From NCBI GenBank assembly GCA_018649885.1, contig JABIHA010000080.1, positions 1 to 64,000 of the forward strand: DNA of 64,000 nucleotides, written 5' to 3'. Below, one piece after another: positions 1 to 64,000 of this stretch. Numbering within the stretch: the stretch's first letter is position 1; each line of letters opens with the position of its first letter. The DNA comes from Bacteriovoracaceae bacterium (GTDB lineage: Bacteria; Bdellovibrionota; Bacteriovoracia; Bacteriovoracales; Bacteriovoracaceae). The notes under the pieces are model-generated. The model saw only the letters and a list, made by a program, of their open reading frames with translations. It was not told the origin of the DNA and did not search any database. The position numbers were made by a program, and so were the translations under genes.

Positions 1-381
1 ACCAGATTTGGCTCCGCCTTTTCCAGATCTTCCACCAGACTTAGCTCCGCCTCTTCTTGAACTTCCGCCAGATTTGGCTCCGCCTTTTCCAGATCTTCCA
101 CCAGACTTAGCTCCGCCTCTTCTTGAACTTCCGCCAGACTTAGCTCCACCATTTCCAGCTCTTCCACCAGATTTAGCTCCACCATTTCCAGCTTTTCCAC
201 CAGAGTAAACTCCACCATTTCCAGCTCTTCCACCAGATTTAGCTCCACCTCTTCCAGCTCTTCCACCAGACTTAGCTCCACCTCTTCCAGCTCTTCCACC
301 AGACTTAGCTCCACCTCTTCCAGCTCTTCCACCAGATTTAGCTCCGCCTCTTCCAGCTCTTCCACCAGACTTAACTCCGCC
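1..381. repeat. 33-bp tandem repeat (about 11.5 copies) inside a coding region
   Basis: A 33-bp unit repeats head to tail and keeps the minus-strand reading frame. It encodes 11-residue units (GGAKSGGRAGR and variants GGRSGK, GGSSRR, GNGG). At 4-69 and 70-135 two adjacent 66-bp blocks are identical, so a two-unit higher-order repeat has recently been duplicated. The array runs off the window, so the total copy number is unknown. Confidence 0.95.
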
Positions 382-1050
382 TTTTCGAGAGCCTTTTCTA
401 TGCCTATCTCTTCCAGTAACTTTTCTGTGACGCTTTCTTCTCATGTCATGATCAGCGTGCCTTCTATGCTCTTTTTTATGACGATAATGACCTCTGTGCT
501 TACGGTGTCCCCATCTACGAAAATGTCTTGGGTACTTCGTGTAGTAAACCGATCCCCAGTAAGAACATCCCATTAAATAATCATCCCAGTAATAATCACT
601 ACCACAACGATTGATATAGATATCAAAATCATAATCTCTTACTAATTTAAGTTTGAGCTCAATTTTTTCAATACGCATTTTACCAGAAAGTTGTAGCAGC
701 CATGGCGTGGCCTCAGTATTCATAGATGGTTTGATTTTGACTTTTTCATAAAAATAACTATTTTCAAGCCAATGATCATCTGTTGAAGACTTCTCATTTG
801 TAAAAAAGATGACGCCATCGCCCTCATTTTTAACATAGATCTTAATTTTTTTAAGATTGTAATTTGCGAGATATTCGATTCCTGATTGAAAACGAATCTC
901 TTCTTTTAAATTAACCCACACTGGGCCTTCGATTAGAGTACTCTCAAAATCGAGCTCAATAGTTTTGGCCTTAGCATCAGCGCTATAACCGCTCATTGCC
1001 ACCGCTACCATGATAATAGCAGCTAGCAACCCCTTCATTTTAATTTTCAC
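1..1050 (-). CDS. secreted Gly/Arg/Lys-repeat protein, 3' end outside window
   Basis: The frame is open from 1050 to the window edge (350 codons), so the C-terminus is missing. I chose GTG at 1050 because AAAGGG lies 6 nt upstream; ATG at 1038 has no Shine-Dalgarno. The N-terminus is a signal peptide ending near SADAKA. Residues about 25-170 form an ordinary mixed domain with two cysteines (RCGSDYYWDDYLMGC region). Next comes a stretch of about 45 residues very rich in His, Arg and Lys. The rest is a tandem 11-residue repeat of the type GGAKSGGRAGR. The protein would be exported and strongly basic. Such a tail could bind polyanions (nucleic acid, LPS or acidic polysaccharide), but no family is recognised and that role is inference. 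Confidence 0.85.
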   Translation of the reverse strand, partial: MKIKMKGLLAAIIMVAVAMSGYSADAKAKTIELDFESTLIEGPVWVNLKEEIRFQSGIEYLANYNLKKIKIYVKNEGDGVIFFTNEKSSTDDHWLENSYFYEKVKIKPSMNTEATPWLLQLSGKMRIEKIELKLKLVRDYDFDIYINRCGSDYYWDDYLMGCSYWGSVYYTKYPRHFRRWGHRKHRGHYRHKKEHRRHADHDMRRKRHRKVTGRDRHRKGSRKGGVKSGGRAGRGGAKSGGRAGRGGAKSGGRAGRGGAKSGGRAGRGGAKSGGRAGNGGVYSGGKAGNGGAKSGGRAGNGGAKSGGSSRRGGAKSGGRSGKGGAKSGGSSRRGGAKSGGRSGKGGAKSG

Positions 1051-1376
1051 AAATGACCCTTTGTTAAATTTTCTCACCGTTTAAGTGAATTAAGAAAACA
1101 AGCTATGCCCAATTTCCACATTAATTAAGTAATTATTAACAACCTTTTCTATGACTCAATTCAAAAAATAGTTTTTCAATTAGTTACAAGATGTTCTTAC
1201 TTGTTAACGGTGCCAACTTGGTCCTATTTAAATTAGAAATACTAAGTTACAAGTAGCGCAACAAAAAATTGCCATATTGTTTCTTGAGACATGAAATTTG
1301 TGGTCTTGAAATTTTTGCTAATTTATTGTCCATAGGAGATAATTTTACAAATTAATAATCTGAAAAAGAGTGTTAA
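1051..1376. other. divergent intergenic region
   Basis: 326 bp between two divergently transcribed genes. It is very AT-rich and must hold both promoters, but I cannot assign convincing -35/-10 pairs. No gene, repeat or RNA structure is evident. Confidence 0.5.
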
Positions 1377-1760
1377 ATGCCCAGTTCTGAACAAAATAAA
1401 AAATCCGCTCATGAGTTTTATGATCTTATATTTAATAAGTGTAATCCCAGACTCGGAGTGGAAAAATATGTGGGAGATAGGTATATACAGCACAATCCTC
1501 TTGTAGGAGATGGCACAGGTCCACTGATCGAATACTTTGAAAAAATGGCACTCGAATATCCTGGAAAGAAAGTGGAGTTTAAGCGCACCATTGCTGAAGG
1601 AAATTTTGTTGCGCTCCACTGCTATCAAGATTGGCCTGGAGACAAAGAATATGCCGGAATGGATATTTTTCGGTTTGATGATGACGGCAAGATTGTCGAG
1701 CACTGGGATGTTCTTCAAGAAATCCCTAGAGTTTCAAAACATAGTAACGGAATGTTTTAG
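1377..1760 (+). CDS. SnoaL-like / NTF2-fold protein
   Basis: A 127-residue protein with the length and pattern of the SnoaL-like polyketide cyclase family (NTF2 fold). An N-terminal helix is followed by YIQHNPLVGDG, then FVALHCYQDWPG, and the closing strand DIFRFDDDGKIVEHWDVLQE. The last motif (I-x-R-F-x-x-G-K-I-x-E-H-W-D) is typical of the family. No signal peptide, so it is cytoplasmic. Members include cyclases, isomerases and many stress-linked proteins of unknown substrate, so no reaction is assigned. AAGAG lies shortly before the ATG. It stands alone, with no operon partner. Confidence 0.85.
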   Translation: MPSSEQNKKSAHEFYDLIFNKCNPRLGVEKYVGDRYIQHNPLVGDGTGPLIEYFEKMALEYPGKKVEFKRTIAEGNFVALHCYQDWPGDKEYAGMDIFRFDDDGKIVEHWDVLQEIPRVSKHSNGMF

Positions 1761-1926
1761 AAAAAATACTGGCTGCAACCTTAAACAACTCAAGTTATTG
1801 AAATTGAGCGTCGCACCTGCGCCATCTCATGACAGTGAACCATTTTATTAAAATTCTCTAAATCCAATTTGTTAAAAATTGACAATTCTTCTTTGTTTGA
1901 GACAATTGGACTATAGGGGAAATTCA

Positions 1927-2613
1927 ATGACAAATCCAAGATGTTTATACATCTCCAAAGATACCACCGCCAATGACGAGGTAGTCAGTTTTTTTTCGCG
2001 GTTTAATATTGATACTGATGGATTAACGTGGAACGCGGCAGAGTTTCTAAATTTTAGAAAACAAAATCTCAATTTTGTTGTATGCCATCTTAATCATTTA
2101 TCGCCTGGGCAAGTACTTAACCTCATATACAAACTTGGACAAACGAGGGGCGTTTTTGCCATATTTCTGGCTGATTCTGACTCCCCTCTGCCGATCCTTC
2201 CCCCCAATAATTTAAAATATGCCATCGTCTACCCTCCCTTCAAAATGGAACGAGTCACCGCCATCATCAATTGGTTTCACATTTCAAACAAGCTAGGCCA
2301 AGTCTACCCTCGTTTTAAGATTGACTCCATTGCCAGACTAGAAGCAGATTGTGGCACCAACTATAACTACCATATCCACAATATCTCCAAGGGTGGAATG
2401 TGCCTTCAAGGTAAGGGAAAAATTGAAAAAGGCGATATCTTGAATTTTCATGTGATCCAGACTCAAAATAACTATCAGGATGTGGAAATTAGTGGAATTG
2501 CTGAGTGCCTTTGGATCGATGGCGCCCAGGATCAATCAGGATTTAAGTTCATAAAAGTGGGAAATAACCTTAATATTGAAAAGCAAATTGGCGTTCATAT
2601 CCAGGCTACATAG
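1927..2613 (+). CDS. PilZ-domain protein
   Basis: 228 residues. The start is ATG at 1927, behind AGGGGAA; an earlier in-frame start at 1879 lacks this site. Residues 1-110 resemble a degenerate receiver-like alpha/beta domain (CLYISKDT, FVVCHLNH, GVFAIFLAD) without clear phospho-acceptor chemistry. Residues about 122-228 form a PilZ domain, the usual c-di-GMP binding fold. The second motif is present as NISKGG (152-157), followed by SGFKFI (204-209). The first motif, normally RxxxR, reads QVYPR (125-129), so one of the two ligand arginines is replaced. Binding of c-di-GMP is therefore plausible but uncertain. BALO genomes carry many such proteins controlling motility and envelope functions. 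Confidence 0.8.
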   Translation: MTNPRCLYISKDTTANDEVVSFFSRFNIDTDGLTWNAAEFLNFRKQNLNFVVCHLNHLSPGQVLNLIYKLGQTRGVFAIFLADSDSPLPILPPNNLKYAIVYPPFKMERVTAIINWFHISNKLGQVYPRFKIDSIARLEADCGTNYNYHIHNISKGGMCLQGKGKIEKGDILNFHVIQTQNNYQDVEISGIAECLWIDGAQDQSGFKFIKVGNNLNIEKQIGVHIQAT

Positions 2614-2667
2614 CAATAGACGAAGTCCCAGCAGCTTGTTAAAATATGCCTCATAGAGGACCATAAA

Positions 2668-3426
2668 ATGCTGATCGTAATATCTCCCGCAAAGAAACTA
2701 GACTTTGAAAATCTCGCCCCCACAACCGAGTTTAGCCAACCCCTATTTCTAAAAAAATCACAGCTACTGATCAATGAGCTTAAAAAATGTAAATCCTCTG
2801 AAATTTCAAAGCTAATGGGACTCAGTCAAAGTCTAACTGATCTCAATGTGGAAAGGTACAAAAGCTTTAAAACCCCATTTAACTTAAAAAATGCTAAGCA
2901 GGCGATGTATGCTTTTCGCGGTGACACTTATGTAGGGCTCGACGCTGATACTATGAAAAAGGCCCAAATAAATTACGCTCAAAAACATCTTCGGATCCTC
3001 TCAGGACTTTACGGCATAATCTCACCACTTGATTTGATTCAACCCTACAGATTAGAAATGGGGACCAAATTTCCCTGCCAGGGAAAGAAAAACCTCCATC
3101 AATACTGGATTGATTCTGTCACTGAACAAGTGAACCAATTGCTTTTAAAAGAAAAAATTTTAGTGAACCTCGCCAGTAAAGAATATTTTGGTGCCATTGA
3201 TCTTAAAACCCTTAAAGGAGAAGTGATCACTCCTGTCTTTAAAGAAAAGAAAAACGGTGAAGTAAAGATCGTCAGCTTTTTCGCAAAGAAGGCCCGTGGT
3301 ATGATGTCTCGCTATATCATCGACCACAAAATCTCAAACCCTGAAGGTCTAATCAAATTTGATACCGATGGTTACAAGTACAATAAAAAACTCTCCACTG
3401 TAGCTGAGCCAGTTTTCGTACGTTGA
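2668..3426 (+). CDS. yaaA: peroxide stress protein YaaA (DUF328/UPF0246)
   Basis: 252 residues, the normal family length. The protein opens with the signature MLIVISPAKKLDFE and carries LMGLSQSLTDLN, RFKSF-type SFKTPF, AMYAFRGDTYVGLDADT, LRILSGLYGIISPLDLIQPYRLEMGTK split across the middle, and a C-terminal ISFFAKKARGMMSRY-like segment. In E. coli YaaA limits DNA and protein damage under peroxide by lowering free iron, and the fold binds DNA. Cytoplasmic. The ATG follows GAGGACCATAAA. It is probably transcribed alone or with the upstream PilZ gene (54-nt gap). Confidence 0.95.
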   Translation: MLIVISPAKKLDFENLAPTTEFSQPLFLKKSQLLINELKKCKSSEISKLMGLSQSLTDLNVERYKSFKTPFNLKNAKQAMYAFRGDTYVGLDADTMKKAQINYAQKHLRILSGLYGIISPLDLIQPYRLEMGTKFPCQGKKNLHQYWIDSVTEQVNQLLLKEKILVNLASKEYFGAIDLKTLKGEVITPVFKEKKNGEVKIVSFFAKKARGMMSRYIIDHKISNPEGLIKFDTDGYKYNKKLSTVAEPVFVR

Positions 3427-3559
3427 TCGACCCTATCAAGTAATTATTACTCTTTTTTAAAAATGGGCAGATTTTTAAAGGATCTATTGAATCATCTACA
3501 GATTTGTCCATAGCTTTCCGTTTTCTTGATACCATCCCTACAAGCAAATGGAGGCACAT

Positions 3560-4132
3560 ATGAAGATTTTCGCTATATTTTTAGTTAGTATACTTGCGCT
3601 TAATAGCTGGGCAGGTGGAGATGAACCTGAATGGGAATCAAGCAGGTGTAAACACCCACAAAAAATGAAGTATAACAATTTAGGTGATGATTTTGAATCG
3701 GCTGGAATGTATTTGGCAGCTCCAGGAGCATTTGGCCTAACTTGGGTAGCAATGGCAGGAGCACTGCTTGCCTATAGTAATAGCGACCCCTTTATTGATT
3801 TTAGCCGGTCTGACAATAGGGTTATAGTAGGTGCAATTGCTACTTCCGCTGTTCTTTCTGCAAGCGCTTTTGGAATTGGCGCCATCATAAAAAAAAGGGC
3901 CGACAGGGGACTTTTATTTCTGGCCAGTTTGAAAATGAATATTGATTATCAGCGAGCTGGATGGCCTAGAGGTTTTAGAAGCCTTTATACTAAATATGGA
4001 AGTGGACATACGCAGGCCCAGTTTGCAAAAAAAATTCTTATTCTCAATGAAGATATATGTGTTCCTCGCTACAAAGACATCAAGCAAGGTATCCAAAATG
4101 TAAATTTTCATGCAATCAAAATTGAGTCATAG
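3560..4132 (+). CDS. secreted or membrane hypothetical protein
   Basis: 190 residues starting at ATG 3560, behind a strong TGGAGG 5 nt upstream; the ATG at 3548 has no such site. A signal peptide (MKIFAIFLVSILALNSWAGG) is followed by two hydrophobic segments, around GAFGLTWVAMAGALLAY and VGAIATSAVLSASAFGIGA, which flank a short polar loop. The second ends in a positively charged KKRADRG. The C-terminal third is soluble with one cysteine near the end. The protein is therefore likely an inner-membrane protein with both ends outside or a small envelope protein. No family recognised. Confidence 0.75.
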   Translation: MKIFAIFLVSILALNSWAGGDEPEWESSRCKHPQKMKYNNLGDDFESAGMYLAAPGAFGLTWVAMAGALLAYSNSDPFIDFSRSDNRVIVGAIATSAVLSASAFGIGAIIKKRADRGLLFLASLKMNIDYQRAGWPRGFRSLYTKYGSGHTQAQFAKKILILNEDICVPRYKDIKQGIQNVNFHAIKIES

Positions 4133-4136
4133 TGAG

Positions 4137-4508
4137 CTAATATTTCGCATGTTGAAGTTTAAGGACATTTCCATCAAGGTCTTCGAAAATCAGCATGTGA
4201 CCCCAGCTCGCATCCATTTCGCCTAGAATTTTAATGCCAGCTTTTTCAAGGATTTTTCTATCTCCGGGTAGATCATTACTTGAAAGTGTAAGAGTTCCCC
4301 CGCAAAATGCGCCGTGGAAATCTCTAGGAAATGTTGGAATATCTGCTCCCTCACTCCAGTGAAGGCCAACCATAACTCCTTCACAGTCCAAACTGGTCCA
4401 GTGCTCAGTCTCATGACTCACTTTCATATTTAAGACTTCAGTGTAAAATTTCACGGCCCGTTTCATATATTTAACGTTGTAATAAAAATCGTGAACTCCA
4501 CTGATCAT
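4137..4508 (-). CDS. VOC / glyoxalase-like family protein
   Basis: 123 residues. ATG 4508 follows AAAAGGAG, which is a better start than the longer frame reaching into the upstream gene. The sequence has the beta-alpha-beta-beta-beta pattern of a vicinal-oxygen-chelate module: HDFYYNVKYMKRAVKFYTEVL, then SLDCEGVMVGLHW, and the second half ending EDLDGNVLKLQ. A substrate (glyoxalase, dioxygenase or resistance type) cannot be told from sequence. It lies 13 nt after the GNAT acetyltransferase gene and is probably co-transcribed with it. Confidence 0.85.
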   Translation of the reverse strand: MISGVHDFYYNVKYMKRAVKFYTEVLNMKVSHETEHWTSLDCEGVMVGLHWSEGADIPTFPRDFHGAFCGGTLTLSSNDLPGDRKILEKAGIKILGEMDASWGHMLIFEDLDGNVLKLQHAKY

Positions 4509-4521
4509 AATTGACTCCTTT

Positions 4522-5076
4522 TCACCTAACACCTGCTGGCAGAAACCAACCAAACTCAAGCCGAATCTCTCCATCAGCGGCGTCATCATTACTGTAATGA
4601 GAACTATCGTGCCCTATAAGTTGAAAACCGTGTTTAAGATAAAAGTTAATAGCAGGAATATTACAGCTTTGGGTTTCAAGTACTATCATTCTAGCGCCAA
4701 AGTCCAACGCCTCCTTCTTGGCATGATTCATCATTTGGGTACCAATTTGTTTCCCTCTAAACTCAGGGTGAACCAGGATATCCCAAATTCTCATTCTATT
4801 ATTCCAACTCTCAAGACCTACCTGAAGGAAACCGGCTTCACGACCATCACAGCTGTATTTAAATGTCTTGATATTCTCAGCGAAGGGCTTAAAAAGCTCG
4901 CTGGAAGATGATTTTAAAATAGAACCTTGAAGCTCAACATATTTGAGCTCAATGTGCCAGCACTGGTCTTTTTGAGTTTGTGAGTATTGATAGTGACCTT
5001 CAGTTTGATAATCATACTTAAGCACAATCCCTTTGGTCCGTGATGGAGTTAACTGAGATAGATTGATATCACTCAT
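4522..5076 (-). CDS. GNAT family N-acetyltransferase, streptothricin-acetyltransferase-like
   Basis: 184 residues. The acetyl-CoA binding core is clear: IWDILVHPEFRGKQIGTQMM (motif A, Q/RxxGxG/A as FRGKQIG), then IVLETQSCNIPAINFYLKHG and F-x-L-I-G-H-D. The closing HYSNDDAADGEIRLEF resembles the tail of the SatA/YyaR streptothricin acetyltransferases. Similar proteins acetylate amine antibiotics or small polyamines with acetyl-CoA, but the substrate here is open. GAGAGGAC precedes the ATG. It heads a two-gene unit with the VOC protein, a pairing often seen for small detoxification functions. Confidence 0.85.
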   Translation of the reverse strand: MSDINLSQLTPSRTKGIVLKYDYQTEGHYQYSQTQKDQCWHIELKYVELQGSILKSSSSELFKPFAENIKTFKYSCDGREAGFLQVGLESWNNRMRIWDILVHPEFRGKQIGTQMMNHAKKEALDFGARMIVLETQSCNIPAINFYLKHGFQLIGHDSSHYSNDDAADGEIRLEFGWFLPAGVR

Positions 5077-5103
5077 TTGTGTCCTCTCCCCTATTAATGA
5101 ATT

Positions 5104-5529
5104 TTATAAACTTCTAAGAGCCCAATACAAGCGTTCAACATCAACCCTAGGCACAGTTACAAGAGGCTTTCTCTTGGCGGCCCGTTGATTGCCTGTTCTA
5201 TAGCTCTTGGAGGTATATCTATCTACTGATCCTGAAGCGTAACTGCCATACCAATCATAATAGGCATTACTTTCACTGGCCTTTTTTGCAAATTGTCTTG
5301 ATGCTTCAAAACATTTTTGATTACTATCAACACCTTCAAGGTGACTTAGCTCAAAATTTGAGTCTGGCCAAAATCTCTTATCTAATCTCTTTCTTACCGA
5401 GCAAAGAATAGGGCTGCTTTCAGTAGCTTTGTACTCAGTAACTGACATGCGATGCTCAAGAGACTCATCCGTCCAGTAACCAAAGGCGCTTGAGGTTATC
5501 ATCAGCATAAAAAATGCAAACTTAGTCAT
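5104..5529 (-). CDS. secreted hypothetical protein
   Basis: 141 residues from ATG 5529, which follows GGAGAG at the right distance. The first 18 residues are a signal peptide ending SSAFG. The mature part contains only two cysteines (SPILCSVRKR and NQKCFEASRQ), which could form one disulfide, and a Tyr/Ser-rich stretch (YYDWYGSYASGSVDRY). No family recognised. It is 27 nt downstream on the same strand as nothing related: the next gene 3' is the GNAT enzyme, to which it is only adjacent. Confidence 0.7.
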   Translation of the reverse strand: MTKFAFFMLMITSSAFGYWTDESLEHRMSVTEYKATESSPILCSVRKRLDKRFWPDSNFELSHLEGVDSNQKCFEASRQFAKKASESNAYYDWYGSYASGSVDRYTSKSYRTGNQRAAKRKPLVTVPRVDVERLYWALRSL

Positions 5530-5687
5530 ATTTCTCTCCAATTATTTAAAGGCCAAGATAATTCAGAAGTTAAGACTTTGACCAATTGCATTGTAATATT
5601 TGCATATACAGAAGGTATATAAATTGTTCAAAAAATCACATCTAAGTTAATGATATGCTAATGTTCATCACATCTGTCGGAGGAATC

Positions 5688-6638
5688 ATGAACACACGCC
5701 TAACTACGAAAATATTCGTTTTCATTGCCATTTTTAATATTACAGCTGTCTTTGCTGGCACTGGAAAACAAAGAGTGGTTTTGATTAGTGTGGATGGACT
5801 CTCAGCCGTTACTGCCCAAAATGCCCTTACTGCAACACTGTCTGAAGCCGAGGAAAATGGAAGATATATAATTAATGCAAAAACTGTTCTCCCCGCGAGA
5901 ACAATTCCTGCTCACACCTCGATGCTTACAGGGCTAAAACCAGCTGTTCATCAAATGATTGATAACTCTGCCCATGGGGAATCAGAGATTCAAGATACAA
6001 CAATCTTTGACTACCTCAATGCCGCAGGAAAATACACGGCCGCTGTTGTAGCGAAACAAAAGCTTAAAAATATACTTTCAATTGATGGACCTGAAACAAT
6101 TGATAAGCTTTACTACCCTGAAAAAGTTCAACCATTAAGTTTGGGCATGAGCGTTTTTAGCTATGATCACCAAAGAAAAATAATTCCTAGAGCTCTAGAA
6201 ATTATTGAAGAAAATCAATTTGATTTTCTCTTTGTCCACTTTGCAGATGTTGATTGGAAAGGACATCAGTTTAATTTTGCAGCCAGGTGGAATCAAAGAG
6301 TACAAACAAAGACCGTTCGAAAAATTGATAAAAAGATTAGCGCTATCATTGCGAAGTTAAAAGAAACCGATCCAGAGCTAGAAAGAACTACTATTGTTGT
6401 GACTTCTGATCACGGTGGCCATGGACTTGATCATGGAGTTGAAGACACTGAAGGACAAAAAGTCGATTGGGAGGCAAACTTTCAAAGCTTAACCTACGAT
6501 ATGTTTATGCCCATAGACTACACCATCCCTTGGATCTCCATTGGAAATAAGTCGCGAACTCTCTCCATATATGGCCAAAGTGAAGTTTTCGTAGACGATA
6601 CATACCGAATGATTCAAGAAATTTTCACACAAAAATAG
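5688..6638 (+). CDS. secreted alkaline-phosphatase-superfamily (NPP-type) phosphodiesterase
   Basis: 316 residues. ATG 5688 follows CGGAGGAATC. A signal peptide (ending VFAG) exports it to the periplasm. The NPP/autotaxin-like core is present: metal-binding D36 in VLISVDGLSA, nucleophile T72 in PARTIPAHTSMLTG, FVHFADVDWKGH, and the late metal site TSDHGGHG. Enzymes of this kind use two metal ions to split phosphate mono- or diesters. About 320 residues is compact, with few insertions, so this is a minimal version. The substrate is unknown. It is transcribed alone, divergent from the preceding gene. Confidence 0.9.
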   Translation: MNTRLTTKIFVFIAIFNITAVFAGTGKQRVVLISVDGLSAVTAQNALTATLSEAEENGRYIINAKTVLPARTIPAHTSMLTGLKPAVHQMIDNSAHGESEIQDTTIFDYLNAAGKYTAAVVAKQKLKNILSIDGPETIDKLYYPEKVQPLSLGMSVFSYDHQRKIIPRALEIIEENQFDFLFVHFADVDWKGHQFNFAARWNQRVQTKTVRKIDKKISAIIAKLKETDPELERTTIVVTSDHGGHGLDHGVEDTEGQKVDWEANFQSLTYDMFMPIDYTIPWISIGNKSRTLSIYGQSEVFVDDTYRMIQEIFTQK

Positions 6639-6725
6639 CCCGAGCGCTGCATAACTTCTGTATAAGAGTACCAAATCTTAAATAAATGTTTTAAAAAGCC
6701 TCCTGATACCTTTTGAGGAAATTAA

Positions 6726-7667
6726 GTGGAAGATCGCCATCAACTCATACTCGCGCCTATTAGAGGGATTACGGACTCGATTTATAGGAATGCCATCGCT
6801 AGAAGCTTTGGTGGCATTGACTATGCAATGGCCCCTTACCTGGTCACCAAAAATACAGGAGAGATAAATGCGCGCCAGTTTAATGACTTAAATCCGGCCG
6901 TAAATGATCTCCGGGTTATTGGCCAAATTCTTACTAAGGACGCTGATCAATTTCTGTTATTAGCAAACGACATGGTAGGAATTGGGGTTAAAGAGGTCAA
7001 TCTCAATATGGGCTGTCCCTACCCGATGGTGGCAGATAGAACTAAGGGTTCAGGCCTACTGCCACACCCAGAAAGGGTTCGTCCGCTTTTAGAAAAAATT
7101 GTCAAAAACTGTCCTTGTCACTTTTCTGTAAAACTACGGCTGGGAAGAGATGATCAAAACGAAGTTTTAGAGATACTTCCTATCCTCAAAGATTTGGGAA
7201 TAGATGATGTCACTATCCACCCCAGGCTCGGAAGGCAGATATACAAAGGGGTAGTTAATCTAGATGGCTTCGAGGCATGCCTAGAGCATCTCACAACTCC
7301 TCCCACCTACAATGGTGACATTCACACTGCTCAGGACTTAATAGACTTAAAACGAAAATTTCCGACTATCACTAAGTGGATGATTGGAAGAGGCTGTCTA
7401 AAAAACCCTGCACTATTTTCTATTCTAAAGGGCACTAGCTATGGTGCAGACGAATACAAGCAGAAATTAGAGGAAATGCACAAAGAGCTCTGCGTTGGTT
7501 ACCTGGCCCAGGAAAATGCCAAGTCAACTTTTCTTGGTAAGATGAGGGGTCATTGGCCCTACCTAGCTGCTAGCTTTGAAAATGAGGCGAAAATTTTAAA
7601 AAAAATTAAAAAAGCGAGAAGTATTGATCACTACTTTGATGCAACCCAGTGGATCTTCAATCAATAA
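6726..7667 (+). CDS. tRNA-dihydrouridine synthase
   Basis: 313 residues from GTG 6726 behind TGAGGAAA. The FMN-binding TIM barrel signature is complete: LILAPIRGITDSIYRNA, GQILTKDADQFL, VNLNMGCPYP with catalytic C97, FSVKLRLGRDD, VTIHPRLGRQIYKG and a phosphate-binding end WMIGRGCLKNP. Dus enzymes reduce specific uridines of tRNA to dihydrouridine using NADPH. The length and lack of a long C-terminal extension resemble the DusC-type group, but the subgroup is not certain. Cytoplasmic, and likely its own transcription unit. Confidence 0.93.
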   Translation: MEDRHQLILAPIRGITDSIYRNAIARSFGGIDYAMAPYLVTKNTGEINARQFNDLNPAVNDLRVIGQILTKDADQFLLLANDMVGIGVKEVNLNMGCPYPMVADRTKGSGLLPHPERVRPLLEKIVKNCPCHFSVKLRLGRDDQNEVLEILPILKDLGIDDVTIHPRLGRQIYKGVVNLDGFEACLEHLTTPPTYNGDIHTAQDLIDLKRKFPTITKWMIGRGCLKNPALFSILKGTSYGADEYKQKLEEMHKELCVGYLAQENAKSTFLGKMRGHWPYLAASFENEAKILKKIKKARSIDHYFDATQWIFNQ

Positions 7668-7684
7668 AATCAAAATTGGCAGTA

Positions 7685-8458
7685 TTATTTTTTTGTGAAA
7701 TTGATTTTGATAAGGGAAGTGATGATGCGGGTATAGTCTTCGCCTAATTTATTCGCATTAGGGTCACGGCTTAAGTCTAGCTCTAGTTCAACCCCTCCGT
7801 CGTTTCGAAAAAATTCTCTTAATACACCTTTTTGTTCTACCGGCTCATTGTAGTATGGATCGTAGAGGGTTACCTTTTTGCCAAACTTGCTAACTAGAAC
7901 CCAATGTTGTCCATCCCAGCTATTGTCATTTTTGTTGAAATATCCAAATTTCATCAACGCCAACTCATGACCATTCAAGCTTGCAATCTTCGCATCAAAT
8001 AGCTCAGCAACAGTTTCATAAAGGGAGGTATTCCAGCTAAATTTTTCTTCATCAAAAGTGGCCTTCAGTGTTCGATCAAGAATTTTCTTTAGATCAATAC
8101 CTCTGGTTCCCTCTAAAATTTCGATTCGGTAGGCAAAACTTAATACCTCTCTGACAGAAGTGGTAGTAGCGGGACGATCTAGCATGTAACGATTGGAAAT
8201 GGTCGTCACAGCATTGGCAATGGACGTTGGCCCACAGAGATTATTGGTTCCATTATACATGGTTAAACTTTGCTCCATAAGAAGTACATCATCAAGCTGA
8301 CCCACCATATAATCATGGTGAGGCATTTGCCTGGCAATCCTTGCAAATGAATCACGCTCTTGCCAGATCTCTTTCGACAGCTGATCAGAACCAGCTGCTA
8401 AAAGATTCGTGATGCTAGAAAAAATAAAAAGAAGTGAAATGATACAATGCTTCGACAA
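7685..8458 (-). CDS. secreted C39-like cysteine peptidase family protein
   Basis: 257 residues. The start is TTG 8458 (AGGCGG upstream, and an in-frame stop lies just before), giving a signal peptide that ends near NLLAAG. A papain-like C39 triad can be traced: C75 in NNLCGPTSIANAV, H185 in DGQHWVLVSKFG and D200 in TLYDPYYNEP. Such proteins cleave peptides or act as transglutaminase-like folds in the periplasm. No ABC-transporter domain follows, unlike bacteriocin C39 exporters. Converges with the Dus gene, 17 nt away. Confidence 0.8.
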   Translation of the reverse strand: MSKHCIISLLFIFSSITNLLAAGSDQLSKEIWQERDSFARIARQMPHHDYMVGQLDDVLLMEQSLTMYNGTNNLCGPTSIANAVTTISNRYMLDRPATTTSVREVLSFAYRIEILEGTRGIDLKKILDRTLKATFDEEKFSWNTSLYETVAELFDAKIASLNGHELALMKFGYFNKNDNSWDGQHWVLVSKFGKKVTLYDPYYNEPVEQKGVLREFFRNDGGVELELDLSRDPNANKLGEDYTRIITSLIKINFTKK

Positions 8459-9001
8459 GGTGACCGCCTATGGTGTGCTTTGTTTTCTGCATTCTATCAA
8501 ATGGTAATTACCGTAGGGAATTATGAGGTTTCAGTGTAAAACTTACCAGAGTGTTTAGAAAACCAATGGTTGTAAACGCTTGAATCAAAAAGGTTTATGT
8601 AATTAAAATTTAACGCCAAATTATTAGCTGTTAAAACTGGGGGGGGATGAGGTTGAGTTGTTCACGGCGCTGGATCGTTTGGTGAGTTTATGGGGATTGG
8701 AGAGCGCCTTTTATCAAGGCGTCGGTTTTTAAGCGGCGTGGTTTTGTATTGACCAGCTCACTCTAGCTAGGTTTAGTTTTTGTGGTAGTTGCTGGTATGG
8801 AAAAGGGGAAGATTATGAGTCGGTGGGTGGTTGGAATTTTGTGATTTTGTTGTTGATTTCAAGGAGGGACATTTTGACTACCAAAAGCTCGAAAGCGTTT
8901 CTAGGAACCCACTTACAGGATTGCCAGAAGAGAATGATTTTGATTTTTTGATTTAATAAAAGTGAGCAGAATGGTATGTTATCTCTAATTGGGAGGTAGT
9001 A
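8459..9001. other. intergenic region holding the left arm of an inverted repeat
   Basis: 543 bp. The first 190 bp is plain AT-rich sequence upstream of the C39-like gene. The left inverted-repeat arm covers 8658-8844 and has visibly more G than its surroundings, including a run of eight G at about 8639-8646. The remainder is the leader of the HNH gene, with GGGAGG at 8991-8996. Confidence 0.7.
8658..8844. repeat. left arm of imperfect inverted repeat flanking the HNH gene
   Basis: This arm matches the reverse complement of 9961-10158. The outermost block, TTGTTCACGGCGCTGGATCG, is exact. Further matching blocks are GGAGAGCGCC, GTGGTTTTGTATTGA, GGTTTAGTT and GTGGTAGTTGCTGGTATG. Both arms share an interrupted frame reading roughly WFCIDQL-x-LA-x-FS, with a TAA at the same place before it, so the arm may be old coding material. 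Confidence 0.85.
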
Positions 9002-9871
9002 TTGTCACTACAAAATTTATCAGATTCAAGGTTACTAGCAGATACTAAAATGTGGAATGAAAAAGAAGATTACTGCACCAGGCAGTTTCTTAGGCACATT
9101 AATGAAGTGAATAGGAGGAGGCTTTTTTGTGATGATAAGACAAGCTCGCTCTTTAAATATATCCGTAAGAATTTTAATAAAAGTGATAGTGAGACCAGTC
9201 GAAGAATACTTGCGGCAAAAACACTTAGGCATGTTCCTTGCGCTGACAAGGCACTGGCAAATAAACAAGTGACTCTGACTAACCTTGCTGAGGTCTCAGG
9301 GGTGGTGGCAAATATAAAAAGTCGTAAGAAGAAAAATGAGATTCTTGAGAGTATTAAGGGTAGAACTCAAATTCAGGCAAGAGAGCTGGTGGATCAACTG
9401 ACGGGAAAAACGCGTGCCACAAGACCCCAGACTCGCGAACACTCGGATGGAAGCCTTAGGATTCATCTAAGTCTTGTGGGGGAGAGCGCAAGAGATTATC
9501 AGTTCGTTAAAGAGCAGCTTTCAAATAAGGGACTCTATAAGTCAGAAGATATTATCGCCCACTTCATAAGCATGACAGCTGAGTCCATGAGAAAAAAGAT
9601 TGCAGGTATTGGTTCCAGAAAATCTAAAGTGATCACAAACTCCAGGACCATCTCAGCTGCTATCAAAAAAGCTGTGATGACAAGGTCAGTCAATAAGTGT
9701 GAAAACTGTGGATCAAGATACAACCTACATTTTGATCATATTATTCCCCACAGTATTTCAAAATCATCGGCGATTACCAATGTGCGCCAATTGTGTTCAA
9801 ATTGTAATAGCAGAGCTGCCATCAAGTTGCTAACTCAGCAGAAGATGGATTTATACATCAATAAGAGCTAG
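9002..9871 (+). CDS. HNH endonuclease family protein
   Basis: 289 residues from TTG 9002, with GGGAGG 5 nt upstream. Residues 1-140 form a helical domain (LSDSRLLADTK, EVNRRRLFCDD, TSSLFKYIRK, SETSRRILAAKTLRHVP, TLTNLAEVSG) seen in a large group of HNH proteins of Bdellovibrio-like and related bacteria. A charged linker follows. The C-terminal HNH module (about 230-275) has zinc-type CENCG, LHFDHIIPHS and QLCSNCNSRAA, so metal-binding and catalytic positions are intact. The family's biological role is not settled; a selfish or defence role is possible. The inverted repeats on both sides suggest that it moves or duplicates as a unit. Confidence 0.9.
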   Translation: MSLQNLSDSRLLADTKMWNEKEDYCTRQFLRHINEVNRRRLFCDDKTSSLFKYIRKNFNKSDSETSRRILAAKTLRHVPCADKALANKQVTLTNLAEVSGVVANIKSRKKKNEILESIKGRTQIQARELVDQLTGKTRATRPQTREHSDGSLRIHLSLVGESARDYQFVKEQLSNKGLYKSEDIIAHFISMTAESMRKKIAGIGSRKSKVITNSRTISAAIKKAVMTRSVNKCENCGSRYNLHFDHIIPHSISKSSAITNVRQLCSNCNSRAAIKLLTQQKMDLYINKS

Positions 9872-9960
9872 AAAAAAGTAATAGGCACCTCAATTTTATC
9901 TTCTGCCTGCTGACAGTGATCAAGCTGCGCCCAAATTTTGTTCCACTGAATCGACAAAGT

Positions 9961-10158
9961 TCATGAAAATCCAACAACCACCAGATCATAATAATCCTTT
10001 TTCATACCAGCAACTACCACGAGAACTAAACCCAGCTAATACGAGCTGATCAATACAAAACCACTCCCTTTAAAAAACCTTCGCCTTGCCTGGGCGGCCC
10101 CGATATAGGCGCTCTCCAAATCTTATAAGTCCACCAAACGATCCAGCGCCGTGAACAA
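9961..10158. repeat. right arm of imperfect inverted repeat flanking the HNH gene
   Basis: Reverse-complement partner of 8658-8844. The arms enclose 1.1 kb containing only the HNH gene and its leader. The outer tip of this arm (from about 10139) is also the first of three 76-bp direct repeats, so the tip seems to have been copied several times. Confidence 0.85.
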
Positions 10159-10366
10159 TCCAAACAAGGACCAGATTCCATTAGCTAAAGCCCTAATCCT
10201 AAAAGCTTATTAAACTATCCAGGGCCGTGAACAATCCAAACAGGGACCAGATTCCACTAGCTAAAACCCTAATCCTATAAGCTTACTAAACTATCCAGGG
10301 CCGTGAACTTTCCAAGAAGAATCCAGGTTCCATCAGTTAAAACCCGGATCCTATTTTACTCGCCAA
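10139..10366. repeat. three tandem copies of a 76-bp repeat
   Basis: Copies start at 10139, 10215 and 10291, exactly 76 bp apart. Each begins with ATCCAGNGCCGTGAAC and ends with AATCCTATAAGCTTACTAAA-like sequence. Copies 1 and 2 are very similar and copy 3 has drifted. A partial copy of the unit's end (10118-10138) lies before copy 1. Confidence 0.9.
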
Positions 10367-10437
10367 GCTTGGCAAATTATACGACTCAGCTCTCATATAT
10401 GATGAATAGTCTAAGTCTTTAAAATAAATTGCATAGC

Positions 10438-10983
10438 TTAGAGTTCAACTCTTAGGAATTTGTTTTTTACGATAACTGATCTAACATGGATGATGATCTT
10501 TTTGAACTCATCCATGCCATCTTCTCCAGCGGCAACAAATAATAGGCTGGGAAGTTTCAGGTTCTTGATGGGTTCAAAAATATTTCGTATGACTTTTTTG
10601 CACAAGCTTTCATCTAATTGTTCGGTATCCGAAATTTTAAATTTCTTACATATTTTTGGAACTGGACCTTTTTTAAAAAGCTCGTCCATGATTATATCGA
10701 CACTATCCAAAAGCCTGTCAGTTAAATCTTCTTGTTTGACAGTTTTTAAATATAGACCTGTGAGTTTGAGTGATTCTCTTTTTAGAAAATAGCTGGTGAT
10801 GCTGTCCTTACTTTTCGATAAATCAACACTTACAATAGTGATATCAATTCCAGGATTTAGAGCATATTTTCCAGGCCCTCTGAGAAATGTGGCCTGCCTG
10901 ACGATGAGGTCCAAATCAAGTGGGATCTCTGCACACAGTAGCTGTGGCAAACATATTAGGAAAATAGTTATGAGTTTTTTCAT
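10438..10983 (-). CDS. secreted hypothetical protein
   Basis: 181 residues from ATG 10983, with GGAG at the right distance; a TTG one codon earlier is the other option. Signal peptide MKKLITIFLICLPQLLCAE exports the protein. The mature part is Lys- and Leu-rich, with two cysteines close together (PKICKKFKIS and ESLCKKVIRN) that may pair. The strand-like segment LPSLLFVAAGEDGMDE near the end looks like a small alpha/beta domain. No family recognised. It is divergent from the AAA+ gene. Confidence 0.7.
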   Translation of the reverse strand: MKKLITIFLICLPQLLCAEIPLDLDLIVRQATFLRGPGKYALNPGIDITIVSVDLSKSKDSITSYFLKRESLKLTGLYLKTVKQEDLTDRLLDSVDIIMDELFKKGPVPKICKKFKISDTEQLDESLCKKVIRNIFEPIKNLKLPSLLFVAAGEDGMDEFKKIIIHVRSVIVKNKFLRVEL

Positions 10984-11063
10984 CAAAAGGCTCCGCGTTG
11001 GCAGTGGTTTTGCTGAGAAATAATTAGCACCATGTCATCTCTTTGGCAAAGGAGTAAGGTTAT

Positions 11064-11129
11064 ATGAGAATTTGTCGCAGTGAGGGCAGGCCTTGGACAC
11101 TTCAAATAAACGATGTTCTAATTAATTGA
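11064..11129 (+). CDS. possible 21-codon leader peptide
   Basis: ATG 11064 is preceded by AAAGGAGTAAGG, one of the best ribosome-binding sites in this region, and the frame closes at TGA 11129 after 21 codons. It lies 112 nt before the likely start of the AAA+ gene. It could be a leader peptide or a chance site; there is no comparative support. Confidence 0.25.
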   Translation: MRICRSEGRPWTLQINDVLIN

Positions 11130-11241
11130 TCAAAAGTTGTGTCTGCAATTCGCGTAGACGGGTGCTGAGGGAGTGGCATTTCGAATAGGCCGAAACGGAA
11201 TTCGGCGAAACCCCAAACAATGGTTTTTTAGGAGCGCTAAG

Positions 11242-13506
11242 GTGCAAAAAATTCTTCTATTATTGATAGTTTTGGCAATCAGTATTTCTTGCGGTTCAGA
11301 AGATCAACCTGAACCAGGATCATCATTTCAAATGAAACCAAGGGGAGAAGTCTTTTCAGTGTCAAGTGAACTTGAAAAACTAAACGCTTCCACATTTTTT
11401 ATTAAGTCTAACTCTGATAGGTATCCACCTCACAATTCTTGGAAGTCGTTCACTAGACTAATGAAAGAAGTTTCGATTTTTGATGCCACCACTAAGAAAA
11501 TAATGGCGGCCCTTTGTAGCGGTGACACCAACAAGTCAGTACTTATTGTTGGTGAGCCATCAGAAGCTTATCGTTATATTTTCTCTCGTCTTCCTTTTAT
11601 TACTCGTCAGGGTTGTAATCAGCAAATTCACGCCGAAATAAATATCAGTAAAATTGAAGAAGGCAGAAAGTATGTAGGAGAAGTTGAAAAATACTGGAAT
11701 GAATATATTGTTTCTCCTTCAGAGAAACACGATGTGGTGCTCTATCTAAAAAATCTAGGGATGCTCATAGGTCTTGGCTCTCACAGCCATGATTCAACTG
11801 GGATTGAAGCGGAATACGCTAGTAATATTTCTTCAGGAAGAATTAAAAGTGTGGCTTTTATCAATAAATACGAATTTAATAAACTTCAATTTTCTGAGCA
11901 CGCCTATGTTTTGGCCTCTTTTGCAGAAACTATTACTCTAGACGCACCAGGATCTTTAAAAGTTGGGCAGTTGGCCCAAAAATACCTAGAGGTTCTTCAT
12001 CCCCAATTATCTATTTCCAAAAGTAATTTAGATTACTTAGTAAAAATGACTTCTTACTACAGGCCCAATATTACAGAGCCTGGAAGAACAATTCAGATAT
12101 TAAAAAGTATGATTCGGGAGTATGAAGGGGAGCTTAACACTGCTGAAAAAAGCGTGAACTTTGAAACTAAGCATCCTTATAATTCTAGAAGCAATATTTC
12201 TAGGGTCATTAAATTTGATGGCGTAGAATCAATTTCCCTTTCCTTTACACGCTTTGAAACCCAAAGTGATGCTGATTATCTCTCTATCATTGATGGAGAA
12301 ACGAATATTGAGCTCGATAAGCTCAGTGGAGATAAGGGGGCCTTTGAAACAAAGTTTTACCCAAGTGCTCATTTGATACTAAAGTTTTCGAGTAATTTAT
12401 CTGTCCAAAGTTGGGGGTTTGATCTCAAAAAAGTGACAGTGGTAAAAAGTGGAAAAAAAGAGTTCACAAGAGATCAAGTGAGAAGGTCTCTTCTTTCAAC
12501 TGCACAGCTTCCTGAGTGGCTCATTGATAAAAAGTTTGATGTCATAAAAGGGTTGGGGAAAAAGCTTGATTTGGATGTTGTAGGAGTTTCCGAGGGAAAA
12601 AAAGATGTCATAAGGCTGAGTAAAATTGGCTATGTTGCAGGAAGAACAGATAAGAAGCCCATTGCCTCCGCATTACTTGTGGGGCCCACTGGGACGGGCA
12701 AGAGCTACCTTGCTAAGAAAGTCTCAGAGTATTTGGGACTTGGACTTGTTACTTTTGATATGACTTCCTATCGAACAGATGAAAGTTTTGATCGTTTTTT
12801 AGAAGTTCTCTCAAATTATCTTATTCTCTATCCTTATTCAGTTTACCTGTTTGAAGAGATCGATAAGGCCTCCATCAAAATATTAGACCGCCTTTATTTC
12901 ATGCTCGACGAGGGGATATTTTACGACAAGTACCAAAGGCCTTTATTTGCCAGAGGCGCTTATATTATGATGACCACTAATATGGCCTCGGACACAATTA
13001 TTAAGAACAAAGACAACCCAAAGCTTAGAGAACTTGTGGATCTTAAACTTCAAAAATCTTTCAGACCTAGTTTTTTAAATCGCTTTGATGCCATTACCTT
13101 ATTTAAACCCTTTAGTGATGCTGAATTTGTAAAACTGGCAAAAATCATGGTGGGTAAGAAAGTGAGACTCTTAAAAGAGCGCTTTGGCTGGGATCTTACA
13201 ATTGATAGCGCAACTATTTCTTATCTAGGTCAAAAAGGAAAGTCTTCTGTCTTTGGTGCCAGACCAATGGAGAGGCTCATTGAATCGGTAATATCTGTAG
13301 GAATTGCAGAGTGGCAACTTGCAAATGGAAGCATTCCCGAAAAAGGACATATCTCTATTACCCAGGTTTCCGGAAAAGATCAGTACTATAAAATTACAGA
13401 TGGCTCTCGCTCAGTGCTGGAGTATCATGTGGTGCCAAAAAACAATTCAGGTTTTATCCAAAGTATACTGGAGAGCATTTTTAGACAAAATAGATCGTTA
13501 AATTAA
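11242..13506 (+). CDS. ClpA/ClpB-like AAA+ protein with export signal and CUB-like insert
   Basis: 754 residues from GTG 11242 (TAGGAG 6 nt upstream). A longer frame from GTG 11173 adds 23 basic residues. The N-terminus MQKILLLLIVLAISISCGS looks like a lipoprotein signal peptide, although the residue at -3 is Ser, not the usual Leu/Val/Ile. Residues about 60-300 align by pattern with a Clp D1 domain, but the Walker A reads GEPSEAYR (104-111) and the Walker B lacks its acids (VVLYLKN), so it should not bind or split ATP. Residues about 305-402 look like a CUB domain (YLSIIDGE, AHLILKFSS, WGFDL). Then comes an intact D2: Walker A GPTGTGKS (481-488), Walker B YLFEEID (535-541), sensor 1 MTTN, Arg finger FRPSFLNRFD and sensor 2 FGARPMERLIE. 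An unfoldase role is inferred. A subtilase follows 14 nt later. Confidence 0.85.
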   Translation: MQKILLLLIVLAISISCGSEDQPEPGSSFQMKPRGEVFSVSSELEKLNASTFFIKSNSDRYPPHNSWKSFTRLMKEVSIFDATTKKIMAALCSGDTNKSVLIVGEPSEAYRYIFSRLPFITRQGCNQQIHAEINISKIEEGRKYVGEVEKYWNEYIVSPSEKHDVVLYLKNLGMLIGLGSHSHDSTGIEAEYASNISSGRIKSVAFINKYEFNKLQFSEHAYVLASFAETITLDAPGSLKVGQLAQKYLEVLHPQLSISKSNLDYLVKMTSYYRPNITEPGRTIQILKSMIREYEGELNTAEKSVNFETKHPYNSRSNISRVIKFDGVESISLSFTRFETQSDADYLSIIDGETNIELDKLSGDKGAFETKFYPSAHLILKFSSNLSVQSWGFDLKKVTVVKSGKKEFTRDQVRRSLLSTAQLPEWLIDKKFDVIKGLGKKLDLDVVGVSEGKKDVIRLSKIGYVAGRTDKKPIASALLVGPTGTGKSYLAKKVSEYLGLGLVTFDMTSYRTDESFDRFLEVLSNYLILYPYSVYLFEEIDKASIKILDRLYFMLDEGIFYDKYQRPLFARGAYIMMTTNMASDTIIKNKDNPKLRELVDLKLQKSFRPSFLNRFDAITLFKPFSDAEFVKLAKIMVGKKVRLLKERFGWDLTIDSATISYLGQKGKSSVFGARPMERLIESVISVGIAEWQLANGSIPEKGHISITQVSGKDQYYKITDGSRSVLEYHVVPKNNSGFIQSILESIFRQNRSLN

Positions 13507-13520
13507 TAGATGGAGAGAAT

Positions 13521-14804
13521 ATGATGAAATGGATTTCAACTATTTTACTTTTAGCGTGCTTTTGCACGACTTATGTCATGGCAAGCTCAGTCCCTGGAGA
13601 GTTCTTACTCAAAGTTGACACTGAAACAAGTGGCCTTGTTTTAAAATCAAAAATTAAACGCTGGGGAGTTCAAAAATCTCAATTTCTTTCAGGAAAGAAT
13701 TTGATTGTGAATTTGAAAATACCCAAGAATCGGGAATCGAAGACCCTAGAGCTTATAAGAAAAGATCCATCAATTCTTTTAGTAGAACCAAATTATATTT
13801 ATCGATCCTTTACAGCAGCTGATCCTGCCTATCGCAATATGTGGGGTCTAAAAAATACTGGTCGAAATACTGGTTCATGGTTTGGTGGAACCAAAGGTAT
13901 GGATATTAACGCCGAAAAGGCCTGGACGCTTTCAAAGGGCTCAGACAATGTTGTCATCGCTATTATTGATACAGGCCTTGACTACAAACATCCCGATCTT
14001 GCCAGAAATGTTTGGGTTAATAGTGCCGAGGCTTCAGGAACAGCTGGAGTTGATGATGATGGCAATGGGTTAATAGATGATATCCACGGGTATGATTTTA
14101 TTAATGATGATGGGGATCCAGATGATGATCAAGGACATGGAACTCACTGTGCGGGAGTGATTGGTGCTATTCACGACAACGGCATTGGTGGAAAAGGTGT
14201 GATGGACCGAGTGAAGATCATGCCACTTAAGTTTCTTTCAAGCGCCGGGTTTGGCACACTGGAGGCAGCGATTAAGGCAGTGGACTACGCTACTAAAATG
14301 GGTGCTACCCTGACTTCTAATTCATGGGGCGGAGGAGAAAAATCAGATCTTCTTTTTGAGTCTATTAAAAGAGCACAGGCTGCTGACATTCTTTTCATTG
14401 CGGCCTCTGGAAATGCCAAAAATGATAATGATAAATGGGGGACTTTTCCTGCTAGCTACAAATTAGACAATATTATCACTGTCGCCGCCTATGATGGTTA
14501 TGGCAAAAGAGCAGGCTTTTCAAATTACGGAAAGACCTCAGTACATGTTAGCGCACCAGGTGTAAAAATCCTTTCCACCTTTAAAGGTGGCAGATATAAA
14601 AAGCTTAGTGGCACCTCTATGGCCACACCACATGTATCAGGTGCCATAGGGCTTCTTTTAAGTCTGTACCCCCACTTAACTGCCGCTCAAGTAAAAAAAC
14701 GAGTGATTGCCACCAGTAAAGAGGTTGTAAAACTTAAAGATGTCAGTGAGTCGGGTGGAAGAATGGATGCTTATCGTCTATTAACTGATGATCGTTCAAG
14801 ATGA
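13521..14804 (+). CDS. secreted subtilisin-like serine protease (S8)
   Basis: 427 residues, with GGAGAG before the ATG. Order: signal peptide (1-21), an inhibitor-I9-type propeptide (about 25-95, ending LLVEPNYIYR), then the S8 catalytic domain. The triad is D150 (IIDTGLDYKHPD), H206 (GHGTHCAGV) and S366 (GTSMATPHVSGA). The oxyanion Asn lies in FIAASGNAKND. An Asp-rich loop (about 174-200, GVDDDGNGLIDD) is a likely calcium site. No C-terminal domain is present. The protein should be exported, mature by cutting its propeptide, and act outside the cytoplasm. It directly follows the AAA+ gene, suggesting a shared task. A hairpin terminator follows. Confidence 0.96.
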   Translation: MMKWISTILLLACFCTTYVMASSVPGEFLLKVDTETSGLVLKSKIKRWGVQKSQFLSGKNLIVNLKIPKNRESKTLELIRKDPSILLVEPNYIYRSFTAADPAYRNMWGLKNTGRNTGSWFGGTKGMDINAEKAWTLSKGSDNVVIAIIDTGLDYKHPDLARNVWVNSAEASGTAGVDDDGNGLIDDIHGYDFINDDGDPDDDQGHGTHCAGVIGAIHDNGIGGKGVMDRVKIMPLKFLSSAGFGTLEAAIKAVDYATKMGATLTSNSWGGGEKSDLLFESIKRAQAADILFIAASGNAKNDNDKWGTFPASYKLDNIITVAAYDGYGKRAGFSNYGKTSVHVSAPGVKILSTFKGGRYKKLSGTSMATPHVSGAIGLLLSLYPHLTAAQVKKRVIATSKEVVKLKDVSESGGRMDAYRLLTDDRSR

Positions 14805-14805
14805 A

Positions 14806-14828
14806 AGCTCCCCAGATTTTAGGGAGCT
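14806..14828 (+). terminator. hairpin terminator after the subtilase gene
   Basis: AGCTCCC and GGGAGCT form a perfect 7-bp stem with a 9-nt loop, directly after the stop codon. The following sequence is pyrimidine-rich (CTTCTTCAAC) rather than a pure T run, so termination may be partial. It also sits just past the stop of the converging gene on the other strand. Confidence 0.6.
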
Positions 14829-14843
14829 CTTCTTCAACTATTT

Positions 14844-15272
14844 TTATTCGTTAACTTTGGCCTCAGGTTGAGGAGTTGTATTAGCTATTATTGATGATGC
14901 TTGGACACAGCTTACATAGTAACTCAAGCTTCCAATCTTTATGGGCTGTACACTTGGTGAATCTCTTCGAATAGGTTTTTTGATGTAAAATGCGATCATA
15001 GTATCTGGTGCAGACTCAACGGTATGAATTGAATGCAGGTAGTTTTTATCCACTACCATGACTCTGTCTTCATGTTGAGTAAGAATCAGCATTAAACTAC
15101 TCATTGCATCTCCTGGACGACTCTTTGGTTCCCCACATACCTCAGCACTTTCGACTTCCATCAATTGAAAACTTGGGTACGCTGGTAATCTTCCATCTTC
15201 ATGAACTCCACTTGGGTCTGCCAGTAGGTTCGTGCTGAGTAAAAATAATATTCCTAGAGTTAATGCTTTCAT
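14844..15272 (-). CDS. secreted hypothetical protein behind a hexanucleotide repeat
   Basis: 142 residues with signal peptide MKALTLGILFLLSTNLLADP. The mature part has two cysteines (SAEVCGEPK and YYVSCVQAS) and ends in a Pro/Glu-rich tail. No family recognised. Its ribosome-binding site AAGGAT (15277-15282) is joined to a long A-rich simple repeat, (AAAAAT)n on this strand, so expression may vary with repeat number. It follows another small secreted protein of the same style on the same strand, 79 bp upstream, which is likely co-transcribed. Confidence 0.75.
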   Translation of the reverse strand: MKALTLGILFLLSTNLLADPSGVHEDGRLPAYPSFQLMEVESAEVCGEPKSRPGDAMSSLMLILTQHEDRVMVVDKNYLHSIHTVESAPDTMIAFYIKKPIRRDSPSVQPIKIGSLSYYVSCVQASSIIANTTPQPEAKVNE

Positions 15273-15280
15273 TGTTATCC

Positions 15281-15335
15281 TTTTTTTTATTTTTATTTTT
15301 ATTTTTATTTTTATTTTTATTTTTATTTTTATTTT
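15281..15335. repeat. hexanucleotide simple sequence repeat (ATTTTT)7
   Basis: Seven perfect ATTTTT units (15289-15330) plus a partial one and a flanking T8 run. On the minus strand it reads (AAAAAT)n and sits directly upstream of the Shine-Dalgarno of the 14844-15272 gene. Length changes by slippage would alter the 5' untranslated region without touching a reading frame. Confidence 0.95.
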
Positions 15336-15351
15336 GTTACTTACTATATAG

Positions 15352-15882
15352 TTATTCTTCTAAAGATTCTGTTTCTGGATGCTGATCACGACCTGAGCCT
15401 CCAAAATTAAAAGAGGCAGGTGGTTTTGGTTCGGCCATTGTATGGACATTCACTTGGCACGATTCAATAATAATATTGTTAATTTGAACTTCACCAACAT
15501 TGGTTTTAGCTGCTTCTATTAACTGACAATCAACAGCAGCTGCATCTTCATTTGTTTCAAATATTTCGATTAACGCTTCCAATCTTTGTGTCTGAAGGGG
15601 AATATCCTCTGTTTCAGCATCATTTATTTTGACAGGAACCGGAACTCTTGGTGGAGGGACAACTGCTGCTCCCGGAACTACTGGAGGCGGAAGAACGAGG
15701 GCCGTAAGTTGCCTGATTCCTTCTTCTGATACAAAACCTTTCAAAATCTTTACATTTTCAGTCATGGGAAGTGCTGAATCATCAAAGTCTGGGTTTACTT
15801 GCTCACCAGATGCAAAACCAAAAGGGTTGCAAAAAGCATTTGCAGATATCAAAAGTAAGATAATTAATAGAGATCCTTTCAT
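15352..15882 (-). CDS. secreted Pro-rich hypothetical protein
   Basis: 176 residues behind AAAGGAA. Signal peptide MKGSLLIILLLISANAFCNP; a cysteine sits at the cleavage region but the preceding residues (NAFC) are only a weak lipobox. The middle holds a proline-rich stretch (LPPPVVPGAAVVPPPRVPVP) and two further cysteines in DCQLIEAAK and ESCQVNVH. The end is Gly/Glu-rich. It could be a linker-containing envelope protein. No family recognised. It is likely the first gene of a two-gene unit with the gene behind the hexanucleotide repeat. Confidence 0.75.
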   Translation of the reverse strand: MKGSLLIILLLISANAFCNPFGFASGEQVNPDFDDSALPMTENVKILKGFVSEEGIRQLTALVLPPPVVPGAAVVPPPRVPVPVKINDAETEDIPLQTQRLEALIEIFETNEDAAAVDCQLIEAAKTNVGEVQINNIIIESCQVNVHTMAEPKPPASFNFGGSGRDQHPETESLEE

Positions 15883-16097
15883 TTTTCTATTCCTTTAAAA
15901 AGTATTTATTTTCTTTAAATTGTAGCGAATTTTGAAAGAGAGTGAGAGGCAAGTGTAAATTTGAAAAGCTATATGTATAAAATAGACACTTTTTTAAATG
16001 TATAATCAGTTGTCACCCCCTATAAAAACTACATTGATGAAGCTTAACCACTCAAAAAAATATGTGAAATACTAGAAAGTTTCGCTCTATTTGGGAT

Positions 16098-17255
16098 TTA
16101 TAAAAAATCATAATAATTAATCGAATATATTGTCTTATTAAGAAGGTCTCTGGGGACCCAATAATTACCGTCTTCGCAACTTACACCATTTCGGCTTCCG
16201 TAAAAACATGGACCCCAAGAATTTTTTATCTTATACTGACATACTCCATTTTTCTTTTTGCGTTCAACAATAATTGAGGCATGGTTACCACAACTACTTC
16301 GATTTGAAATATCTAGTTTACTTATTTGAGATGTATAATTTTTTAAAAAGTTGGAACAATAACTAATTCCTACAGGCTGAACAACCTTTCTATTCCCTGT
16401 GAGATATTGTCCTATCTCTAGTGCAGTATCAATATAGTCTGTCCAATTTTTACCTTTTTCTTTATCAAACCAATCATAGGATATGAGCTTGGGAGATCTT
16501 GCATAAGTCCAGCTTTTTTGTTTTTCACATGCTGGAAAAAATATTTTTTGAAAGAAAAAGAGAAATCCTCCTTCATCCATTAATGCAGAGATGATGAGAT
16601 CTTCGTTGGGATAATCTTCTTCAGGTATTTCAAAGGCCTGGAGGTTTTCTTGTATTTTGTCCACCCAAGAATTTTTAATTAATTCTTTTACATTATAGGA
16701 GAAGGTTAAATGGCGGTAATCGAATGTGCCTTCTGGACGGAAAATTTTGACTTCTTCTAGAAACTCATTATAGAGATCTTGAAAATGTGGAATTCGATTA
16801 ATCATTCCTCGATAAGAGTGATAGTCTTTATCCTGCATAACAGAGCAGCTTCCAGTTCTTTTGTGAATAAATTGAAGGGCCGCTTTTATAGAGTTTCCTT
16901 CCATATAAAGTTCTGGATCGATTTTGTTATTTTCACGCTCCATTTGAGTAGCAAAGGCGCCGAGGGCAGTATGAACGGGGGAGCTCAACTCAAAGTCAGG
17001 GGCAACAACACCATTTGGAAATACCATATTGGTCATTCGTAAATAATCCCACATTTGGTTAGCAGTATATGCATAACATATGGGATCATTGCCCTGATTC
17101 ATCACTGGAATTTTCTCAAGGAGTTCTTGGTTTAAAGACATGGTCTTGCAGTCGTCTTCATACTCCGAACTGGCAACACTCGAAACTGTATATATCAGGA
17201 ACACAAGTGCTCCTAAAAAAGTACGAAGAAATAGCTTAGTCCTAAAATCTTTCAT
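16098..17255 (-). CDS. secreted papain-like (C1) cysteine peptidase family protein
   Basis: 385 residues with an N-terminal signal or anchor (LFLRTFLGALVFLIYTVSSVA). The papain core is recognisable: the oxyanion Gln and C60 in PVMNQGNDPICYAYTANQMW, H325 in SCGNHASIIVER and N345 in KIKNSWGPCF. A propeptide region typical of cathepsins is lacking, because the catalytic Cys comes only about 30 residues after the signal. A 260-residue span separates Cys and His, longer than in papain, with several cysteines. It is probably an exported peptidase. Transcribed alone. Confidence 0.85.
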   Translation of the reverse strand: MKDFRTKLFLRTFLGALVFLIYTVSSVASSEYEDDCKTMSLNQELLEKIPVMNQGNDPICYAYTANQMWDYLRMTNMVFPNGVVAPDFELSSPVHTALGAFATQMERENNKIDPELYMEGNSIKAALQFIHKRTGSCSVMQDKDYHSYRGMINRIPHFQDLYNEFLEEVKIFRPEGTFDYRHLTFSYNVKELIKNSWVDKIQENLQAFEIPEEDYPNEDLIISALMDEGGFLFFFQKIFFPACEKQKSWTYARSPKLISYDWFDKEKGKNWTDYIDTALEIGQYLTGNRKVVQPVGISYCSNFLKNYTSQISKLDISNRSSCGNHASIIVERKKKNGVCQYKIKNSWGPCFYGSRNGVSCEDGNYWVPRDLLNKTIYSINYYDFL

Positions 17256-17437
17256 CAGTACTTAGATTTGCAAGTCAGATTCCAGAATAAATAAGCTAAG
17301 TTGCCGAATTTTTATATAAAATGCATGAAGTATTTTCAATATCACTAAAAATAGGACGGCCTTAAATCTAGCTTGGTAATAGCATGAGTCGCTTAATGTG
17401 GGATTTCTACTTGAAGAAATACTATCGGAATATAGAA

Positions 17438-18004
17438 TCAGTCTTCACTTTCTTCATCATCATCATCATCACCTTCATAAATAAACTCATCATACTCTCT
17501 TTCAAACACAAGCTTTCTAGTGTCTTCAATTCGGTCGATATAGAGTTTGCCTCTTAGATGATCTACTTCATGTTGAAACACGGTGGCCAAAAAATCATCT
17601 GCGACGATTTCCTGTGGGTTTCCCTCATGATCAAGGTATTTGACTTCAATTTTTCTGGGCCTTCTGACATAACCCCTAAGACCTGGGATTGAAAGACAAC
17701 CTTCCCAAAAACCCTCTTTTTTCTTATCGAGTAGCTTGATTTTGGGATTAATTAAAACCTGCAATCCAAACTCTTCAAGGCCTGGGTATCTTTCAGAATC
17801 ATTTGGGATTTCTATTAGCACTAAGTTTTTGGAAACACCTACCTGTGGAGCGGCAAGGCCTAGCCCTTTCGCTTCATGCATTGTCTCTATCATGTCTTCA
17901 ATAAATTGATTTAGAGGGCCACTTCCAATTTCGTCTGCAGCGACATCTTGTGCAGCTTGGCGTAAAATGGGGTTCCCCATTCTAATAATTTCAAGTATTG
18001 CCAA
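17438..18004 (-). CDS. def: peptide deformylase
   Basis: 188 residues. All three deformylase motifs are present: GLGLAAPQVG (47-56), EGCLSIPG with metal ligand C103, and QHEVDHL with H145, E146 and H149. The enzyme removes the formyl group from the N-terminal methionine of new proteins, using Fe(II) or a similar metal, at the ribosome. The C-terminus carries an acidic tail (GDDDDDEESED) from a run of GAT/GAA triplets, beyond the usual domain. No fmt gene is next to it. It lies 4 bp downstream of a small secreted protein gene, which is an odd operon partner. Confidence 0.97.
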   Translation of the reverse strand: MAILEIIRMGNPILRQAAQDVAADEIGSGPLNQFIEDMIETMHEAKGLGLAAPQVGVSKNLVLIEIPNDSERYPGLEEFGLQVLINPKIKLLDKKKEGFWEGCLSIPGLRGYVRRPRKIEVKYLDHEGNPQEIVADDFLATVFQHEVDHLRGKLYIDRIEDTRKLVFEREYDEFIYEGDDDDDEESED

Positions 18005-18008
18005 TTTT

Positions 18009-18443
18009 CTACTCCATTTTAGCTTTGGTTTTCAACTTAGGTGAGTAAGTTTCTACCACAGCTTGAATGGTTCCTAAATAGGTTGTTACTAAATGACAAA
18101 ATTTCCCGGTAGATCCAACTACTGTGTGGTAGTTGGCGGGGTTTTTGGAGGCAATATCTGTCGTCAGCCGGATAATCTGAAACTCACCGGGCACTCCTGT
18201 TAGGGTGCCACAAATCTCAGCTGCCATATTCTTGGCATTGTCTGAGACACGGACAAATGATGTGATTTTTAGCTCAGGCTTAAGTTTTGCGATCAGGTCA
18301 ACATTTTCAATTGAAGGGCGCTCAGCATAGGCGAGTGTTTCACTTTGATAGTAATTTGCTTCAGAAAACTTCCCAGCAGTAAAAGCTCTGCTAGAGACGG
18401 CCAATGCCATTAAAAGTACGAGTGATTTAACTAGATTCTTCAT
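18009..18443 (-). CDS. secreted hypothetical protein
   Basis: 144 residues. Signal peptide MKNLVKSLVLLMALAVSSRA, followed by a soluble domain with two cysteines (AEICGTLTG and KFCHLVTTY) and a basic end. No family recognised. The gene ends 4 bp before the def start, so both are likely on one transcript, and def may depend on this gene's promoter. Confidence 0.7.
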   Translation of the reverse strand: MKNLVKSLVLLMALAVSSRAFTAGKFSEANYYQSETLAYAERPSIENVDLIAKLKPELKITSFVRVSDNAKNMAAEICGTLTGVPGEFQIIRLTTDIASKNPANYHTVVGSTGKFCHLVTTYLGTIQAVVETYSPKLKTKAKME

Positions 18444-18552
18444 GGAAATCCATCTCCATTTAATTGTTCATAATCCTTACACACCCATTGTAAGAGCGCC
18501 TCTCAATAAGTCAACTTTCACTGTGTAATGTCGATAAGATGGATGGAGCTTT

Positions 18553-19239
18553 ATGATCAAGTATATCCTGTTTTTGAGTATTGTATTTTCCACTATGACT
18601 TTTGCCAGACAAGCAAGAGTGGATAGTCATGAAACCGATTTATGGTTTGATCGTATCGATGTTTTTGGCAAAGACAAAGCTGCTCTAAAGACAGAAAAAA
18701 TAAAAGGACATCACCCCACGAGACTTGAAAGGTATAAGGTGATGTGTTTTAAAGATCGCAATGCCAAGGCCTGCAATGAGTATGGCTATTTCAAAAAGTC
18801 TTTAAAAGAAAATGAGAAGGCGCGAGTGGCCTGGGAGTATGGCTGTTACCTTAGAAATCAAAAATCCTGTTTTAATTTGGGTCACTATTATTTCCGGGCG
18901 AAAAGACCCGAAACCTCTATTCGGTATTTAAAACCCGTTTGTGATGAGGGACATGCCAAGGGCTGTTTTTACCTCGGAGTGCTGTATCAAAGAAAGCACG
19001 AATTTAAGCCTATGCAGGTTCGCTATAAAAGATCATGTGATTTAGGTGTGGCCAGGGCCTGCTACAATCTTGCTAGCTGGTTGCGCACTAATCATGGAGA
19101 AGTGCAAAAGGCCCATGAACTCGAATTACAGGCCTGTGTATTAGGACTTAAAAAATCCTGCCCAGAACGGGTCATCCATCACCGCGACACAAGAAGACAT
19201 GTGAGAGATGTTCACGTACTTTATGATCTCTATCAGTGA
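18553..19239 (+). CDS. secreted Sel1-like repeat protein
   Basis: 228 residues behind GGAGCTTT, with signal peptide MIKYILFLSIVFSTMTFA. Residues about 60-205 contain Sel1-like helical repeats of about 36 residues, each holding a cysteine pair: YGCYLRNQKSCFNLGHYY, VCDEGHAKGCFYLGVLYQ and SCDLGVARACYNLASWL. This cysteine spacing is like the Hcp proteins, where each repeat is locked by a disulfide, and fits an exported protein. Sel1 proteins serve as protein-binding scaffolds. It lies 9 nt before pepP, so co-transcription is likely, though a functional link is not obvious. Confidence 0.87.
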   Translation: MIKYILFLSIVFSTMTFARQARVDSHETDLWFDRIDVFGKDKAALKTEKIKGHHPTRLERYKVMCFKDRNAKACNEYGYFKKSLKENEKARVAWEYGCYLRNQKSCFNLGHYYFRAKRPETSIRYLKPVCDEGHAKGCFYLGVLYQRKHEFKPMQVRYKRSCDLGVARACYNLASWLRTNHGEVQKAHELELQACVLGLKKSCPERVIHHRDTRRHVRDVHVLYDLYQ

Positions 19240-19248
19240 GGTGAGAGC

Positions 19249-20598
19249 ATGTCTTTTGAAATTCATAAAAAACGAAGAGAAAAACTCTTAGAAATATTAG
19301 AAAAATGTGAAGCAGTGGCCATTATCGCCAGTGCCTTCGAAGTAAAACGAAACCACGATGTAGACTACCCCTTTCGCCAAGATAGCAGCTTCCACTACCT
19401 TACTGGCTTTGATGAGCCCGACTCGATACTTGTTCTCAATCCCTTTGAGCAAAAAAGAGAAACTCTTTTCTTAAGAGAAAGAGACCCAAAAATGGAGCTT
19501 TGGACTGGTAGAAGGTTAGGGGTTGATAAGGCGTGTGAGAAGCTTTCTATGGATCAAAGCTTTAAAATCGAACTCTTTGAAGAAAAACTTTCAACGCTCA
19601 CAAGTGGGGCCTCCAAATGGAGTTATGATTTAGCCTCTGATTTTACTTTGAGCTCGAAGCATAAATTGTGTGATTTCATTCAATCAAAAATCAATACGAG
19701 TAGAAACCGCTCCATGAAGTTAGGAAGTGTGGCGGTGTCTGGTTCTCTTGAAATTAAAGAGCTTCTCTCTGGTATGAGGGCCTTTAAAGATGATAGTGAG
19801 CTTGCCTCATTACAACAGGCACAAGTGGTGACCAATATGGCCCACAGGGCCGCCATGGCCTACAGTGCACCTGGAGTGGGAGAGCACCAGCTGCTAGCAC
19901 TTATGGAGTCTGTTTATCATTTTCACCAAGACTGTGGCACCGCCTACAACTCAATTGTGGCCGGGGGAGAAAATGCCCTGATTCTTCATTACGTAGACAA
20001 TAATTGTCAGCTTAGTGAAGGAGATCTTCTACTGATTGATTCGGGAGCCGAGAGCTCATATTACGCGGCCGATATTACAAGAACCTTTCCAGTAAATGGA
20101 GTGTTTACTCCAGCACAAAAAAGAATTTACGAAATTGTGCTGGAGGCCCAGAAAAAATCTTGTGAGCATATTAGGCCTGGACTTCTTCGCGCAGATTTTC
20201 ATACTGTGGCTTGTGAAGTATTAGTGCAAGGCTTGATTGATTTAAAAATATTAAAAGGCAGTGTCAGCGAAAATATGGATACGGGTGAGTTTAAAAAATA
20301 TTATCCTCACGGGACAGGACATCTCCTTGGTTTAGATGTGCATGATATTGTTCATGGCCTTCATTTTGAAAAAGGGATGGTGACAACCAATGAACCCGGT
20401 CTTTACCTGCCAGCTGATGATGAAAATGTTCCAGCTGAGTTTAGAGGTATTGGCATTCGAATAGAGGACAATTATATTTTAACTGATGATGGCCACGAAA
20501 ATTTAAGTGTAAGTATCCCTAAAGAAATTGAAGAAGTTGAGAATGCTTGTAGGGATGATTTTAGAAAATTTTTGCCTTATATAACTGACCCAAGATAA
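19249..20598 (+). CDS. pepP: Xaa-Pro aminopeptidase (M24B)
   Basis: 449 residues. An aminopeptidase-P N-terminal domain (about 1-130, with DYPFRQDSSFHYLTGFDEP) is followed by the pita-bread catalytic domain. The five dimetal ligands are visible: LLIDSGAE, YYAADITRTFP, HGTGHLLGLDVHD, TTNEPGLY and GIRIEDNY. PepP removes N-terminal residues that precede proline, in the cytoplasm, using manganese. Length matches the E. coli enzyme (441). GGTGAG precedes the ATG. A hairpin overlaps the stop codon. Confidence 0.96.
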   Translation: MSFEIHKKRREKLLEILEKCEAVAIIASAFEVKRNHDVDYPFRQDSSFHYLTGFDEPDSILVLNPFEQKRETLFLRERDPKMELWTGRRLGVDKACEKLSMDQSFKIELFEEKLSTLTSGASKWSYDLASDFTLSSKHKLCDFIQSKINTSRNRSMKLGSVAVSGSLEIKELLSGMRAFKDDSELASLQQAQVVTNMAHRAAMAYSAPGVGEHQLLALMESVYHFHQDCGTAYNSIVAGGENALILHYVDNNCQLSEGDLLLIDSGAESSYYAADITRTFPVNGVFTPAQKRIYEIVLEAQKKSCEHIRPGLLRADFHTVACEVLVQGLIDLKILKGSVSENMDTGEFKKYYPHGTGHLLGLDVHDIVHGLHFEKGMVTTNEPGLYLPADDENVPAEFRGIGIRIEDNYILTDDGHENLSVSIPKEIEEVENACRDDFRKFLPYITDPR

Positions 20599-20610
20599 GT
20601 CCTGGGTCAG
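20585..20610. terminator. hairpin between convergent genes
   Basis: CTGACCCA and TGGGTCAG make a perfect 8-bp stem with a 10-nt loop that spans the pepP stop codon. It lies between two convergent genes. The downstream T run is weak on both strands, so it is a candidate bidirectional terminator rather than a certain one. Confidence 0.55.
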
Positions 20611-20620
20611 CTTATTAAAA

Positions 20621-21817
20621 TTATCTATTTCTTGTTAAACTTTCAAAGAGCTCTGTAATTCTTGCGTCTGGGACCTGATAGATAGCATCGAATTTCTCAA
20701 CTTCTTTTTTAGCATCTTTTTCGGTCTGCGTTTTTCTCTCTTTTCCAACAAAGAAAATATCCTTTGTCTTCTTGGCCTCAGTAAGGTGTTTTGATTTTTT
20801 TATTTCATTTCCACCCATTGTTGTAAACCTTAGAGAGTACTCTGTTGAGCCTGGCTCGAAACGTCTTACGTGAATATGTGATCTTTCAAAAGGTGTCTTC
20901 TTTGAGTGATAAAACAAGTATTTGCCATCAGCTGTTACAGAAGGATGTTTTTGGTATGTGTAGTACTCTGTTGCAGTATCATCCATGGTCTCTCTATTGA
21001 AGCTAACCAATTCATTCCCCGAAATTTCGAGATTATAAAAGGCGATGAAGGCCTCTTCTTGACCACTTTCAGTTGTCATAGATGAGTTACCACCTCTTTG
21101 AAAATGAACTAAGATTTTTTTCCCGTCTGGTGTCCAGGTTGGGTGCTTATCATCAAATGCGCCCAGGTGGTATGCCTTTTCAGTTTCTAAGTTATAAACC
21201 ATTACGCCTCTTTTTTCATAGATGCCTCTTGTGTAAAAGGTCAGCCATTTTCCATCAGGAGAAACTTGGGCGTGCTTTAAAAGAATATTTTTTTCTATCC
21301 CAAAATCTTTAGGGTGAAAGGTATCGATTTTTTTGAAGTCTTGATCATAAAGTCGAATGATATTAAAAAACCTAGCAATTGAGCCAACAGCAATAATTTC
21401 AGAGTTTTCTCCTCCGTAGGCCATTCCGTGGTAGAAATGAAGAAATTGTCTACGTGCTTTTTCAGCTTCAAGCCATACTCCATCTATTTTTTCAGCATGC
21501 CAGCCTCTTACAGGGAAGAGTAGAGGCATTTTTTCTTTTCTACCTCCTGCAACCCAAACAAGCTTTGTGCCATCATCATTGGACGAGAGATTTTCTGGCT
21601 CTCTAGTAAGGTTATCGACAACTTCAACAACCTTGCCCATCTTTACAATGGTTGGTTGTTTACCTTCAGGTTTAATTGTTAGGAGTTTTAAAACTCTTGC
21701 TTCTTCAGCCGCTTCTTCTTTTTCTCTTTGTTTTTGCTTTTTACTTTTTGCATGGGCGCTTGATGCGAGAGCAAAAACCATGACCATGGCCATGATAGTA
21801 GTGTGTTTGAAATTCAT
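20621..21817 (-). CDS. secreted TolB-like beta-propeller (PD40) protein
   Basis: 398 residues behind AAGGA. A signal peptide (ending SSAHA) is followed by a very basic and acidic coiled segment (KSKKQKQREKEEAAEEAR). The rest shows repeated beta-propeller blades of the PD40/WD40-like kind found in TolB: HAQVSPDGKWLTFYTRG, HPTWTPDGKKILVHF and HPSVTADGKYLFYHSK. Such propellers bind other proteins in the periplasm. A catalytic peptidase domain, as in DPP-IV relatives, is missing. Probably a single transcription unit. Confidence 0.85.
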   Translation of the reverse strand: MNFKHTTIMAMVMVFALASSAHAKSKKQKQREKEEAAEEARVLKLLTIKPEGKQPTIVKMGKVVEVVDNLTREPENLSSNDDGTKLVWVAGGRKEKMPLLFPVRGWHAEKIDGVWLEAEKARRQFLHFYHGMAYGGENSEIIAVGSIARFFNIIRLYDQDFKKIDTFHPKDFGIEKNILLKHAQVSPDGKWLTFYTRGIYEKRGVMVYNLETEKAYHLGAFDDKHPTWTPDGKKILVHFQRGGNSSMTTESGQEEAFIAFYNLEISGNELVSFNRETMDDTATEYYTYQKHPSVTADGKYLFYHSKKTPFERSHIHVRRFEPGSTEYSLRFTTMGGNEIKKSKHLTEAKKTKDIFFVGKERKTQTEKDAKKEVEKFDAIYQVPDARITELFESLTRNR

Positions 21818-21960
21818 TAATTCCTTCCCAGAAAAATGCGTTTTTTTATCCTAAGGAGTTAAAATCACATATAAAACGGAAAAACCAGAAAAAATGATGC
21901 AATGTGTAGAAACTATAGGATGTAAGTCATTGGTATAGGGCAGGCTTATCAGTATGGCCG

Positions 21961-23838
21961 CTAATCTAGCTCAAAGTCACTGACTTCATATTGCTCGCTT
22001 ACTTCCATCACTTCCTTTAAGTTTTTTGGAAGCTCAATTGTGAATGTGGTGCCACGATCTTTTTGGGAATCAACTTTTATTCTTCCATTATGTTTAACAA
22101 TGATGTGCTTTACAATTGCAAGGCCCAGACCTGTACCACCCATACCTCGGGCCCTAGATTTGTCTACTCGAAAAAATCTTTCAAATATTCGGCTTTGGTA
22201 TTTTTCAGGAATGCCGATGCCAGAGTCTCTGACTGTTAAAATATATTCATGTTCATCTTCTTCCCAACTAATAAACACTTTGCCGGGAGCAACGGTATAC
22301 TTGAAAGCATTCTCGATAAGATTTGTTACAACTTGTTCTATCATTCTGGGGTCACCATAGATCATGCCAGAGTTTATGCTTTGCTTAAATTCTAGTTCAA
22401 TCTCTTTACCTATATAGCTTTGTTTAACATTTGAGATGACTCTTTGTGTAAGCTCGCTTGTGTCCACTGGGTCAACCACTAGATTAGTCTCAGACTCAAT
22501 AACTGAAAGGTCCAAAATATCATTGAATAGGGCAGTTAATCTTTCTGTATTTGATAATATTTTATCAAGGGGATCTATCATATTTGTGGGAAGTTTGTCT
22601 TGTTCACCCAAAATAATTTGGACAAAGCCTTTGAGTGCAGTGAGAGGAGTTCTTACTTCATGTGATACATTTGTCACAAAGTTTTCTCGCATTTTTAAAG
22701 CAAGCTTTTTATCTGTAACATCGTGAAGGACTATGACTGCACCAACATCTTTTTTGTGACCTTCTTTTAGAAGAGAAACTCTCATATCAAAGTGACCAAT
22801 GAACTGTTCATCTTTATTTAACTTAATGCTGTATAGGTTTTGGTTTTGCTTATTTCTTATTGCAATTTTAAGAAGTTTTGTAACTTTTCTGCTAATTCCA
22901 ATTCTTCCAATCTTTTTACCAATATAATCTTCACGATTTGATTTTTCATCTAGGAATCGTTTTTTAAATTCGTGATTAAAAAATAGTATTTGCTCATTTT
23001 TATTTACTGCTAGGATACAATCAGTAAGAGATTCTATCAGGGTTGAAAACTTTTTGTTCTCTGAATGCAGATCTTCAAGGTAAGTTTCAATATCTTTATT
23101 GGCCTGATCAACTGCACTTTCAACCTTACTCCATTCATCACCGGGCCTACTTTGATCATTTCCTTGGAATTTTTTGCTAAGTTTATTTACCTTGCCGAGA
23201 ACATTTCCAAGTGGTGTGGATATGCCTATTCCAAAATAAAGAGAAATAAGTGTCAATGCCAGAAATAGGGGGATCATATACACTAAGATATATTTATCAA
23301 GCTTCAAATAGTCTTGTTTTACATAGGTAAAAGGGATCGATTGCCTGATTATAGTTATTGGAGAAGAGGTAATAGCAATGGCCGCAAAGAGATATTCTTC
23401 ACTTTGAGGTGGAATTAATCTCCTTGAAAAACCTTTTCCCCTCTTTAAGGTTTTAGCTATTTCTGAATCTAACTTTCCAGTGTTGTGTTTTTTTTTTGCA
23501 ATTCGATTCTCTAAAGGGCCAAAGGCATTACATAATATTGATCCATTTTCATCAAAAATACTGTATTGGGATTTTGAATCAATCTCAATATTTCGGCACC
23601 AATTTAAGAGTTTTTTTCTATCAAGGCCTATGGTTTTTGAAAGGACTTTTAAGGAGGCTTGCATCTCCACTTTGGATTTTTTAACTAACTTGTTTTGAAG
23701 GTAGTATCTGAGTACCAATGAGGAGGCAAATATTGCTAAAAATATAAAAACTGCTTGAACGAGTGCAATTTTTTTAAAGAATTGCCAAGGGAAGACTCTG
23801 CCCTTAATAATCGGTACAGACACGGTAGCCAATTCCAC
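21961..23838 (-). CDS. PhoR-like sensor histidine kinase
   Basis: 625 residues. TM1 (about 25-45) and TM2 (about 183-205) bracket a periplasmic sensor of about 135 residues. A HAMP-like linker, a PAS domain (about 262-375) and the kinase core follow: HisKA with H393 in NVSHEVRTPLTAL, N-box N510 in NLIENAFKYT, G1 DSGIGIP and G2 GTGLGLA (568-574). It autophosphorylates at His and passes the phosphate to the partner regulator. The start is GTG 23838 or a GTG a few codons later; either overlaps the end of the regulator gene, giving translational coupling. The signal sensed is unknown. Confidence 0.93.
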   Translation of the reverse strand: MELATVSVPIIKGRVFPWQFFKKIALVQAVFIFLAIFASSLVLRYYLQNKLVKKSKVEMQASLKVLSKTIGLDRKKLLNWCRNIEIDSKSQYSIFDENGSILCNAFGPLENRIAKKKHNTGKLDSEIAKTLKRGKGFSRRLIPPQSEEYLFAAIAITSSPITIIRQSIPFTYVKQDYLKLDKYILVYMIPLFLALTLISLYFGIGISTPLGNVLGKVNKLSKKFQGNDQSRPGDEWSKVESAVDQANKDIETYLEDLHSENKKFSTLIESLTDCILAVNKNEQILFFNHEFKKRFLDEKSNREDYIGKKIGRIGISRKVTKLLKIAIRNKQNQNLYSIKLNKDEQFIGHFDMRVSLLKEGHKKDVGAVIVLHDVTDKKLALKMRENFVTNVSHEVRTPLTALKGFVQIILGEQDKLPTNMIDPLDKILSNTERLTALFNDILDLSVIESETNLVVDPVDTSELTQRVISNVKQSYIGKEIELEFKQSINSGMIYGDPRMIEQVVTNLIENAFKYTVAPGKVFISWEEDEHEYILTVRDSGIGIPEKYQSRIFERFFRVDKSRARGMGGTGLGLAIVKHIIVKHNGRIKVDSQKDRGTTFTIELPKNLKEVMEVSEQYEVSDFELD

Positions 23839-24517
23839 GAATTGTTTCGATTAGCTTAGCATCTTCTCCAAGCTTCTTTCGGAGTCCAAATATATGTGTA
23901 TCCACAATTCTTGCCGTGACATGTACTGGTCCATCCTGGATAATCTCTATCAATTGTTTTCTGGTAAGGACTTTTCCTTCGGAATCAATAAGTGCCACTA
24001 AAAGTTTATATTCTGAAAGTGTAAATGAAACTTCACCGTCTGGACCCTTAATTTTACAAGTGTCCGTATCAATGGAAAAACTGCCTATCTTTTTAATGTT
24101 TTTAGCATTTGGGTTTTCGGATTTTGAACCAACTCTCTCGCTTCTTCTAAGTAGTGCTTTAACTCTGGCATAGAGTACATTTATATCAAAAGGTTTAGTT
24201 AGGTAATCATCAGCACCTGCATCAAGGCCTTCAACAATATTTTCAGGTCTCGTCAGGGCAGTCACCATTAATATTGGAGTTGATTTGGTGGTTCGATACA
24301 TTCTGATAAACTTGCAGATTTCGATGCCTGTAACACCTGGAAGCATCCAGTCCACAATATATAAATCAAATGGTTGTTTTGTGGATTGAATCAGCTCTAG
24401 AGCATCTTCTCCATTATCAACATCGCTTACTTCAAAGCCTTTAACGAGTAATTGTGATTTAATCAGGGACCGAATATCTTCTTCGTCTTCAACTAGTAAA
24501 ATTCTGTTAGTTCCCAT
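23804..24517 (-). CDS. PhoB/OmpR-family response regulator
   Basis: 237 residues. Receiver domain with D10/D11, phospho-acceptor D56 in YIVDWMLPG, T86 and K108 in LTKPF. The C-terminal winged helix (about 140-237) has LSEYKLLVALIDSEG, VLTRKQLIE, TARIVDTHIFGLRKKL and the wing IRGIGYRV. It should bind direct DNA repeats as a dimer when phosphorylated. It is the cognate of the overlapping kinase. No Pho-regulon genes are near, so a phosphate role is not implied. It begins 21 nt after the XRE regulator gene and may share its transcript. Confidence 0.95.
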   Translation of the reverse strand: MGTNRILLVEDEEDIRSLIKSQLLVKGFEVSDVDNGEDALELIQSTKQPFDLYIVDWMLPGVTGIEICKFIRMYRTTKSTPILMVTALTRPENIVEGLDAGADDYLTKPFDINVLYARVKALLRRSERVGSKSENPNAKNIKKIGSFSIDTDTCKIKGPDGEVSFTLSEYKLLVALIDSEGKVLTRKQLIEIIQDGPVHVTARIVDTHIFGLRKKLGEDAKLIETIRGIGYRVCTDY

Positions 24518-24538
24518 GATTTTATTCTCACAAATACC

Positions 24539-26029
24539 CTAAGGGTTAATGAAGTGATCTACACTTTCTTTTATCTTAGCAATATGATGGTCTCTTCTCA
24601 AGACCTTGGGAGGCGAACTTCTTTCAAGGCAGTCCATATTACTGCATCTCTCACAAGTTTCCCCTACGTCTACAGAGGGGATTTCAGTGGAGCTGAGGAA
24701 TGGAACCTTTTGAATTAATGTGTCAGTCAGCTTGAAGCCGATTGCTATGCAATTGCTGATCTCGTTTCTTTGCTTACTAGGCGAGGCCATTGCAAACACA
24801 AAATAGTCATCATCTTGACCAAATCTTGCTCTTTGAACATCTAATATTGGGTTGTAATCCATAGAAAATTGGTTTCTCTGGGTGAGCTTTTGTAAAAGTG
24901 TGATGGTAACCCATCTTCTACAATAGTGCTCTCTGAGTCCAATACCGTGTTGGCGATGAAGCCCACCGACGTGAAGTTCTTTTTTTATTTGGTAGTTATT
25001 TGACTGGTTATCATAGTCCATTCTCAAAAAGAAAAGCTTTTTAACCCCAAAGTCTTTATAAAAGACTTGTGACATACGATGAAATAAGCACTCTTGGTGA
25101 ACATTATACTTTCGTAAAATAGAGATAAATTTGGTGCTATCCCAATTGCCACCTTTTGTGATGATCTCAATATCAGCAGCAAGCTTTTTTCTCGGGACTA
25201 AAATAGCTTCTGCAATGCTGCCAGCTAAGTAGTCATTGAGGACTTCTTCAAAAGATGTGTAGCCGAGGGCCTTAGCAGTAAGTGGGCGTTTCTTACATTT
25301 TAGTAAGTTGTAACCAATTTCTTTGGCAAAAATAAATGACCGCTGTGATTCTGTCAGTGAGGGATTAACAAAGAGTTTCTTGGGTTTTCCTGGTTTAAAA
25401 ATTGACCTTACTTCTTGTAAGGAAAAATTTTCGTCCAGTGGCATAGACTCAATTTTATATCGATATTTTTTAATGAGAATATTCATCAGCTCTTCTGAAG
25501 AAATGGGGCAGGCATCTTCTAGGTTATTTTCAGCTAGAAAAGCATCGGCCTTCTCTTCCATTTTTGGAAAGTAGTCATGATTCATCTCTCTGTAGGATCT
25601 GAGAGCGGCCATGTAAAAATCTTCAACTTGCATCCCGTAGGTCTTAGCAATCTGTACTAGTGTACTGACAAAAGCGCTGAACTTATTAGGGGATCTTGAA
25701 ATGGTTTTAAGTAGGCTTGAAGAGCTAATTCCAAAAAGATCCAGCGGCAAGTCACTGAGGAAGTTAGATTTTAAAAGTGTAATCAAAGGGGTCATGTGAT
25801 CCCCTAGGTTAAAATTCAATAAATCTTCTGTAGGGATTTTTAATGCGCGAGCAAGATCTGAAATTTTATCTTTTTTAGGAAATTTTTTACCCGATTCAAT
25901 TTCATTTAAATAAGAAGTAGAGACTCCTGAAATTGCAGTCAGCTCTTTTAGAGAAAGACCTTTAGATCTTCTGAACTGCTTTAATTTTACGCCTAAAATT
26001 ACTTTCAGTGCATCTTGGTTGAACTTCAA
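24539..26029 (-). CDS. XRE-family regulator with IrrE-like and DUF2083 domains
   Basis: 496 residues from TTG 26029, with GGAAGGAAC just upstream. Residues about 12-70 are a Cro/CI helix-turn-helix (LKELTAISGVSTSYLNEIES). Residues about 180-300 match the IrrE/ImmA-like region, but the metalloprotease motif expected as HExxH reads FAKEIGYNLL, so both zinc histidines are gone. The C-terminal part resembles DUF2083 and ends with a Cys cluster (ETCERCSNMDCLERS). This is the build of short-chain acyl-CoA sensing regulators such as RamB and ScfR, which control acetate, propionate or glyoxylate genes. The target here is unknown. It is upstream of the two-component pair. Confidence 0.88.
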   Translation of the reverse strand: MKFNQDALKVILGVKLKQFRRSKGLSLKELTAISGVSTSYLNEIESGKKFPKKDKISDLARALKIPTEDLLNFNLGDHMTPLITLLKSNFLSDLPLDLFGISSSSLLKTISRSPNKFSAFVSTLVQIAKTYGMQVEDFYMAALRSYREMNHDYFPKMEEKADAFLAENNLEDACPISSEELMNILIKKYRYKIESMPLDENFSLQEVRSIFKPGKPKKLFVNPSLTESQRSFIFAKEIGYNLLKCKKRPLTAKALGYTSFEEVLNDYLAGSIAEAILVPRKKLAADIEIITKGGNWDSTKFISILRKYNVHQECLFHRMSQVFYKDFGVKKLFFLRMDYDNQSNNYQIKKELHVGGLHRQHGIGLREHYCRRWVTITLLQKLTQRNQFSMDYNPILDVQRARFGQDDDYFVFAMASPSKQRNEISNCIAIGFKLTDTLIQKVPFLSSTEIPSVDVGETCERCSNMDCLERSSPPKVLRRDHHIAKIKESVDHFINP

Positions 26030-26426
26030 GTTCCTTCCATTTTAATATGTAGCGTTGAATACTTCGCACTTTTATAGCATTTTAGGTAACAAAAAACAAA
26101 ATACTCTGGATTCTTAATGAAGAAAAATAGAAACGCATCACCGTGCGGCGCAATAGATGAAACGTGTAACTTTTTGGTGACAGACCTCCACCATTGAATT
26201 TACAGCGGTAGCAGTCTGTAACTAGGAGATGTTATTAAATGTAAGAAATTTAACCTTTTTTCATGACATTAGAAAGTTTATGTTCCGCTGTGCAGGTAAC
26301 ATCTGTCATTTTGTAAGTGGCCTATTTATTGCTTGTATAGGGTTGTAAAAGTATTCAAGTTTAGGGAAGAGCTTGTTTGACCAGGACTACGGATTGGATT
26401 TTTTTGGGTCTTTGGGAGAATGAGAG
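26030..26426. other. divergent intergenic region
   Basis: 397 bp between the XRE regulator and the secreted-protein gene. It should contain both promoters and perhaps an autoregulatory site of the XRE protein. I see no clear gene, strong hairpin or repeated operator; a short G/C-rich patch (GTGCGGCGC near 26150) stands out only in composition. Confidence 0.5.
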
Positions 26427-27251
26427 TTGAGAAATTTCTTACAAAGAGACAGTATGTCTCTGTCTATTGTTACATTAGCGATGCTGGTATGTGCCAGCTT
26501 ACCTCTAAAAGTTTATTCAAAAAACTTTTTCTTCAATACATCTGTTACAGGCAATACCAATAGATATAAATGGGACTCGATCAACAAAGAAAATAGTCTC
26601 GATGTAGAACTCAAACCTAAATATAGATCAAATAGTGGCATCACCCTATCTGGGTATGTGCCAATTTCCAAAAGTTTTAAAGGCGAAAAAAAATGGTCTC
26701 TTAGTGATGGTTTTGTTCAACCTAGTTATCCAATCTATGAATATGAAGAATTGCTTAGCATTACTGGTGTAGGCAGAATCTACGGCCCCCTCAGTGAAGC
26801 ATCAAAAAATGATACAAAAATGATCACCAAGTTTTCAGTGCTACCAACTTTTTCAGCTGACCTAAGCCAAATTGGAGCGACTGGATTGGGGCTAGTCTAT
26901 AGACCGCAATACACATATGGAGTCTATGAATACAAGACTTCACTGTCGGGTAAGTCCAACACACTACACACTTTTACCCAGCTCTACGGAATCAGTTTTG
27001 ATTTTCTAGAAAAGTTTAGCATTAGCACAAGCTTTTTCTACAGTCTCTACTGGACCCATAAGAAAAACCAAAAAGAAGATTCATTCTACTGGATTCAAGA
27101 AGCCTCAATGATTGTCAATGACTACTTGTCATGGGACTTGGGTTACTCAAATCAAGCGGGCGTGAAAAAAGATAATGGTTACGACAGTAATATTAAATTA
27201 ACAGATGATAGCTCAGGGACGTTTTACACATCCTTGACCTTAAAGTTTTAA
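26427..27251 (+). CDS. secreted beta-rich protein, possible outer-membrane barrel
   Basis: 274 residues from TTG 26427 (GGGAGAA upstream); ATG 26454 is an alternative. The N-terminus is a signal peptide (SIVTLAMLVCASLPLKVYS). The mature part alternates polar and aromatic residues in many short strands (LDVELKPKYRSNSGITLSGY, FFYSLYWTHKK, SWDLGYSNQAG) and ends in SGTFYTSLTLKF. A terminal Phe after alternating residues is the usual recognition signature of outer-membrane barrels. No family recognised. It lies 20 nt before the giant metallopeptidase lipoprotein, so it may anchor, export or assist it. Confidence 0.75.
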   Translation: MRNFLQRDSMSLSIVTLAMLVCASLPLKVYSKNFFFNTSVTGNTNRYKWDSINKENSLDVELKPKYRSNSGITLSGYVPISKSFKGEKKWSLSDGFVQPSYPIYEYEELLSITGVGRIYGPLSEASKNDTKMITKFSVLPTFSADLSQIGATGLGLVYRPQYTYGVYEYKTSLSGKSNTLHTFTQLYGISFDFLEKFSISTSFFYSLYWTHKKNQKEDSFYWIQEASMIVNDYLSWDLGYSNQAGVKKDNGYDSNIKLTDDSSGTFYTSLTLKF

Positions 27252-27271
27252 TTGAGAGATGAAGGAACAAA

Positions 27272-30200
27272 ATGAGATTTACGGCGATTTACAACTTAAC
27301 ACTGATGTTTGCTTTCCTTTTGGTTGGGTGTGCTAAGGACCTACCCGAAAAGATGCCAGAGGCATTACAAGAGACGGCCCACTCTATTGGCAATTTAGAA
27401 GGAGCTGTAATTAGCTTGGTCACTAGTGGTAATCCTTCAGTAGACGCTCTTACAGAAGAGGAAGCTAAGAAGAAAGAAGCAAGTGAACCACAAGACTTAT
27501 TAAACTTGCAAGAAAATGGGCTAGTAAAAGTCGTTGGTGCCACTGGACCCACCGAATTTTTGCAAATGTTTGATGACCTCTCCATCCCAGGCAAATCAAA
27601 TACTAGCTATTCAGTCAAATTAAAGGTGATAAAATCTCAATACCTTGTTGCTTATATCGTTGTGAATACTAGTGAGCTGAGCTCGACTCAAGCGGTGATT
27701 GCTGAAGGAAATCTTGTTCCGATCTTCTACTATGATATCAAAGATGTCGGTGTACTTAGAAGAAAATTAAATGATTTAGACGAGGAGACTAGAACAGTAG
27801 AATTTAAACCTACTGATGATGGTAATGCTACACACGTTAAGATTAATTTGATGGTTAAAAATAGAAAGCTTGTTGGGATTCAATCAGTTGAAGATGATAC
27901 TTTAAGAGAGCTTTACAGTAAGAATAGCTTTGACCAGCAGATAACACTAGCTAAAAATTTACAGAAAAAACTGGGTAAACAAATTGAATCTCTTTCAGAT
28001 CTAAGAATTGTCAAAACTGAGATCGTGAGAAATGGCTCCCTCTTAGTAAAGGTATTTAAACAAAAATCAGAGCTTACTGAAGATGAGCTTGAAATATTGA
28101 GTGGCTCTTCAGAGAATATCCACATTCAAGAGTGTAATGATGTTGAAAAAGAGAAAGTGATAGCTTTGGGAGGCTCGTTAAGCGATGGGTGTTATTTTAC
28201 AACAGCATACCAAATGGCCGTAGATTTTGTTGACCTTGAAAAGGTCGTTGAAAAGCAAGACCTTGGCATTGCCACTCCTAAATTAAAAGTTGTTCCTTCA
28301 AGAGACTTTGGAAATGCCACTGTTATTCAAATTAAAGGTTCGACCAGTTTTACTTTCTTCTCTCCTGATACAAAAAAAGATCCTTCTTTTCTCGCAACAA
28401 AGTTTTCACTTCCTGTTAAGTATTTCAAAGGTAAAGAATTTCTTTTCAGAAGAGTTCTGGTCGATTCTCCAAATACTTTCAACTACACCTTTGCCGGCGC
28501 AGCTGGTGGACTTGAAATAGTCAAATTTGTATTTGACTCAGACTCTGTTGAGGTTAAAAAATCAAAGCCAGGTTTAGATAAGCCGGGAACAACCGACGTA
28601 GATGAAGAAGTCTTGATGAGAATCCCGGTTTACGGTTATTACAGGCTCACTGATAAAGATATGCAAGGCCGTCCTCTGGGTAGCGTTCAATATATCCGTA
28701 CTTGGTCGGGAGATCCCCAAGCCACTGCCATTATTAATTGGGAAGGAAATAGTATTCCCAATATTAATTCTCCTCTCGATTATTTCTCATTAGGCCAGTG
28801 TTTTGGTGGAGTGACAGATAAAGAGATTGAAAAAGTTGCCCTTGATGAAGACGCGGGAAGTTTCAATTTTACACTGGCAACAAGTTATGTCGCCAATCCA
28901 AAAGCTGGATGCGTAAATGTATTTTCTGGATATTTTGATTCGCCAACTCAAACTCAACTAACTTTTAAAGAGAGAGTTTCTTTTAAAGAATACAAGGCCG
29001 TTAAAAATGAAGCAGATTCATTTGGTGGAGACATTCCCTATGAAGGCCAAAAGAAAATGGGATACGGTTTATTTACGTATAGTAAAACTGTGCCCGATAA
29101 ATTTGGTGGAACTTCAACAATTGGTACCAAACAATACCTTCCAGCTATCTTTGATATAAAAGACGACAAACAAATTGAATACGTGCTTGCTGGTATGCCT
29201 TCACTTCTAGTTGTTGATCCAAGGGAAAAACTTTTTGATCCAAAAGAGCTTAGAGAAGAATTAATTAAATCTACTGCGGAAGTTTTTGAAGATCTCAACG
29301 ATGGGTTTAGAGCTTCATTTAAAGGAACTGGTTTTAGAGACTCTGAAAAAGATGTCATTGCCTTTAAATTAGAAAAAGATGAAACCTTTGAAGACATGAT
29401 TGAAAAGTTTGAAGAAGGTGCTGATAACGGGATCTCTAAGTCAGAAGGGACTTACTACTACAAGGGTATTGCTCTTGCTGAGGCCAAAGAGATGGGCGAC
29501 CTTGAGAGAAACTATGTCTATTACGTTGAAAAACAAACCAATAGCTCAATTATAGGCCTTGGTGGCTCTCATGCAAATCCTAGAAATGGTAAGGTTGAAT
29601 CTGCCTCTATCTACCTTTACGGTGGAAATATGAGATCAATGATCAAATCCTTTAGACTTCTTGAAAAAGCAAAAGTTGATTATGAAAAACTCACTAACCC
29701 TAAAAACTATAAATCCTTGAATCCTTCTGAAGATAAAAAAGGAGAGGGAAAGGTAGCCGAAGAAACTGATCCTGATGCTGAAGGTGAGCTAGATTCTGGT
29801 GGCGGTGAAAAAGGTAACGGCAATGAAGATTTGGCCGGACACTTTAAAGAACAATTAATTAAGATTATCGCCAATATGAACTCTGTTGAAATGAAGTCTG
29901 ATAAAATGACAAAAGAGCAATATGACGCTGCAATGTCAAAGCATATTAAGGCCTTTGAAAGAAAAGTAGACTCTGAAGAGATCGGCTTCATTTTAAACGA
30001 TATTATTGATAGAAATTTAGGGCACTCAAATACTCCTCCAAGTGATGAGCTATACTCACTTCAAGAGGTGAGAAACTCAATCGATAAGAAATCTCTTCCT
30101 ATTATTGAAGCTCTCAATATTGCTCTTGAAAAGGCCAAGGCCAGTAATGCTTTCACCAATGAACACGAGGTACAGGAGTTATTTTCAGGAGTGCTTTTAA

Positions 30201-32797
30201 GACACGATGCTTACCAAGATACATCTAGTAATAAACTTGTTGGTGACGAATTTATCGAAGCTATTGAGTCAAATAAGATTGCAAAGGCTTGGTATAAAAA
30301 AGTTCACAAAAACTTGGAGAGTAGAAATATCTGTCTCTATCAAGGTTTTAATCCAGCTAAAGCAGTTACTGCAGCAGGGAAGTCAATCTCAGACATGAGT
30401 GATTTGGAAATCTTTTTTGCATCGTGGAAGCCAACTGTTGCCCATGAAGTTGGTCACAACTTGGGCCTTAGACACAATTTCATTTCCTCTTTTGATAAAG
30501 CTAACTGGAAGTTTTCAAGTGTTGAAGATTCAAAAAGAACTTACTCTTCTGTTATGGATTACCTTGTGGATGACCACCTCATTTATGATGGTCTAGGTCC
30601 ATATGATATTCACGCACTAAGAGCTGCTTATACTGGGCTTGTTGAACTTGCTCCTCAAGCTCTTGCTTTTGCCAAGGCCAAGAGTTTAGACAATTTGAAC
30701 GGTGCTAAGATCTACGGTGAAAAATTCATCAAAGTCGCTGACTATCCAAAAGCTATTGGTGCAAATTCCTGGTTTGAGGTGACTAAAAGAGACACTGCTG
30801 TCAAACTTCCAATTAAAGGTTACAAATTCTGCTCTGATGATGAAGCTGGTCAGTATCCAACTTGTAATAGATTTGACTATGGAACCACTGCTGTTGAAAT
30901 TGTTGATTTTAAAATACAAAATTATCGTGAAAGATACTCACTAAGAAATTTTCCTCACGATAAACTAAGATTTAATTCAGAAACTGCTGGTGGATATATT
31001 GGATCACTATTTTCAACATTCACAGGCCTTAGACAATTTCTTGAAGAATTTTTCTTTCAAGCAATGTTTGAAAGGCCGCTGAGTAGTGACCCTGCAAGTG
31101 CAGCTGAGTTTCAAGCAAGACTTCAAGATTATTTTCAAGCTGCTTACAAAGGTTATCAATTTCTTCAAGGTGTAGTGAGAACTCCAGATGTCGCCTCATA
31201 TGTGAGTGTTGGATCTAATCAGCGATTTGTCCCAATCAAAATGACTATGAGGAAGCGAAACCCCGATGGCTCAACTGTTGAAGTTGAAGTTCCAGTTGTT
31301 GCTGAAACTAAGTTTGCAAAAAACCAAGGGACAGATACAACTCATCAAAGACTTAAAGTTAGAGGTGTGGAGTTTGATAGAGTCATCGCTTTGATTATCA
31401 TGACTCAATCTAATCTTGGTTTCCCTAGATACTTAAGAAGATCACTTGTTGTAAATTATCCGATGTTCGAAAAATTTGTACTAGGCGTCGAGATTAAAGA
31501 TTCTGAGGTTGTTAATCTTCTAAAAGAAATCTTAAGAGGGGACCTAACTCCATCTGTAACAACTAGCGAGGGATTTAACTTGCCACTAAGCTTTCCTTAT
31601 TACAAAGACGGTGGCAAACCTTTCGTTTCGGATATCAGTGAGATGCTTAGAAACTATGCTGTCATTGGCTCAATCTCTAATCTTGATATCCAAAGCTTTG
31701 AGCCCGGCCTCAATCCTTCTAGAGCATTCAGAATTCTATCTGATATGGAAGCTCCGGAGAAAGCTGAGTATGTGACAAAACAAGATGGAGACATCAAGTA
31801 CTGGTCTTTTTCAGGATCAACAGCTTCGGATGCTCTGATTAAGGCCGGACACTTTATGAGAGTCATAGAAGAAAGTGGCATAAAGGAGCTTCTAGGTGAG
31901 TGGGTTAATATGGAAGTCACTACACTTGGTCAAAAGCCTACAACCATGAATGTTGCATATGATGAGATTTTGCTAAGTGTAAATTTAGGAAAAAGAAAAA
32001 CGGCCAAAGAAAAGCTAGTAGAGATCAATGCAAAAATTAAAGAAATAATGGATGACTTTTCACCTGAAAAGATTCCTGCTTTGACGATCCTAAATGAGAG
32101 AAAGGAAAAGCAAGTTGGCGTTTTACTATTTTCAGATGAGATCATTAGAGCACAAGTTATCTCGCTTCTCTCTAAAGAGGGAGCGCCAGAAGGACTTGTT
32201 TTAGATGATAAAGATGCTCTTGCTCTTCTTGAAGAGGTTGAAGGAGAAATTTTCAAATTAGTCAGAGAAAAACTTAAGTCAATGGCCTCGGTTTTAAAAT
32301 CTGTAAAAGAGGGAAGTGATCCAGAAAAAGTGAAAAAGATTAAAGCTCTTGTGATCACAATGACAAAGTTAAAGCTGACTATAAAAGGGATGATAGCAGT
32401 AAAAGTTGATGCTGTGCTTAAGGGCCTTGTCGATCCGGGCACTAAGTTTGAGCTTTCGACAGCAAATCTTGGTCCATTTTTAATTAGCGATGTATTACAA
32501 AATACAATAAACATAGCCGCCAGAGGGAATTATTCTGGCAAGAATGCGGACGTTTATAATTTGAGTACTAAGTATGCTAAATTATCAAGGTCTATACCTG
32601 TTCTTGGTTACGCTTTATCTTTACTGGATGGAGCAAATGCGGATGTTTATCTACCACAGGCGGATGCAGTGTTTAATGTCTCAGTAATTGATAGTGTGAA
32701 GCCAGCTGATCTAAGTGGACAGCAGTACAGCATTATTAGTAACATTAAAATGCTGTCTAATATCTTTATTTCCATTAATCCTGAATACAAACAGTAA
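27272..32797 (+). CDS. giant metzincin-type zinc metallopeptidase lipoprotein
   Basis: 1841 residues. The lipoprotein signal is clear: MRFTAIYNLTLMFAFLLVGC, with C20 as lipidation site. The zinc site is HEVGHNLGLRH (H1058, E1059, H1062, H1068), preceded by FASWKPTVA, and a Met-turn SSVMDYL follows (M1095). This resembles the DUF4953/DUF5117 group of zinc-dependent metallopeptidases. A long N-terminal region (1-1000) is beta-rich; about 700 residues follow the catalytic site and end in a Lys/Glu-rich helical part. It should be tethered at the outer membrane. A helper protein gene precedes it, and a strong terminator ends the unit. Targets are unknown; prey or matrix proteins are possible. Confidence 0.92.
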   Translation: MRFTAIYNLTLMFAFLLVGCAKDLPEKMPEALQETAHSIGNLEGAVISLVTSGNPSVDALTEEEAKKKEASEPQDLLNLQENGLVKVVGATGPTEFLQMFDDLSIPGKSNTSYSVKLKVIKSQYLVAYIVVNTSELSSTQAVIAEGNLVPIFYYDIKDVGVLRRKLNDLDEETRTVEFKPTDDGNATHVKINLMVKNRKLVGIQSVEDDTLRELYSKNSFDQQITLAKNLQKKLGKQIESLSDLRIVKTEIVRNGSLLVKVFKQKSELTEDELEILSGSSENIHIQECNDVEKEKVIALGGSLSDGCYFTTAYQMAVDFVDLEKVVEKQDLGIATPKLKVVPSRDFGNATVIQIKGSTSFTFFSPDTKKDPSFLATKFSLPVKYFKGKEFLFRRVLVDSPNTFNYTFAGAAGGLEIVKFVFDSDSVEVKKSKPGLDKPGTTDVDEEVLMRIPVYGYYRLTDKDMQGRPLGSVQYIRTWSGDPQATAIINWEGNSIPNINSPLDYFSLGQCFGGVTDKEIEKVALDEDAGSFNFTLATSYVANPKAGCVNVFSGYFDSPTQTQLTFKERVSFKEYKAVKNEADSFGGDIPYEGQKKMGYGLFTYSKTVPDKFGGTSTIGTKQYLPAIFDIKDDKQIEYVLAGMPSLLVVDPREKLFDPKELREELIKSTAEVFEDLNDGFRASFKGTGFRDSEKDVIAFKLEKDETFEDMIEKFEEGADNGISKSEGTYYYKGIALAEAKEMGDLERNYVYYVEKQTNSSIIGLGGSHANPRNGKVESASIYLYGGNMRSMIKSFRLLEKAKVDYEKLTNPKNYKSLNPSEDKKGEGKVAEETDPDAEGELDSGGGEKGNGNEDLAGHFKEQLIKIIANMNSVEMKSDKMTKEQYDAAMSKHIKAFERKVDSEEIGFILNDIIDRNLGHSNTPPSDELYSLQEVRNSIDKKSLPIIEALNIALEKAKASNAFTNEHEVQELFSGVLLRHDAYQDTSSNKLVGDEFIEAIESNKIAKAWYKKVHKNLESRNICLYQGFNPAKAVTAAGKSISDMSDLEIFFASWKPTVAHEVGHNLGLRHNFISSFDKANWKFSSVEDSKRTYSSVMDYLVDDHLIYDGLGPYDIHALRAAYTGLVELAPQALAFAKAKSLDNLNGAKIYGEKFIKVADYPKAIGANSWFEVTKRDTAVKLPIKGYKFCSDDEAGQYPTCNRFDYGTTAVEIVDFKIQNYRERYSLRNFPHDKLRFNSETAGGYIGSLFSTFTGLRQFLEEFFFQAMFERPLSSDPASAAEFQARLQDYFQAAYKGYQFLQGVVRTPDVASYVSVGSNQRFVPIKMTMRKRNPDGSTVEVEVPVVAETKFAKNQGTDTTHQRLKVRGVEFDRVIALIIMTQSNLGFPRYLRRSLVVNYPMFEKFVLGVEIKDSEVVNLLKEILRGDLTPSVTTSEGFNLPLSFPYYKDGGKPFVSDISEMLRNYAVIGSISNLDIQSFEPGLNPSRAFRILSDMEAPEKAEYVTKQDGDIKYWSFSGSTASDALIKAGHFMRVIEESGIKELLGEWVNMEVTTLGQKPTTMNVAYDEILLSVNLGKRKTAKEKLVEINAKIKEIMDDFSPEKIPALTILNERKEKQVGVLLFSDEIIRAQVISLLSKEGAPEGLVLDDKDALALLEEVEGEIFKLVREKLKSMASVLKSVKEGSDPEKVKKIKALVITMTKLKLTIKGMIAVKVDAVLKGLVDPGTKFELSTANLGPFLISDVLQNTINIAARGNYSGKNADVYNLSTKYAKLSRSIPVLGYALSLLDGANADVYLPQADAVFNVSVIDSVKPADLSGQQYSIISNIKMLSNIFISINPEYKQ

Positions 32798-32803
32798 TAA
32801 TTC

Positions 32804-32836
32804 AAAGGCACTTGCCTTTCGGTAAGTGCCTTTTTA
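32804..32836 (+). terminator. strong intrinsic terminator
   Basis: AAAGGCACTTGCC pairs with GGTAAGTGCCTTT (13 bp, one G-T pair) around a TTTC tetraloop, followed by a T run. It starts 7 nt after the stop of the giant metallopeptidase gene. This is the clearest intrinsic terminator in the window. Confidence 0.95.
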
Positions 32837-32894
32837 CTGCGTTGTCCTGAAACTTATTTTCTTTTTCATTGTCGACGATTTATCAAATTTCGTG

Positions 32895-32922
32895 TTTATA
32901 CTCACATGAAAAAAGTTTTCAA
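32895..32922 (-). promoter_or_regulatory. promoter-like site pointing left (minus strand)
   Basis: On the minus strand TTGAAA (32922-32917) and TATAAA (32900-32895) are 16 bp apart, in the left arm of the palindrome. It would drive transcription toward, and antisense to, the end of the metallopeptidase gene. Confidence 0.5.
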
Positions 32923-33067
32923 GTAATCTTTGATCCAATTTGATAGCATCTTCTCATCCAAAATCCTTCAACTTGCCTAAGGCCTTGCCTTCAGGAGTTT
33001 TGAATGCGAATCTACCATCAAATTGAACCAAATCTTTACTTGAAAACCTTTTTCACGCGAGTATAAT
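32896..33067. repeat. 172-bp imperfect palindrome with promoters in both arms
   Basis: The two arms are inverted copies around AAGGCCTT (32979-32986). The outer 50 bp of each arm is the best conserved: ATCAAATTG, ACTTGAAAAC, TTTTTCA and GAGTATAA recur in order on opposite strands. It could be a MITE-like element, a large cruciform or hairpin, or a regulatory palindrome. Confidence 0.85.
33040..33067 (+). promoter_or_regulatory. sigma70-type promoter for the 33076 gene
   Basis: TTGAAA (33040-33045) and a perfect TATAAT (33062-33067) are separated by 16 bp. Only 8 bp lie between the -10 box and the ATG at 33076, so transcription should begin at or next to the start codon. Confidence 0.8.
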
Positions 33068-33075
33068 CTTAAACT

Positions 33076-34077
33076 ATGGAATCTATATTTAACAAAAAAG
33101 GCTTTTGCCTTCTGATCCTTATGGCCTCAATACTCTATGGTGCGAGCTATCAGCAGTTTCGTCATTTTGATACATCAGATCCTCGTGGCGTTGACGATTC
33201 TCTATCCTATCTGAAAATGGCCAGAGGAGACTATCAGGTGGACGGTTACCACCGATATCGTTTCATTATCCCCTCAACCGTAGGTCTGGTTTCTCGGGTG
33301 ACAAATCTAACAAGTGAGATCGGAGTCAGGTGGATTTTTTATTTTGTTAATTTCTCCCTACTAATCTTAACTGCCCTGGTATTTTTCCATTTTCTGCAGG
33401 CCTTAAAGTTTAATGGTTTTTTGAGTATCATAGGTGTCGCAATCTTTTTAACCAGCCGAATTACTGTGCTGGCCGCAGCCACTCCTCTTATCGACTCCAT
33501 CTATTTCTTAAATGTGATGGTGGTGATTTTTCTTATTCTTACCAATCGATTTAATCTCTTTTTTTTATTCATGCCGCTAACTTTAATTTCAAAAGAAACG
33601 CTTCTTCCTTTCTTATTTTTAGTCGTTTTTAAAGAAGAGTTTTGGGCCAATAAGAAAAATATTGCCAAGTTCATTGCTGCTTTGGTCTGTGCTTTTGTGG
33701 TGTTTATTCTTTCCAGGAAATTCATTCAAGTTGATGGAGAGAAGGCAAAGGGCATAGGACAGTTGATCCTTGCACTACTTCCCAATATTCCTGAGGTTCT
33801 TAGAGCAATTATGAGTCCTCAAGGGATTTTTAATATATTTAATGGAATGTTTTTGACCTATCTCCTTTCACTATATGCCTACTTTGTTAATAAAATGGAT
33901 CATTTGCCAAGATTTCTTAAATTCTATGTATTCATTCCGCTAGTGTTTATGCTCATTGGAGGAGGGGTTCATATGGGGCGTCACCTTTTCATTATTTTTC
34001 CCGTGGCGATCTCTTGTGCTCTGATTACCATCGAGCACTTTTTTAAAGCGGCGAGCTCGACTCCAGTAAGGAGCTAA
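33076..34077 (+). CDS. polytopic membrane protein, possible GT-C-type
   Basis: 333 residues with about eight hydrophobic segments, beginning FCLLILMASILYGASY and ending MGRHLFIIFPVAISCALITI. The first loop has SDPRGVDDSLSYLKMARGDY, whose acidic pair before a Ser-Tyr-helix resembles the first periplasmic loop of GT-C glycosyltransferase-like membrane proteins. A lipid-linked sugar transferase is a guess only. There is no Shine-Dalgarno; a perfect promoter ends 8 bp before the ATG, so the mRNA appears leaderless. The last codons overlap the end of the converging kinase gene by 4 bp. Confidence 0.75.
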   Translation: MESIFNKKGFCLLILMASILYGASYQQFRHFDTSDPRGVDDSLSYLKMARGDYQVDGYHRYRFIIPSTVGLVSRVTNLTSEIGVRWIFYFVNFSLLILTALVFFHFLQALKFNGFLSIIGVAIFLTSRITVLAAATPLIDSIYFLNVMVVIFLILTNRFNLFFLFMPLTLISKETLLPFLFLVVFKEEFWANKKNIAKFIAALVCAFVVFILSRKFIQVDGEKAKGIGQLILALLPNIPEVLRAIMSPQGIFNIFNGMFLTYLLSLYAYFVNKMDHLPRFLKFYVFIPLVFMLIGGGVHMGRHLFIIFPVAISCALITIEHFFKAASSTPVRS

Positions 34078-36026
34078 CTGGCCTTTTTGATTTCTTTTGG
34101 GACCACTGACTCTGGTACGACGATTGAAAGCAGAGAGCCTCTGCCTAGGGTTGAGCTTACTTCAATAACCCCACCCATTTCTTCTACCACATTTCTAATG
34201 GCATCAGCTCCAACTCCTCGACCAGAGGTTTTGCTAACTTGCTCTTTTGTAGAAAATTGTGAGTCAAAAATATGTTGGATTAATTGGTGGTCTGTTTCAG
34301 ATGAGGCGATATCTTCTCTGCCAGTGGCAATGAGCTTTTCTTTAATCTTTTGAGGATCAACTCCTGAACCATCATCTTGAATATCAATGTGGAGAAAGCT
34401 AATTTCTCCTTGTCTGAGCCTCGAAAATCGCACAATGATATTGCCCTTCGGATCTTTGCCAAGCTCGACTCTTTGTTCTGTAGGCTCAAGACCATGGTCA
34501 ATGGCATTTGTGAAGGCGTGTACAAGAGTGTTAAATAGCTCAGAGAAGGTTTCTGGATTTATTCTTACGTCTCCACCTTCAAATTTAATTGGATTGGCAC
34601 ACTTGCCTTGATCTTTCGCCATATCCATTATCATTTCAGAATAACTGGTGAAAAACTTGTAAATTGGCTCTTTAATAAATATTTCTTCAAACTCTTGAAC
34701 GAGTTCACGATCTTGAATTGAGTTCCCCATTTTTTCCGAGAACTTTTTGAGTTGATCAACTGTAATTTCAACTCGGTTTTTCCCATCAATGACTGATTTC
34801 CCTAGAAAACCCGCAGACTCGGCGTAAAACTCTTTCAATTTATTGCCTAGGTTTTGGATATTCTCTTCTAATGTGGGAAGGTAGGACTTAAAATCCTCAT
34901 CTTCAGCGTGCTCCTCAAGATCAGTCTCATAATCGTGTGCCATCTCTTGAACTTTTTGAATGTTAAAAATACCAGCGCCACCTTTAATTGAGTGAAGGTA
35001 TCTAAGAAGGTTGGGAAGATCATTCTCGCCTTGCTTAAGTTTTGTAATAGATAACTCCATTTGGTGAATCATTTTCTTTGAATCACTTACAAAACCTAAG
35101 AACTGTTCTTTATTTTGAACCAATTTTAAAACCATTTGAACATATTCTTTATTCTTCTTTGCCTCACATTCCGCCGTATGCTCTTTCGTTTTGTCAGTAG
35201 CAACAGTCACCACTGCTTCAAGATTTTCGTCTTCATCTCGCATTGGGAAATAATCTAATTTGATAAATTTATCATCCAATTCGATTTTTTGTGGACCAAG
35301 TTCTGCATAATCTTTGAAGGGGATTATTTCTTGGAAAAGACCAGAGGTCCACTTTATGAGTGTTTCACAATCTTGTTCTCCAGTGGAAATGACATCCCAC
35401 AGTTTTTTTCCTTTGGGGGATGTATCAAAAATATCCTCGCAAGCTTTTGTATAATTGGGAAGACAGTTGCCCTCGTCATTAAAAACAAAGAGCCCTTGAT
35501 CAAGACTATTGACCATGGCCGTGACAAATTGGTTGGCCTTTTGGAGTTCACGAGTTCGTTCTTGGACCATTTTTTCAAGATTTTTTGAGTATTGCTCTAG
35601 TTCAACTTTGGCCTTTCGGAGTTCGACGTTGACGGCCTCTTTTTCTAAAAGTTCGGCCCGGTATTTATCATGAAGCTTAACTTCGAGTGTCATATCTCTA
35701 AAAAAGCATAAAAATTGATTTTGGCCAGATTCGTCTGGAAAATATGGGCGCACCATGACAAGCATTTTTCCAGATAGGCCTTTGTAGGTGTCAAAATCCA
35801 TCTCTTTATATTGTGAGGGGGCATCTCTACCTTCTGTGCCACCGTCCATGAAAAAGAGGCTATCATTTTTGAGAGTTAGAAAATCTGTGATCATTTTTCC
35901 AGGCTTTAATCTTTTTAGTGAGCTCCCCACAATATTGGCCATGGCCTGGTTGGCATAGAGAAGGTGTCTTTGGTCATCAAAGATTAGAACTCCATCTATA
36001 AAATTATCAAATATTTCAAAACTCAC
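34074..36026 (-). CDS. CheA-like histidine kinase with PAS domains, no CheW-like domain
   Basis: 650 residues, no membrane segments. Order: PAS (1-115), coiled coil (about 118-166), second PAS (167-285), Hpt with H345 in LRYLHSIKGGAGIF, a helical dimer-like stretch (about 410-470), then a CheA-type HATPase: N-box N507 in LVHAFTNAIDHGLE, DDGSGVDP (551-558) and FSTKEQVSKTSGRGVGADAI (591-610). In CheA the kinase acts on the His of the Hpt domain, and a P5 domain binds CheW; here nothing follows the ATPase domain, so it is not tied to chemoreceptor arrays. Divergent CheY-like genes are the likely phosphate acceptors. Confidence 0.92.
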   Translation of the reverse strand: MSFEIFDNFIDGVLIFDDQRHLLYANQAMANIVGSSLKRLKPGKMITDFLTLKNDSLFFMDGGTEGRDAPSQYKEMDFDTYKGLSGKMLVMVRPYFPDESGQNQFLCFFRDMTLEVKLHDKYRAELLEKEAVNVELRKAKVELEQYSKNLEKMVQERTRELQKANQFVTAMVNSLDQGLFVFNDEGNCLPNYTKACEDIFDTSPKGKKLWDVISTGEQDCETLIKWTSGLFQEIIPFKDYAELGPQKIELDDKFIKLDYFPMRDEDENLEAVVTVATDKTKEHTAECEAKKNKEYVQMVLKLVQNKEQFLGFVSDSKKMIHQMELSITKLKQGENDLPNLLRYLHSIKGGAGIFNIQKVQEMAHDYETDLEEHAEDEDFKSYLPTLEENIQNLGNKLKEFYAESAGFLGKSVIDGKNRVEITVDQLKKFSEKMGNSIQDRELVQEFEEIFIKEPIYKFFTSYSEMIMDMAKDQGKCANPIKFEGGDVRINPETFSELFNTLVHAFTNAIDHGLEPTEQRVELGKDPKGNIIVRFSRLRQGEISFLHIDIQDDGSGVDPQKIKEKLIATGREDIASSETDHQLIQHIFDSQFSTKEQVSKTSGRGVGADAIRNVVEEMGGVIEVSSTLGRGSLLSIVVPESVVPKEIKKAS

Positions 36027-36195
36027 AATTCACCTTTCAATACCCACAAGTGTATTCAAGACTTTCGGTAAATTCTGGGAGAATACTTAGTGAAAACTAA
36101 AGTTATTTAATAAAGTATTACAATTTTAAATAAATTGTTTTGGCTTCTTTTTTAAGGACATGTAAAATGTCTACGTACACAAGTGGAGAGTAATT

Positions 36196-36588
36196 ATGGC
36201 AGCCCCAAAAGAAATAAGCTTTTTAATCGTTGATGACTACTCAAGTATAAGGAAAATGATCATTGCCCACCTAAAAGAGTTGGGTTTTAAAGGGCGAAAA
36301 ACAGAGTTCGAAGGGCCTACCAAAGCACTTGAATGGTTGGCCACAGAAAAAGTCGATTTTATCTTGAGTGATTGGCAAATGCCAGATATGAGTGGTTTGG
36401 ATTTTTTGAAAAATGTAAAAAAAATTGATGGATTCACAGACGTACCCTTTATGCTGGTAACTACAGTAAATGAGAAGGCCAACGTAATTGAAGCGATTAG
36501 TAATGGAGCATCTAATTATATAATTAAGCCTTGGACCAAAGATGGGCTTTTGGAAAAATTAGATCAATGTTGGGATAAGCATAACTAG
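36196..36588 (+). CDS. stand-alone CheY-like response regulator
   Basis: 130 residues, receiver only. Acid pair D13/D14 in LIVDDYSSIRK, phospho-acceptor D59 in ILSDWQMPDMSG, T89/T90 and K111 in IIKPW. GGAGAG precedes the ATG. It lacks an output domain, so it must act by binding another protein or as a phosphate relay. It shares the KPW motif and a closing CW-x-KH with the next gene and with the copy at 53366. Divergent from the CheA-like kinase, its probable donor. Confidence 0.95.
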   Translation: MAAPKEISFLIVDDYSSIRKMIIAHLKELGFKGRKTEFEGPTKALEWLATEKVDFILSDWQMPDMSGLDFLKNVKKIDGFTDVPFMLVTTVNEKANVIEAISNGASNYIIKPWTKDGLLEKLDQCWDKHN

Positions 36589-36616
36589 AAAATAGAGGCT
36601 TAAAGGGGGTAAGATT

Positions 36617-37015
36617 ATGATTCCTAATAGTATTAATTTTTTGGTCGTTGACGACTATCCCTCCATCAGAAAAATGCTGAAGGCCAACTTAAAAGATATT
36701 GGTTTCAAAGGAAAAATCCTTGAGGCCGATAGTGCAAGTAGTGCACTTGAGGTTTTAGCTGAAGAAAAAATTGACTTTATCATTTCAGATTGGCGAATGC
36801 CGAAGATGAGCGGCCTTGAGTTCTTAGAAAAAGTACGCTCAGATAATAGCTATGATAATGTTCCTTTTTTATTTGTTACGACAGTAAATGAAAAAGACAA
36901 TGTTATTGAGGCCATTAAGGCCGGTGCTAGTAACTATATGATCAAGCCATGGAAGCCCGATTCACTGGCAGAGAAAATAGGGGAGTGTTGGAAAAAACAC
37001 AATCCTGAGGAATAA
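36617..37015 (+). CDS. stand-alone CheY-like response regulator, paralogue
   Basis: 132 residues, a close paralogue of the preceding gene, 28 nt downstream and preceded by AAAGGGGG. Catalytic positions are intact: D11/D12 in LVVDDYPSIRK, D58 in IISDWRMPKMSG, T88/T89 in FVTTVNEKDNVIEAI, K110 in MIKPW. The two genes likely arose by tandem duplication and share a transcript. Two acceptors for one kinase would allow a signalling output plus a phosphate sink, as known for CheY pairs in some alphaproteobacteria; that is inference. Confidence 0.95.
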   Translation: MIPNSINFLVVDDYPSIRKMLKANLKDIGFKGKILEADSASSALEVLAEEKIDFIISDWRMPKMSGLEFLEKVRSDNSYDNVPFLFVTTVNEKDNVIEAIKAGASNYMIKPWKPDSLAEKIGECWKKHNPEE

Positions 37016-37020
37016 ATTCA

Positions 37021-37650
37021 ATCAAAAATCATTGTGACATTTTCTTATTTAGACACGGCGAAACGGACTATAACCGCTTGCACATTTGTCAAGGCCATCT
37101 CGATATTCCCCTAAATGATAAAGGTCAAAGGCAGGCCAAAGGTCTAGGCCAGGCATTATCGGATATTGATTTAGAAATAATGTATTCAAGTGATTTATCT
37201 AGGGCCTTTGAAACCGCTGAGATAGTCTGTGGTTTTCATAATATCACCATTGAAGAGTCTTCAGATCTTAGAGAATCTCATTTGGGAATAGCTCAGGGCA
37301 TGAATCGAGAAGATGTCATAAAGAAAATGGGACAAGAGTTTTGGGAGAAGTGGCTCTCACCATTTCCAAAAGATTATGAAACAGTAATTGAAAGTGGAGA
37401 GGCCAAGGGCCAGGTAGTTAAACGGGTTTTGTCTTTTCTTGAGAGTCAACTTGAAAGCAGAAATCATCAAAAAATTGGTGTTTCTACCCACGGAGGCGTT
37501 TTAAGATTAATCGTACATCATATTGATCAGCAGCTGACTCAAAAAATCTCAATCCCCAACTGTGCCTGCTATATTCTCAGGTACCACAAAAGCGATAAAG
37601 CTTGGAGTTTTATGGGCGCCCTGGAAGAAGAAAACCTTAGTGGCCTCTAA
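37021..37650 (+). CDS. histidine phosphatase (phosphoglycerate-mutase-like), non-standard start
   Basis: 209 codons if translation starts at ATC 37021. The catalytic motif FLFRHGETDYNR is encoded at 37042-37077, ahead of the first standard start (TTG 37078), so the true start must be earlier. In this frame an in-frame TGA at 37006 limits it, and no ATG, GTG or TTG lies between. ATC 37021 is best placed: GAGG (37007-37010) is at a suitable distance and gives MKNHCDIFLFRHGET. The rest is normal: YSSDLSRAFETAEI, the acid region LRESHLGIAQG and THGGVLRL. The family includes phosphatases of sugars, CobC and SixA-like enzymes. Substrate unknown. Confidence 0.8.
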   Translation: MKNHCDIFLFRHGETDYNRLHICQGHLDIPLNDKGQRQAKGLGQALSDIDLEIMYSSDLSRAFETAEIVCGFHNITIEESSDLRESHLGIAQGMNREDVIKKMGQEFWEKWLSPFPKDYETVIESGEAKGQVVKRVLSFLESQLESRNHQKIGVSTHGGVLRLIVHHIDQQLTQKISIPNCACYILRYHKSDKAWSFMGALEEENLSGL

Positions 37651-38356
37651 GCTGACTGCTGACCTCTTTGATATACCTCTTTTTGTAGCTACGATTCATC
37701 TTCTTTGTATAAGGCATATGCGAAAGCCAGTTTTTGCTAAATCTAAAATTACATTGATCGGATCCCCAATTGGCATTTAAAAGAAAGTATCTGCCATCAA
37801 TAATTACATAGGCAAAAGAATGCTCTCCTACTCCCAATAGTCTTGAGAGGATTGGGCCATTGTATCCACTATCAGTGCTTAGACCTAGTTTTCTTCCAAG
37901 AAATTTAAACAAAAGCGTAGACTCATAACAAACCCCCTTAGATTTTTCGAGAGAAGAGCTATCATCTAAAAACCAAGACCTTCTTTTACCTTTCCCTCTA
38001 TTATTAAAGAAATTCATTGAAATGCACTGGGCCAAGCAGCTTTTTTGATATGAATCAAATTCATTTGAATAGTGTACAATCTCACTGATAAAATCATCAA
38101 AGACAATTTTGCCATTTTTTCTTAGATTTTTTGTTTTCACTCCTGCTCCAACTAAATTATGAGTCAAAAAAGTCTCAATAGGAGAATAGGAATTGATCTT
38201 GTTTACTTTAGAAAAACGAGGGCGAAATCTGGAAGAAACACTACCTTCAAGGCACTTATCTCTGGCCCTTTTAAGGCCGTCTCTAATATCTTGGGAGTGG
38301 CCTTCATTTAAAATAATAAAACCCATAAGGAATAAAACCATTGGAAGTTTCTTCAT
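37637..38356 (-). CDS. secreted transglutaminase-like protein
   Basis: 239 residues from ATG 38356, which starts a signal peptide (MKKLPMVLFLMGFIILNEGHS); the longer frame would bury it. A transglutaminase-like fold is suggested by C143 in SKGVCYESTLLFKFL and H179 in GVGEHSFAYVIIDG, then FLLNANWG, where the usual Asp after His is replaced by Asn or displaced. Such proteins may be proteases, cross-linkers or inactive. The Shine-Dalgarno is weak. It ends in a 14-bp overlap with the converging phosphatase gene. Confidence 0.75.
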   Translation of the reverse strand: MKKLPMVLFLMGFIILNEGHSQDIRDGLKRARDKCLEGSVSSRFRPRFSKVNKINSYSPIETFLTHNLVGAGVKTKNLRKNGKIVFDDFISEIVHYSNEFDSYQKSCLAQCISMNFFNNRGKGKRRSWFLDDSSSLEKSKGVCYESTLLFKFLGRKLGLSTDSGYNGPILSRLLGVGEHSFAYVIIDGRYFLLNANWGSDQCNFRFSKNWLSHMPYTKKMNRSYKKRYIKEVSSQLRGH

Positions 38357-38435
38357 GGCCGGATCATCTGAAAACGCTACTAGTAAGTCAATTGGGCACA
38401 AGGCCAAAGTGGGTGATCCGTGAAATAAATATATC

Positions 38436-39353
38436 TTAAATGGACATAAATTTGTCCGAGTGATCTTCACTAAGTCCACTAGAATGCTTTATGCCAAGGG
38501 AGCCATAAATATTTTTTGTGGCCTTGGATTTGTTAAGAGTATAAAAGTGGATACCCTTTGTCCCGTTGTCGATGAGATCAAAGACCTGTTCTGTTGCCCA
38601 GTGTATTCCTACTTTTTCAGCATACTCATCATCGTGAGCTCGGGCCATGGCCTTCATTAATTTTGCAGGAAAACGGGCACCGAGAGCAAGCTCACTCATG
38701 CGCTTCATAGATTTAAGAGTTGTAATTGGCATTAGCCCTGCAATGATAGGAACCTTTATACCGGCAACTTCACATCTTTCACGAAAGTCATAGAAATCTC
38801 TATTCTCAAAAAAGAGCTGAGTGCAAATATAATCTGCTCCCAAGTCTACTTTCTCTTTAAGGTATTCCATCTCTAACATTCTATTAGGGCACTCAGGGTG
38901 ACCTTCTGGAAATCCTGCGACTCCAATGCCCATGTGAGGAAAGTGCTCTTTTATAAAGCTTACTAGAGAGCCGGCGTACTCAAAACCACCCGGTGTTGGG
39001 GTGAAGCTTTTTTGACCCTTAGCTGGGTCTCCTCTTAGGGCCATAATATTGTGGATACCAGCACTGTCATAGCTTTGGAGGATTTGCTTTGTCTCTTCTT
39101 TTGTAGAGCCCACACAAGTAAGGTGAGAAACGACTTCAAGATTAGTTTGTTCTTTGAGTTTGATAAGTAAGTTCTGAGTTAAATCTCTTGTAGACCCACC
39201 TGCACCATAGGTGACACTAACAAAGCTAGGTCCTAGTGGGATCAAATCTTGGATATTTTTAAATAATGCTTCAGAAGAGGTTTTAGTTTTGGGTGGAAAA
39301 AATTCAAAGCTAATTGAAGGAGTATTTTGTTCTAAAATAGTCTTAATATGCAT
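38436..39353 (-). CDS. metF: methylenetetrahydrofolate reductase
   Basis: 305 residues, the usual bacterial length. Family motifs: SISFEFFPPKTKTSSEAL, FVSVTYGAGGSTRDLT, HLTCVGSTKEE, IMALRGDPAKG, GFPEGHPECPN and QLFFENRDFYDF, ending with PIIAGLMPITTL. The FAD enzyme reduces 5,10-methylene-THF to 5-methyl-THF for methionine synthesis, in the cytoplasm. No metE or metH gene lies in this window. No obvious Shine-Dalgarno precedes the ATG. Confidence 0.97.
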   Translation of the reverse strand: MHIKTILEQNTPSISFEFFPPKTKTSSEALFKNIQDLIPLGPSFVSVTYGAGGSTRDLTQNLLIKLKEQTNLEVVSHLTCVGSTKEETKQILQSYDSAGIHNIMALRGDPAKGQKSFTPTPGGFEYAGSLVSFIKEHFPHMGIGVAGFPEGHPECPNRMLEMEYLKEKVDLGADYICTQLFFENRDFYDFRERCEVAGIKVPIIAGLMPITTLKSMKRMSELALGARFPAKLMKAMARAHDDEYAEKVGIHWATEQVFDLIDNGTKGIHFYTLNKSKATKNIYGSLGIKHSSGLSEDHSDKFMSI

Positions 39354-39441
39354 ATTTGGGTCCCCATTTTGCGCGAATGTTAAATGATCTCAAAAGGGGA
39401 TTATAGTGTCAAAGAAGCCTGTGCAGCAAAATTTACGGGGA

Positions 39442-40194
39442 TTAGGCCTTGAGCATATTATCGAAGGAGTTGACCATATTGTGTAGGTCTCCAGGCCATC
39501 TTGCAGAGAGGTAGTTGCCATCTTGAAAGCAGAAACCACGGCCTAGATGTTTGGGATCATCTCGGAAAATAGCTGCAGGGCCTCTGAGAAAGTGCCCCTT
39601 TTTTTCTAGTACACTCAGGATTTCATCCTCAACGGGGATTTTGTAGGTTCTATAATAATCACCTAGAAAAGATCTAGTGAGGGCCCAAGCGGTGAGTTCT
39701 TGGTTTTTTAACAAAGCCGTTGTCTTTCTTCCAAAGAGTACAGATTTGTTGGTTTTGGGGTCAATGGTTCTGGCCACCAAAAGAGGTCCATGGCAAATAG
39801 CTGCCACAGGACGATTTGCATTGAAGAAATAAAGAATGACTTCTTTTAACTTTTCAGACTCTAAAAAGCTTCTGACTCCAGGGGCGTGACCTCCAGGAAT
39901 ATAAAGGGCGTCGTATTCACTTGGAGTAATTTGATCATAGCCGATGGGCAGAGAATAATTTTTTTCTGTAATGAGAGATTCATAACAGTTAATGGCCCGT
40001 TTATTAGCTTTTAGCAGGAACTTACAAGGCCCAAGGCCTTCTCCTGAAATCATGCGTTGATCAAGAACTGATTTTTTACCATTGGGTGTAGCGAATGTAA
40101 TTTTATGGCCAAGTTTAGTCCATTCTTTCCAGGGGATCGCCACCTCGGATGGGTCGTTATCATAATCTGATAGAACAATTAAAATTTTGCTCAA
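39442..40194 (-). CDS. DJ-1/PfpI family protein
   Basis: 250 residues from TTG 40194, which follows GGAGG; the longer frame from 40233 has no such site. The nucleophile elbow AAICHGPLLV (C134, H135) and E17 in NDPSEVAIPW mark the class I glutamine-amidotransferase-like fold of DJ-1/PfpI. The insert AKNYSLPIGYDQITPSEYDALYIPGGHAPG is split around the core strand. Members act as glyoxalases/deglycases, chaperones (Hsp31) or amidases. The extra loops and length of 250 fit the larger Hsp31-like group more than PfpI, but this is not certain. Follows the pseudouridine synthase gene closely. Confidence 0.88.
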   Translation of the reverse strand: MSKILIVLSDYDNDPSEVAIPWKEWTKLGHKITFATPNGKKSVLDQRMISGEGLGPCKFLLKANKRAINCYESLITEKNYSLPIGYDQITPSEYDALYIPGGHAPGVRSFLESEKLKEVILYFFNANRPVAAICHGPLLVARTIDPKTNKSVLFGRKTTALLKNQELTAWALTRSFLGDYYRTYKIPVEDEILSVLEKKGHFLRGPAAIFRDDPKHLGRGFCFQDGNYLSARWPGDLHNMVNSFDNMLKA

Positions 40195-40237
40195 GCGCTG
40201 CCTCCGTGCATTTATTTTATAGGATAATGACACAACT

Positions 40238-40804
40238 TTACAATTTTATATCAGATCTTTTTATCTCTAGAATATCTCCAGGCCTGGGGACCATGTCTAG
40301 AGTTAAGTTGAGGATTTTAGTACGGATCAAACGCAAGGTTGGATGGTTAATAGCGGCAGTCATTCTTCTGAGCTGCCTATTTTTTCCTTCGGTGAGTATA
40401 ACTTCAAGCCAGGAAGTGGGTATATTTTTTCTGATTCTAATGGGGGGAGTTCGCTCGGCGTGGTCTGGCCGTTCACGGAGTAGGTTCACACTGCATGGTT
40501 TTGTTTGATAATTTTTAATCAGTAGACCACTTTTCATTTTCTCGATGGCATCACTGTTTGGGATGTTGTCCACTTGGACGTGATATGTTCTGGGGTGCTC
40601 TTTCTTCGGCTCAAGCAGTTGATTAATTAAAGGCCCATCATCGGTAAGAAGAATAAGACCTTCACTATCTTTATCTAGTCTACCTGCAGGGTAGATTCCT
40701 TCAGGTAGCCCTAATTCGCTTAGGTTTTTTACATCGCCTTCACTTGTAAATTGGCAGAGAACCATAAAGGGCTTGTGAACAAGGAAATATCTTTTCATGT
40801 GCAT
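40238..40804 (-). CDS. rluE: RsuA/RluE-family 23S rRNA pseudouridine synthase
   Basis: 188 residues. No S4 domain precedes the catalytic part, as in RluE of E. coli. The catalytic Asp D44 lies in AGRLDKDSEGLILLT, followed by HPRTYHV, the linker ending RPDHAERTPPIRIRK and the strand TEGKNRQLRRMTAAINHPTLRL. RluE modifies U2457 of 23S rRNA; that exact target is by family analogy. Two possible ATG starts lie two codons apart and neither has a clear Shine-Dalgarno. Confidence 0.88.
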   Translation of the reverse strand: MHMKRYFLVHKPFMVLCQFTSEGDVKNLSELGLPEGIYPAGRLDKDSEGLILLTDDGPLINQLLEPKKEHPRTYHVQVDNIPNSDAIEKMKSGLLIKNYQTKPCSVNLLRERPDHAERTPPIRIRKNIPTSWLEVILTEGKNRQLRRMTAAINHPTLRLIRTKILNLTLDMVPRPGDILEIKRSDIKL

Positions 40805-40862
40805 GTTTTACCATGAGTTCAAAGGACTTTTCAAGAATAGGTGAAGTGGTGAAAAAAAGTGA

Positions 40863-40883
40863 ACTTTATACACAATATAAAGT
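40863..40883. promoter_or_regulatory. operator-like palindrome
   Basis: ACTTTATA and TATAAAGT form perfect 8-bp half-sites with a 5-nt spacer. It lies in the 250-bp region between the divergent pseudouridine synthase and large secreted-protein genes. It could be a regulator binding site; no regulator gene is adjacent. Confidence 0.4.
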
Positions 40884-41078
40884 GTTTAGTTACGATGAAA
40901 CATTTGTGTAAAAAGTTTAGACACTGGTTTAATTAATTGGCCCAAATTAAAAAGGGGAGTATTGTGGCCAGGCTTGAATTTAGAGGTTTCAAGCAGTTAG
41001 TGGTGGTGCAAAGGACATATTAATTGGCAGTAATATTGCAAGTAATGTCAACGTAATGTGTATTTATACAGAGGTGTT

Positions 41079-43373
41079 ATGAGAGTAATCAGTAACTTAT
41101 CCCTAATTTTATTAGGAGCATTTTTGCTTCAATTAGGAGCTGCGAGTTCTCACGCCAAAGGCTACTCCAATTTAAATTTTTATCTATCTGATAAAGGAAA
41201 GAATAAGCTGGTCTCAGAGCTTGTTCATTTTTCTAGTAGAATGCTAAAAGATAAACTTACAGAAAAATTGGATTATGCTAGCGGAAAAAAACCAGATGCA
41301 GTTGTTAAGCATGGGGTTTATCCTCAGAATTTTGGAAAAAAATCCTTTGAAAAAACTGAAATTGGTGGAATGGTTTTCGATTTTTTAAAGTCTCAAGGGC
41401 TTGCTTCTGATGGGCAAGGAGTTAAGTTTTATGTAGAGCATTCGAATATTGAAATCGATTTTGATATTGATCCTGACAACTTAAAATTGTCTATGCCTGT
41501 ACAGTCGGGATTACCTACAATTAAAGTGAGTTTTGAAATCAAAAATATTAAAATACATGTGGATGAAGTTGTTATTTGCAAAGAGGCATTTTATAGCTCA
41601 GCTGAAAAAAAATATACAAGCTGTGACAGAAGAAGCTTGAATGCCATTTTTAACACTGCTAATATTAAAATAAGAGAAGGCCATTCACTTAAAGTTGAAG
41701 TTATGGCCTTCTTTACTAAAGAAGATGATGGGCAATTAAGAATAATAATCGACTCAGATGAAACGACTTTTACCATTGCTCCCTATGACTTTGAAAGTAT
41801 AACCTTTGGGTTCAGAGCCGAGCCAATCAATATTATTAAAGACGGAGTGATCTTTGATAAGATTGATATGATGTGGATTAAAGAACTTATTTCTCCAAGG
41901 GACCACTCCTACAGGAATGAAGAAGAGAAGTGGAGGAAGGCCAAGAAACGTCAGCTTGAGCTAATCGGCCTCCTTATAAAGTATTTACGAAACTTTGCAA
42001 CTGACAGCATTGATGGGTTTCTCAATGCTTTTCTTACCGACACTAAAACGCCAATGTATCCACTCAATACAAAAGCGGGTTACACATTCCCCAAAGAAAA
42101 AATTAGTGTAAAACTCAATAGTGCTGGAGAATTACCAGAAGATGCTATCCTAATGGACAGAATCTATTTTTACCTTACTGAAGCGAACTTAAAGCTCAAG
42201 CAATTTGAGTTAAGAGTTAGAAATCCTGAAGCGGCCAATGACCTTAACAAGCTTGAACTTCTGACTAACTCTCAGTTTTCACTAACCTATCTAGATAAAA
42301 GTGACAGAAAATACTATGAGGTTTTCACTGAAGACCAGGCGAGTATCAGAGCAGGGGCCAATCCTTATGATCCCTACGAATTTTTAGCTCCAATGGCAAG
42401 CTATCTTGGGGCGACTACTAACGGGCGTGAGAGATATGATTTCTCGGCCTCTGTTGGAGAGCCTTTACTCGATGGAATAACAACTGTTCTTCAACGAGTA
42501 TTACTCGGAAACGATGCATTTAATATTATAGAGGACGAGAATATTAAAGTAATTGGTCTTAGAACATATGTGGGACTTCCTCAGCATAATTATGAATATA
42601 TAGCAGCAAACTATCCATTATTTGATTTGAAAGAAAAGCTGTATGTGACTGCCTTAGTCGATTTAAACTTAAAGGGCATGTGCGAAGGTGGCTCCTTCTT
42701 TAGTACTGAAACACACGGGATATGTGGTTCTAACTATTATACTCAATTTGGTATCGATACCAGTAAAATTCGTATTCCACTAACATTTGCTATTATCCCC
42801 GAAATTGTAAGGCGTAGAGAAAACTGTGAGTGTCAAGATGTCGACTTTGTTGATGATGCAGAAGTGGGGATGTGCTATATGGGCAAGGGTCCTCAAATCG
42901 ATTTTAGTAGCCCGATAGGTGCATGCCAATCCCTAAAGCTCAAAATTGAGTCTCCATTTTGGGAAGATACTTCAAGTGGAGTTGTTAATTTTGTTAATCC
43001 TTTTTCACATACTGAGCAGATTAGTTTAGTGCAAGATGCTTACTTTGTTTCTATTAAAAATAGGATCAAAATAAAAGTTCGACAGACTGTAGAAAGAGCG
43101 CTCAGTAATCGTGATGATGAAGACAATAAAAAATATGATGTGAATGGAATCTTTGCAGGTGAGGGATCTCAAAGTATTTTTTGGAATCCTAGAACCAGAC
43201 AAAAAACTTTTAATTTGGAATTTTCAATTGATGATTTGTTAAATCAACGTGGAATCTATATTAAGGCAGGAGAAATTGAGATGACAAGAAGTGGTCATCT
43301 TCTTTTACATGGTGATTTTGATTATATAGACTTTTTTCATATGACCCTCCAACCTTATGAGGTGGTACAGTGA
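41079..43373 (+). CDS. large secreted protein of unknown function (first of a coupled pair)
   Basis: 764 residues from ATG 41079 (AGAGGTGTT upstream); GTG 41058 is a weaker choice. Signal peptide ends near SSHAKG. The N-terminal half is built of long amphipathic strands and a helix (NKLVSELVHFSSRMLKDKL, then KLSMPVQSGLPTIKVSFEI). That pattern faintly recalls lipid-binding TULIP/BPI-like or SRPBCC-like barrels, but I cannot assign a family. The C-terminal half has a cysteine-rich patch (MCEGGSFFST, GICGSNYY, NCECQDVD, GMCYMGKGP). The next gene starts within its stop codon, so the pair is translationally coupled and probably forms one complex. Confidence 0.8.
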   Translation: MRVISNLSLILLGAFLLQLGAASSHAKGYSNLNFYLSDKGKNKLVSELVHFSSRMLKDKLTEKLDYASGKKPDAVVKHGVYPQNFGKKSFEKTEIGGMVFDFLKSQGLASDGQGVKFYVEHSNIEIDFDIDPDNLKLSMPVQSGLPTIKVSFEIKNIKIHVDEVVICKEAFYSSAEKKYTSCDRRSLNAIFNTANIKIREGHSLKVEVMAFFTKEDDGQLRIIIDSDETTFTIAPYDFESITFGFRAEPINIIKDGVIFDKIDMMWIKELISPRDHSYRNEEEKWRKAKKRQLELIGLLIKYLRNFATDSIDGFLNAFLTDTKTPMYPLNTKAGYTFPKEKISVKLNSAGELPEDAILMDRIYFYLTEANLKLKQFELRVRNPEAANDLNKLELLTNSQFSLTYLDKSDRKYYEVFTEDQASIRAGANPYDPYEFLAPMASYLGATTNGRERYDFSASVGEPLLDGITTVLQRVLLGNDAFNIIEDENIKVIGLRTYVGLPQHNYEYIAANYPLFDLKEKLYVTALVDLNLKGMCEGGSFFSTETHGICGSNYYTQFGIDTSKIRIPLTFAIIPEIVRRRENCECQDVDFVDDAEVGMCYMGKGPQIDFSSPIGACQSLKLKIESPFWEDTSSGVVNFVNPFSHTEQISLVQDAYFVSIKNRIKIKVRQTVERALSNRDDEDNKKYDVNGIFAGEGSQSIFWNPRTRQKTFNLEFSIDDLLNQRGIYIKAGEIEMTRSGHLLLHGDFDYIDFFHMTLQPYEVVQ

Positions 43374-45805
43374 AAAACCATATTGAAATGTCACTCCTAA
43401 TGATAATTGCAGCTATTTTATGCCCGAAGGCATATAGCGATATTTTAACTCGTGGTGCGACTCCAGATATTATAGTCGATGCAAAACTCGATAAAATTCA
43501 AAGTGGACCTGTTTTAAATAAGGTCAGAACACTTCTAGAAAATTTTGATATTGGAGATCCTTTAAACTCAACTTATGATAAACCCTTCGATCTTGTAGAG
43601 TCAGAACTCAGGTGTATGATTCCTAAAAAGGGAAAAGACTTAATAAATGATTTATTTATGTATGAAACAGTTCAAAGGGCCATGAGAGTTAAACTCGGTG
43701 CTAAAGTTGAAAGACTTCATTACAATTTCACAGAATTCCATATGGATGTTAAAGAGTTTTCTCCTCAAGATGATAAACTCATTGTAAAGGCCGATTTCTT
43801 AATTGGATCTCTCTCGATTGGTGCTGATAATGTTCAGGTTGATTTGCAAAAATGTAAAAATGCAAGTCGATTTGAAGAGGCTGAAATAAAGTCTTGTGAA
43901 GAAATAGAAAGAGAAATTGAAGAATATGCCCAAGGAATTCACCCAATCCTATCTCCCGAAGAAGAGGAGATAAAAAGATATTCTTGGTGTCCTGGTGGAA
44001 AAGAAGATGTTTATAGCCTAGTTAAACTTAATATTCCAGAAGTTAAAATTGTCATCAAGTCTGATACTTCTATTAGAATACCTGTGGAATTTGAAGTGAT
44101 TTTAGAGGAAGAAACAATTAGAGTTGATATTCTTGAAGCCGACTTTTCTCTTGTAAAAACACACTTAGAAAAATATGCCACTCCAAATGATGGGTCAGAG
44201 GCAGTACTTTTAAGCAATGGAGAAAAGGCCATCGAGATTTTTAATCAACCTACCCAGATTGAAGGGATTGATGGAATCCAGAGTGGGGCAACGCAGATGT
44301 ATTCTCAAGAGGCCATGAAAGATTTGATCACTCAAAACACTCCAAGAATTAAGGGAATGCTTTCAACGATTGTAAGTGATTTACTTGATAAGCAAGATTA
44401 TCGAGGTAAATCATACGGGTTAAAATTACTAGAACTGCTTGAGGGAATTACCTGGGATAAAAAATATTGGTTTGAGCATGCAGATATGTTTAGTCATATT
44501 ATTGTAAATAGCTTAGATAATCTTCATTCAAAAAGTCTGGAAATTAATCTGCCAGGTGACTTTTGTACTAAAGGTAAAAAAGAAAGGCACGAGGAGGATT
44601 GTGTTAAAAGAAAATTCAAAACGACAAAACCAAGGCTCTCAAGGCTTACTCAGGAAAATCTTGATGAGTCTAGAAGAGTTATTGAAAGAGAAATAAGTGA
44701 CCCAGGAAATGATTCAAATATTATTTTGAGTGTGAGTGAAGACTATATTAATAAGCTAATCCTAACTACCTATGATGCAAAATTGTGGGATGATTCACTG
44801 AGAGCAAGTGGTATTGAGCTTGGTGACAAAAAGGCTTTTGTTGTTTTTGATAAGGAAATTAGAGATGATGGGCAGGTAAGAAAAAGAGCAAAAATGTATA
44901 TGGATATCGTTTATAAACCAGATGGTGTGAAATCATTTTTTCTTGGAACAAAACGTGTTCACTTCCCGCTGATTGCTGAGATTAAATCAAGAGTAGAGTC
45001 TTGGCCCATTGATAGCGACTGTCTTATAGTTTTAAAAAATGATAGAGATTATGTTGAATTTTATTCATCTATTACAGAAAACAATGCTGTGGATGACAGT
45101 AAATGGCCCACTTGTATTGATGACCATGGCGAGAAAAGAGATAAAATTCAAGTTGATCTAAGAACGGTTAGAAATAACCATGAACTTAACTCTGTACCTA
45201 TTTACCTACTTACAATTGATAGCGTTAATGTGGATGAAGATCTTATATTAAATGGTGATAGAGAATATGGACTCCCTGGTATTGCGACTAAGCCTGAGAG
45301 AATTAAAGGCAAAAAAAGAGAGAAAAAAGAGAATGTTAAGTTTTGGAAGAAAAAAGTTTATGGATATATTAAAGATGAGCTCTTAAAAACTGAGGGGAAA
45401 GATATACTTAGCTTTGCTTATCCAGAACTTCGAAATATAAATATGCCTAACTCAGAGTTTAAATCTGACGGAGAGGGAAGGATGAATGTGACCCTCAAAA
45501 TTAGCTCAAAAGAGAAATCTCAGGTAGAAGATATCGCTCGTAGAGAAGAAGAAGCTGCCAGACGAAGTGAATTTGAAGTGCAAAATATTGTAACTCCTGA
45601 CTCAACACCTCCCAGGGAAGAATTTGTAACAACCCAAACTAAGGCAGAGAACGATACCGAAGAAGGCGAGGATGGAATGAAAGCTGTTTCTCTTGAAACT
45701 GAAATTGAAGTAGATCCTAATGTTTTGGTTATAGACAAATTGCCTATAGAAACAGAGATCGAAAAAGGGATTCCTGAAGAGGAAACTGAAGCGTTATCCG
45801 AGTAA
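43370..45805 (+). CDS. large secreted protein of unknown function (second of a coupled pair)
   Basis: 811 residues from GTG 43370, overlapping the previous stop by 4 bp (GTGA). Signal peptide MKNHIEMSLLMIIAAILCPKAYS. The body looks like a distant relative of the first protein: early helices, then strand pairs (LIVKADFLIGSLSIGADNVQ, IPEVKIVIKSDTSIRIPVEF) and scattered cysteines. Residues about 720-811 form a low-complexity Glu/Thr tail (ETEIEVDPNV, ETEIEKGIPEEETEALSE). No family is recognised. The partner's coupling, equal size and shared style suggest a periplasmic or surface heteromer. Confidence 0.8.
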   Translation: MKNHIEMSLLMIIAAILCPKAYSDILTRGATPDIIVDAKLDKIQSGPVLNKVRTLLENFDIGDPLNSTYDKPFDLVESELRCMIPKKGKDLINDLFMYETVQRAMRVKLGAKVERLHYNFTEFHMDVKEFSPQDDKLIVKADFLIGSLSIGADNVQVDLQKCKNASRFEEAEIKSCEEIEREIEEYAQGIHPILSPEEEEIKRYSWCPGGKEDVYSLVKLNIPEVKIVIKSDTSIRIPVEFEVILEEETIRVDILEADFSLVKTHLEKYATPNDGSEAVLLSNGEKAIEIFNQPTQIEGIDGIQSGATQMYSQEAMKDLITQNTPRIKGMLSTIVSDLLDKQDYRGKSYGLKLLELLEGITWDKKYWFEHADMFSHIIVNSLDNLHSKSLEINLPGDFCTKGKKERHEEDCVKRKFKTTKPRLSRLTQENLDESRRVIEREISDPGNDSNIILSVSEDYINKLILTTYDAKLWDDSLRASGIELGDKKAFVVFDKEIRDDGQVRKRAKMYMDIVYKPDGVKSFFLGTKRVHFPLIAEIKSRVESWPIDSDCLIVLKNDRDYVEFYSSITENNAVDDSKWPTCIDDHGEKRDKIQVDLRTVRNNHELNSVPIYLLTIDSVNVDEDLILNGDREYGLPGIATKPERIKGKKREKKENVKFWKKKVYGYIKDELLKTEGKDILSFAYPELRNINMPNSEFKSDGEGRMNVTLKISSKEKSQVEDIARREEEAARRSEFEVQNIVTPDSTPPREEFVTTQTKAENDTEEGEDGMKAVSLETEIEVDPNVLVIDKLPIETEIEKGIPEEETEALSE

Positions 45806-45812
45806 AAAAACT

Positions 45813-46970
45813 TTAAATCTCATCAAAATTTGTAAAATATTGAAATAGGTCAGCTCCTTCTGGAGCCGCTGCCGATGCAAAATGGTTAATTAACAAAAGG
45901 TCTTCTTGCGCAAGTATTGGATGCTCGCATTTTTCGATTTCTTCAAGGCGTTCTAGCCCCATAAAGCTGAGTATTGTCGCCAATTTCTCACCCTTTTTAA
46001 CAATTTCACCAGGAGTTTTATGGTAATCGACCAGGCCTCCCATGGGAGCGTGATAGGTCTTAAAATTTTCTAACTTACAATAGACTTGCTTGGGACTTTT
46101 AACTTCCATGCCTTGATCAATGACACCTTTTAGGTGCAGGAAGTTTAGAATCTTACTCGCCTCAACTTGGGCCCTCTCAAGTTCAATTACTTCTTCTCCA
46201 CAAAGCTCTATTGTGTATGACTCGAAGTCAATTTGGATATCATCTCTTCCTCTTTTAGAGAGCTCATCTTTTAAACTCCACCAAGGACAAAAAGTGGCCT
46301 CATCAAGTGCGCCCGCAAACTCATTAGGGATGACGATATAGTTGGGGAAATTTAACTGAAGGGCACTCTCTTTACAGTATTCGGGTGTGTAAACATAGTG
46401 AGTGGCCACAGGAGCAGTATGAAGATCAAATACATAATCGGCACGAGCTGCCATCTCTTGAAGTGTTAAGCATAGTTTATTGGGGAAATGCATACCGTGG
46501 ATTTTTACGTCCTCCCATTTTTTGTTAATGGAGTTTTGGATTTCCTCTTGAAAAAACTTTTTAATTTCACTCCATGGTTTTTCACCGTGTTCATCACAAA
46601 ATGGTGATAATCCTATTCTAATAGAATCATCACCTCTTTCTGATTTATCGATTGTATCAAAATATGTTCGGTTATAGTTTTCGCCAGAAATTGGGTCGAT
46701 TCGTCCAAATGTATAATCACCCATTTTTAAACATCCACCTAGTGGGTTGGCGTGCGGGACAATTGTAAAACTTCCTTTAAACGGAAGACTTTTTAAGGCC
46801 GACATTATTTTATAGATTACAGCATTGCCTTGAAGTTCTGCTCCATGAACAGAGGATTGAATGTATATATGGGGGCCGGGAATTTCTGAATCTAGATTAA
46901 ACACAAGTATATCTTGAGTTTGACCATTCACTTTTCTGGCTATGGTTTTCCTTTCTTTGGTAAATTTCAT
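45813..46970 (-). CDS. AstE/AspA-family (M14-like) zinc deacylase in the lysine operon
   Basis: 385 residues. Zinc ligands H42 and E45 in SSVHGAELQGNAVIY and H184 in FDLHTAPVATHYVY, with the strand IVPHANPLGG, identify the succinylglutamate desuccinylase / aspartoacylase group. The C-terminal part (about 285-385) is a barrel-like domain (PMGGLVDYHKTPGEIVKKGE). It begins 1 nt after the lysA stop, as the last gene of the lysine operon. The operon contains dapD but no dapE, so this enzyme may remove succinate from N-succinyl-diaminopimelate. AstE acts on a chemically similar N-succinyl amino acid, which makes that inference reasonable. Confidence 0.88.
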   Translation of the reverse strand: MKFTKERKTIARKVNGQTQDILVFNLDSEIPGPHIYIQSSVHGAELQGNAVIYKIMSALKSLPFKGSFTIVPHANPLGGCLKMGDYTFGRIDPISGENYNRTYFDTIDKSERGDDSIRIGLSPFCDEHGEKPWSEIKKFFQEEIQNSINKKWEDVKIHGMHFPNKLCLTLQEMAARADYVFDLHTAPVATHYVYTPEYCKESALQLNFPNYIVIPNEFAGALDEATFCPWWSLKDELSKRGRDDIQIDFESYTIELCGEEVIELERAQVEASKILNFLHLKGVIDQGMEVKSPKQVYCKLENFKTYHAPMGGLVDYHKTPGEIVKKGEKLATILSFMGLERLEEIEKCEHPILAQEDLLLINHFASAAAPEGADLFQYFTNFDEI

Positions 46971-46971
46971 T

Positions 46972-48195
46972 TTATTTCATCCATTCAGAGGGAGGGCCAG
47001 GCCTTCTTATAAAGTTAATTTCGCCTTCATCAAAGATGGCCTCACCAGGGAGAGTATGACACAGGAAAAAAGGCATGCTCTCTGTAAATCCGTAGGCACC
47101 ACAATGTGTGAAGGCAATCCAATCATCGATTTGTATATTTGTACTTAGCTTAAATGTTCCCAAGCGGTCTAGAGCTGTACAAAGTGGGCCGTGTAGCGAG
47201 TATTCTATTTTTTTATCAGCACTTTGATCTTTAAGGGATGTACAAGGAAAGTAGCTATCCGTGAGGACAGGTCTCAATATATGATTGACTCCCCCTTCAG
47301 TAATAATAAGGTTTTCACCTCTTACTTTTTTCATATCTCCCACCTTCGTGAGATAACTCCCTATAGGTCCCGTTAAAATGCGGCCCAACTCTAGCCACAA
47401 CTCTTCAAGGCCACTTTCTTTTTTTAATTTTTGAAGAATGCTTTTAACACTGGCCAGATCTAGCTCATCACCGCTTTGCTCATAATCTAGTCCAAGTCCA
47501 CCACCAAGATCGACCACTCGAATGGGAAGAGAGAGTTTATTTGCGAACTTTTTTGAAAGAGTTATAATATGCTTCCAAATACTTTCTAGCTCACCACTAT
47601 CAGTGATATTCCCCCATTGAAAGGCATGAATTCCTTTAAAATTGAGAACCTTAAAATAATCTTTCTTAGCAAGGGCATTTTCCCATTCATCTGGCGTCAT
47701 ACCAAAGGGGGTTTTTTGATTGCCACCGAGGACGCTAAATTTTGTTGTCTCCCATTCCAGTTGGAATCTTAAAAGGATATCTATATCGCTAACCCCGTTG
47801 TCTGCGCAAATTTGATAGAGGTCATCTAGTTGGCGAGGTCCTTCGAGCACAAATGTTTTAACTCCAGAGTTAACTAGGGTTTCCAGGTACTTCCTCGACT
47901 TCAAAGGACCCGTACACAAAATATTTTCTGGAGGGAAACCAGACTTTAGCCCGGCAATGAGTTCACCCTCGCTAGCGACATCCAGGCCAAGGTCTTGGCC
48001 TGCAATAGTTTTCAAAATACTAGAAAGGGGATTTGCTTTACAGGCATACCAAAGTTTTATCCCTGGAGTTCTTAGTAACTGAATACGCTCAGAAAGTTGG
48101 TCCAACCTGTAAATAAAAAATGGATGCTCGCAGTTCTTTGCAAACTCTGTGAGACTCTTCCAAAAACTGGAGCTATAATCCACCATTTTCTCCAT
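46972..48195 (-). CDS. lysA: diaminopimelate decarboxylase-like PLP enzyme
   Basis: 407 residues of the fold-III PLP decarboxylase family. The PLP lysine is K53 in LWYACKANPLSS; further motifs are GLDVASEGELIAG, VVDLGGGLGLDY and ELGRILTGPIGSY, with the late active-site HCGAYGFTES. The family also covers carboxynorspermidine decarboxylases; the place in the dap operon favours LysA, which makes L-lysine from meso-DAP. The ATG shares one base with the dapD stop (TAATG). The Cys expected near GPLC is present. Confidence 0.9.
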   Translation of the reverse strand: MEKMVDYSSSFWKSLTEFAKNCEHPFFIYRLDQLSERIQLLRTPGIKLWYACKANPLSSILKTIAGQDLGLDVASEGELIAGLKSGFPPENILCTGPLKSRKYLETLVNSGVKTFVLEGPRQLDDLYQICADNGVSDIDILLRFQLEWETTKFSVLGGNQKTPFGMTPDEWENALAKKDYFKVLNFKGIHAFQWGNITDSGELESIWKHIITLSKKFANKLSLPIRVVDLGGGLGLDYEQSGDELDLASVKSILQKLKKESGLEELWLELGRILTGPIGSYLTKVGDMKKVRGENLIITEGGVNHILRPVLTDSYFPCTSLKDQSADKKIEYSLHGPLCTALDRLGTFKLSTNIQIDDWIAFTHCGAYGFTESMPFFLCHTLPGEAIFDEGEINFIRRPGPPSEWMK

Positions 48196-48944
48196 TATCT
48201 CAGTGCATCCTCAAGGGCCAAAGAAGCATTAGATTTTTCATCACGGTATTTAATAATAATAGGGCAATTGATATTGAGTCCTTGCTCGTGACCCCAAAAT
48301 TGACCATGTGAAACGGGTCTTGTTCCTGGAACAACTACTGCATTTTCTGGAATGTCGGCACCTCTTTCTAAGATTTTTTGGTTAACGATATCGTAAACAG
48401 GTGTGGCCTTAGAAAGAATAACTCCAGGAGCAATGACGGCCCCTTTTCTGACACAAATTCCCTCTACTATGACAGCTCCTGCTCCAATAAAGCAGTCGTC
48501 TTCGATCACAACTGGCGCAAGTCCTATTGGTTCGAGAACTCCTCCGATTTGAACACCTGCTGAAAGGTGAACATTTTTTCCAATCTGAGCACAACTTCCA
48601 ACGAGGGCATGGCTGTCAATCATCGTACCTGCATCTACGTAGGCACCAATATTGATATAGGCCGGTGGCATGATGACGACACCTCTTGCTACGAATGAGC
48701 CTCTTCTTACTGATGATCCACCGGGGACAAGTCTAATTCCTTGTTCTGGGGTGAAATCTCTGGCCCAGATATTGTGTTTGTCTACAAAACCATCTTTTTC
48801 AGTGAGAATCCCTGCTCTAAAAACTTCCAGGATACCCTCTTTGACACTTGTATTGGCACTCCAGTTTCCCTTGTCATCTTTTACTGCTGCTCTTACTTCG
48901 CCGGACTGTAGTTGATCTAACAACATTTCCAATTTATCACTCAT
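48195..48944 (-). CDS. dapD: tetrahydrodipicolinate N-succinyltransferase
   Basis: 249 residues. A left-handed beta-helix of hexapeptide repeats ([58 protein letters not shown]) fills the centre, as in DapD trimers. It transfers succinyl from succinyl-CoA to tetrahydrodipicolinate in lysine and peptidoglycan synthesis. The length is slightly below the E. coli protein (274), with a shortened N-terminal helical domain. A TAATG junction couples it to lysA. Confidence 0.96.
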
Positions 48945-48961
48945 TACTTTTCACCTTTATC

Positions 48962-49846
48962 TTATGCGTTTTTCTTATACCAAGTATCGATTTGTGAATC
49001 GATTTCTTTGATTGATTCTAATTCATGGAAATCTTCATGTGTAAGTGGAGGTCTGAGAAATGGTGTCTCAATCCACTCTTTAGCATGAAGAAGCGCCTTT
49101 GCAGGGATTGGGTTAGATGCCGTAAATAGTGAGGCAGAAGCTTTCTCCCACAGTGGCAGTGTTTCACTTCCTCTTCCAGTGAGGCAAAATTTTGTATACA
49201 AGTGAGTCTGTGCTGGCCAGACATTTGCCGCAACAGAAACGAGTCCCGTAGCTCCTCTTAAAGCAAAGTAGGGCAGAAGCGCATCATCACCGCTAAATAC
49301 TTTTTTGCTCGGCAAAGAGTCTACGAATTCACCAAATCTCTCAATGCTTCCACTAGCTTCTTTTACTGACCAGAAATTGGGGTGATCTTGTAATTCAATA
49401 AGTGCTTTCAAGCTAATTGGTGTTCCGGTTCTTCCTGGAACATTGTAGAGCATACAAGGTCTTGATGCTTTATCAAGTAGGGCCTGAAACCAATTTTTCT
49501 GTCCGATATCATTGGGTTTTGCATAAAGTGGAGTCACCATTAGGTAGCCTTGAACTTTTTGTCCCTCAAGATATTTGACCCACTCTAGAGTTGTTCCAAG
49601 GTTTACTCCTCCCACGCCTACAAGTAGGGGAATACTTAAATTGAGGTCAGTGGAAAATTCAACTATTTTCTTTCTCTCGGATAGATCTAGGTTTAATGAC
49701 TCACCCGTGCTACCAAGAATCACCACACCATTTGAAGCTTCCTCTTGTTTTTTTAGTAATAGCTCTAGTTTTACAAAGTCTACAAGGCCATCCTGGTCTA
49801 GTGGGGTAATAATCGCGGTCCAAAGAGCATATTCGTTAATTGTCAT
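48962..49846 (-). CDS. dapA: 4-hydroxy-tetrahydrodipicolinate synthase
   Basis: 294 residues, TIM-barrel aldolase family. The Schiff-base lysine is K162 in FWSVKEASGS, with Y134 in LYNVPGRTGT and the pyruvate-binding GSTGESLNLD. It condenses pyruvate with aspartate semialdehyde. It overlaps dapB by 4 bp (ATGA-type junction), so both are translationally coupled. Allosteric lysine-binding residues cannot be judged from this reading. Confidence 0.96.
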   Translation of the reverse strand: MTINEYALWTAIITPLDQDGLVDFVKLELLLKKQEEASNGVVILGSTGESLNLDLSERKKIVEFSTDLNLSIPLLVGVGGVNLGTTLEWVKYLEGQKVQGYLMVTPLYAKPNDIGQKNWFQALLDKASRPCMLYNVPGRTGTPISLKALIELQDHPNFWSVKEASGSIERFGEFVDSLPSKKVFSGDDALLPYFALRGATGLVSVAANVWPAQTHLYTKFCLTGRGSETLPLWEKASASLFTASNPIPAKALLHAKEWIETPFLRPPLTHEDFHELESIKEIDSQIDTWYKKNA

Positions 49847-50532
49847 GAGTGTGTCTCCTGTAGTGTCTCAAAGTAATCATCGAGAACGTCATCAAATGAG
49901 TAAAGACCTGGGGCCTTGATATTTTTGCAAAAATACTCTGCTGCCCAGATTGCGCCTGAAGCAAAGAGTTTTCTATTTTTAGCTTTGTGAGTAAGAGAAA
50001 TCATCTCATACTCTGATTCAATTAAAAGTGTGTGGATTCCCACCACATCTCCCTCTCTGTGAGAAATCATCTCTGCGTCTAGGCCCAGCCAATCTTTCAT
50101 AGAAAGTGCTGTACCACTTGGTGCATCTAATTTGTGAATATGGTGGGTTTCTTCGATCCTTATGCTTGGGGAATTCAGAATTTCTTTTGCAGCATTTAGG
50201 GTCTTAAGAACTCTTCTAAGTAAGTTAACTCCCATAGAAAAATTGGAGGCGTATAACCACTTTAGCTTTTGGTCTTTGATTGTCTTTGCAAGCTCACTAG
50301 AATAATCAAAACCTGTGGCCGCACTTACAACAGGAGTTTTAGACTCTAAAAATATTGGTACAAGGGAAGCAAACACTTCTGCAGATGTGAAAGTAATGAT
50401 CACGTCTGCTTTACTTAGCGCCTCGGGTGTTGGAGGATTTTTTGAGTTAAAAGGACCTACAATATCACCTTGGTTTATTAGTTGGGTTAAAAGCCCCCCT
50501 GATTTTCCCGTTCCGACAATGGCGACTTTCAC
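49843..50532 (-). CDS. dapB: 4-hydroxy-tetrahydrodipicolinate reductase
   Basis: 229 residues from GTG 50532 with AGGAGTG upstream. The N-terminal Rossmann motif reads VAIVGTGKSGGLLTQL and the catalytic segment is EETHHIHKLDAPSGTALS, the family signature. It is a short form (E. coli has 273), missing part of the early domain between the dinucleotide motif and VVSAATGFD. It reduces the DapA product using NAD(P)H. It overlaps lysC by 4 bp (GTGA) and dapA by 4 bp. Confidence 0.95.
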   Translation of the reverse strand: MKVAIVGTGKSGGLLTQLINQGDIVGPFNSKNPPTPEALSKADVIITFTSAEVFASLVPIFLESKTPVVSAATGFDYSSELAKTIKDQKLKWLYASNFSMGVNLLRRVLKTLNAAKEILNSPSIRIEETHHIHKLDAPSGTALSMKDWLGLDAEMISHREGDVVGIHTLLIESEYEMISLTHKAKNRKLFASGAIWAAEYFCKNIKAPGLYSFDDVLDDYFETLQETHS

Positions 50533-51926
50533 AATTTCACTCCTGGACAGGCTTGGGTAGGCTTTATATCAACTGGATTTTCAATGAAGTGCTTGTGTAA
50601 GTTTTTTAGTATGTTCTCAGCTTCATCTCTTTTTACAAGAAAACAAAGATTGTGTTGGCCGGCTCCATGGCATATGAGCCTTATAGAATGCTCACTTGTC
50701 ACTTTGAAAATTTCTCCCACAAGTTTAGGAGTATGGGCAATGTCATTGCCGATAACAGCTATTAAACAGAGGTTTTCTTCTAATTGAATATGGCAGTGCT
50801 CTTTTAGCTCTCTGGCAACATCTCTTGTAAGGCTGGTTGGCTCGTCTAAGGTAATCGCTACATTAACTTCACTTGTTGTCACTAGATCTACACTTATTTT
50901 GTGCCTGGCCAAAATTGTAAACACTTTGGCCAGGAACCCTGGGGCATGAACCATCTCCAGGCTGGTTAGGGTTAAAAGCTTTTGCTGGCGTCTCATAGCT
51001 AACGCCCTAACAAGAGGTCTATTTTTAGATTTGGGCCTTACCCAAGTTCCACCCTCAAGATGATTTTGAGAGTTTCCCACATAGACTGGGATATTTTTTC
51101 TGATGGCAGGCCAAAGAGTTGCTGGATGAAGTACTTTGGCCCCAAAGGTAGATAGCTCTGCTGATTCATTAAAATTTATTTCGTCAATTTTAATGGCAGC
51201 TGAAACAACCCTCGGATCTGTGGTTTTCAGTCCTGGCACATCTGTCCATATTTGGAGCGTGCTAGCATCAAGTGCCTCTGCAATAAGAGCTGCGGAGTAA
51301 TCTGAGCCGCCTCTACCAAGAGTTGTGGTCTTTCCCTCTTCATCGGAGCCAATAAAGCCCTGAGTAATGACAACATGGTTTTCACAAAGCGGAGTTATTT
51401 TCTCTTTTGCAAGGGTTTTGATTAATTCTAGATCGGGAATCGCTTTTCCAAAATCAGAGTTTGTTTTCATGACTTCTCTAATATCAAGCCAAGTAGCATT
51501 GATACCACAGTCCTGTAATAACTCAGTAAAAAGCAGAGAAGAAAGTCTTTCACCTATAGACAGAAGTGAATCGGTGGCCTGGAGTGAAGCCTCACACAAA
51601 AGAGACATCCCTATTGCTAAATTTTTGGCAGCTAATACTAGCTCTTCGATTTTTTTAAGTGTCTCTGCCCTTACACCAATGTCAGACGCCATAGAGAGGT
51701 GTTTTTCTTCAAGATCTTTTAAGAGCTGTTCTATTCGAGCTTGGTTTTTTTCACCGTATATGGATAGCTTTGCTAGCTCTACAAGAATATTAGTTGTGCC
51801 TGAGGTGGCACTGACTAAAACTACCCTTAGATCTGGGTAGGCCTTTATAGTTTCACCGCATTTTTCCATGGCCTTCTTACTGCCCATGCTGGTTCCACCA
51901 AATTTTGCAACAACCGTTGTACTCAT
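50529..51926 (-). CDS. lysC: aspartate kinase, lysine-pathway
   Basis: 465 residues, monofunctional. Kinase motifs: VVAKFGGTSMG at the start, SIGERLSSLLFTELL, FIGSDEEGKTTTLGRGGSDYSA and WTDVPGLKTTDPRVV. Two ACT domains (about 315-455) follow, including LVTTSEVNVAITLD and IRLICHGAGQHNLCFLV, the usual place for feedback inhibition by lysine. No homoserine dehydrogenase domain is fused. It makes aspartyl phosphate as the first step of the pathway and lies between asd and dapB. Confidence 0.96.
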   Translation of the reverse strand: MSTTVVAKFGGTSMGSKKAMEKCGETIKAYPDLRVVLVSATSGTTNILVELAKLSIYGEKNQARIEQLLKDLEEKHLSMASDIGVRAETLKKIEELVLAAKNLAIGMSLLCEASLQATDSLLSIGERLSSLLFTELLQDCGINATWLDIREVMKTNSDFGKAIPDLELIKTLAKEKITPLCENHVVITQGFIGSDEEGKTTTLGRGGSDYSAALIAEALDASTLQIWTDVPGLKTTDPRVVSAAIKIDEINFNESAELSTFGAKVLHPATLWPAIRKNIPVYVGNSQNHLEGGTWVRPKSKNRPLVRALAMRRQQKLLTLTSLEMVHAPGFLAKVFTILARHKISVDLVTTSEVNVAITLDEPTSLTRDVARELKEHCHIQLEENLCLIAVIGNDIAHTPKLVGEIFKVTSEHSIRLICHGAGQHNLCFLVKRDEAENILKNLHKHFIENPVDIKPTQACPGVKL

Positions 51927-51928
51927 AA

Positions 51929-52918
51929 TTAAACCTTTAGTTTTTGAACGGCCAGTTCTAGGTTTGCAATGGCCGCGCCAGCAGCACCTCGAACTAAATT
52001 GTGACCCATTGAAATTAGGCCAATGATATTTTTTCTTCCGCCTTGCTTGATTCTTCCTATGTGAGCAAATTGATCAAACTCAGTAAGATCTTTTGCCGGC
52101 TGAGGTCGATCCTCCTCAGTATATATTTTAAAGGCCTTGGGAAAACGCTCCTCCCAATTATTTAGAACACTGAGCGCATCATCTACTTTTACATCTTGAT
52201 CAAAACTTACATGCATGGCCACGGTGTGGCCGTGGATAACAGGAACCCTGTGGACATGAGTTGTAATACTAAAATCGGCGTCTTTTCCGGCACTTCCTAG
52301 TATCTTTAAGGCCTCTTGGTTAATTTTGTCTTCTTCTCCGCCAATAAATGGAATGATATTGCCCATGATATCCATGGAGGGAATTCCTGGATAGCCTGCA
52401 CCACTAATGGCCTGTAGTGTGACTACAGATACGTGAGTTATCTTTCCAAGACTCATCAGTGGAGCAAGTCCCATGGAGAGAAAAACAGTGGCACAGTTGG
52501 GATTGGTAATAATTTTCCCTTTTGTACTTTGACTATCAACTAAGCTTATATGATCACCATTTATTTCTGGGATCATCAGTGGGACATTTGCCTCCATTCT
52601 CATAGCACTTGCATTTGAGATGACATGTATGCCTTTTTCTGCAAGGGCGGGCTCAACTTCCCCTGCCATATCTCCTGGAAGTGCAGACAGCACAAAGGGG
52701 CTTTCAACATCGAGGCAATTTTTTAAGACCATCTTCCCCACATTTTCGGGAAGGGAGCTTTTTTCTCTCCAAGTACATGCATCACGGTAAATTTTTCCAG
52801 CATTTTTTGGAGAGGCGGCAATTTCTCCAACGTAAAAATCTGGGTGTCTTTCCACCATAGCGATGAGTTTTTGTCCTACTGTGCCTGTGGCCGCCAAAAT
52901 GGCAACTGGAGTTGTCAT
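51929..52918 (-). CDS. asd: aspartate-semialdehyde dehydrogenase, archaeal/fungal-type
   Basis: 329 residues from ATG 52918, behind AAGGAG. Motifs: ILAATGTVGQKLIAM, SNASAMRMEANVPLMIPEIN and the catalytic Cys C142 in TNPNCATVFLSMGLAPL, with QAISGAGYPG nearby and GHTVAMHVSF. The spacing and these motifs match the archaeal/fungal-type Asd more than the E. coli type. It reduces aspartyl phosphate to the semialdehyde with NADPH. It is the first gene of the lysine operon, 80 nt below the riboswitch. Confidence 0.93.
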   Translation of the reverse strand: MTTPVAILAATGTVGQKLIAMVERHPDFYVGEIAASPKNAGKIYRDACTWREKSSLPENVGKMVLKNCLDVESPFVLSALPGDMAGEVEPALAEKGIHVISNASAMRMEANVPLMIPEINGDHISLVDSQSTKGKIITNPNCATVFLSMGLAPLMSLGKITHVSVVTLQAISGAGYPGIPSMDIMGNIIPFIGGEEDKINQEALKILGSAGKDADFSITTHVHRVPVIHGHTVAMHVSFDQDVKVDDALSVLNNWEERFPKAFKIYTEEDRPQPAKDLTEFDQFAHIGRIKQGGRKNIIGLISMGHNLVRGAAGAAIANLELAVQKLKV

Positions 52919-52974
52919 TACGTGCTCCTTGATTGAAAAAATCATTATAGTAACTATGAAGTGGTTTGAGGAAT

Positions 52975-53000
52975 AAGAAATGAGTGAAAATCAATTTCTT
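52975..53000 (-). promoter_or_regulatory. possible expression-platform hairpin
   Basis: AAGAAAT and ATTTCTT form a 7-bp stem directly after the lysine aptamer on the minus strand. No T run follows, so it is not an evident terminator; it may take part in folding that alters access to the asd ribosome-binding site. Confidence 0.35.
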
Positions 53001-53005
53001 TCTCT

Positions 53006-53175
53006 CACAAGCGCTCCACAGCGTAAATTCTGCTCTGGCAGCCAATGGGATTCAACCCACGTGGCCAGCGATAAAAATTAGGATTTCTTCTCGCTTCGGC
53101 GTTGATCCCCTTTACTGTAAGTGACTGTGGTCCTAACCACTACTTTCAGTTATCTGGTCAACGCTCCTCTTGTTG
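53006..53175 (-). ncRNA. lysine riboswitch (L box)
   Basis: Read on the minus strand, the conserved blocks appear in order: AGAGGAGCG (53170-53162), then AGTA, AAAGGGGATC, the hallmark CGCCGAAGCGAG, GCTGGCC, GTTGAATCCCATTGGCTGCC. P1 can be closed by ACAAG at 53173-53169 with CTTGT near 53011-53007. The order and core match the bacterial lysC/L-box leaders. It stands 88 nt before asd, the first gene of the lysine operon. Lysine binding should lower expression; whether by transcription or translation is not clear. Confidence 0.95.
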
Positions 53176-53182
53176 TTTGGTG

Positions 53183-53211
53183 CAGGCACCGAACAGTTCA
53201 AAAGGTGCCTG
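53183..53211. promoter_or_regulatory. perfect hairpin upstream of the riboswitch
   Basis: CAGGCACC and GGTGCCTG pair perfectly with a 13-nt loop, just ahead of the aptamer in the divergent region. It could stabilise the 5' end of the leader, be an operator, or terminate an unknown small transcript; a T-rich tail exists only on the plus strand and is imperfect. Confidence 0.45.
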
Positions 53212-53365
53212 AAATAGAGTTTTCTGTCAACTTCAGACAGCCTGTGCCCGCTCATGTGGCTTGGGAATTTTAAATATTGTGTCCAAACTTTGAATTTGTC
53301 TTGCTTTGGTTGTTCAGAGACAGGTAAAATTAGAGAGAATTTTTTAGAACCTATGAGGAAAAGTA

Positions 53366-53776
53366 ATGATCTCAACCAAGACCAGATTTCTAATTGTTGA
53401 CGACTATGACATGGTTCTAACTATGCTCAAGGAAAACCTCAGAACAATAGGTTTTAAAGGTGATGTTATCAATGCCGCCGATGGTCAGGAAGGCTTTGAT
53501 GCCTTGGCCGCACAGGAAGAAAAAGGCGAGCCAGTGCAATTTATCATCTCTGATCTTTTGATGCCTGGAATGAGTGGGCTTGATTTTCTCAAACAAGTTC
53601 GCGCAGATGATAAATACAAAGACATTCCTTTTCTGATTCTTACCAGTGATAACGATAGTGAAAATATGATGAATGTTATCAAGTGTGGCGCCAGCAATAT
53701 TCTTCTTAAGCCTTGGACGGCCGATTCTCTAACTGAAAAAATTGCACTTTGTTGGAATAAACACGAAAAAAAATAG
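53366..53776 (+). CDS. stand-alone CheY-like response regulator, third paralogue
   Basis: 136 residues, receiver only: D12/D13 in LIVDDYDMVLT, D63 in IISDLLMPGMSG, T93 and K115 in LLKPW. It ends CWNKHEKK, like the two copies at 36196 and 36617, so the three form one subfamily. GAGGAAAAG precedes the ATG. It is divergent from the lysine operon and far from any kinase gene, so its donor may be the CheA-like kinase at 34-36 kb or another. The extra loop after helix 2 (AAQEEKGEPVQ) separates it from the other two. Confidence 0.95.
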   Translation: MISTKTRFLIVDDYDMVLTMLKENLRTIGFKGDVINAADGQEGFDALAAQEEKGEPVQFIISDLLMPGMSGLDFLKQVRADDKYKDIPFLILTSDNDSENMMNVIKCGASNILLKPWTADSLTEKIALCWNKHEKK

Positions 53777-53785
53777 AGAATGCTC

Positions 53786-54160
53786 TTAGTGCTTTAGCAC
53801 TCTAATGCCGTAAATGACTTCTTCTTTTGACAATGTATCGAGGGAAACTCTTCCATAGGTTCTAGCAACCTTTAGCATGTAAGATAGGTTTTTTTGCCAG
53901 TACTCGACGTCTCCCTTAAGTCCAGATTGAAGCCAGAGTAGGGCACTACTAGTTTCTGAAACACTGTAGCCATATTTTTCTCCAATTTCCATAAGCCTTT
54001 GTTCTACTTCTTCTAGCTTTGCTGGAGGGAGATTTCCCATATGCTTTTGAATTTTATGCATATTTCTTAGATGGATCAATTCTAGGTCTTCACCACTTTG
54101 AGTTGTGGCCCCATTGAATGCCTGGGCAATACGAGTTGAAATTTGGTCAATAAATCCCAT
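53786..54160 (-). CDS. small cytoplasmic hypothetical protein
   Basis: 124 residues, no signal peptide and no membrane segment. The sequence is helical: IDQISTRIAQAFN, DLELIHLRNMHKIQKHMG, PPAKLEEVEQRLMEIGEKYG, SALLWLQSGLKGDVEYWQ and EEVIYGIRVLKH. The gene converges with the CheY paralogue and the stop codons are 9 nt apart. No family recognised; a helical adaptor role is only a guess. AAGGAAAC is found before the ATG. Confidence 0.7.
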   Translation of the reverse strand: MGFIDQISTRIAQAFNGATTQSGEDLELIHLRNMHKIQKHMGNLPPAKLEEVEQRLMEIGEKYGYSVSETSSALLWLQSGLKGDVEYWQKNLSYMLKVARTYGRVSLDTLSKEEVIYGIRVLKH

Positions 54161-54208
54161 TGTGTTTCCTTTTATAGGAATCAGTTTACTTTGCTAAAAG
54201 TTTTACCG

Positions 54209-55087
54209 TCAAGTGTGCTCAGCAAGGGGATTGTTGCAGGCAGTTATATCATCGGGATTTTCAATCATTTTGAGAAATGGTTTTCTATAAGGCCTTGCAA
54301 TTCCATGGAATACTTCAATATGGCCAACTTTTTCTATGGCCCAAAAGCATTTTGGAGATTTTAATACCTTGAATATTTCTTCGCCAAATTTATAGGGGAC
54401 AACCTTGTCGTTGGGTCCATGCATCACCAGTGTTTTTACATTGGGGAATAGATGCATGGTATTTTTTGAGGCGAACTTATCGTCAAATAATACAAAGGCC
54501 AAAGGAGAGAAGGGCGTCAGGAGCCAGGACTCTTTCATTTTAGAAAATGCCATTTGACGATAACTGGAAAAAGTTGAATCCAGTACGATTAAATCAATTT
54601 TAGATTTGAGCCTAAAATCAACGAGCGATCTGGCCAGCACCATGCCCCCTAGGCTTTGGCCAAATGCTATAATCTTTTTAGCGCCAATTTTCTCTTTAAG
54701 CTTAAAAGAAAACTCTAATGCAGATAATGCATCTTTGTAGACTGCCTTATGGTCTGGAATACCGGCCGATCTTCCATAACCTCTATAATCCCAAATCAGC
54801 ACATCCACATCATGCTCAGTCAGCCAGGCGAGAGAGGGAAAATGATTAGTAAGATTCATGCCATTACCATGAAAGTGAACTACGAGTGCTTTTGGAGGTG
54901 TCGATTTTTTATTTTTCAGGTGCCAATAGTGGAGAGGAGTGCCATCTTCTGATGAAAAAAAACCGGAGTTATAATTGATTCCAAATTCCTTGGGATCACC
55001 ATACTTGACTTTATTAGGGGCATAGAAAAAGTGACCACAGCCTCCCAATGTCAAAATAATCAGAAATTTAAAAGTGGTAGATAACAC
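54209..55087 (-). CDS. alpha/beta-hydrolase lipoprotein
   Basis: 292 residues from GTG 55087 (AAGGA 8 nt upstream; TTG one codon earlier is possible). The lipoprotein signal ends ILTLGGC with C17. Hydrolase motifs: oxyanion HFHGNGMNLT, DYRGYGRSAGIPDH, nucleophile S145 in AFGQSLGGMV, acid in MHGPNDKVVPYKFG and His in VGHIEVFHG. Close relatives are BEM46/DUF-type hydrolases cleaving esters or lipids. Tethered in the envelope. It overlaps the end of the DUF4105 gene by 20 bp, so the two are coupled. Confidence 0.9.
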   Translation of the reverse strand: MLSTTFKFLIILTLGGCGHFFYAPNKVKYGDPKEFGINYNSGFFSSEDGTPLHYWHLKNKKSTPPKALVVHFHGNGMNLTNHFPSLAWLTEHDVDVLIWDYRGYGRSAGIPDHKAVYKDALSALEFSFKLKEKIGAKKIIAFGQSLGGMVLARSLVDFRLKSKIDLIVLDSTFSSYRQMAFSKMKESWLLTPFSPLAFVLFDDKFASKNTMHLFPNVKTLVMHGPNDKVVPYKFGEEIFKVLKSPKCFWAIEKVGHIEVFHGIARPYRKPFLKMIENPDDITACNNPLAEHT

Positions 55088-56975
55088 CAAGTTTTCCTTC
55101 ACGGTAAGTTTTATTGCTGTGACTATCAGGAATGACATGAGTGAGCATCATTCTCGCTTCATAGCTTTGCCCAAATGAATAAGAGCTACCTAACGTCGTG
55201 CTGTAAATGGGTTTCATTTTTTTATTGGTATTGACGTTTAAAAATGCTTTTTCACTCAAGTGAATTTTAAATGGTTCAGTGATTTTTATTATAGATCCTG
55301 CATTTATTTGAGGTCCATACCTGAAAGAGCGATTCAGCTTATTTCCATACTCAAGCTTTCCTTCCAGTAGTCCGTAGAGAGAAAATCTCTTGTCAAAGAA
55401 ATCAAAATTCATTCCGGCTCCTGCAAAAAACTGAGGGGAAAGGCATTTATCACAACTTTTATCCTTGGGCTCAGTAGCTAAAAGTCCTGTTGACCAAGAA
55501 ACAGACATGATCGCCTTGTCCACAGGAGTGAGAGAGGTGGCGCCAAAAATTTGAATTTCCTCAACTCTAAAATTCTTATCAGTATAGTTATATCTGAAGC
55601 GTCCAGAGAGAAACTCAATTTGAGAGTTTTTTGGATAACCTCTATCATCATTTAAAAGATCATGAAGTCCCGATCTAAGTCTCAGTTCTGTGAAATTATC
55701 CAATTTATTATTGTTGCCTCCAAACAGCCATGCTGAGTATCCATTGTGGGATTTATCTGGTCTGGCTTCACTATAGGTATGGAATAATTTTTTCTCTTTA
55801 TAGTCGGCAACTCCACCTAAAATGGCCCTACTGACAAGGGCATTTCGAAGACTGTCTTTAAAGACCTTTACGCCGCCGGTTTTGGAAGCAAATGTTTTGT
55901 ATCTAAGAAAGCTAATATAAGCTTCAAGTGCCTCTCTATCCTGAGTTTCTTTTGGTTGTATTTTACCGTTAACTAGATCGTAAAAAATTTCTTTTTCATC
56001 ATCTTTTAGCGCCACTCTTCTTTTATCCAATAATTTTTGAAGAGATGGTCTATAGGTGACATTAACAACTGAGCCGGGGTAGCGGTCAAAGACCTTGATT
56101 GTGTCTGCCGGCAGTACATAAAAAGGAAAGCCTGAGGTCAAATCCCAATCTGGTTTAGCGACTTCAATTAAAGTTAGTAGCTGGTAGGCGCAGTTTTCAT
56201 CAATGAAGAAGTATTTAAATCTATTGTTGTAACCAAGCTCCCAAAAGTGGGCCATCATTCTTGTTAGCTCATCTTTTTTTAAATCGAGGTGGTATTCCCA
56301 TATATCTCGACTTTCTGATTTGGTGTATTCATTTAATTTTTCATAGTAAGGCTTTAGTGAGAAGTCTCCCCAATACCCACCTGTCAGTCCATAGACTGCA
56401 AACATCAAGCCCCCATTCATATCAGCGGAGGCGGCAAAACTAATTCCATAGTCTGAGATTCTTCCATCCGAGTCTTTTAATTCCTCTAAAGGGACAGAGT
56501 TGAGCTTTAAGAAAGTGTGACCAAATATAGAGGCAGGGTTTCCAGCGTAGTAGCTAGAAAAGACCAGACTGGCACTTTCAGCATTAATGGCCTTCATCCA
56601 CTGTTCATATTCGGGGCAAGATTTCTTGGCAATGGGAAGGGCGAGCTCTTTCATTAGATAGCGAGATCTTTCAGGAAAAGCACATTGTGGGTGAGTTTTT
56701 AGCCGACCAACTTCTATATTTTGGTCCAGTACCGCCACTGATGCCATCATCTCTTTAAAAGCATCAGTCCGACCATCTTTCGAAAAGAAAAAATCATCTC
56801 CATCTGCTTGGGATCTGAACCCTCTGATACCGGTACGGTAGTGCATAAGTCGGTGCCAATAGAGTTTCCCCGAGAGGCCCTTAATTTTTTTCTCTAATTT
56901 CGCGTCTATTTTAAAGGCGTGGACAGCAGTAGAGTAAACACATAGTAGCAAAGCAATAAGTCTGGCAGTTTTCAC
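55068..56975 (-). CDS. DUF4105 (Lnb-type N-terminal) periplasmic/outer-membrane protein
   Basis: 635 residues with signal peptide (ending TAVHA). Residues about 110-300 hold the DUF4105 core: SASLVFSSYYAGNPASIFGH, FLKLNS, ISFAASADMNGGLMFAVYG and ENCAYQLLTLIEV, with Ser, His and Cys positions that suggest a catalytic or papain-like fold. The C-terminal 250 residues are beta-rich, with paired strands (FTELRLRSGLHDLL, INAGSIIKITEP) and a final Phe (LGVIYHF), so an outer-membrane barrel is likely. In other bacteria the domain is seen beside lipid or peptidoglycan enzymes; function unproven. Confidence 0.88.
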   Translation of the reverse strand: MKTARLIALLLCVYSTAVHAFKIDAKLEKKIKGLSGKLYWHRLMHYRTGIRGFRSQADGDDFFFSKDGRTDAFKEMMASVAVLDQNIEVGRLKTHPQCAFPERSRYLMKELALPIAKKSCPEYEQWMKAINAESASLVFSSYYAGNPASIFGHTFLKLNSVPLEELKDSDGRISDYGISFAASADMNGGLMFAVYGLTGGYWGDFSLKPYYEKLNEYTKSESRDIWEYHLDLKKDELTRMMAHFWELGYNNRFKYFFIDENCAYQLLTLIEVAKPDWDLTSGFPFYVLPADTIKVFDRYPGSVVNVTYRPSLQKLLDKRRVALKDDEKEIFYDLVNGKIQPKETQDREALEAYISFLRYKTFASKTGGVKVFKDSLRNALVSRAILGGVADYKEKKLFHTYSEARPDKSHNGYSAWLFGGNNNKLDNFTELRLRSGLHDLLNDDRGYPKNSQIEFLSGRFRYNYTDKNFRVEEIQIFGATSLTPVDKAIMSVSWSTGLLATEPKDKSCDKCLSPQFFAGAGMNFDFFDKRFSLYGLLEGKLEYGNKLNRSFRYGPQINAGSIIKITEPFKIHLSEKAFLNVNTNKKMKPIYSTTLGSSYSFGQSYEARMMLTHVIPDSHSNKTYREGKLGVIYHF

Positions 56976-57052
56976 GTAGATTTTTCCTGAAAAAATTGAT
57001 CAGAAATAATTCTGGCAGGCTGTCATAGGTGTGTAAAGGAGAGTATTTGATC

Positions 57053-57082
57053 AAAAAAAAGGGACCCCGCAAGAGATCCCTT
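57053..57082 (-). terminator. strong intrinsic terminator
   Basis: On the minus strand AAGGGATCTC pairs with GGGGTCCCTT (10 bp, two G-T pairs) around TTGC, followed by a run of eight T. It closes the DUF3015 transcript. Confidence 0.93.
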
Positions 57083-57105
57083 CAATATTATCTGAAATTT
57101 AACTA

Positions 57106-57549
57106 TTATACGCGAGTACAGTAGCTTCTGGCAGCTTTAAGAAGCTGTGCAGGAGTGGTATTTTCAGACTTAATGATGCTGTGGTAGTTGCTTTGAACAG
57201 CTTTACTGAATGAAGTTGAATCACAACCCATTGTAGCAGCAAATCCATTTAAGTACTCACCTTGACCAAGTGCCATTTCAACAACTAGGTTTTCATAGTT
57301 GGCTTCAGCAAAATAAAGTGGTGCAGCGTCATTTTTAACAATAGAGTGTCTAGTACATCCTAAAGTTCCAGAGGTCATTCCAAATGTGTTTGGAACCACT
57401 GAGTTTGTTGTCCCTCTAGTAGTTGTAGCAACTAGAGAAAGTTTTTTGGTTACTTGCCAGCCAAGACCACAGCCATCTGACTTGTCTTCTGCAAAGCTTG
57501 AAAGTGAAAATAGTGAAGCCACAACAGCTACGATTAATAATTTTTTCAT
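57106..57549 (-). CDS. DUF3015-like secreted protein
   Basis: 147 residues from ATG 57549, which follows an excellent AAGGAGGAAT. Signal peptide ends SSFAED. The mature part has the family's GCGLGWQVTKK near the start, then TFGMTSGTLGCT, and ends LKAARSYCTR; four cysteines suggest two disulfides. Proteins of this family are widespread periplasmic proteins of unknown function. Strong ribosome-binding site and terminator suggest high expression. Transcribed alone, divergent from ileS. Confidence 0.85.
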   Translation of the reverse strand: MKKLLIVAVVASLFSLSSFAEDKSDGCGLGWQVTKKLSLVATTTRGTTNSVVPNTFGMTSGTLGCTRHSIVKNDAAPLYFAEANYENLVVEMALGQGEYLNGFAATMGCDSTSFSKAVQSNYHSIIKSENTTPAQLLKAARSYCTRV

Positions 57550-57803
57550 CCTATTCCTCCTTGAATGATACAAAATGATTCATTAATTCTTTTAAGTATT
57601 TAAGATTATACTTATTTTACTGCTCTTTTAAATCATTTTTTGAGATAAAATGAGCTGTGTTGAATTTCTTAATGAATGGAAGTGTTGGATAATCTCCTAG
57701 CGTTTTTGGCCGGTACCAGTAGAAAAAAACCAATTAATTTGCTATGTTTACGTCCCACAAGTGTATCCAATTGACTGTGTGTTTATTTAGGTGAGGTTGA
57801 GTA

Positions 57804-60800
57804 ATGAGTAGTGAGGCAGAAGGTAGTAGTTTTTCGTTTGTTGAGGCAGAGCATAAAGTGCTCAAATACTGGGACGAGAACAAGATTTTTAAAAAATCTT
57901 TGGAAAATACTGCCGACGCGGCACCTTATATTTTCTATGATGGCCCTCCCTTTGCCACAGGGCTTCCCCATCATGGCCACCTTGTAGGTGGCACTCTTAA
58001 AGATATAATACCCAGGTATTTCACTATGAAAGGGCGCTATGTTGAAAGACGCTTTGGTTGGGATTGCCATGGGCTACCGGTGGAAAATGAGATTGATAAA
58101 AAGCTGGGAATGTCGGCCCTTGAAGCGGTAGAAAAGCTGGGAGTAGGTGGATACAACGATGAGTGCCGGGGAATTGTCTCTCGCTATACCAAAGAGTGGG
58201 AAAAAACAGTCACCAGAATGGGCAGGTGGGTTGATTTTGAAAATGACTATAAAACTATGGATCCCACTTTTATGGAGAGTGTGTGGTGGGTATTCAAAAC
58301 TTTATGGGACAAGGATCTCATCTATAAGGGCAAAAAAGTGGTTCCGTTTTCCACTGCTCTACACACAACCCTTTCAAATTTTGAAGCTGCATTAAACTAT
58401 AAAGATATTACTGATCAGGCCGTCACAGTGCTCTTTAAGGCACGCGGAGAAGATGCCTACTTTGCTGCTTGGACCACCACTCCATGGACCCTTCCCTCAA
58501 ATTTGTGCCTATGCGCTGGGGCAGATATTGATTATGTTCTAGTTAGTGACCCGGATGTGGACCTTCCTTACTATTTAGCTGCCGCCAGAATGGACTATTA
58601 CGGTAAGAAGAAAGAACTTAAAGTGTTAAAAGAGCTAAAAGGATCAGATTTATTAGGTAATAAATTCGAACCCCTATTACCTTACTTCGGGGAGCTTGAA
58701 AAAGAAGGCTGTTTTCAGGTTCTCAACGATGGATACGTAACCACAGAAAGTGGGACGGGAATAGTTCATATTGCTCCAGGCTTCGGTGAGGATGACTTTA
58801 GGGTTATGAGTGAAGCTGGAATCAAATCCATCGTCTGCCCAGTTAACAATCTAGGGAAATTTACCAGTGAAGTTGATGATCTAGTCGACGTTTACGTCAA
58901 AGACGCCGATAAAGAGATAATCAAAAGACTAAAAAGTGAAGGGAAGTTCTTAGAGCAAAGTAGTTATAATCACAGCTATCCTTTTTGCTATAGGACAGAC
59001 ACTCCACTGATCTATAAGGCGGTGCCTTCTTGGTATGTGAAGGTTGAACAGATCAGAGACAAAATGGTCAAAAATAACCAGCAAGTTAACTGGGTCCCCA
59101 ATCATTTAAAAGATGGCAGGTTTGGCAATTGGCTAGCGGGTGCCAGAGATTGGTCAATATCCAGAACCAGAGTGTGGGGTAACCCTCTCCCGGTCTGGAT
59201 AAATGATGTAAATGAAAAGGCCATTTGCGTGGGCTCAACTAGTGAGCTTAAAGAGCTATCAGGACAATGTCCTGCAGACTTGCACCGAGAGAATGTGGAT
59301 GGAATAACTTTTACTATTGATGGAGAAGAGGGGACATATCACCGTGTACCAGATGTACTAGACTGTTGGTTTGAGTCTGGCTCAATGCCCTATGCCCAAC
59401 TTCATTACCCATTTGAGAATAAAGAAGTGTTTGAGGGAGGTTTTCCTGCCGAGTTTATCGCTGAAGGGCTCGATCAAACAAGAGGCTGGTTTTATACCCT
59501 CAATGTTCTCTCTACGGCCCTATTTGATAAACCTGCTTTTAAAAATGTCATTGTTAACGGAATGATTCTCGCAGGGGATGGCAAGAAAATGAGCAAGTCT
59601 CTTCGAAATTATACAGCTCCTGATGATCTGATGGAAGAATATGGGGCTGACGCTCTAAGGTTGACCTTAATCACCTCCGGACTTGTGAAAGCAGAGGATA
59701 TGCGCTTCACAGACGATGGTGTCAGGGACATGGTCAGGCGTGCACTTCTTCCATGGTTTAATGCTTTTAAATTTTTTCAAACCTATGCAGAGGTAGATGG
59801 ATGGAATCCAAAAGATCATTTTAAGCAGGGTGATAATATTCTGGATTCTTGGCTGATCTCAAGACTTCAATCTCTTGTTCAAACTGTAGATGAACAAATG
59901 GAAGCCTATCAACTATATAATGTGATTCCTGCTCTTTTTAGCTTTATAGAAGATCTTACTAATTGGTATATCAGACTCAATAGGAGAAGATTTTGGGAAG
60001 AGGGATTATCTGATGATAAGCAAATTGCCTACTCTGCTCTTTATCAAACACTTTTAACTCTTTCTAAGCTAATGGCACCACTGGCGCCCTTCTTATCAGA
60101 GCATATTTTTCTTGAACTAAAGAAAATGGGGGCCATAAGTGAGGAGTCAGTTCATCTTTGCCGGTACCCTGCCTCCGATTCGAGTGTGATAAATAGTGTA
60201 CTCGAAGATGCAGTGGATAGAATGATCCAAGTTTTACTACTGGGAAGGCAAAAGCGGATCTCTGTAAAGATAAAAGTTAAAACGCCTCTTTCAAAGCTTG
60301 TTGTGATTCACAAAGAGCAAAAAATCTTAGATGAGATAAAAAAGCTTGAAAGGTATATAAAAACTGAACTCAATGTAAAAGATGTATCTTACTCTCTGAA
60401 TGAGGATCAATTTATCACTTTATTCGCAAAACCAAATTCGCCTGTTCTTGGCAAAAAGATGGGAAAGAAGTTTGGACTCGTGAGAAAAGAAATTGAGGCC
60501 TTGCCAAGCACCACACTTGCCCAAATAGAAGCTGGCGAGAGTGTTGAAATTTGTGATGAGAAAATGGGAGCCAGTGAAATCCTTATTTTTAGAGAGGCAA
60601 AAGAAGGCACAGGGGCGATGTCCAATAGATTCATTTCTATTGAGCTTGATTGCACCCTGACTGATGAGCTTGTCTTAGAGGGATTAGCACGGGAAGTTGT
60701 CAACAGGGTTCAAAAAACTCGTAAAGAGAAAGGTTTTAATGTCAGTGACCGCATTAAACTTGAATTTTCTGGTGATGAGAAAATAGTTAAGGCGATCAAC

Positions 60801-60923
60801 GGATATTCTGATTACATAAAAGGTGAAACTCTTTGTGACAGCATGACAGATCACCCAGGTGTGAGTGGTGAAAGTTTTACAGTTGATGGACTTGATCTTA
60901 CTTTAAAAATTGAAAGAGTTTAA
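57804..60923 (+). CDS. ileS: isoleucyl-tRNA synthetase, IleS2-type
   Basis: 1039 residues. Class I signatures: HxGH at H56-H59 in FATGLPHHGHLVGG and KMSKS at 595-599. An editing domain (CP1) lies between (WTTTPWTLPSN, IAPGFGEDD), then an anticodon-binding domain and a long C-terminal part. The FATGLPH-x-GH motif, instead of FANGDIHIGH, and the length place it in the eukaryote-like IleS2 clade, which lacks the zinc-binding C-terminal end of IleS1. This clade is known for tolerance to mupirocin. The enzyme charges tRNA-Ile in the cytoplasm. A small secreted-protein gene follows after 15 nt. Confidence 0.96.
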   Translation: MSSEAEGSSFSFVEAEHKVLKYWDENKIFKKSLENTADAAPYIFYDGPPFATGLPHHGHLVGGTLKDIIPRYFTMKGRYVERRFGWDCHGLPVENEIDKKLGMSALEAVEKLGVGGYNDECRGIVSRYTKEWEKTVTRMGRWVDFENDYKTMDPTFMESVWWVFKTLWDKDLIYKGKKVVPFSTALHTTLSNFEAALNYKDITDQAVTVLFKARGEDAYFAAWTTTPWTLPSNLCLCAGADIDYVLVSDPDVDLPYYLAAARMDYYGKKKELKVLKELKGSDLLGNKFEPLLPYFGELEKEGCFQVLNDGYVTTESGTGIVHIAPGFGEDDFRVMSEAGIKSIVCPVNNLGKFTSEVDDLVDVYVKDADKEIIKRLKSEGKFLEQSSYNHSYPFCYRTDTPLIYKAVPSWYVKVEQIRDKMVKNNQQVNWVPNHLKDGRFGNWLAGARDWSISRTRVWGNPLPVWINDVNEKAICVGSTSELKELSGQCPADLHRENVDGITFTIDGEEGTYHRVPDVLDCWFESGSMPYAQLHYPFENKEVFEGGFPAEFIAEGLDQTRGWFYTLNVLSTALFDKPAFKNVIVNGMILAGDGKKMSKSLRNYTAPDDLMEEYGADALRLTLITSGLVKAEDMRFTDDGVRDMVRRALLPWFNAFKFFQTYAEVDGWNPKDHFKQGDNILDSWLISRLQSLVQTVDEQMEAYQLYNVIPALFSFIEDLTNWYIRLNRRRFWEEGLSDDKQIAYSALYQTLLTLSKLMAPLAPFLSEHIFLELKKMGAISEESVHLCRYPASDSSVINSVLEDAVDRMIQVLLLGRQKRISVKIKVKTPLSKLVVIHKEQKILDEIKKLERYIKTELNVKDVSYSLNEDQFITLFAKPNSPVLGKKMGKKFGLVRKEIEALPSTTLAQIEAGESVEICDEKMGASEILIFREAKEGTGAMSNRFISIELDCTLTDELVLEGLAREVVNRVQKTRKEKGFNVSDRIKLEFSGDEKIVKAINGYSDYIKGETLCDSMTDHPGVSGESFTVDGLDLTLKIERV

Positions 60924-60938
60924 TCACAGAGGGTCTTT

Positions 60939-61556
60939 ATGTTAGCAGCTACTTTCATTATTTCTCTTTTTCTTAACAGTGCTGATGGTGTATCTGCAGA
61001 GGCTGAGAAATCTCTACTGACTGAAAGCACAGTGAACTCACAGCAAAATGATTTTGGCGCAGAAGCGTCCACTTTCTTTTGGACTATTCCAAATAGTCAA
61101 AGTGATTACGACAGTGAGTTTATTGGAGCAAAACTTGGAGTTAAATATCACCTCGACTCTGGCACCTATATTACAAGTTCACTCGTTTTTGGACAAAATA
61201 GACTGGTAAAAGATAGTGGAGAGCTAGGTCATCAAAATGGATTTGGTATTGATATTGAGATATCAAAAAATATTGCCCTGTTTTCTAATGGCCTAGGACT
61301 TTTGGTAGGCGGAGAGATATTTGCTGTAAAATCACTTTATCCACAAAGAAGTTATTCCGGAAGTGAGGGGTACTCTGCCGATGCACTTGCTCAGGGGGCA
61401 CTTTTCTTTGCCTGTCCAAGTTTTACCAGTGGTACCTATAATGTGAGTTTATGTGGAGAAGCTGGACCTGCAAGGGTGGCAGAACTTGGAGAGAGTCCAT
61501 TTGTTAAATCTGCTTTGGGTCTTGGGCTCAGTCTAAAACTTGCATACTTTCTATAG
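60939..61556 (+). CDS. secreted hypothetical protein, probable small barrel
   Basis: 205 residues with signal peptide MLAATFIISLFLNSADGVSA and AGAGGG-type ribosome-binding site (CAGAGGG). The mature part is beta-rich with alternating residues (FIGAKLGVKYHLDSG, YITSSLVFGQNRL, IDIEISKNIALF, GLGLSLKLAYFL) and two cysteines late. The pattern is that of an eight-stranded outer-membrane barrel, but no family is recognised. It follows ileS after 15 nt and may use its promoter. Confidence 0.7.
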   Translation: MLAATFIISLFLNSADGVSAEAEKSLLTESTVNSQQNDFGAEASTFFWTIPNSQSDYDSEFIGAKLGVKYHLDSGTYITSSLVFGQNRLVKDSGELGHQNGFGIDIEISKNIALFSNGLGLLVGGEIFAVKSLYPQRSYSGSEGYSADALAQGALFFACPSFTSGTYNVSLCGEAGPARVAELGESPFVKSALGLGLSLKLAYFL

Positions 61557-61564
61557 TGATATAC

Positions 61565-63019
61565 TTATTCAATTGTATTAAGCTTACAACCATTTCCTAG
61601 GACATTTCCGACCAGCTTATTTTTGAAGATAAGCTCATTAAGGTTATTGGCCTTCGATTTTACTCCGCAGCCTTCATTTTCCATGATGATATTTCCACTT
61701 ATGTGAGTGATGTAATCACTAGTGATGTAGAGGCCGTCACCTTTGTTTCTTTTGATGACATTTCTTTGAATTTCAACTGAGCTACTTTTAATATACTCAA
61801 TGCCACTTGCCATATTATCACTCACAGCATTTTCGTAGATACCCACTTTACCACTTGAATTAATGATAATTCCAGCATCGAGGCCATGGGAAATAAAGTT
61901 TTGAATGACATCGGCTTGGGCCTTTCCTTTGACAGTTATCCCTGTAAAGATGCTTGATTCAACAGTATTATTTCTAAGGGTAGAGGTTGATCTTCTTCTT
62001 ACTAAAATTCCCTGGTTATTATCTCTCAAGGTATTGTTCTCAACAATTGAGCGGGCACTATCTGTGACGTAAATGGCACTGCCTCCTACGCTACTAATGT
62101 TATTTCCTTTTACAATAGAACTTGTTTCACCCTTAAAAAGCAGACCATAAGCAGAGCTTGTAATTATATTATCAAGAATAATAGGTCTAGAGGTCCCTTT
62201 AGTTAAAACTGCCCAAGACATGGCCTTTTTAAAAGTATTGCCAATAATTGTAGGCCTTGAAGGCCCCTGAATAGAAACACAGCTTAGAAGGCAATCACTG
62301 AATAGGTTGGAATTGAGTTCAGGAACTGCATCATTTGAAATAAGTACACCGATATGTTTAGGCCCAATAATTTCATTTTTAAGATACTGTCCTGAAGCGT
62401 TGTCTGTGATGTAGATTCCAACGCCTTGTGAATTTCGAATAACATTGCCCACTAATATTGGAGATGAGTCGTTTCTGACAGAAAAGACCTCGCCACTGGC
62501 ATTTGGAAATTCATTATCAATGAAAACGGGTCTACTAAAATTCTTAATTGAGACAATTGTTCGGCCACCAATAAACTCATTGTTATGAAAGATTCCCTTA
62601 GCATGGGAAGTTGTTAATACATTTATTTTCCCTTTGGATCTAAGACGACAGTTTTCAATTAGATGACCTGTACCTTTTTGCAGATGCACTACTAGCCCTG
62701 CTCTGGAATGAGTTTTGAGGGTGAGATTTTTAACGTGAACATCTTTGCCAGAAATAGTTAGTACCGGACCGGGCTTGTCGCTTTCTATGGTGGCCAGGCT
62801 TCCATCTTCTGGGCCTTGAATTGTGACTTCGTTTGAAAGAAAAAGGGGACCTTTGTGAGTACCGGTTTTTAAAATGATAACTTCGCCCACTTTAGCGCTT
62901 TTAATTATATCTCTTAGGTATGGTCCCTTGGGTGATGACTCAGGCATGGCCACAAGGGCCGCTTTCGAAGCAATAGAATAAAAACAAACAAATAACACCA
63001 CAACTGCTAAAATTTTCAA
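61565..63019 (-). CDS. secreted right-handed parallel beta-helix protein
   Basis: 484 residues with signal peptide (ending ASKA). Nearly the whole chain is a right-handed beta-helix of PbH1/NosD type, with repeating turns of about 22 residues carrying I-x-x-N-x-I: HLIENCRLRS, LVGNVIRNSQ, YLKNEIIGPK, IIGNTFKKAM, ILDNIITSSA, IVENNTLRDN, LRNNTVESS and IQRNVIKRNK. Such proteins bind or cut polysaccharides, or act as adhesins. No catalytic site of a pectate lyase is evident, so a carbohydrate-binding role is most likely, as inference. Confidence 0.9.
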   Translation of the reverse strand: MKILAVVVLFVCFYSIASKAALVAMPESSPKGPYLRDIIKSAKVGEVIILKTGTHKGPLFLSNEVTIQGPEDGSLATIESDKPGPVLTISGKDVHVKNLTLKTHSRAGLVVHLQKGTGHLIENCRLRSKGKINVLTTSHAKGIFHNNEFIGGRTIVSIKNFSRPVFIDNEFPNASGEVFSVRNDSSPILVGNVIRNSQGVGIYITDNASGQYLKNEIIGPKHIGVLISNDAVPELNSNLFSDCLLSCVSIQGPSRPTIIGNTFKKAMSWAVLTKGTSRPIILDNIITSSAYGLLFKGETSSIVKGNNISSVGGSAIYVTDSARSIVENNTLRDNNQGILVRRRSTSTLRNNTVESSIFTGITVKGKAQADVIQNFISHGLDAGIIINSSGKVGIYENAVSDNMASGIEYIKSSSVEIQRNVIKRNKGDGLYITSDYITHISGNIIMENEGCGVKSKANNLNELIFKNKLVGNVLGNGCKLNTIE

Positions 63020-63191
63020 GCGTATCCTCCTGGAATTGTAGGAGACATGATACTAGTGTGAGTGAAGCGAAATAGTCAAGATTAATGCTCTGTGGAGCAG
63101 GAAATGTGGCATAGTGGCAAAAAGATCTTATTTGTCATAAAAAAATAAATTATGCTTAAGGCCATGGTCATAACAGGTCGAAATTAAGTGC

Positions 63192-64000
63192 ATGACTACA
63201 AAGTTTAGCGGTGCAAAAGTTTCAAACAAAAAAATCAAGACTAAAAGTCAATGGAATTACTCTGCATTTAATAAAATTGATGGATCGCATCCTTACCGAG
63301 ATCAAGTGGAAGGCGGGCACATCGGCTATGATGCAAGGCTAAAGCCTGGGGGTAGTATTCTCTACTTTAATTTTGATTTGGCCCGCGAGATGGGGCTTAT
63401 TCCAAAGGGTCACCCTGAAAAAATGAGCAAAAAACTTGAGCGTGTTTTGCTTGAGACATTTGGTATCCAAATAATTAATGAGTACGACATCGAAAGTGGT
63501 GTGGAAATAGATAAAAGCCAAATTAAATCAAAGAAATATATGGCCACACGTTATCTGCAACTACAACACCCAAAAAAAGATGGAAGCACATCAGGAGATG
63601 GAAGATCTATTTGGAATGGACATTTTTCCAATGGTCGAACTACCTGGGATATATCAAGTTGTGGTACTGGAGCGACGAAACTCAGTCCAGCAACTGCTAT
63701 CCAAGGACGTTACTTTGAAACAGGGGACCCCACAATTTCCTATGGGTGTGGACTCGCCGACCTAAGCGATGGTCTTAGTGGAGCAATTTTAAGTGAAATT
63801 TTTCATAATAATGGAATAAAAACTGAGAGGACGCTTGCCTTAATAGAGTACAAAGGTGGTCTTTCTATAAATATTCGAGCTGGTCTTAATTTACTTAGGC
63901 CCAGTCATTTTTTCATGTTTTTAAAACAATCCAATTATCAGTCTCTAAAATCGTCAGTGGATTTATTTATTGAAAGACAAGCTTCAAATGGTGATTTTGA
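63192..64000 (+). CDS. SelO-like (YdiU) family protein, 3' end outside window
   Basis: The frame is open from ATG 63192 to the window edge (269 complete codons). It has no signal peptide. The order of motifs resembles the SelO/YdiU pseudokinase family, which AMPylates proteins: SGDGRSIWNGHF, then RTTWDISSCGTGATKLSPAT in place of the usual G-x-W-D-x-Q-L-K-G-A-G-x-T-P-Y-S, YGCGLADLSDGLSGAILSEIF, HNNGIKTERTLALIEY and LRPSHFFMFLK. The divergence is large, so it may be a separate branch with altered activity. The nucleotide-binding Lys and Asp lie partly beyond the window and cannot be checked. Confidence 0.7.
   Translation, partial: MTTKFSGAKVSNKKIKTKSQWNYSAFNKIDGSHPYRDQVEGGHIGYDARLKPGGSILYFNFDLAREMGLIPKGHPEKMSKKLERVLLETFGIQIINEYDIESGVEIDKSQIKSKKYMATRYLQLQHPKKDGSTSGDGRSIWNGHFSNGRTTWDISSCGTGATKLSPATAIQGRYFETGDPTISYGCGLADLSDGLSGAILSEIFHNNGIKTERTLALIEYKGGLSINIRAGLNLLRPSHFFMFLKQSNYQSLKSSVDLFIERQASNGDF

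Follow-up and report, generated by a model that had tools for sequence, protein, structure and literature searches.

To our knowledge, the Clp-type motors of bacteria are regarded as cytoplasmic, and the usual view is that there is no ATP in the bacterial periplasm. Exported or lumenal ATPases of the Hsp100 type are known from eukaryotes. Torsins – Clp relatives of the endoplasmic reticulum lumen – lack pore loops and depend upon membrane cofactors (PMC7175109). HSP101 (ClpB2) of Plasmodium, part of PTEX, acts on a membrane channel outside the cell (PMC7355975). Skd3 (CLPB), of the mitochondrial intermembrane space, requires the tyrosine of its GYVG loop for disaggregation (PMC7343390).

The gene analysed here lies on a 64,000-nucleotide stretch of DNA from a member of the Bacteriovoracaceae (the window) and encodes an ATPase with an export signal and, between its two AAA+ domains, a CUB domain; we refer to it as Clp-CUB. 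The first-pass annotation of the window knew of no described system with this layout. That claim needs narrowing, given the eukaryotic proteins above; for bacteria we found, among open-licence papers, neither an exported Clp nor a CUB-AAA+ protein. By homology Clp-CUB belongs to the Hsp100 lineage, yet it lacks several defining features of ClpA, ClpB and the torsins. With the bacterial proteins ClpA, ClpB and ClpC it shares the order D1-D2-D2-small and a homologous D2, but it is exported, carries the CUB insertion, has a dead D1 and is without the D2 pore loop, the N-terminal Clp domain and the IGL loop. The torsins of the ER and nuclear envelope lumen are likewise AAA+ proteins outside the cytosol, with no aromatic pore loops and with membrane protein partners – and the Clp-CUB paralogue gives a weak Pfam Torsin signal (20.4 bits, cut-off 27) – but they have one AAA+ domain and an arginine finger supplied by LAP1/LULL1, whereas Clp-CUB has two AAA+ tiers, a CUB domain and an FLNRF finger of its own. 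HSP101, too, is an Hsp100 protein outside the cell with a membrane partner; unlike Clp-CUB it has two active NBDs with pore-loop tyrosines, a middle domain and no CUB. Skd3, a Clp-type protein outside the matrix, resembles Clp-CUB in having an extra interaction domain and differs in its essential GYVG loop, its ankyrin repeats and its lack of CUB; it has a single NBD. With a conserved Clp-type ATPase that is exported and has a membrane partner of its own, the rule of an ATP-less periplasm could be put directly to the test, torsins and HSP101 would have a counterpart in bacteria, and the route by which nucleotides get to the envelope of these bacteria would need explaining.

Architecture of Clp-CUB

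The features of the gene are collected in Table 1. The spacing of the AGGAG motif supports the start at 11242 over a GTG at 11173, which was rejected because a ribosome site with good spacing is absent there. A frameshift or misjoined reading frame was likewise rejected: the layout is intact in several genera and in a paralogue.

Table 1. Clp-CUB, its parts and the adjoining subtilase gene (window coordinates)
Feature	Position	Strand	Basis or remarks
Shine-Dalgarno-like AGGAG	11230..11234	+	Sequence read; 7 nt before GTG at 11242
Exported Clp-CUB ATPase CDS, 754 aa	11242..13506	+	GTG start, intact ORF; orthologues 42-48% identity
Signal peptide, lipobox-like ISIS-C (Cys17)	11242..11292	+	Complete orthologues: signal peptidase I-type sites instead
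D1 AAA+-like domain, ~residues 80-295	11479..12126	+	Catalytically dead by motif, pore-loop tyrosine kept (RKYVGEVE), conserved Cys 92 and 125; alignment with same genome's ClpA/ClpB, Foldseek, cysteine count
CUB domain, ~residues 298-405	12133..12456	+	Pfam, AlphaFold model, family profile
D2 AAA+ and D2-small, ~residues 430-705	12529..13356	+	Pfam, NCBIfam, alignment
D2 motifs: Walker A GPTGTGKS 481-488; Walker B variant YLFEEID 535-541; sensor 1 TTN; Arg finger FLNRF; sensor 2 GARPMER; GYVG pore loop deleted			
C-terminal extension past D2-small, ~49 aa	13357..13503	+	Alignment, model secondary structure
Exported S8 subtilase	13521..14804	+	14 bp downstream of Clp-CUB; Peptidase_S8 2.6e-57

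The N-terminus, MQKILLLLIVLAISISC, is strongly hydrophobic (best 11-residue Kyte-Doolittle mean 3.43) and has a cysteine at position 17. The export signal proposed at first pass is borne out, for a signal peptide is present in every complete member of the family and the comparison turned up no complete orthologue without one. As a general property the proposed lipoprotein character is not supported: the lipobox-type cysteine (ISISC) belongs to the window copy alone. Each mature Clp-CUB protein carries the same two cysteines, 33-34 residues apart (a third is present in the protein of locus L037); for the ClpA and ClpB-like proteins of the window genome the counts are 5 and 3. The conserved pair is what an oxidising compartment would lead one to expect.

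The assignment of the inserted domain to CUB is well founded. Pfam PF00431 matches residues 311-395 above its gathering cut-off (E=3.2e-5 with the full protein, 1.6e-6 with the segment alone), and 7 of 8 family members have such a match, the best at 2.5e-10. A family profile of the segment, compared with PDB sequences, finds cubilin (1e-16), C1r (8e-9), enteropeptidase (1e-7), neuropilin (2e-6) and other animal CUB proteins, and the AlphaFold model of the region is all-beta with pLDDT mostly 78-93. The Pfam and profile matches uphold the first-pass suggestion of a genuine CUB fold between D1 and D2 and reject the alternative that it had itself named, a known Clp middle domain; the coiled-coil middle domain of ClpB is absent and CUB occupies its place. 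No member has a cysteine in the CUB segment, unlike animal CUBs with their disulphide cysteines. The same kind of domain occurs at the C-terminus of some exported subtilases of the window genome, and a paper of 2008 pointed out a CUB domain in a subtilisin of Bdellovibrio (PMC2605481). This Bdellovibrio protein (NP_967057.1) and its relatives are likewise secreted-type, CUB-bearing proteins of the same bacterial group, although there CUB is joined to a protease and here it lies inside an ATPase. The domain is therefore probably one that, by origin, is shared among the secreted proteins of this group.

That Clp-CUB is a Clp-type ATPase, as first supposed, is confirmed for D2 by Pfam (AAA_2, 2.4e-20; ClpB_D2-small, 1.7e-8) and for the whole model by Foldseek, in which both AAA domains align with chains of ClpC, ClpA and ClpB (E 4e-20, ~700 alignment columns). 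The best NCBIfam match, ClpA at 1.3e-34, scores 119.6 bits, far under that family's cut-off of 993 bits. D1 has no Pfam match and is colinear with the D1 of ClpA; the case for two tandem Clp-type AAA+ domains thus comes from Pfam and NCBIfam for D2, and for D1 from alignment and Foldseek only. The AlphaFold model (mean pLDDT 71.6) predicts D1 and CUB well and D2 more weakly (mostly 40-79).

Alignment with the window genome's ClpA and ClpB-like proteins shows that neither Walker A nor Walker B is left in D1 and that its arginine fingers are gone as well, so that Clp-CUB does not have the two working nucleotide sites of Hsp100/Clp class I. The D1 pore-loop motif is retained, KYRG having become KYVG, MYVG or FVG, always with its tyrosine or phenylalanine. 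Judged by these motifs, D1 is a dead ATPase that keeps a substrate-gripping loop. It is conserved as strongly as D2: between L032 and L033 dN is 0.05 in D1 and 0.06 in D2, with dS about 1, and the dN/dS ratios of 0.05 (D1), 0.06 (D2) and 0.16 (CUB) indicate strong purifying selection. At amino-acid sites CUB changes about five times faster than either motor domain (dN 0.27).

In D2, all nine members share the same Walker A, arginine finger and sensor 2 sequences, the catalytic glutamate is invariant and sensor 1 is kept. Walker B reads FEEID rather than xDEIx, the aspartate being replaced by glutamate in every member, and hydrolysis may therefore be slow or absent; with its other motifs retained, D2 may nonetheless hydrolyse ATP. 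A stretch of 13 residues that includes GYVG is deleted from D2 in all members and present in 20/20 other Clp loci examined. Given the need of Skd3 for its GYVG tyrosine, this loss makes a classical threading disaggregase unlikely. Also absent is the IGF/IGL loop that docks ClpP, found after sensor 1 in ClpA of the same genome; an NPxLRxLV-type sequence takes its place. The "complete D2" of the first-pass annotation thus holds for most of the catalytic motifs, and fails for the pore loop and the Walker B aspartate. The C-terminal extension is beta-rich and then helical, with an NNSG motif conserved in most members.

Relatives, linked membrane protein and possible ATP supply

Seven relatives came to light among about 85,000 species genomes, under the titles Halobacteriovorax, Halobacteriovoraceae, Oligoflexales, Bdellovibrionota and one "Proteobacteria" MAG. 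Clp-CUB is present in 6/369 genomes of the phylum (4/182 genera) and in 5/129 genomes of the taxonomic family. A second copy in the window genome, on C1, is 47% identical to the first. As far as each sequence reaches, all members have the order D1-CUB-D2; orthologues of like order, for which the first-pass annotation proposed a search, thus exist in several genera. Plasmid records yielded, among the matches listed, only Clp-type proteins at 22-24%. As a separate observation, the second copy is flanked on both sides by genes for large multi-spanning membrane proteins (L028:1577-3898 and 13710-16067), by eye similar to transporters of RND/MmpL type.

At every orthologue locus with upstream DNA a multi-spanning membrane protein of 211-226 aa is encoded directly upstream on the same strand. 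This protein of ~212 aa occurs in 7/369 genomes of the phylum and Clp-CUB in 6, with an overlap of 6 (Fisher 2e-12 by genome, 1e-7 by genus). It has no significant match in Pfam, NCBIfam or PDB, and its model has a pLDDT of 66.6. Only the window genome departs from this arrangement: its two Clp-CUB genes both adjoin subtilase genes, and its single copy of the membrane protein is encoded away from them, on another contig (C140). The export signal, the disulphide-ready cysteine pair, the CUB domain and the small membrane protein that usually accompanies it together lead us to conclude that bacteria of the predatory Bdellovibrio group probably run an ATP-powered machine outside the cytoplasm.

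A single genome of the taxonomic family (G031; L076:1105-2427) has the membrane protein without Clp-CUB. There it stands directly upstream of a gene for a 440-aa lipoprotein-like product, and a nearby exported protein ends in what appears by eye to be a CUB-like segment.

The membrane protein of the window genome (~213 aa) is part of a cluster (L045:4468-13292) that also encodes a 907-aa exported AAA+ protein with two cysteines only, a 792-aa Clp-like protein that has a signal peptide and retains GYVG and the two Walker sites, an RCC1-repeat protein and two more exported proteins, a trypsin-like protease and a VWA protein. With the two Clp-CUB copies this brings the exported AAA+ proteins of the genome to at least four. 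The two AAA+ proteins of the cluster were rejected as a conserved system: the 907-aa protein is found in this genome only, out of 369, and the 792-aa protein has matches ~30% identical in 15 other genomes of the taxonomic family, as for ordinary Clp genes. Directly after the cluster is a gene of TLC type (L045:13312-14664). TLC proteins are a family of ATP/ADP transporters; this one is diverged (Pfam 57.7 bits; NCBIfam 53.1 against a cut-off of 387 bits). In the taxonomic family TLC-type genes are found in 5/5 carriers of Clp-CUB and 47/124 non-carriers (52/129 overall, about 40%; Fisher 0.009, with the kinship of the genomes ignored), and they are absent from two carrier genomes outside that family, those of L037 and of L035, the latter a match to G185, which is 100% complete. 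As an obligatory source of ATP the transporter is thereby weakened, since not every carrier has it and many non-carriers do, and we regard it as a lead on ATP supply, not as evidence of it. It is a tentative and on balance rather doubtful idea that these bacteria have a dedicated extracytoplasmic ATP economy, in which a carrier – of TLC type, or the co-occurring membrane protein – would feed ATP to the envelope and so power several exported AAA+ machines.

The subtilase downstream of Clp-CUB has the motifs DTGLD, GHGTH and GTSMATPH and is 47% identical over 398 aa to the C72 subtilase. A conserved partnership is not supported outside this genome: no S8 gene lies beside the orthologues in other genomes.

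Possible role

With moderate confidence we propose that Clp-CUB is an extracytoplasmic AAA+ ATPase of the Hsp100 type, a torsin-like or HSP101-like remodeller of the envelope coupled to the small membrane protein. The protein would be secreted through Sec, remaining lipid-anchored in the window copy and soluble in the others, and would form a disulphide between C92 and C125 as it folds in the envelope. It may then assemble into a ring in which D1 forms an inert tier with substrate-gripping loops and D2 the ATP-driven tier, with CUB at the junction, binding a partner or substrate on the outside. The small membrane protein encoded upstream would be its standing partner in most genomes. Its work would be the remodelling of membrane-associated envelope proteins, not processive disaggregation, and the ATP might be supplied by a carrier that draws on the cell's own cytoplasm, or by prey as it lyses.

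The subtilase neighbours suggest a different machine, an extracytoplasmic AAA+ protease in which the ring would unfold proteins and feed them to the adjoining enzyme, a ClpAP-like pair made of secreted parts. Both Clp-CUB copies adjoin an S8 gene in a genome with only 16 S8 matches; the subtilase beside the window copy lacks the CUB-like domain in which its close relatives end; S1-type proteases occur in the C140 cluster and, by eye, near the L037 locus; and D1 retains its aromatic pore-loop residue. The deletion of the D2 pore loop in all members, the absence of an IGL/IGF-type loop where ClpA has it, the lack of adjoining S8 genes in other genomes and the difference in type between the two neighbouring subtilases nevertheless make this explanation distinctly unlikely. 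We consider it unlikely, too, that the machine acts in prey – in the bdelloplast or the prey periplasm, in the style of HSP101 and PTEX, on prey ATP. The HSP101 precedent, the presence of carriers in lineages known for predation (Halobacteriovorax) and the rapid amino-acid change of CUB, as expected of a binding face, are in keeping with such a role; yet the gene is rare among relatives, carriers include lineages without an established predatory habit, and its constant association with a multi-spanning membrane protein suggests a place in the envelope of the cell that makes it.

Two further explanations dispense with an ATP-driven motor outside the cytoplasm. Were the N-terminus an N-out membrane anchor, the AAA+ domains would face the cytoplasm, as in FtsH, where there is ATP and where a membrane protein partner would fit; we judge this very improbable, because positively charged n-regions and short h-regions are followed by signal peptidase-type sites (in one copy a lipobox), and because of the CUB domain and conserved cysteine pair. 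Alternatively, D2 might bind ATP or nothing, the ring being a pseudo-ATPase that serves as a static scaffold for CUB-mediated binding. A dead D1, the altered Walker B of all members and the lost pore loop are compatible with this, but a scaffold would not need the invariant Walker A, catalytic glutamate, arginine finger and sensor 2, and the explanation is accordingly improbable. An envelope remodeller thus remains our preferred reading of Clp-CUB.

Several other genes near the loci may be recorded. An HNH endonuclease gene (window 9002-9871) lies ~1.4 kb upstream of Clp-CUB, and HNH-like genes, identified by eye, lie downstream of it in L032 (10318-11154) and L037 (12038-13147), which may be coincidental should genes of this kind be frequent here. 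Further along the window are two consecutive ORFs of 771 and 811 aa (41058-45805) without a Pfam match at E 1e-4, and a gene (27272-32797) whose product, of 1841 aa, contains in its second half a metallopeptidase domain of Met-zincin/reprolysin-like type.
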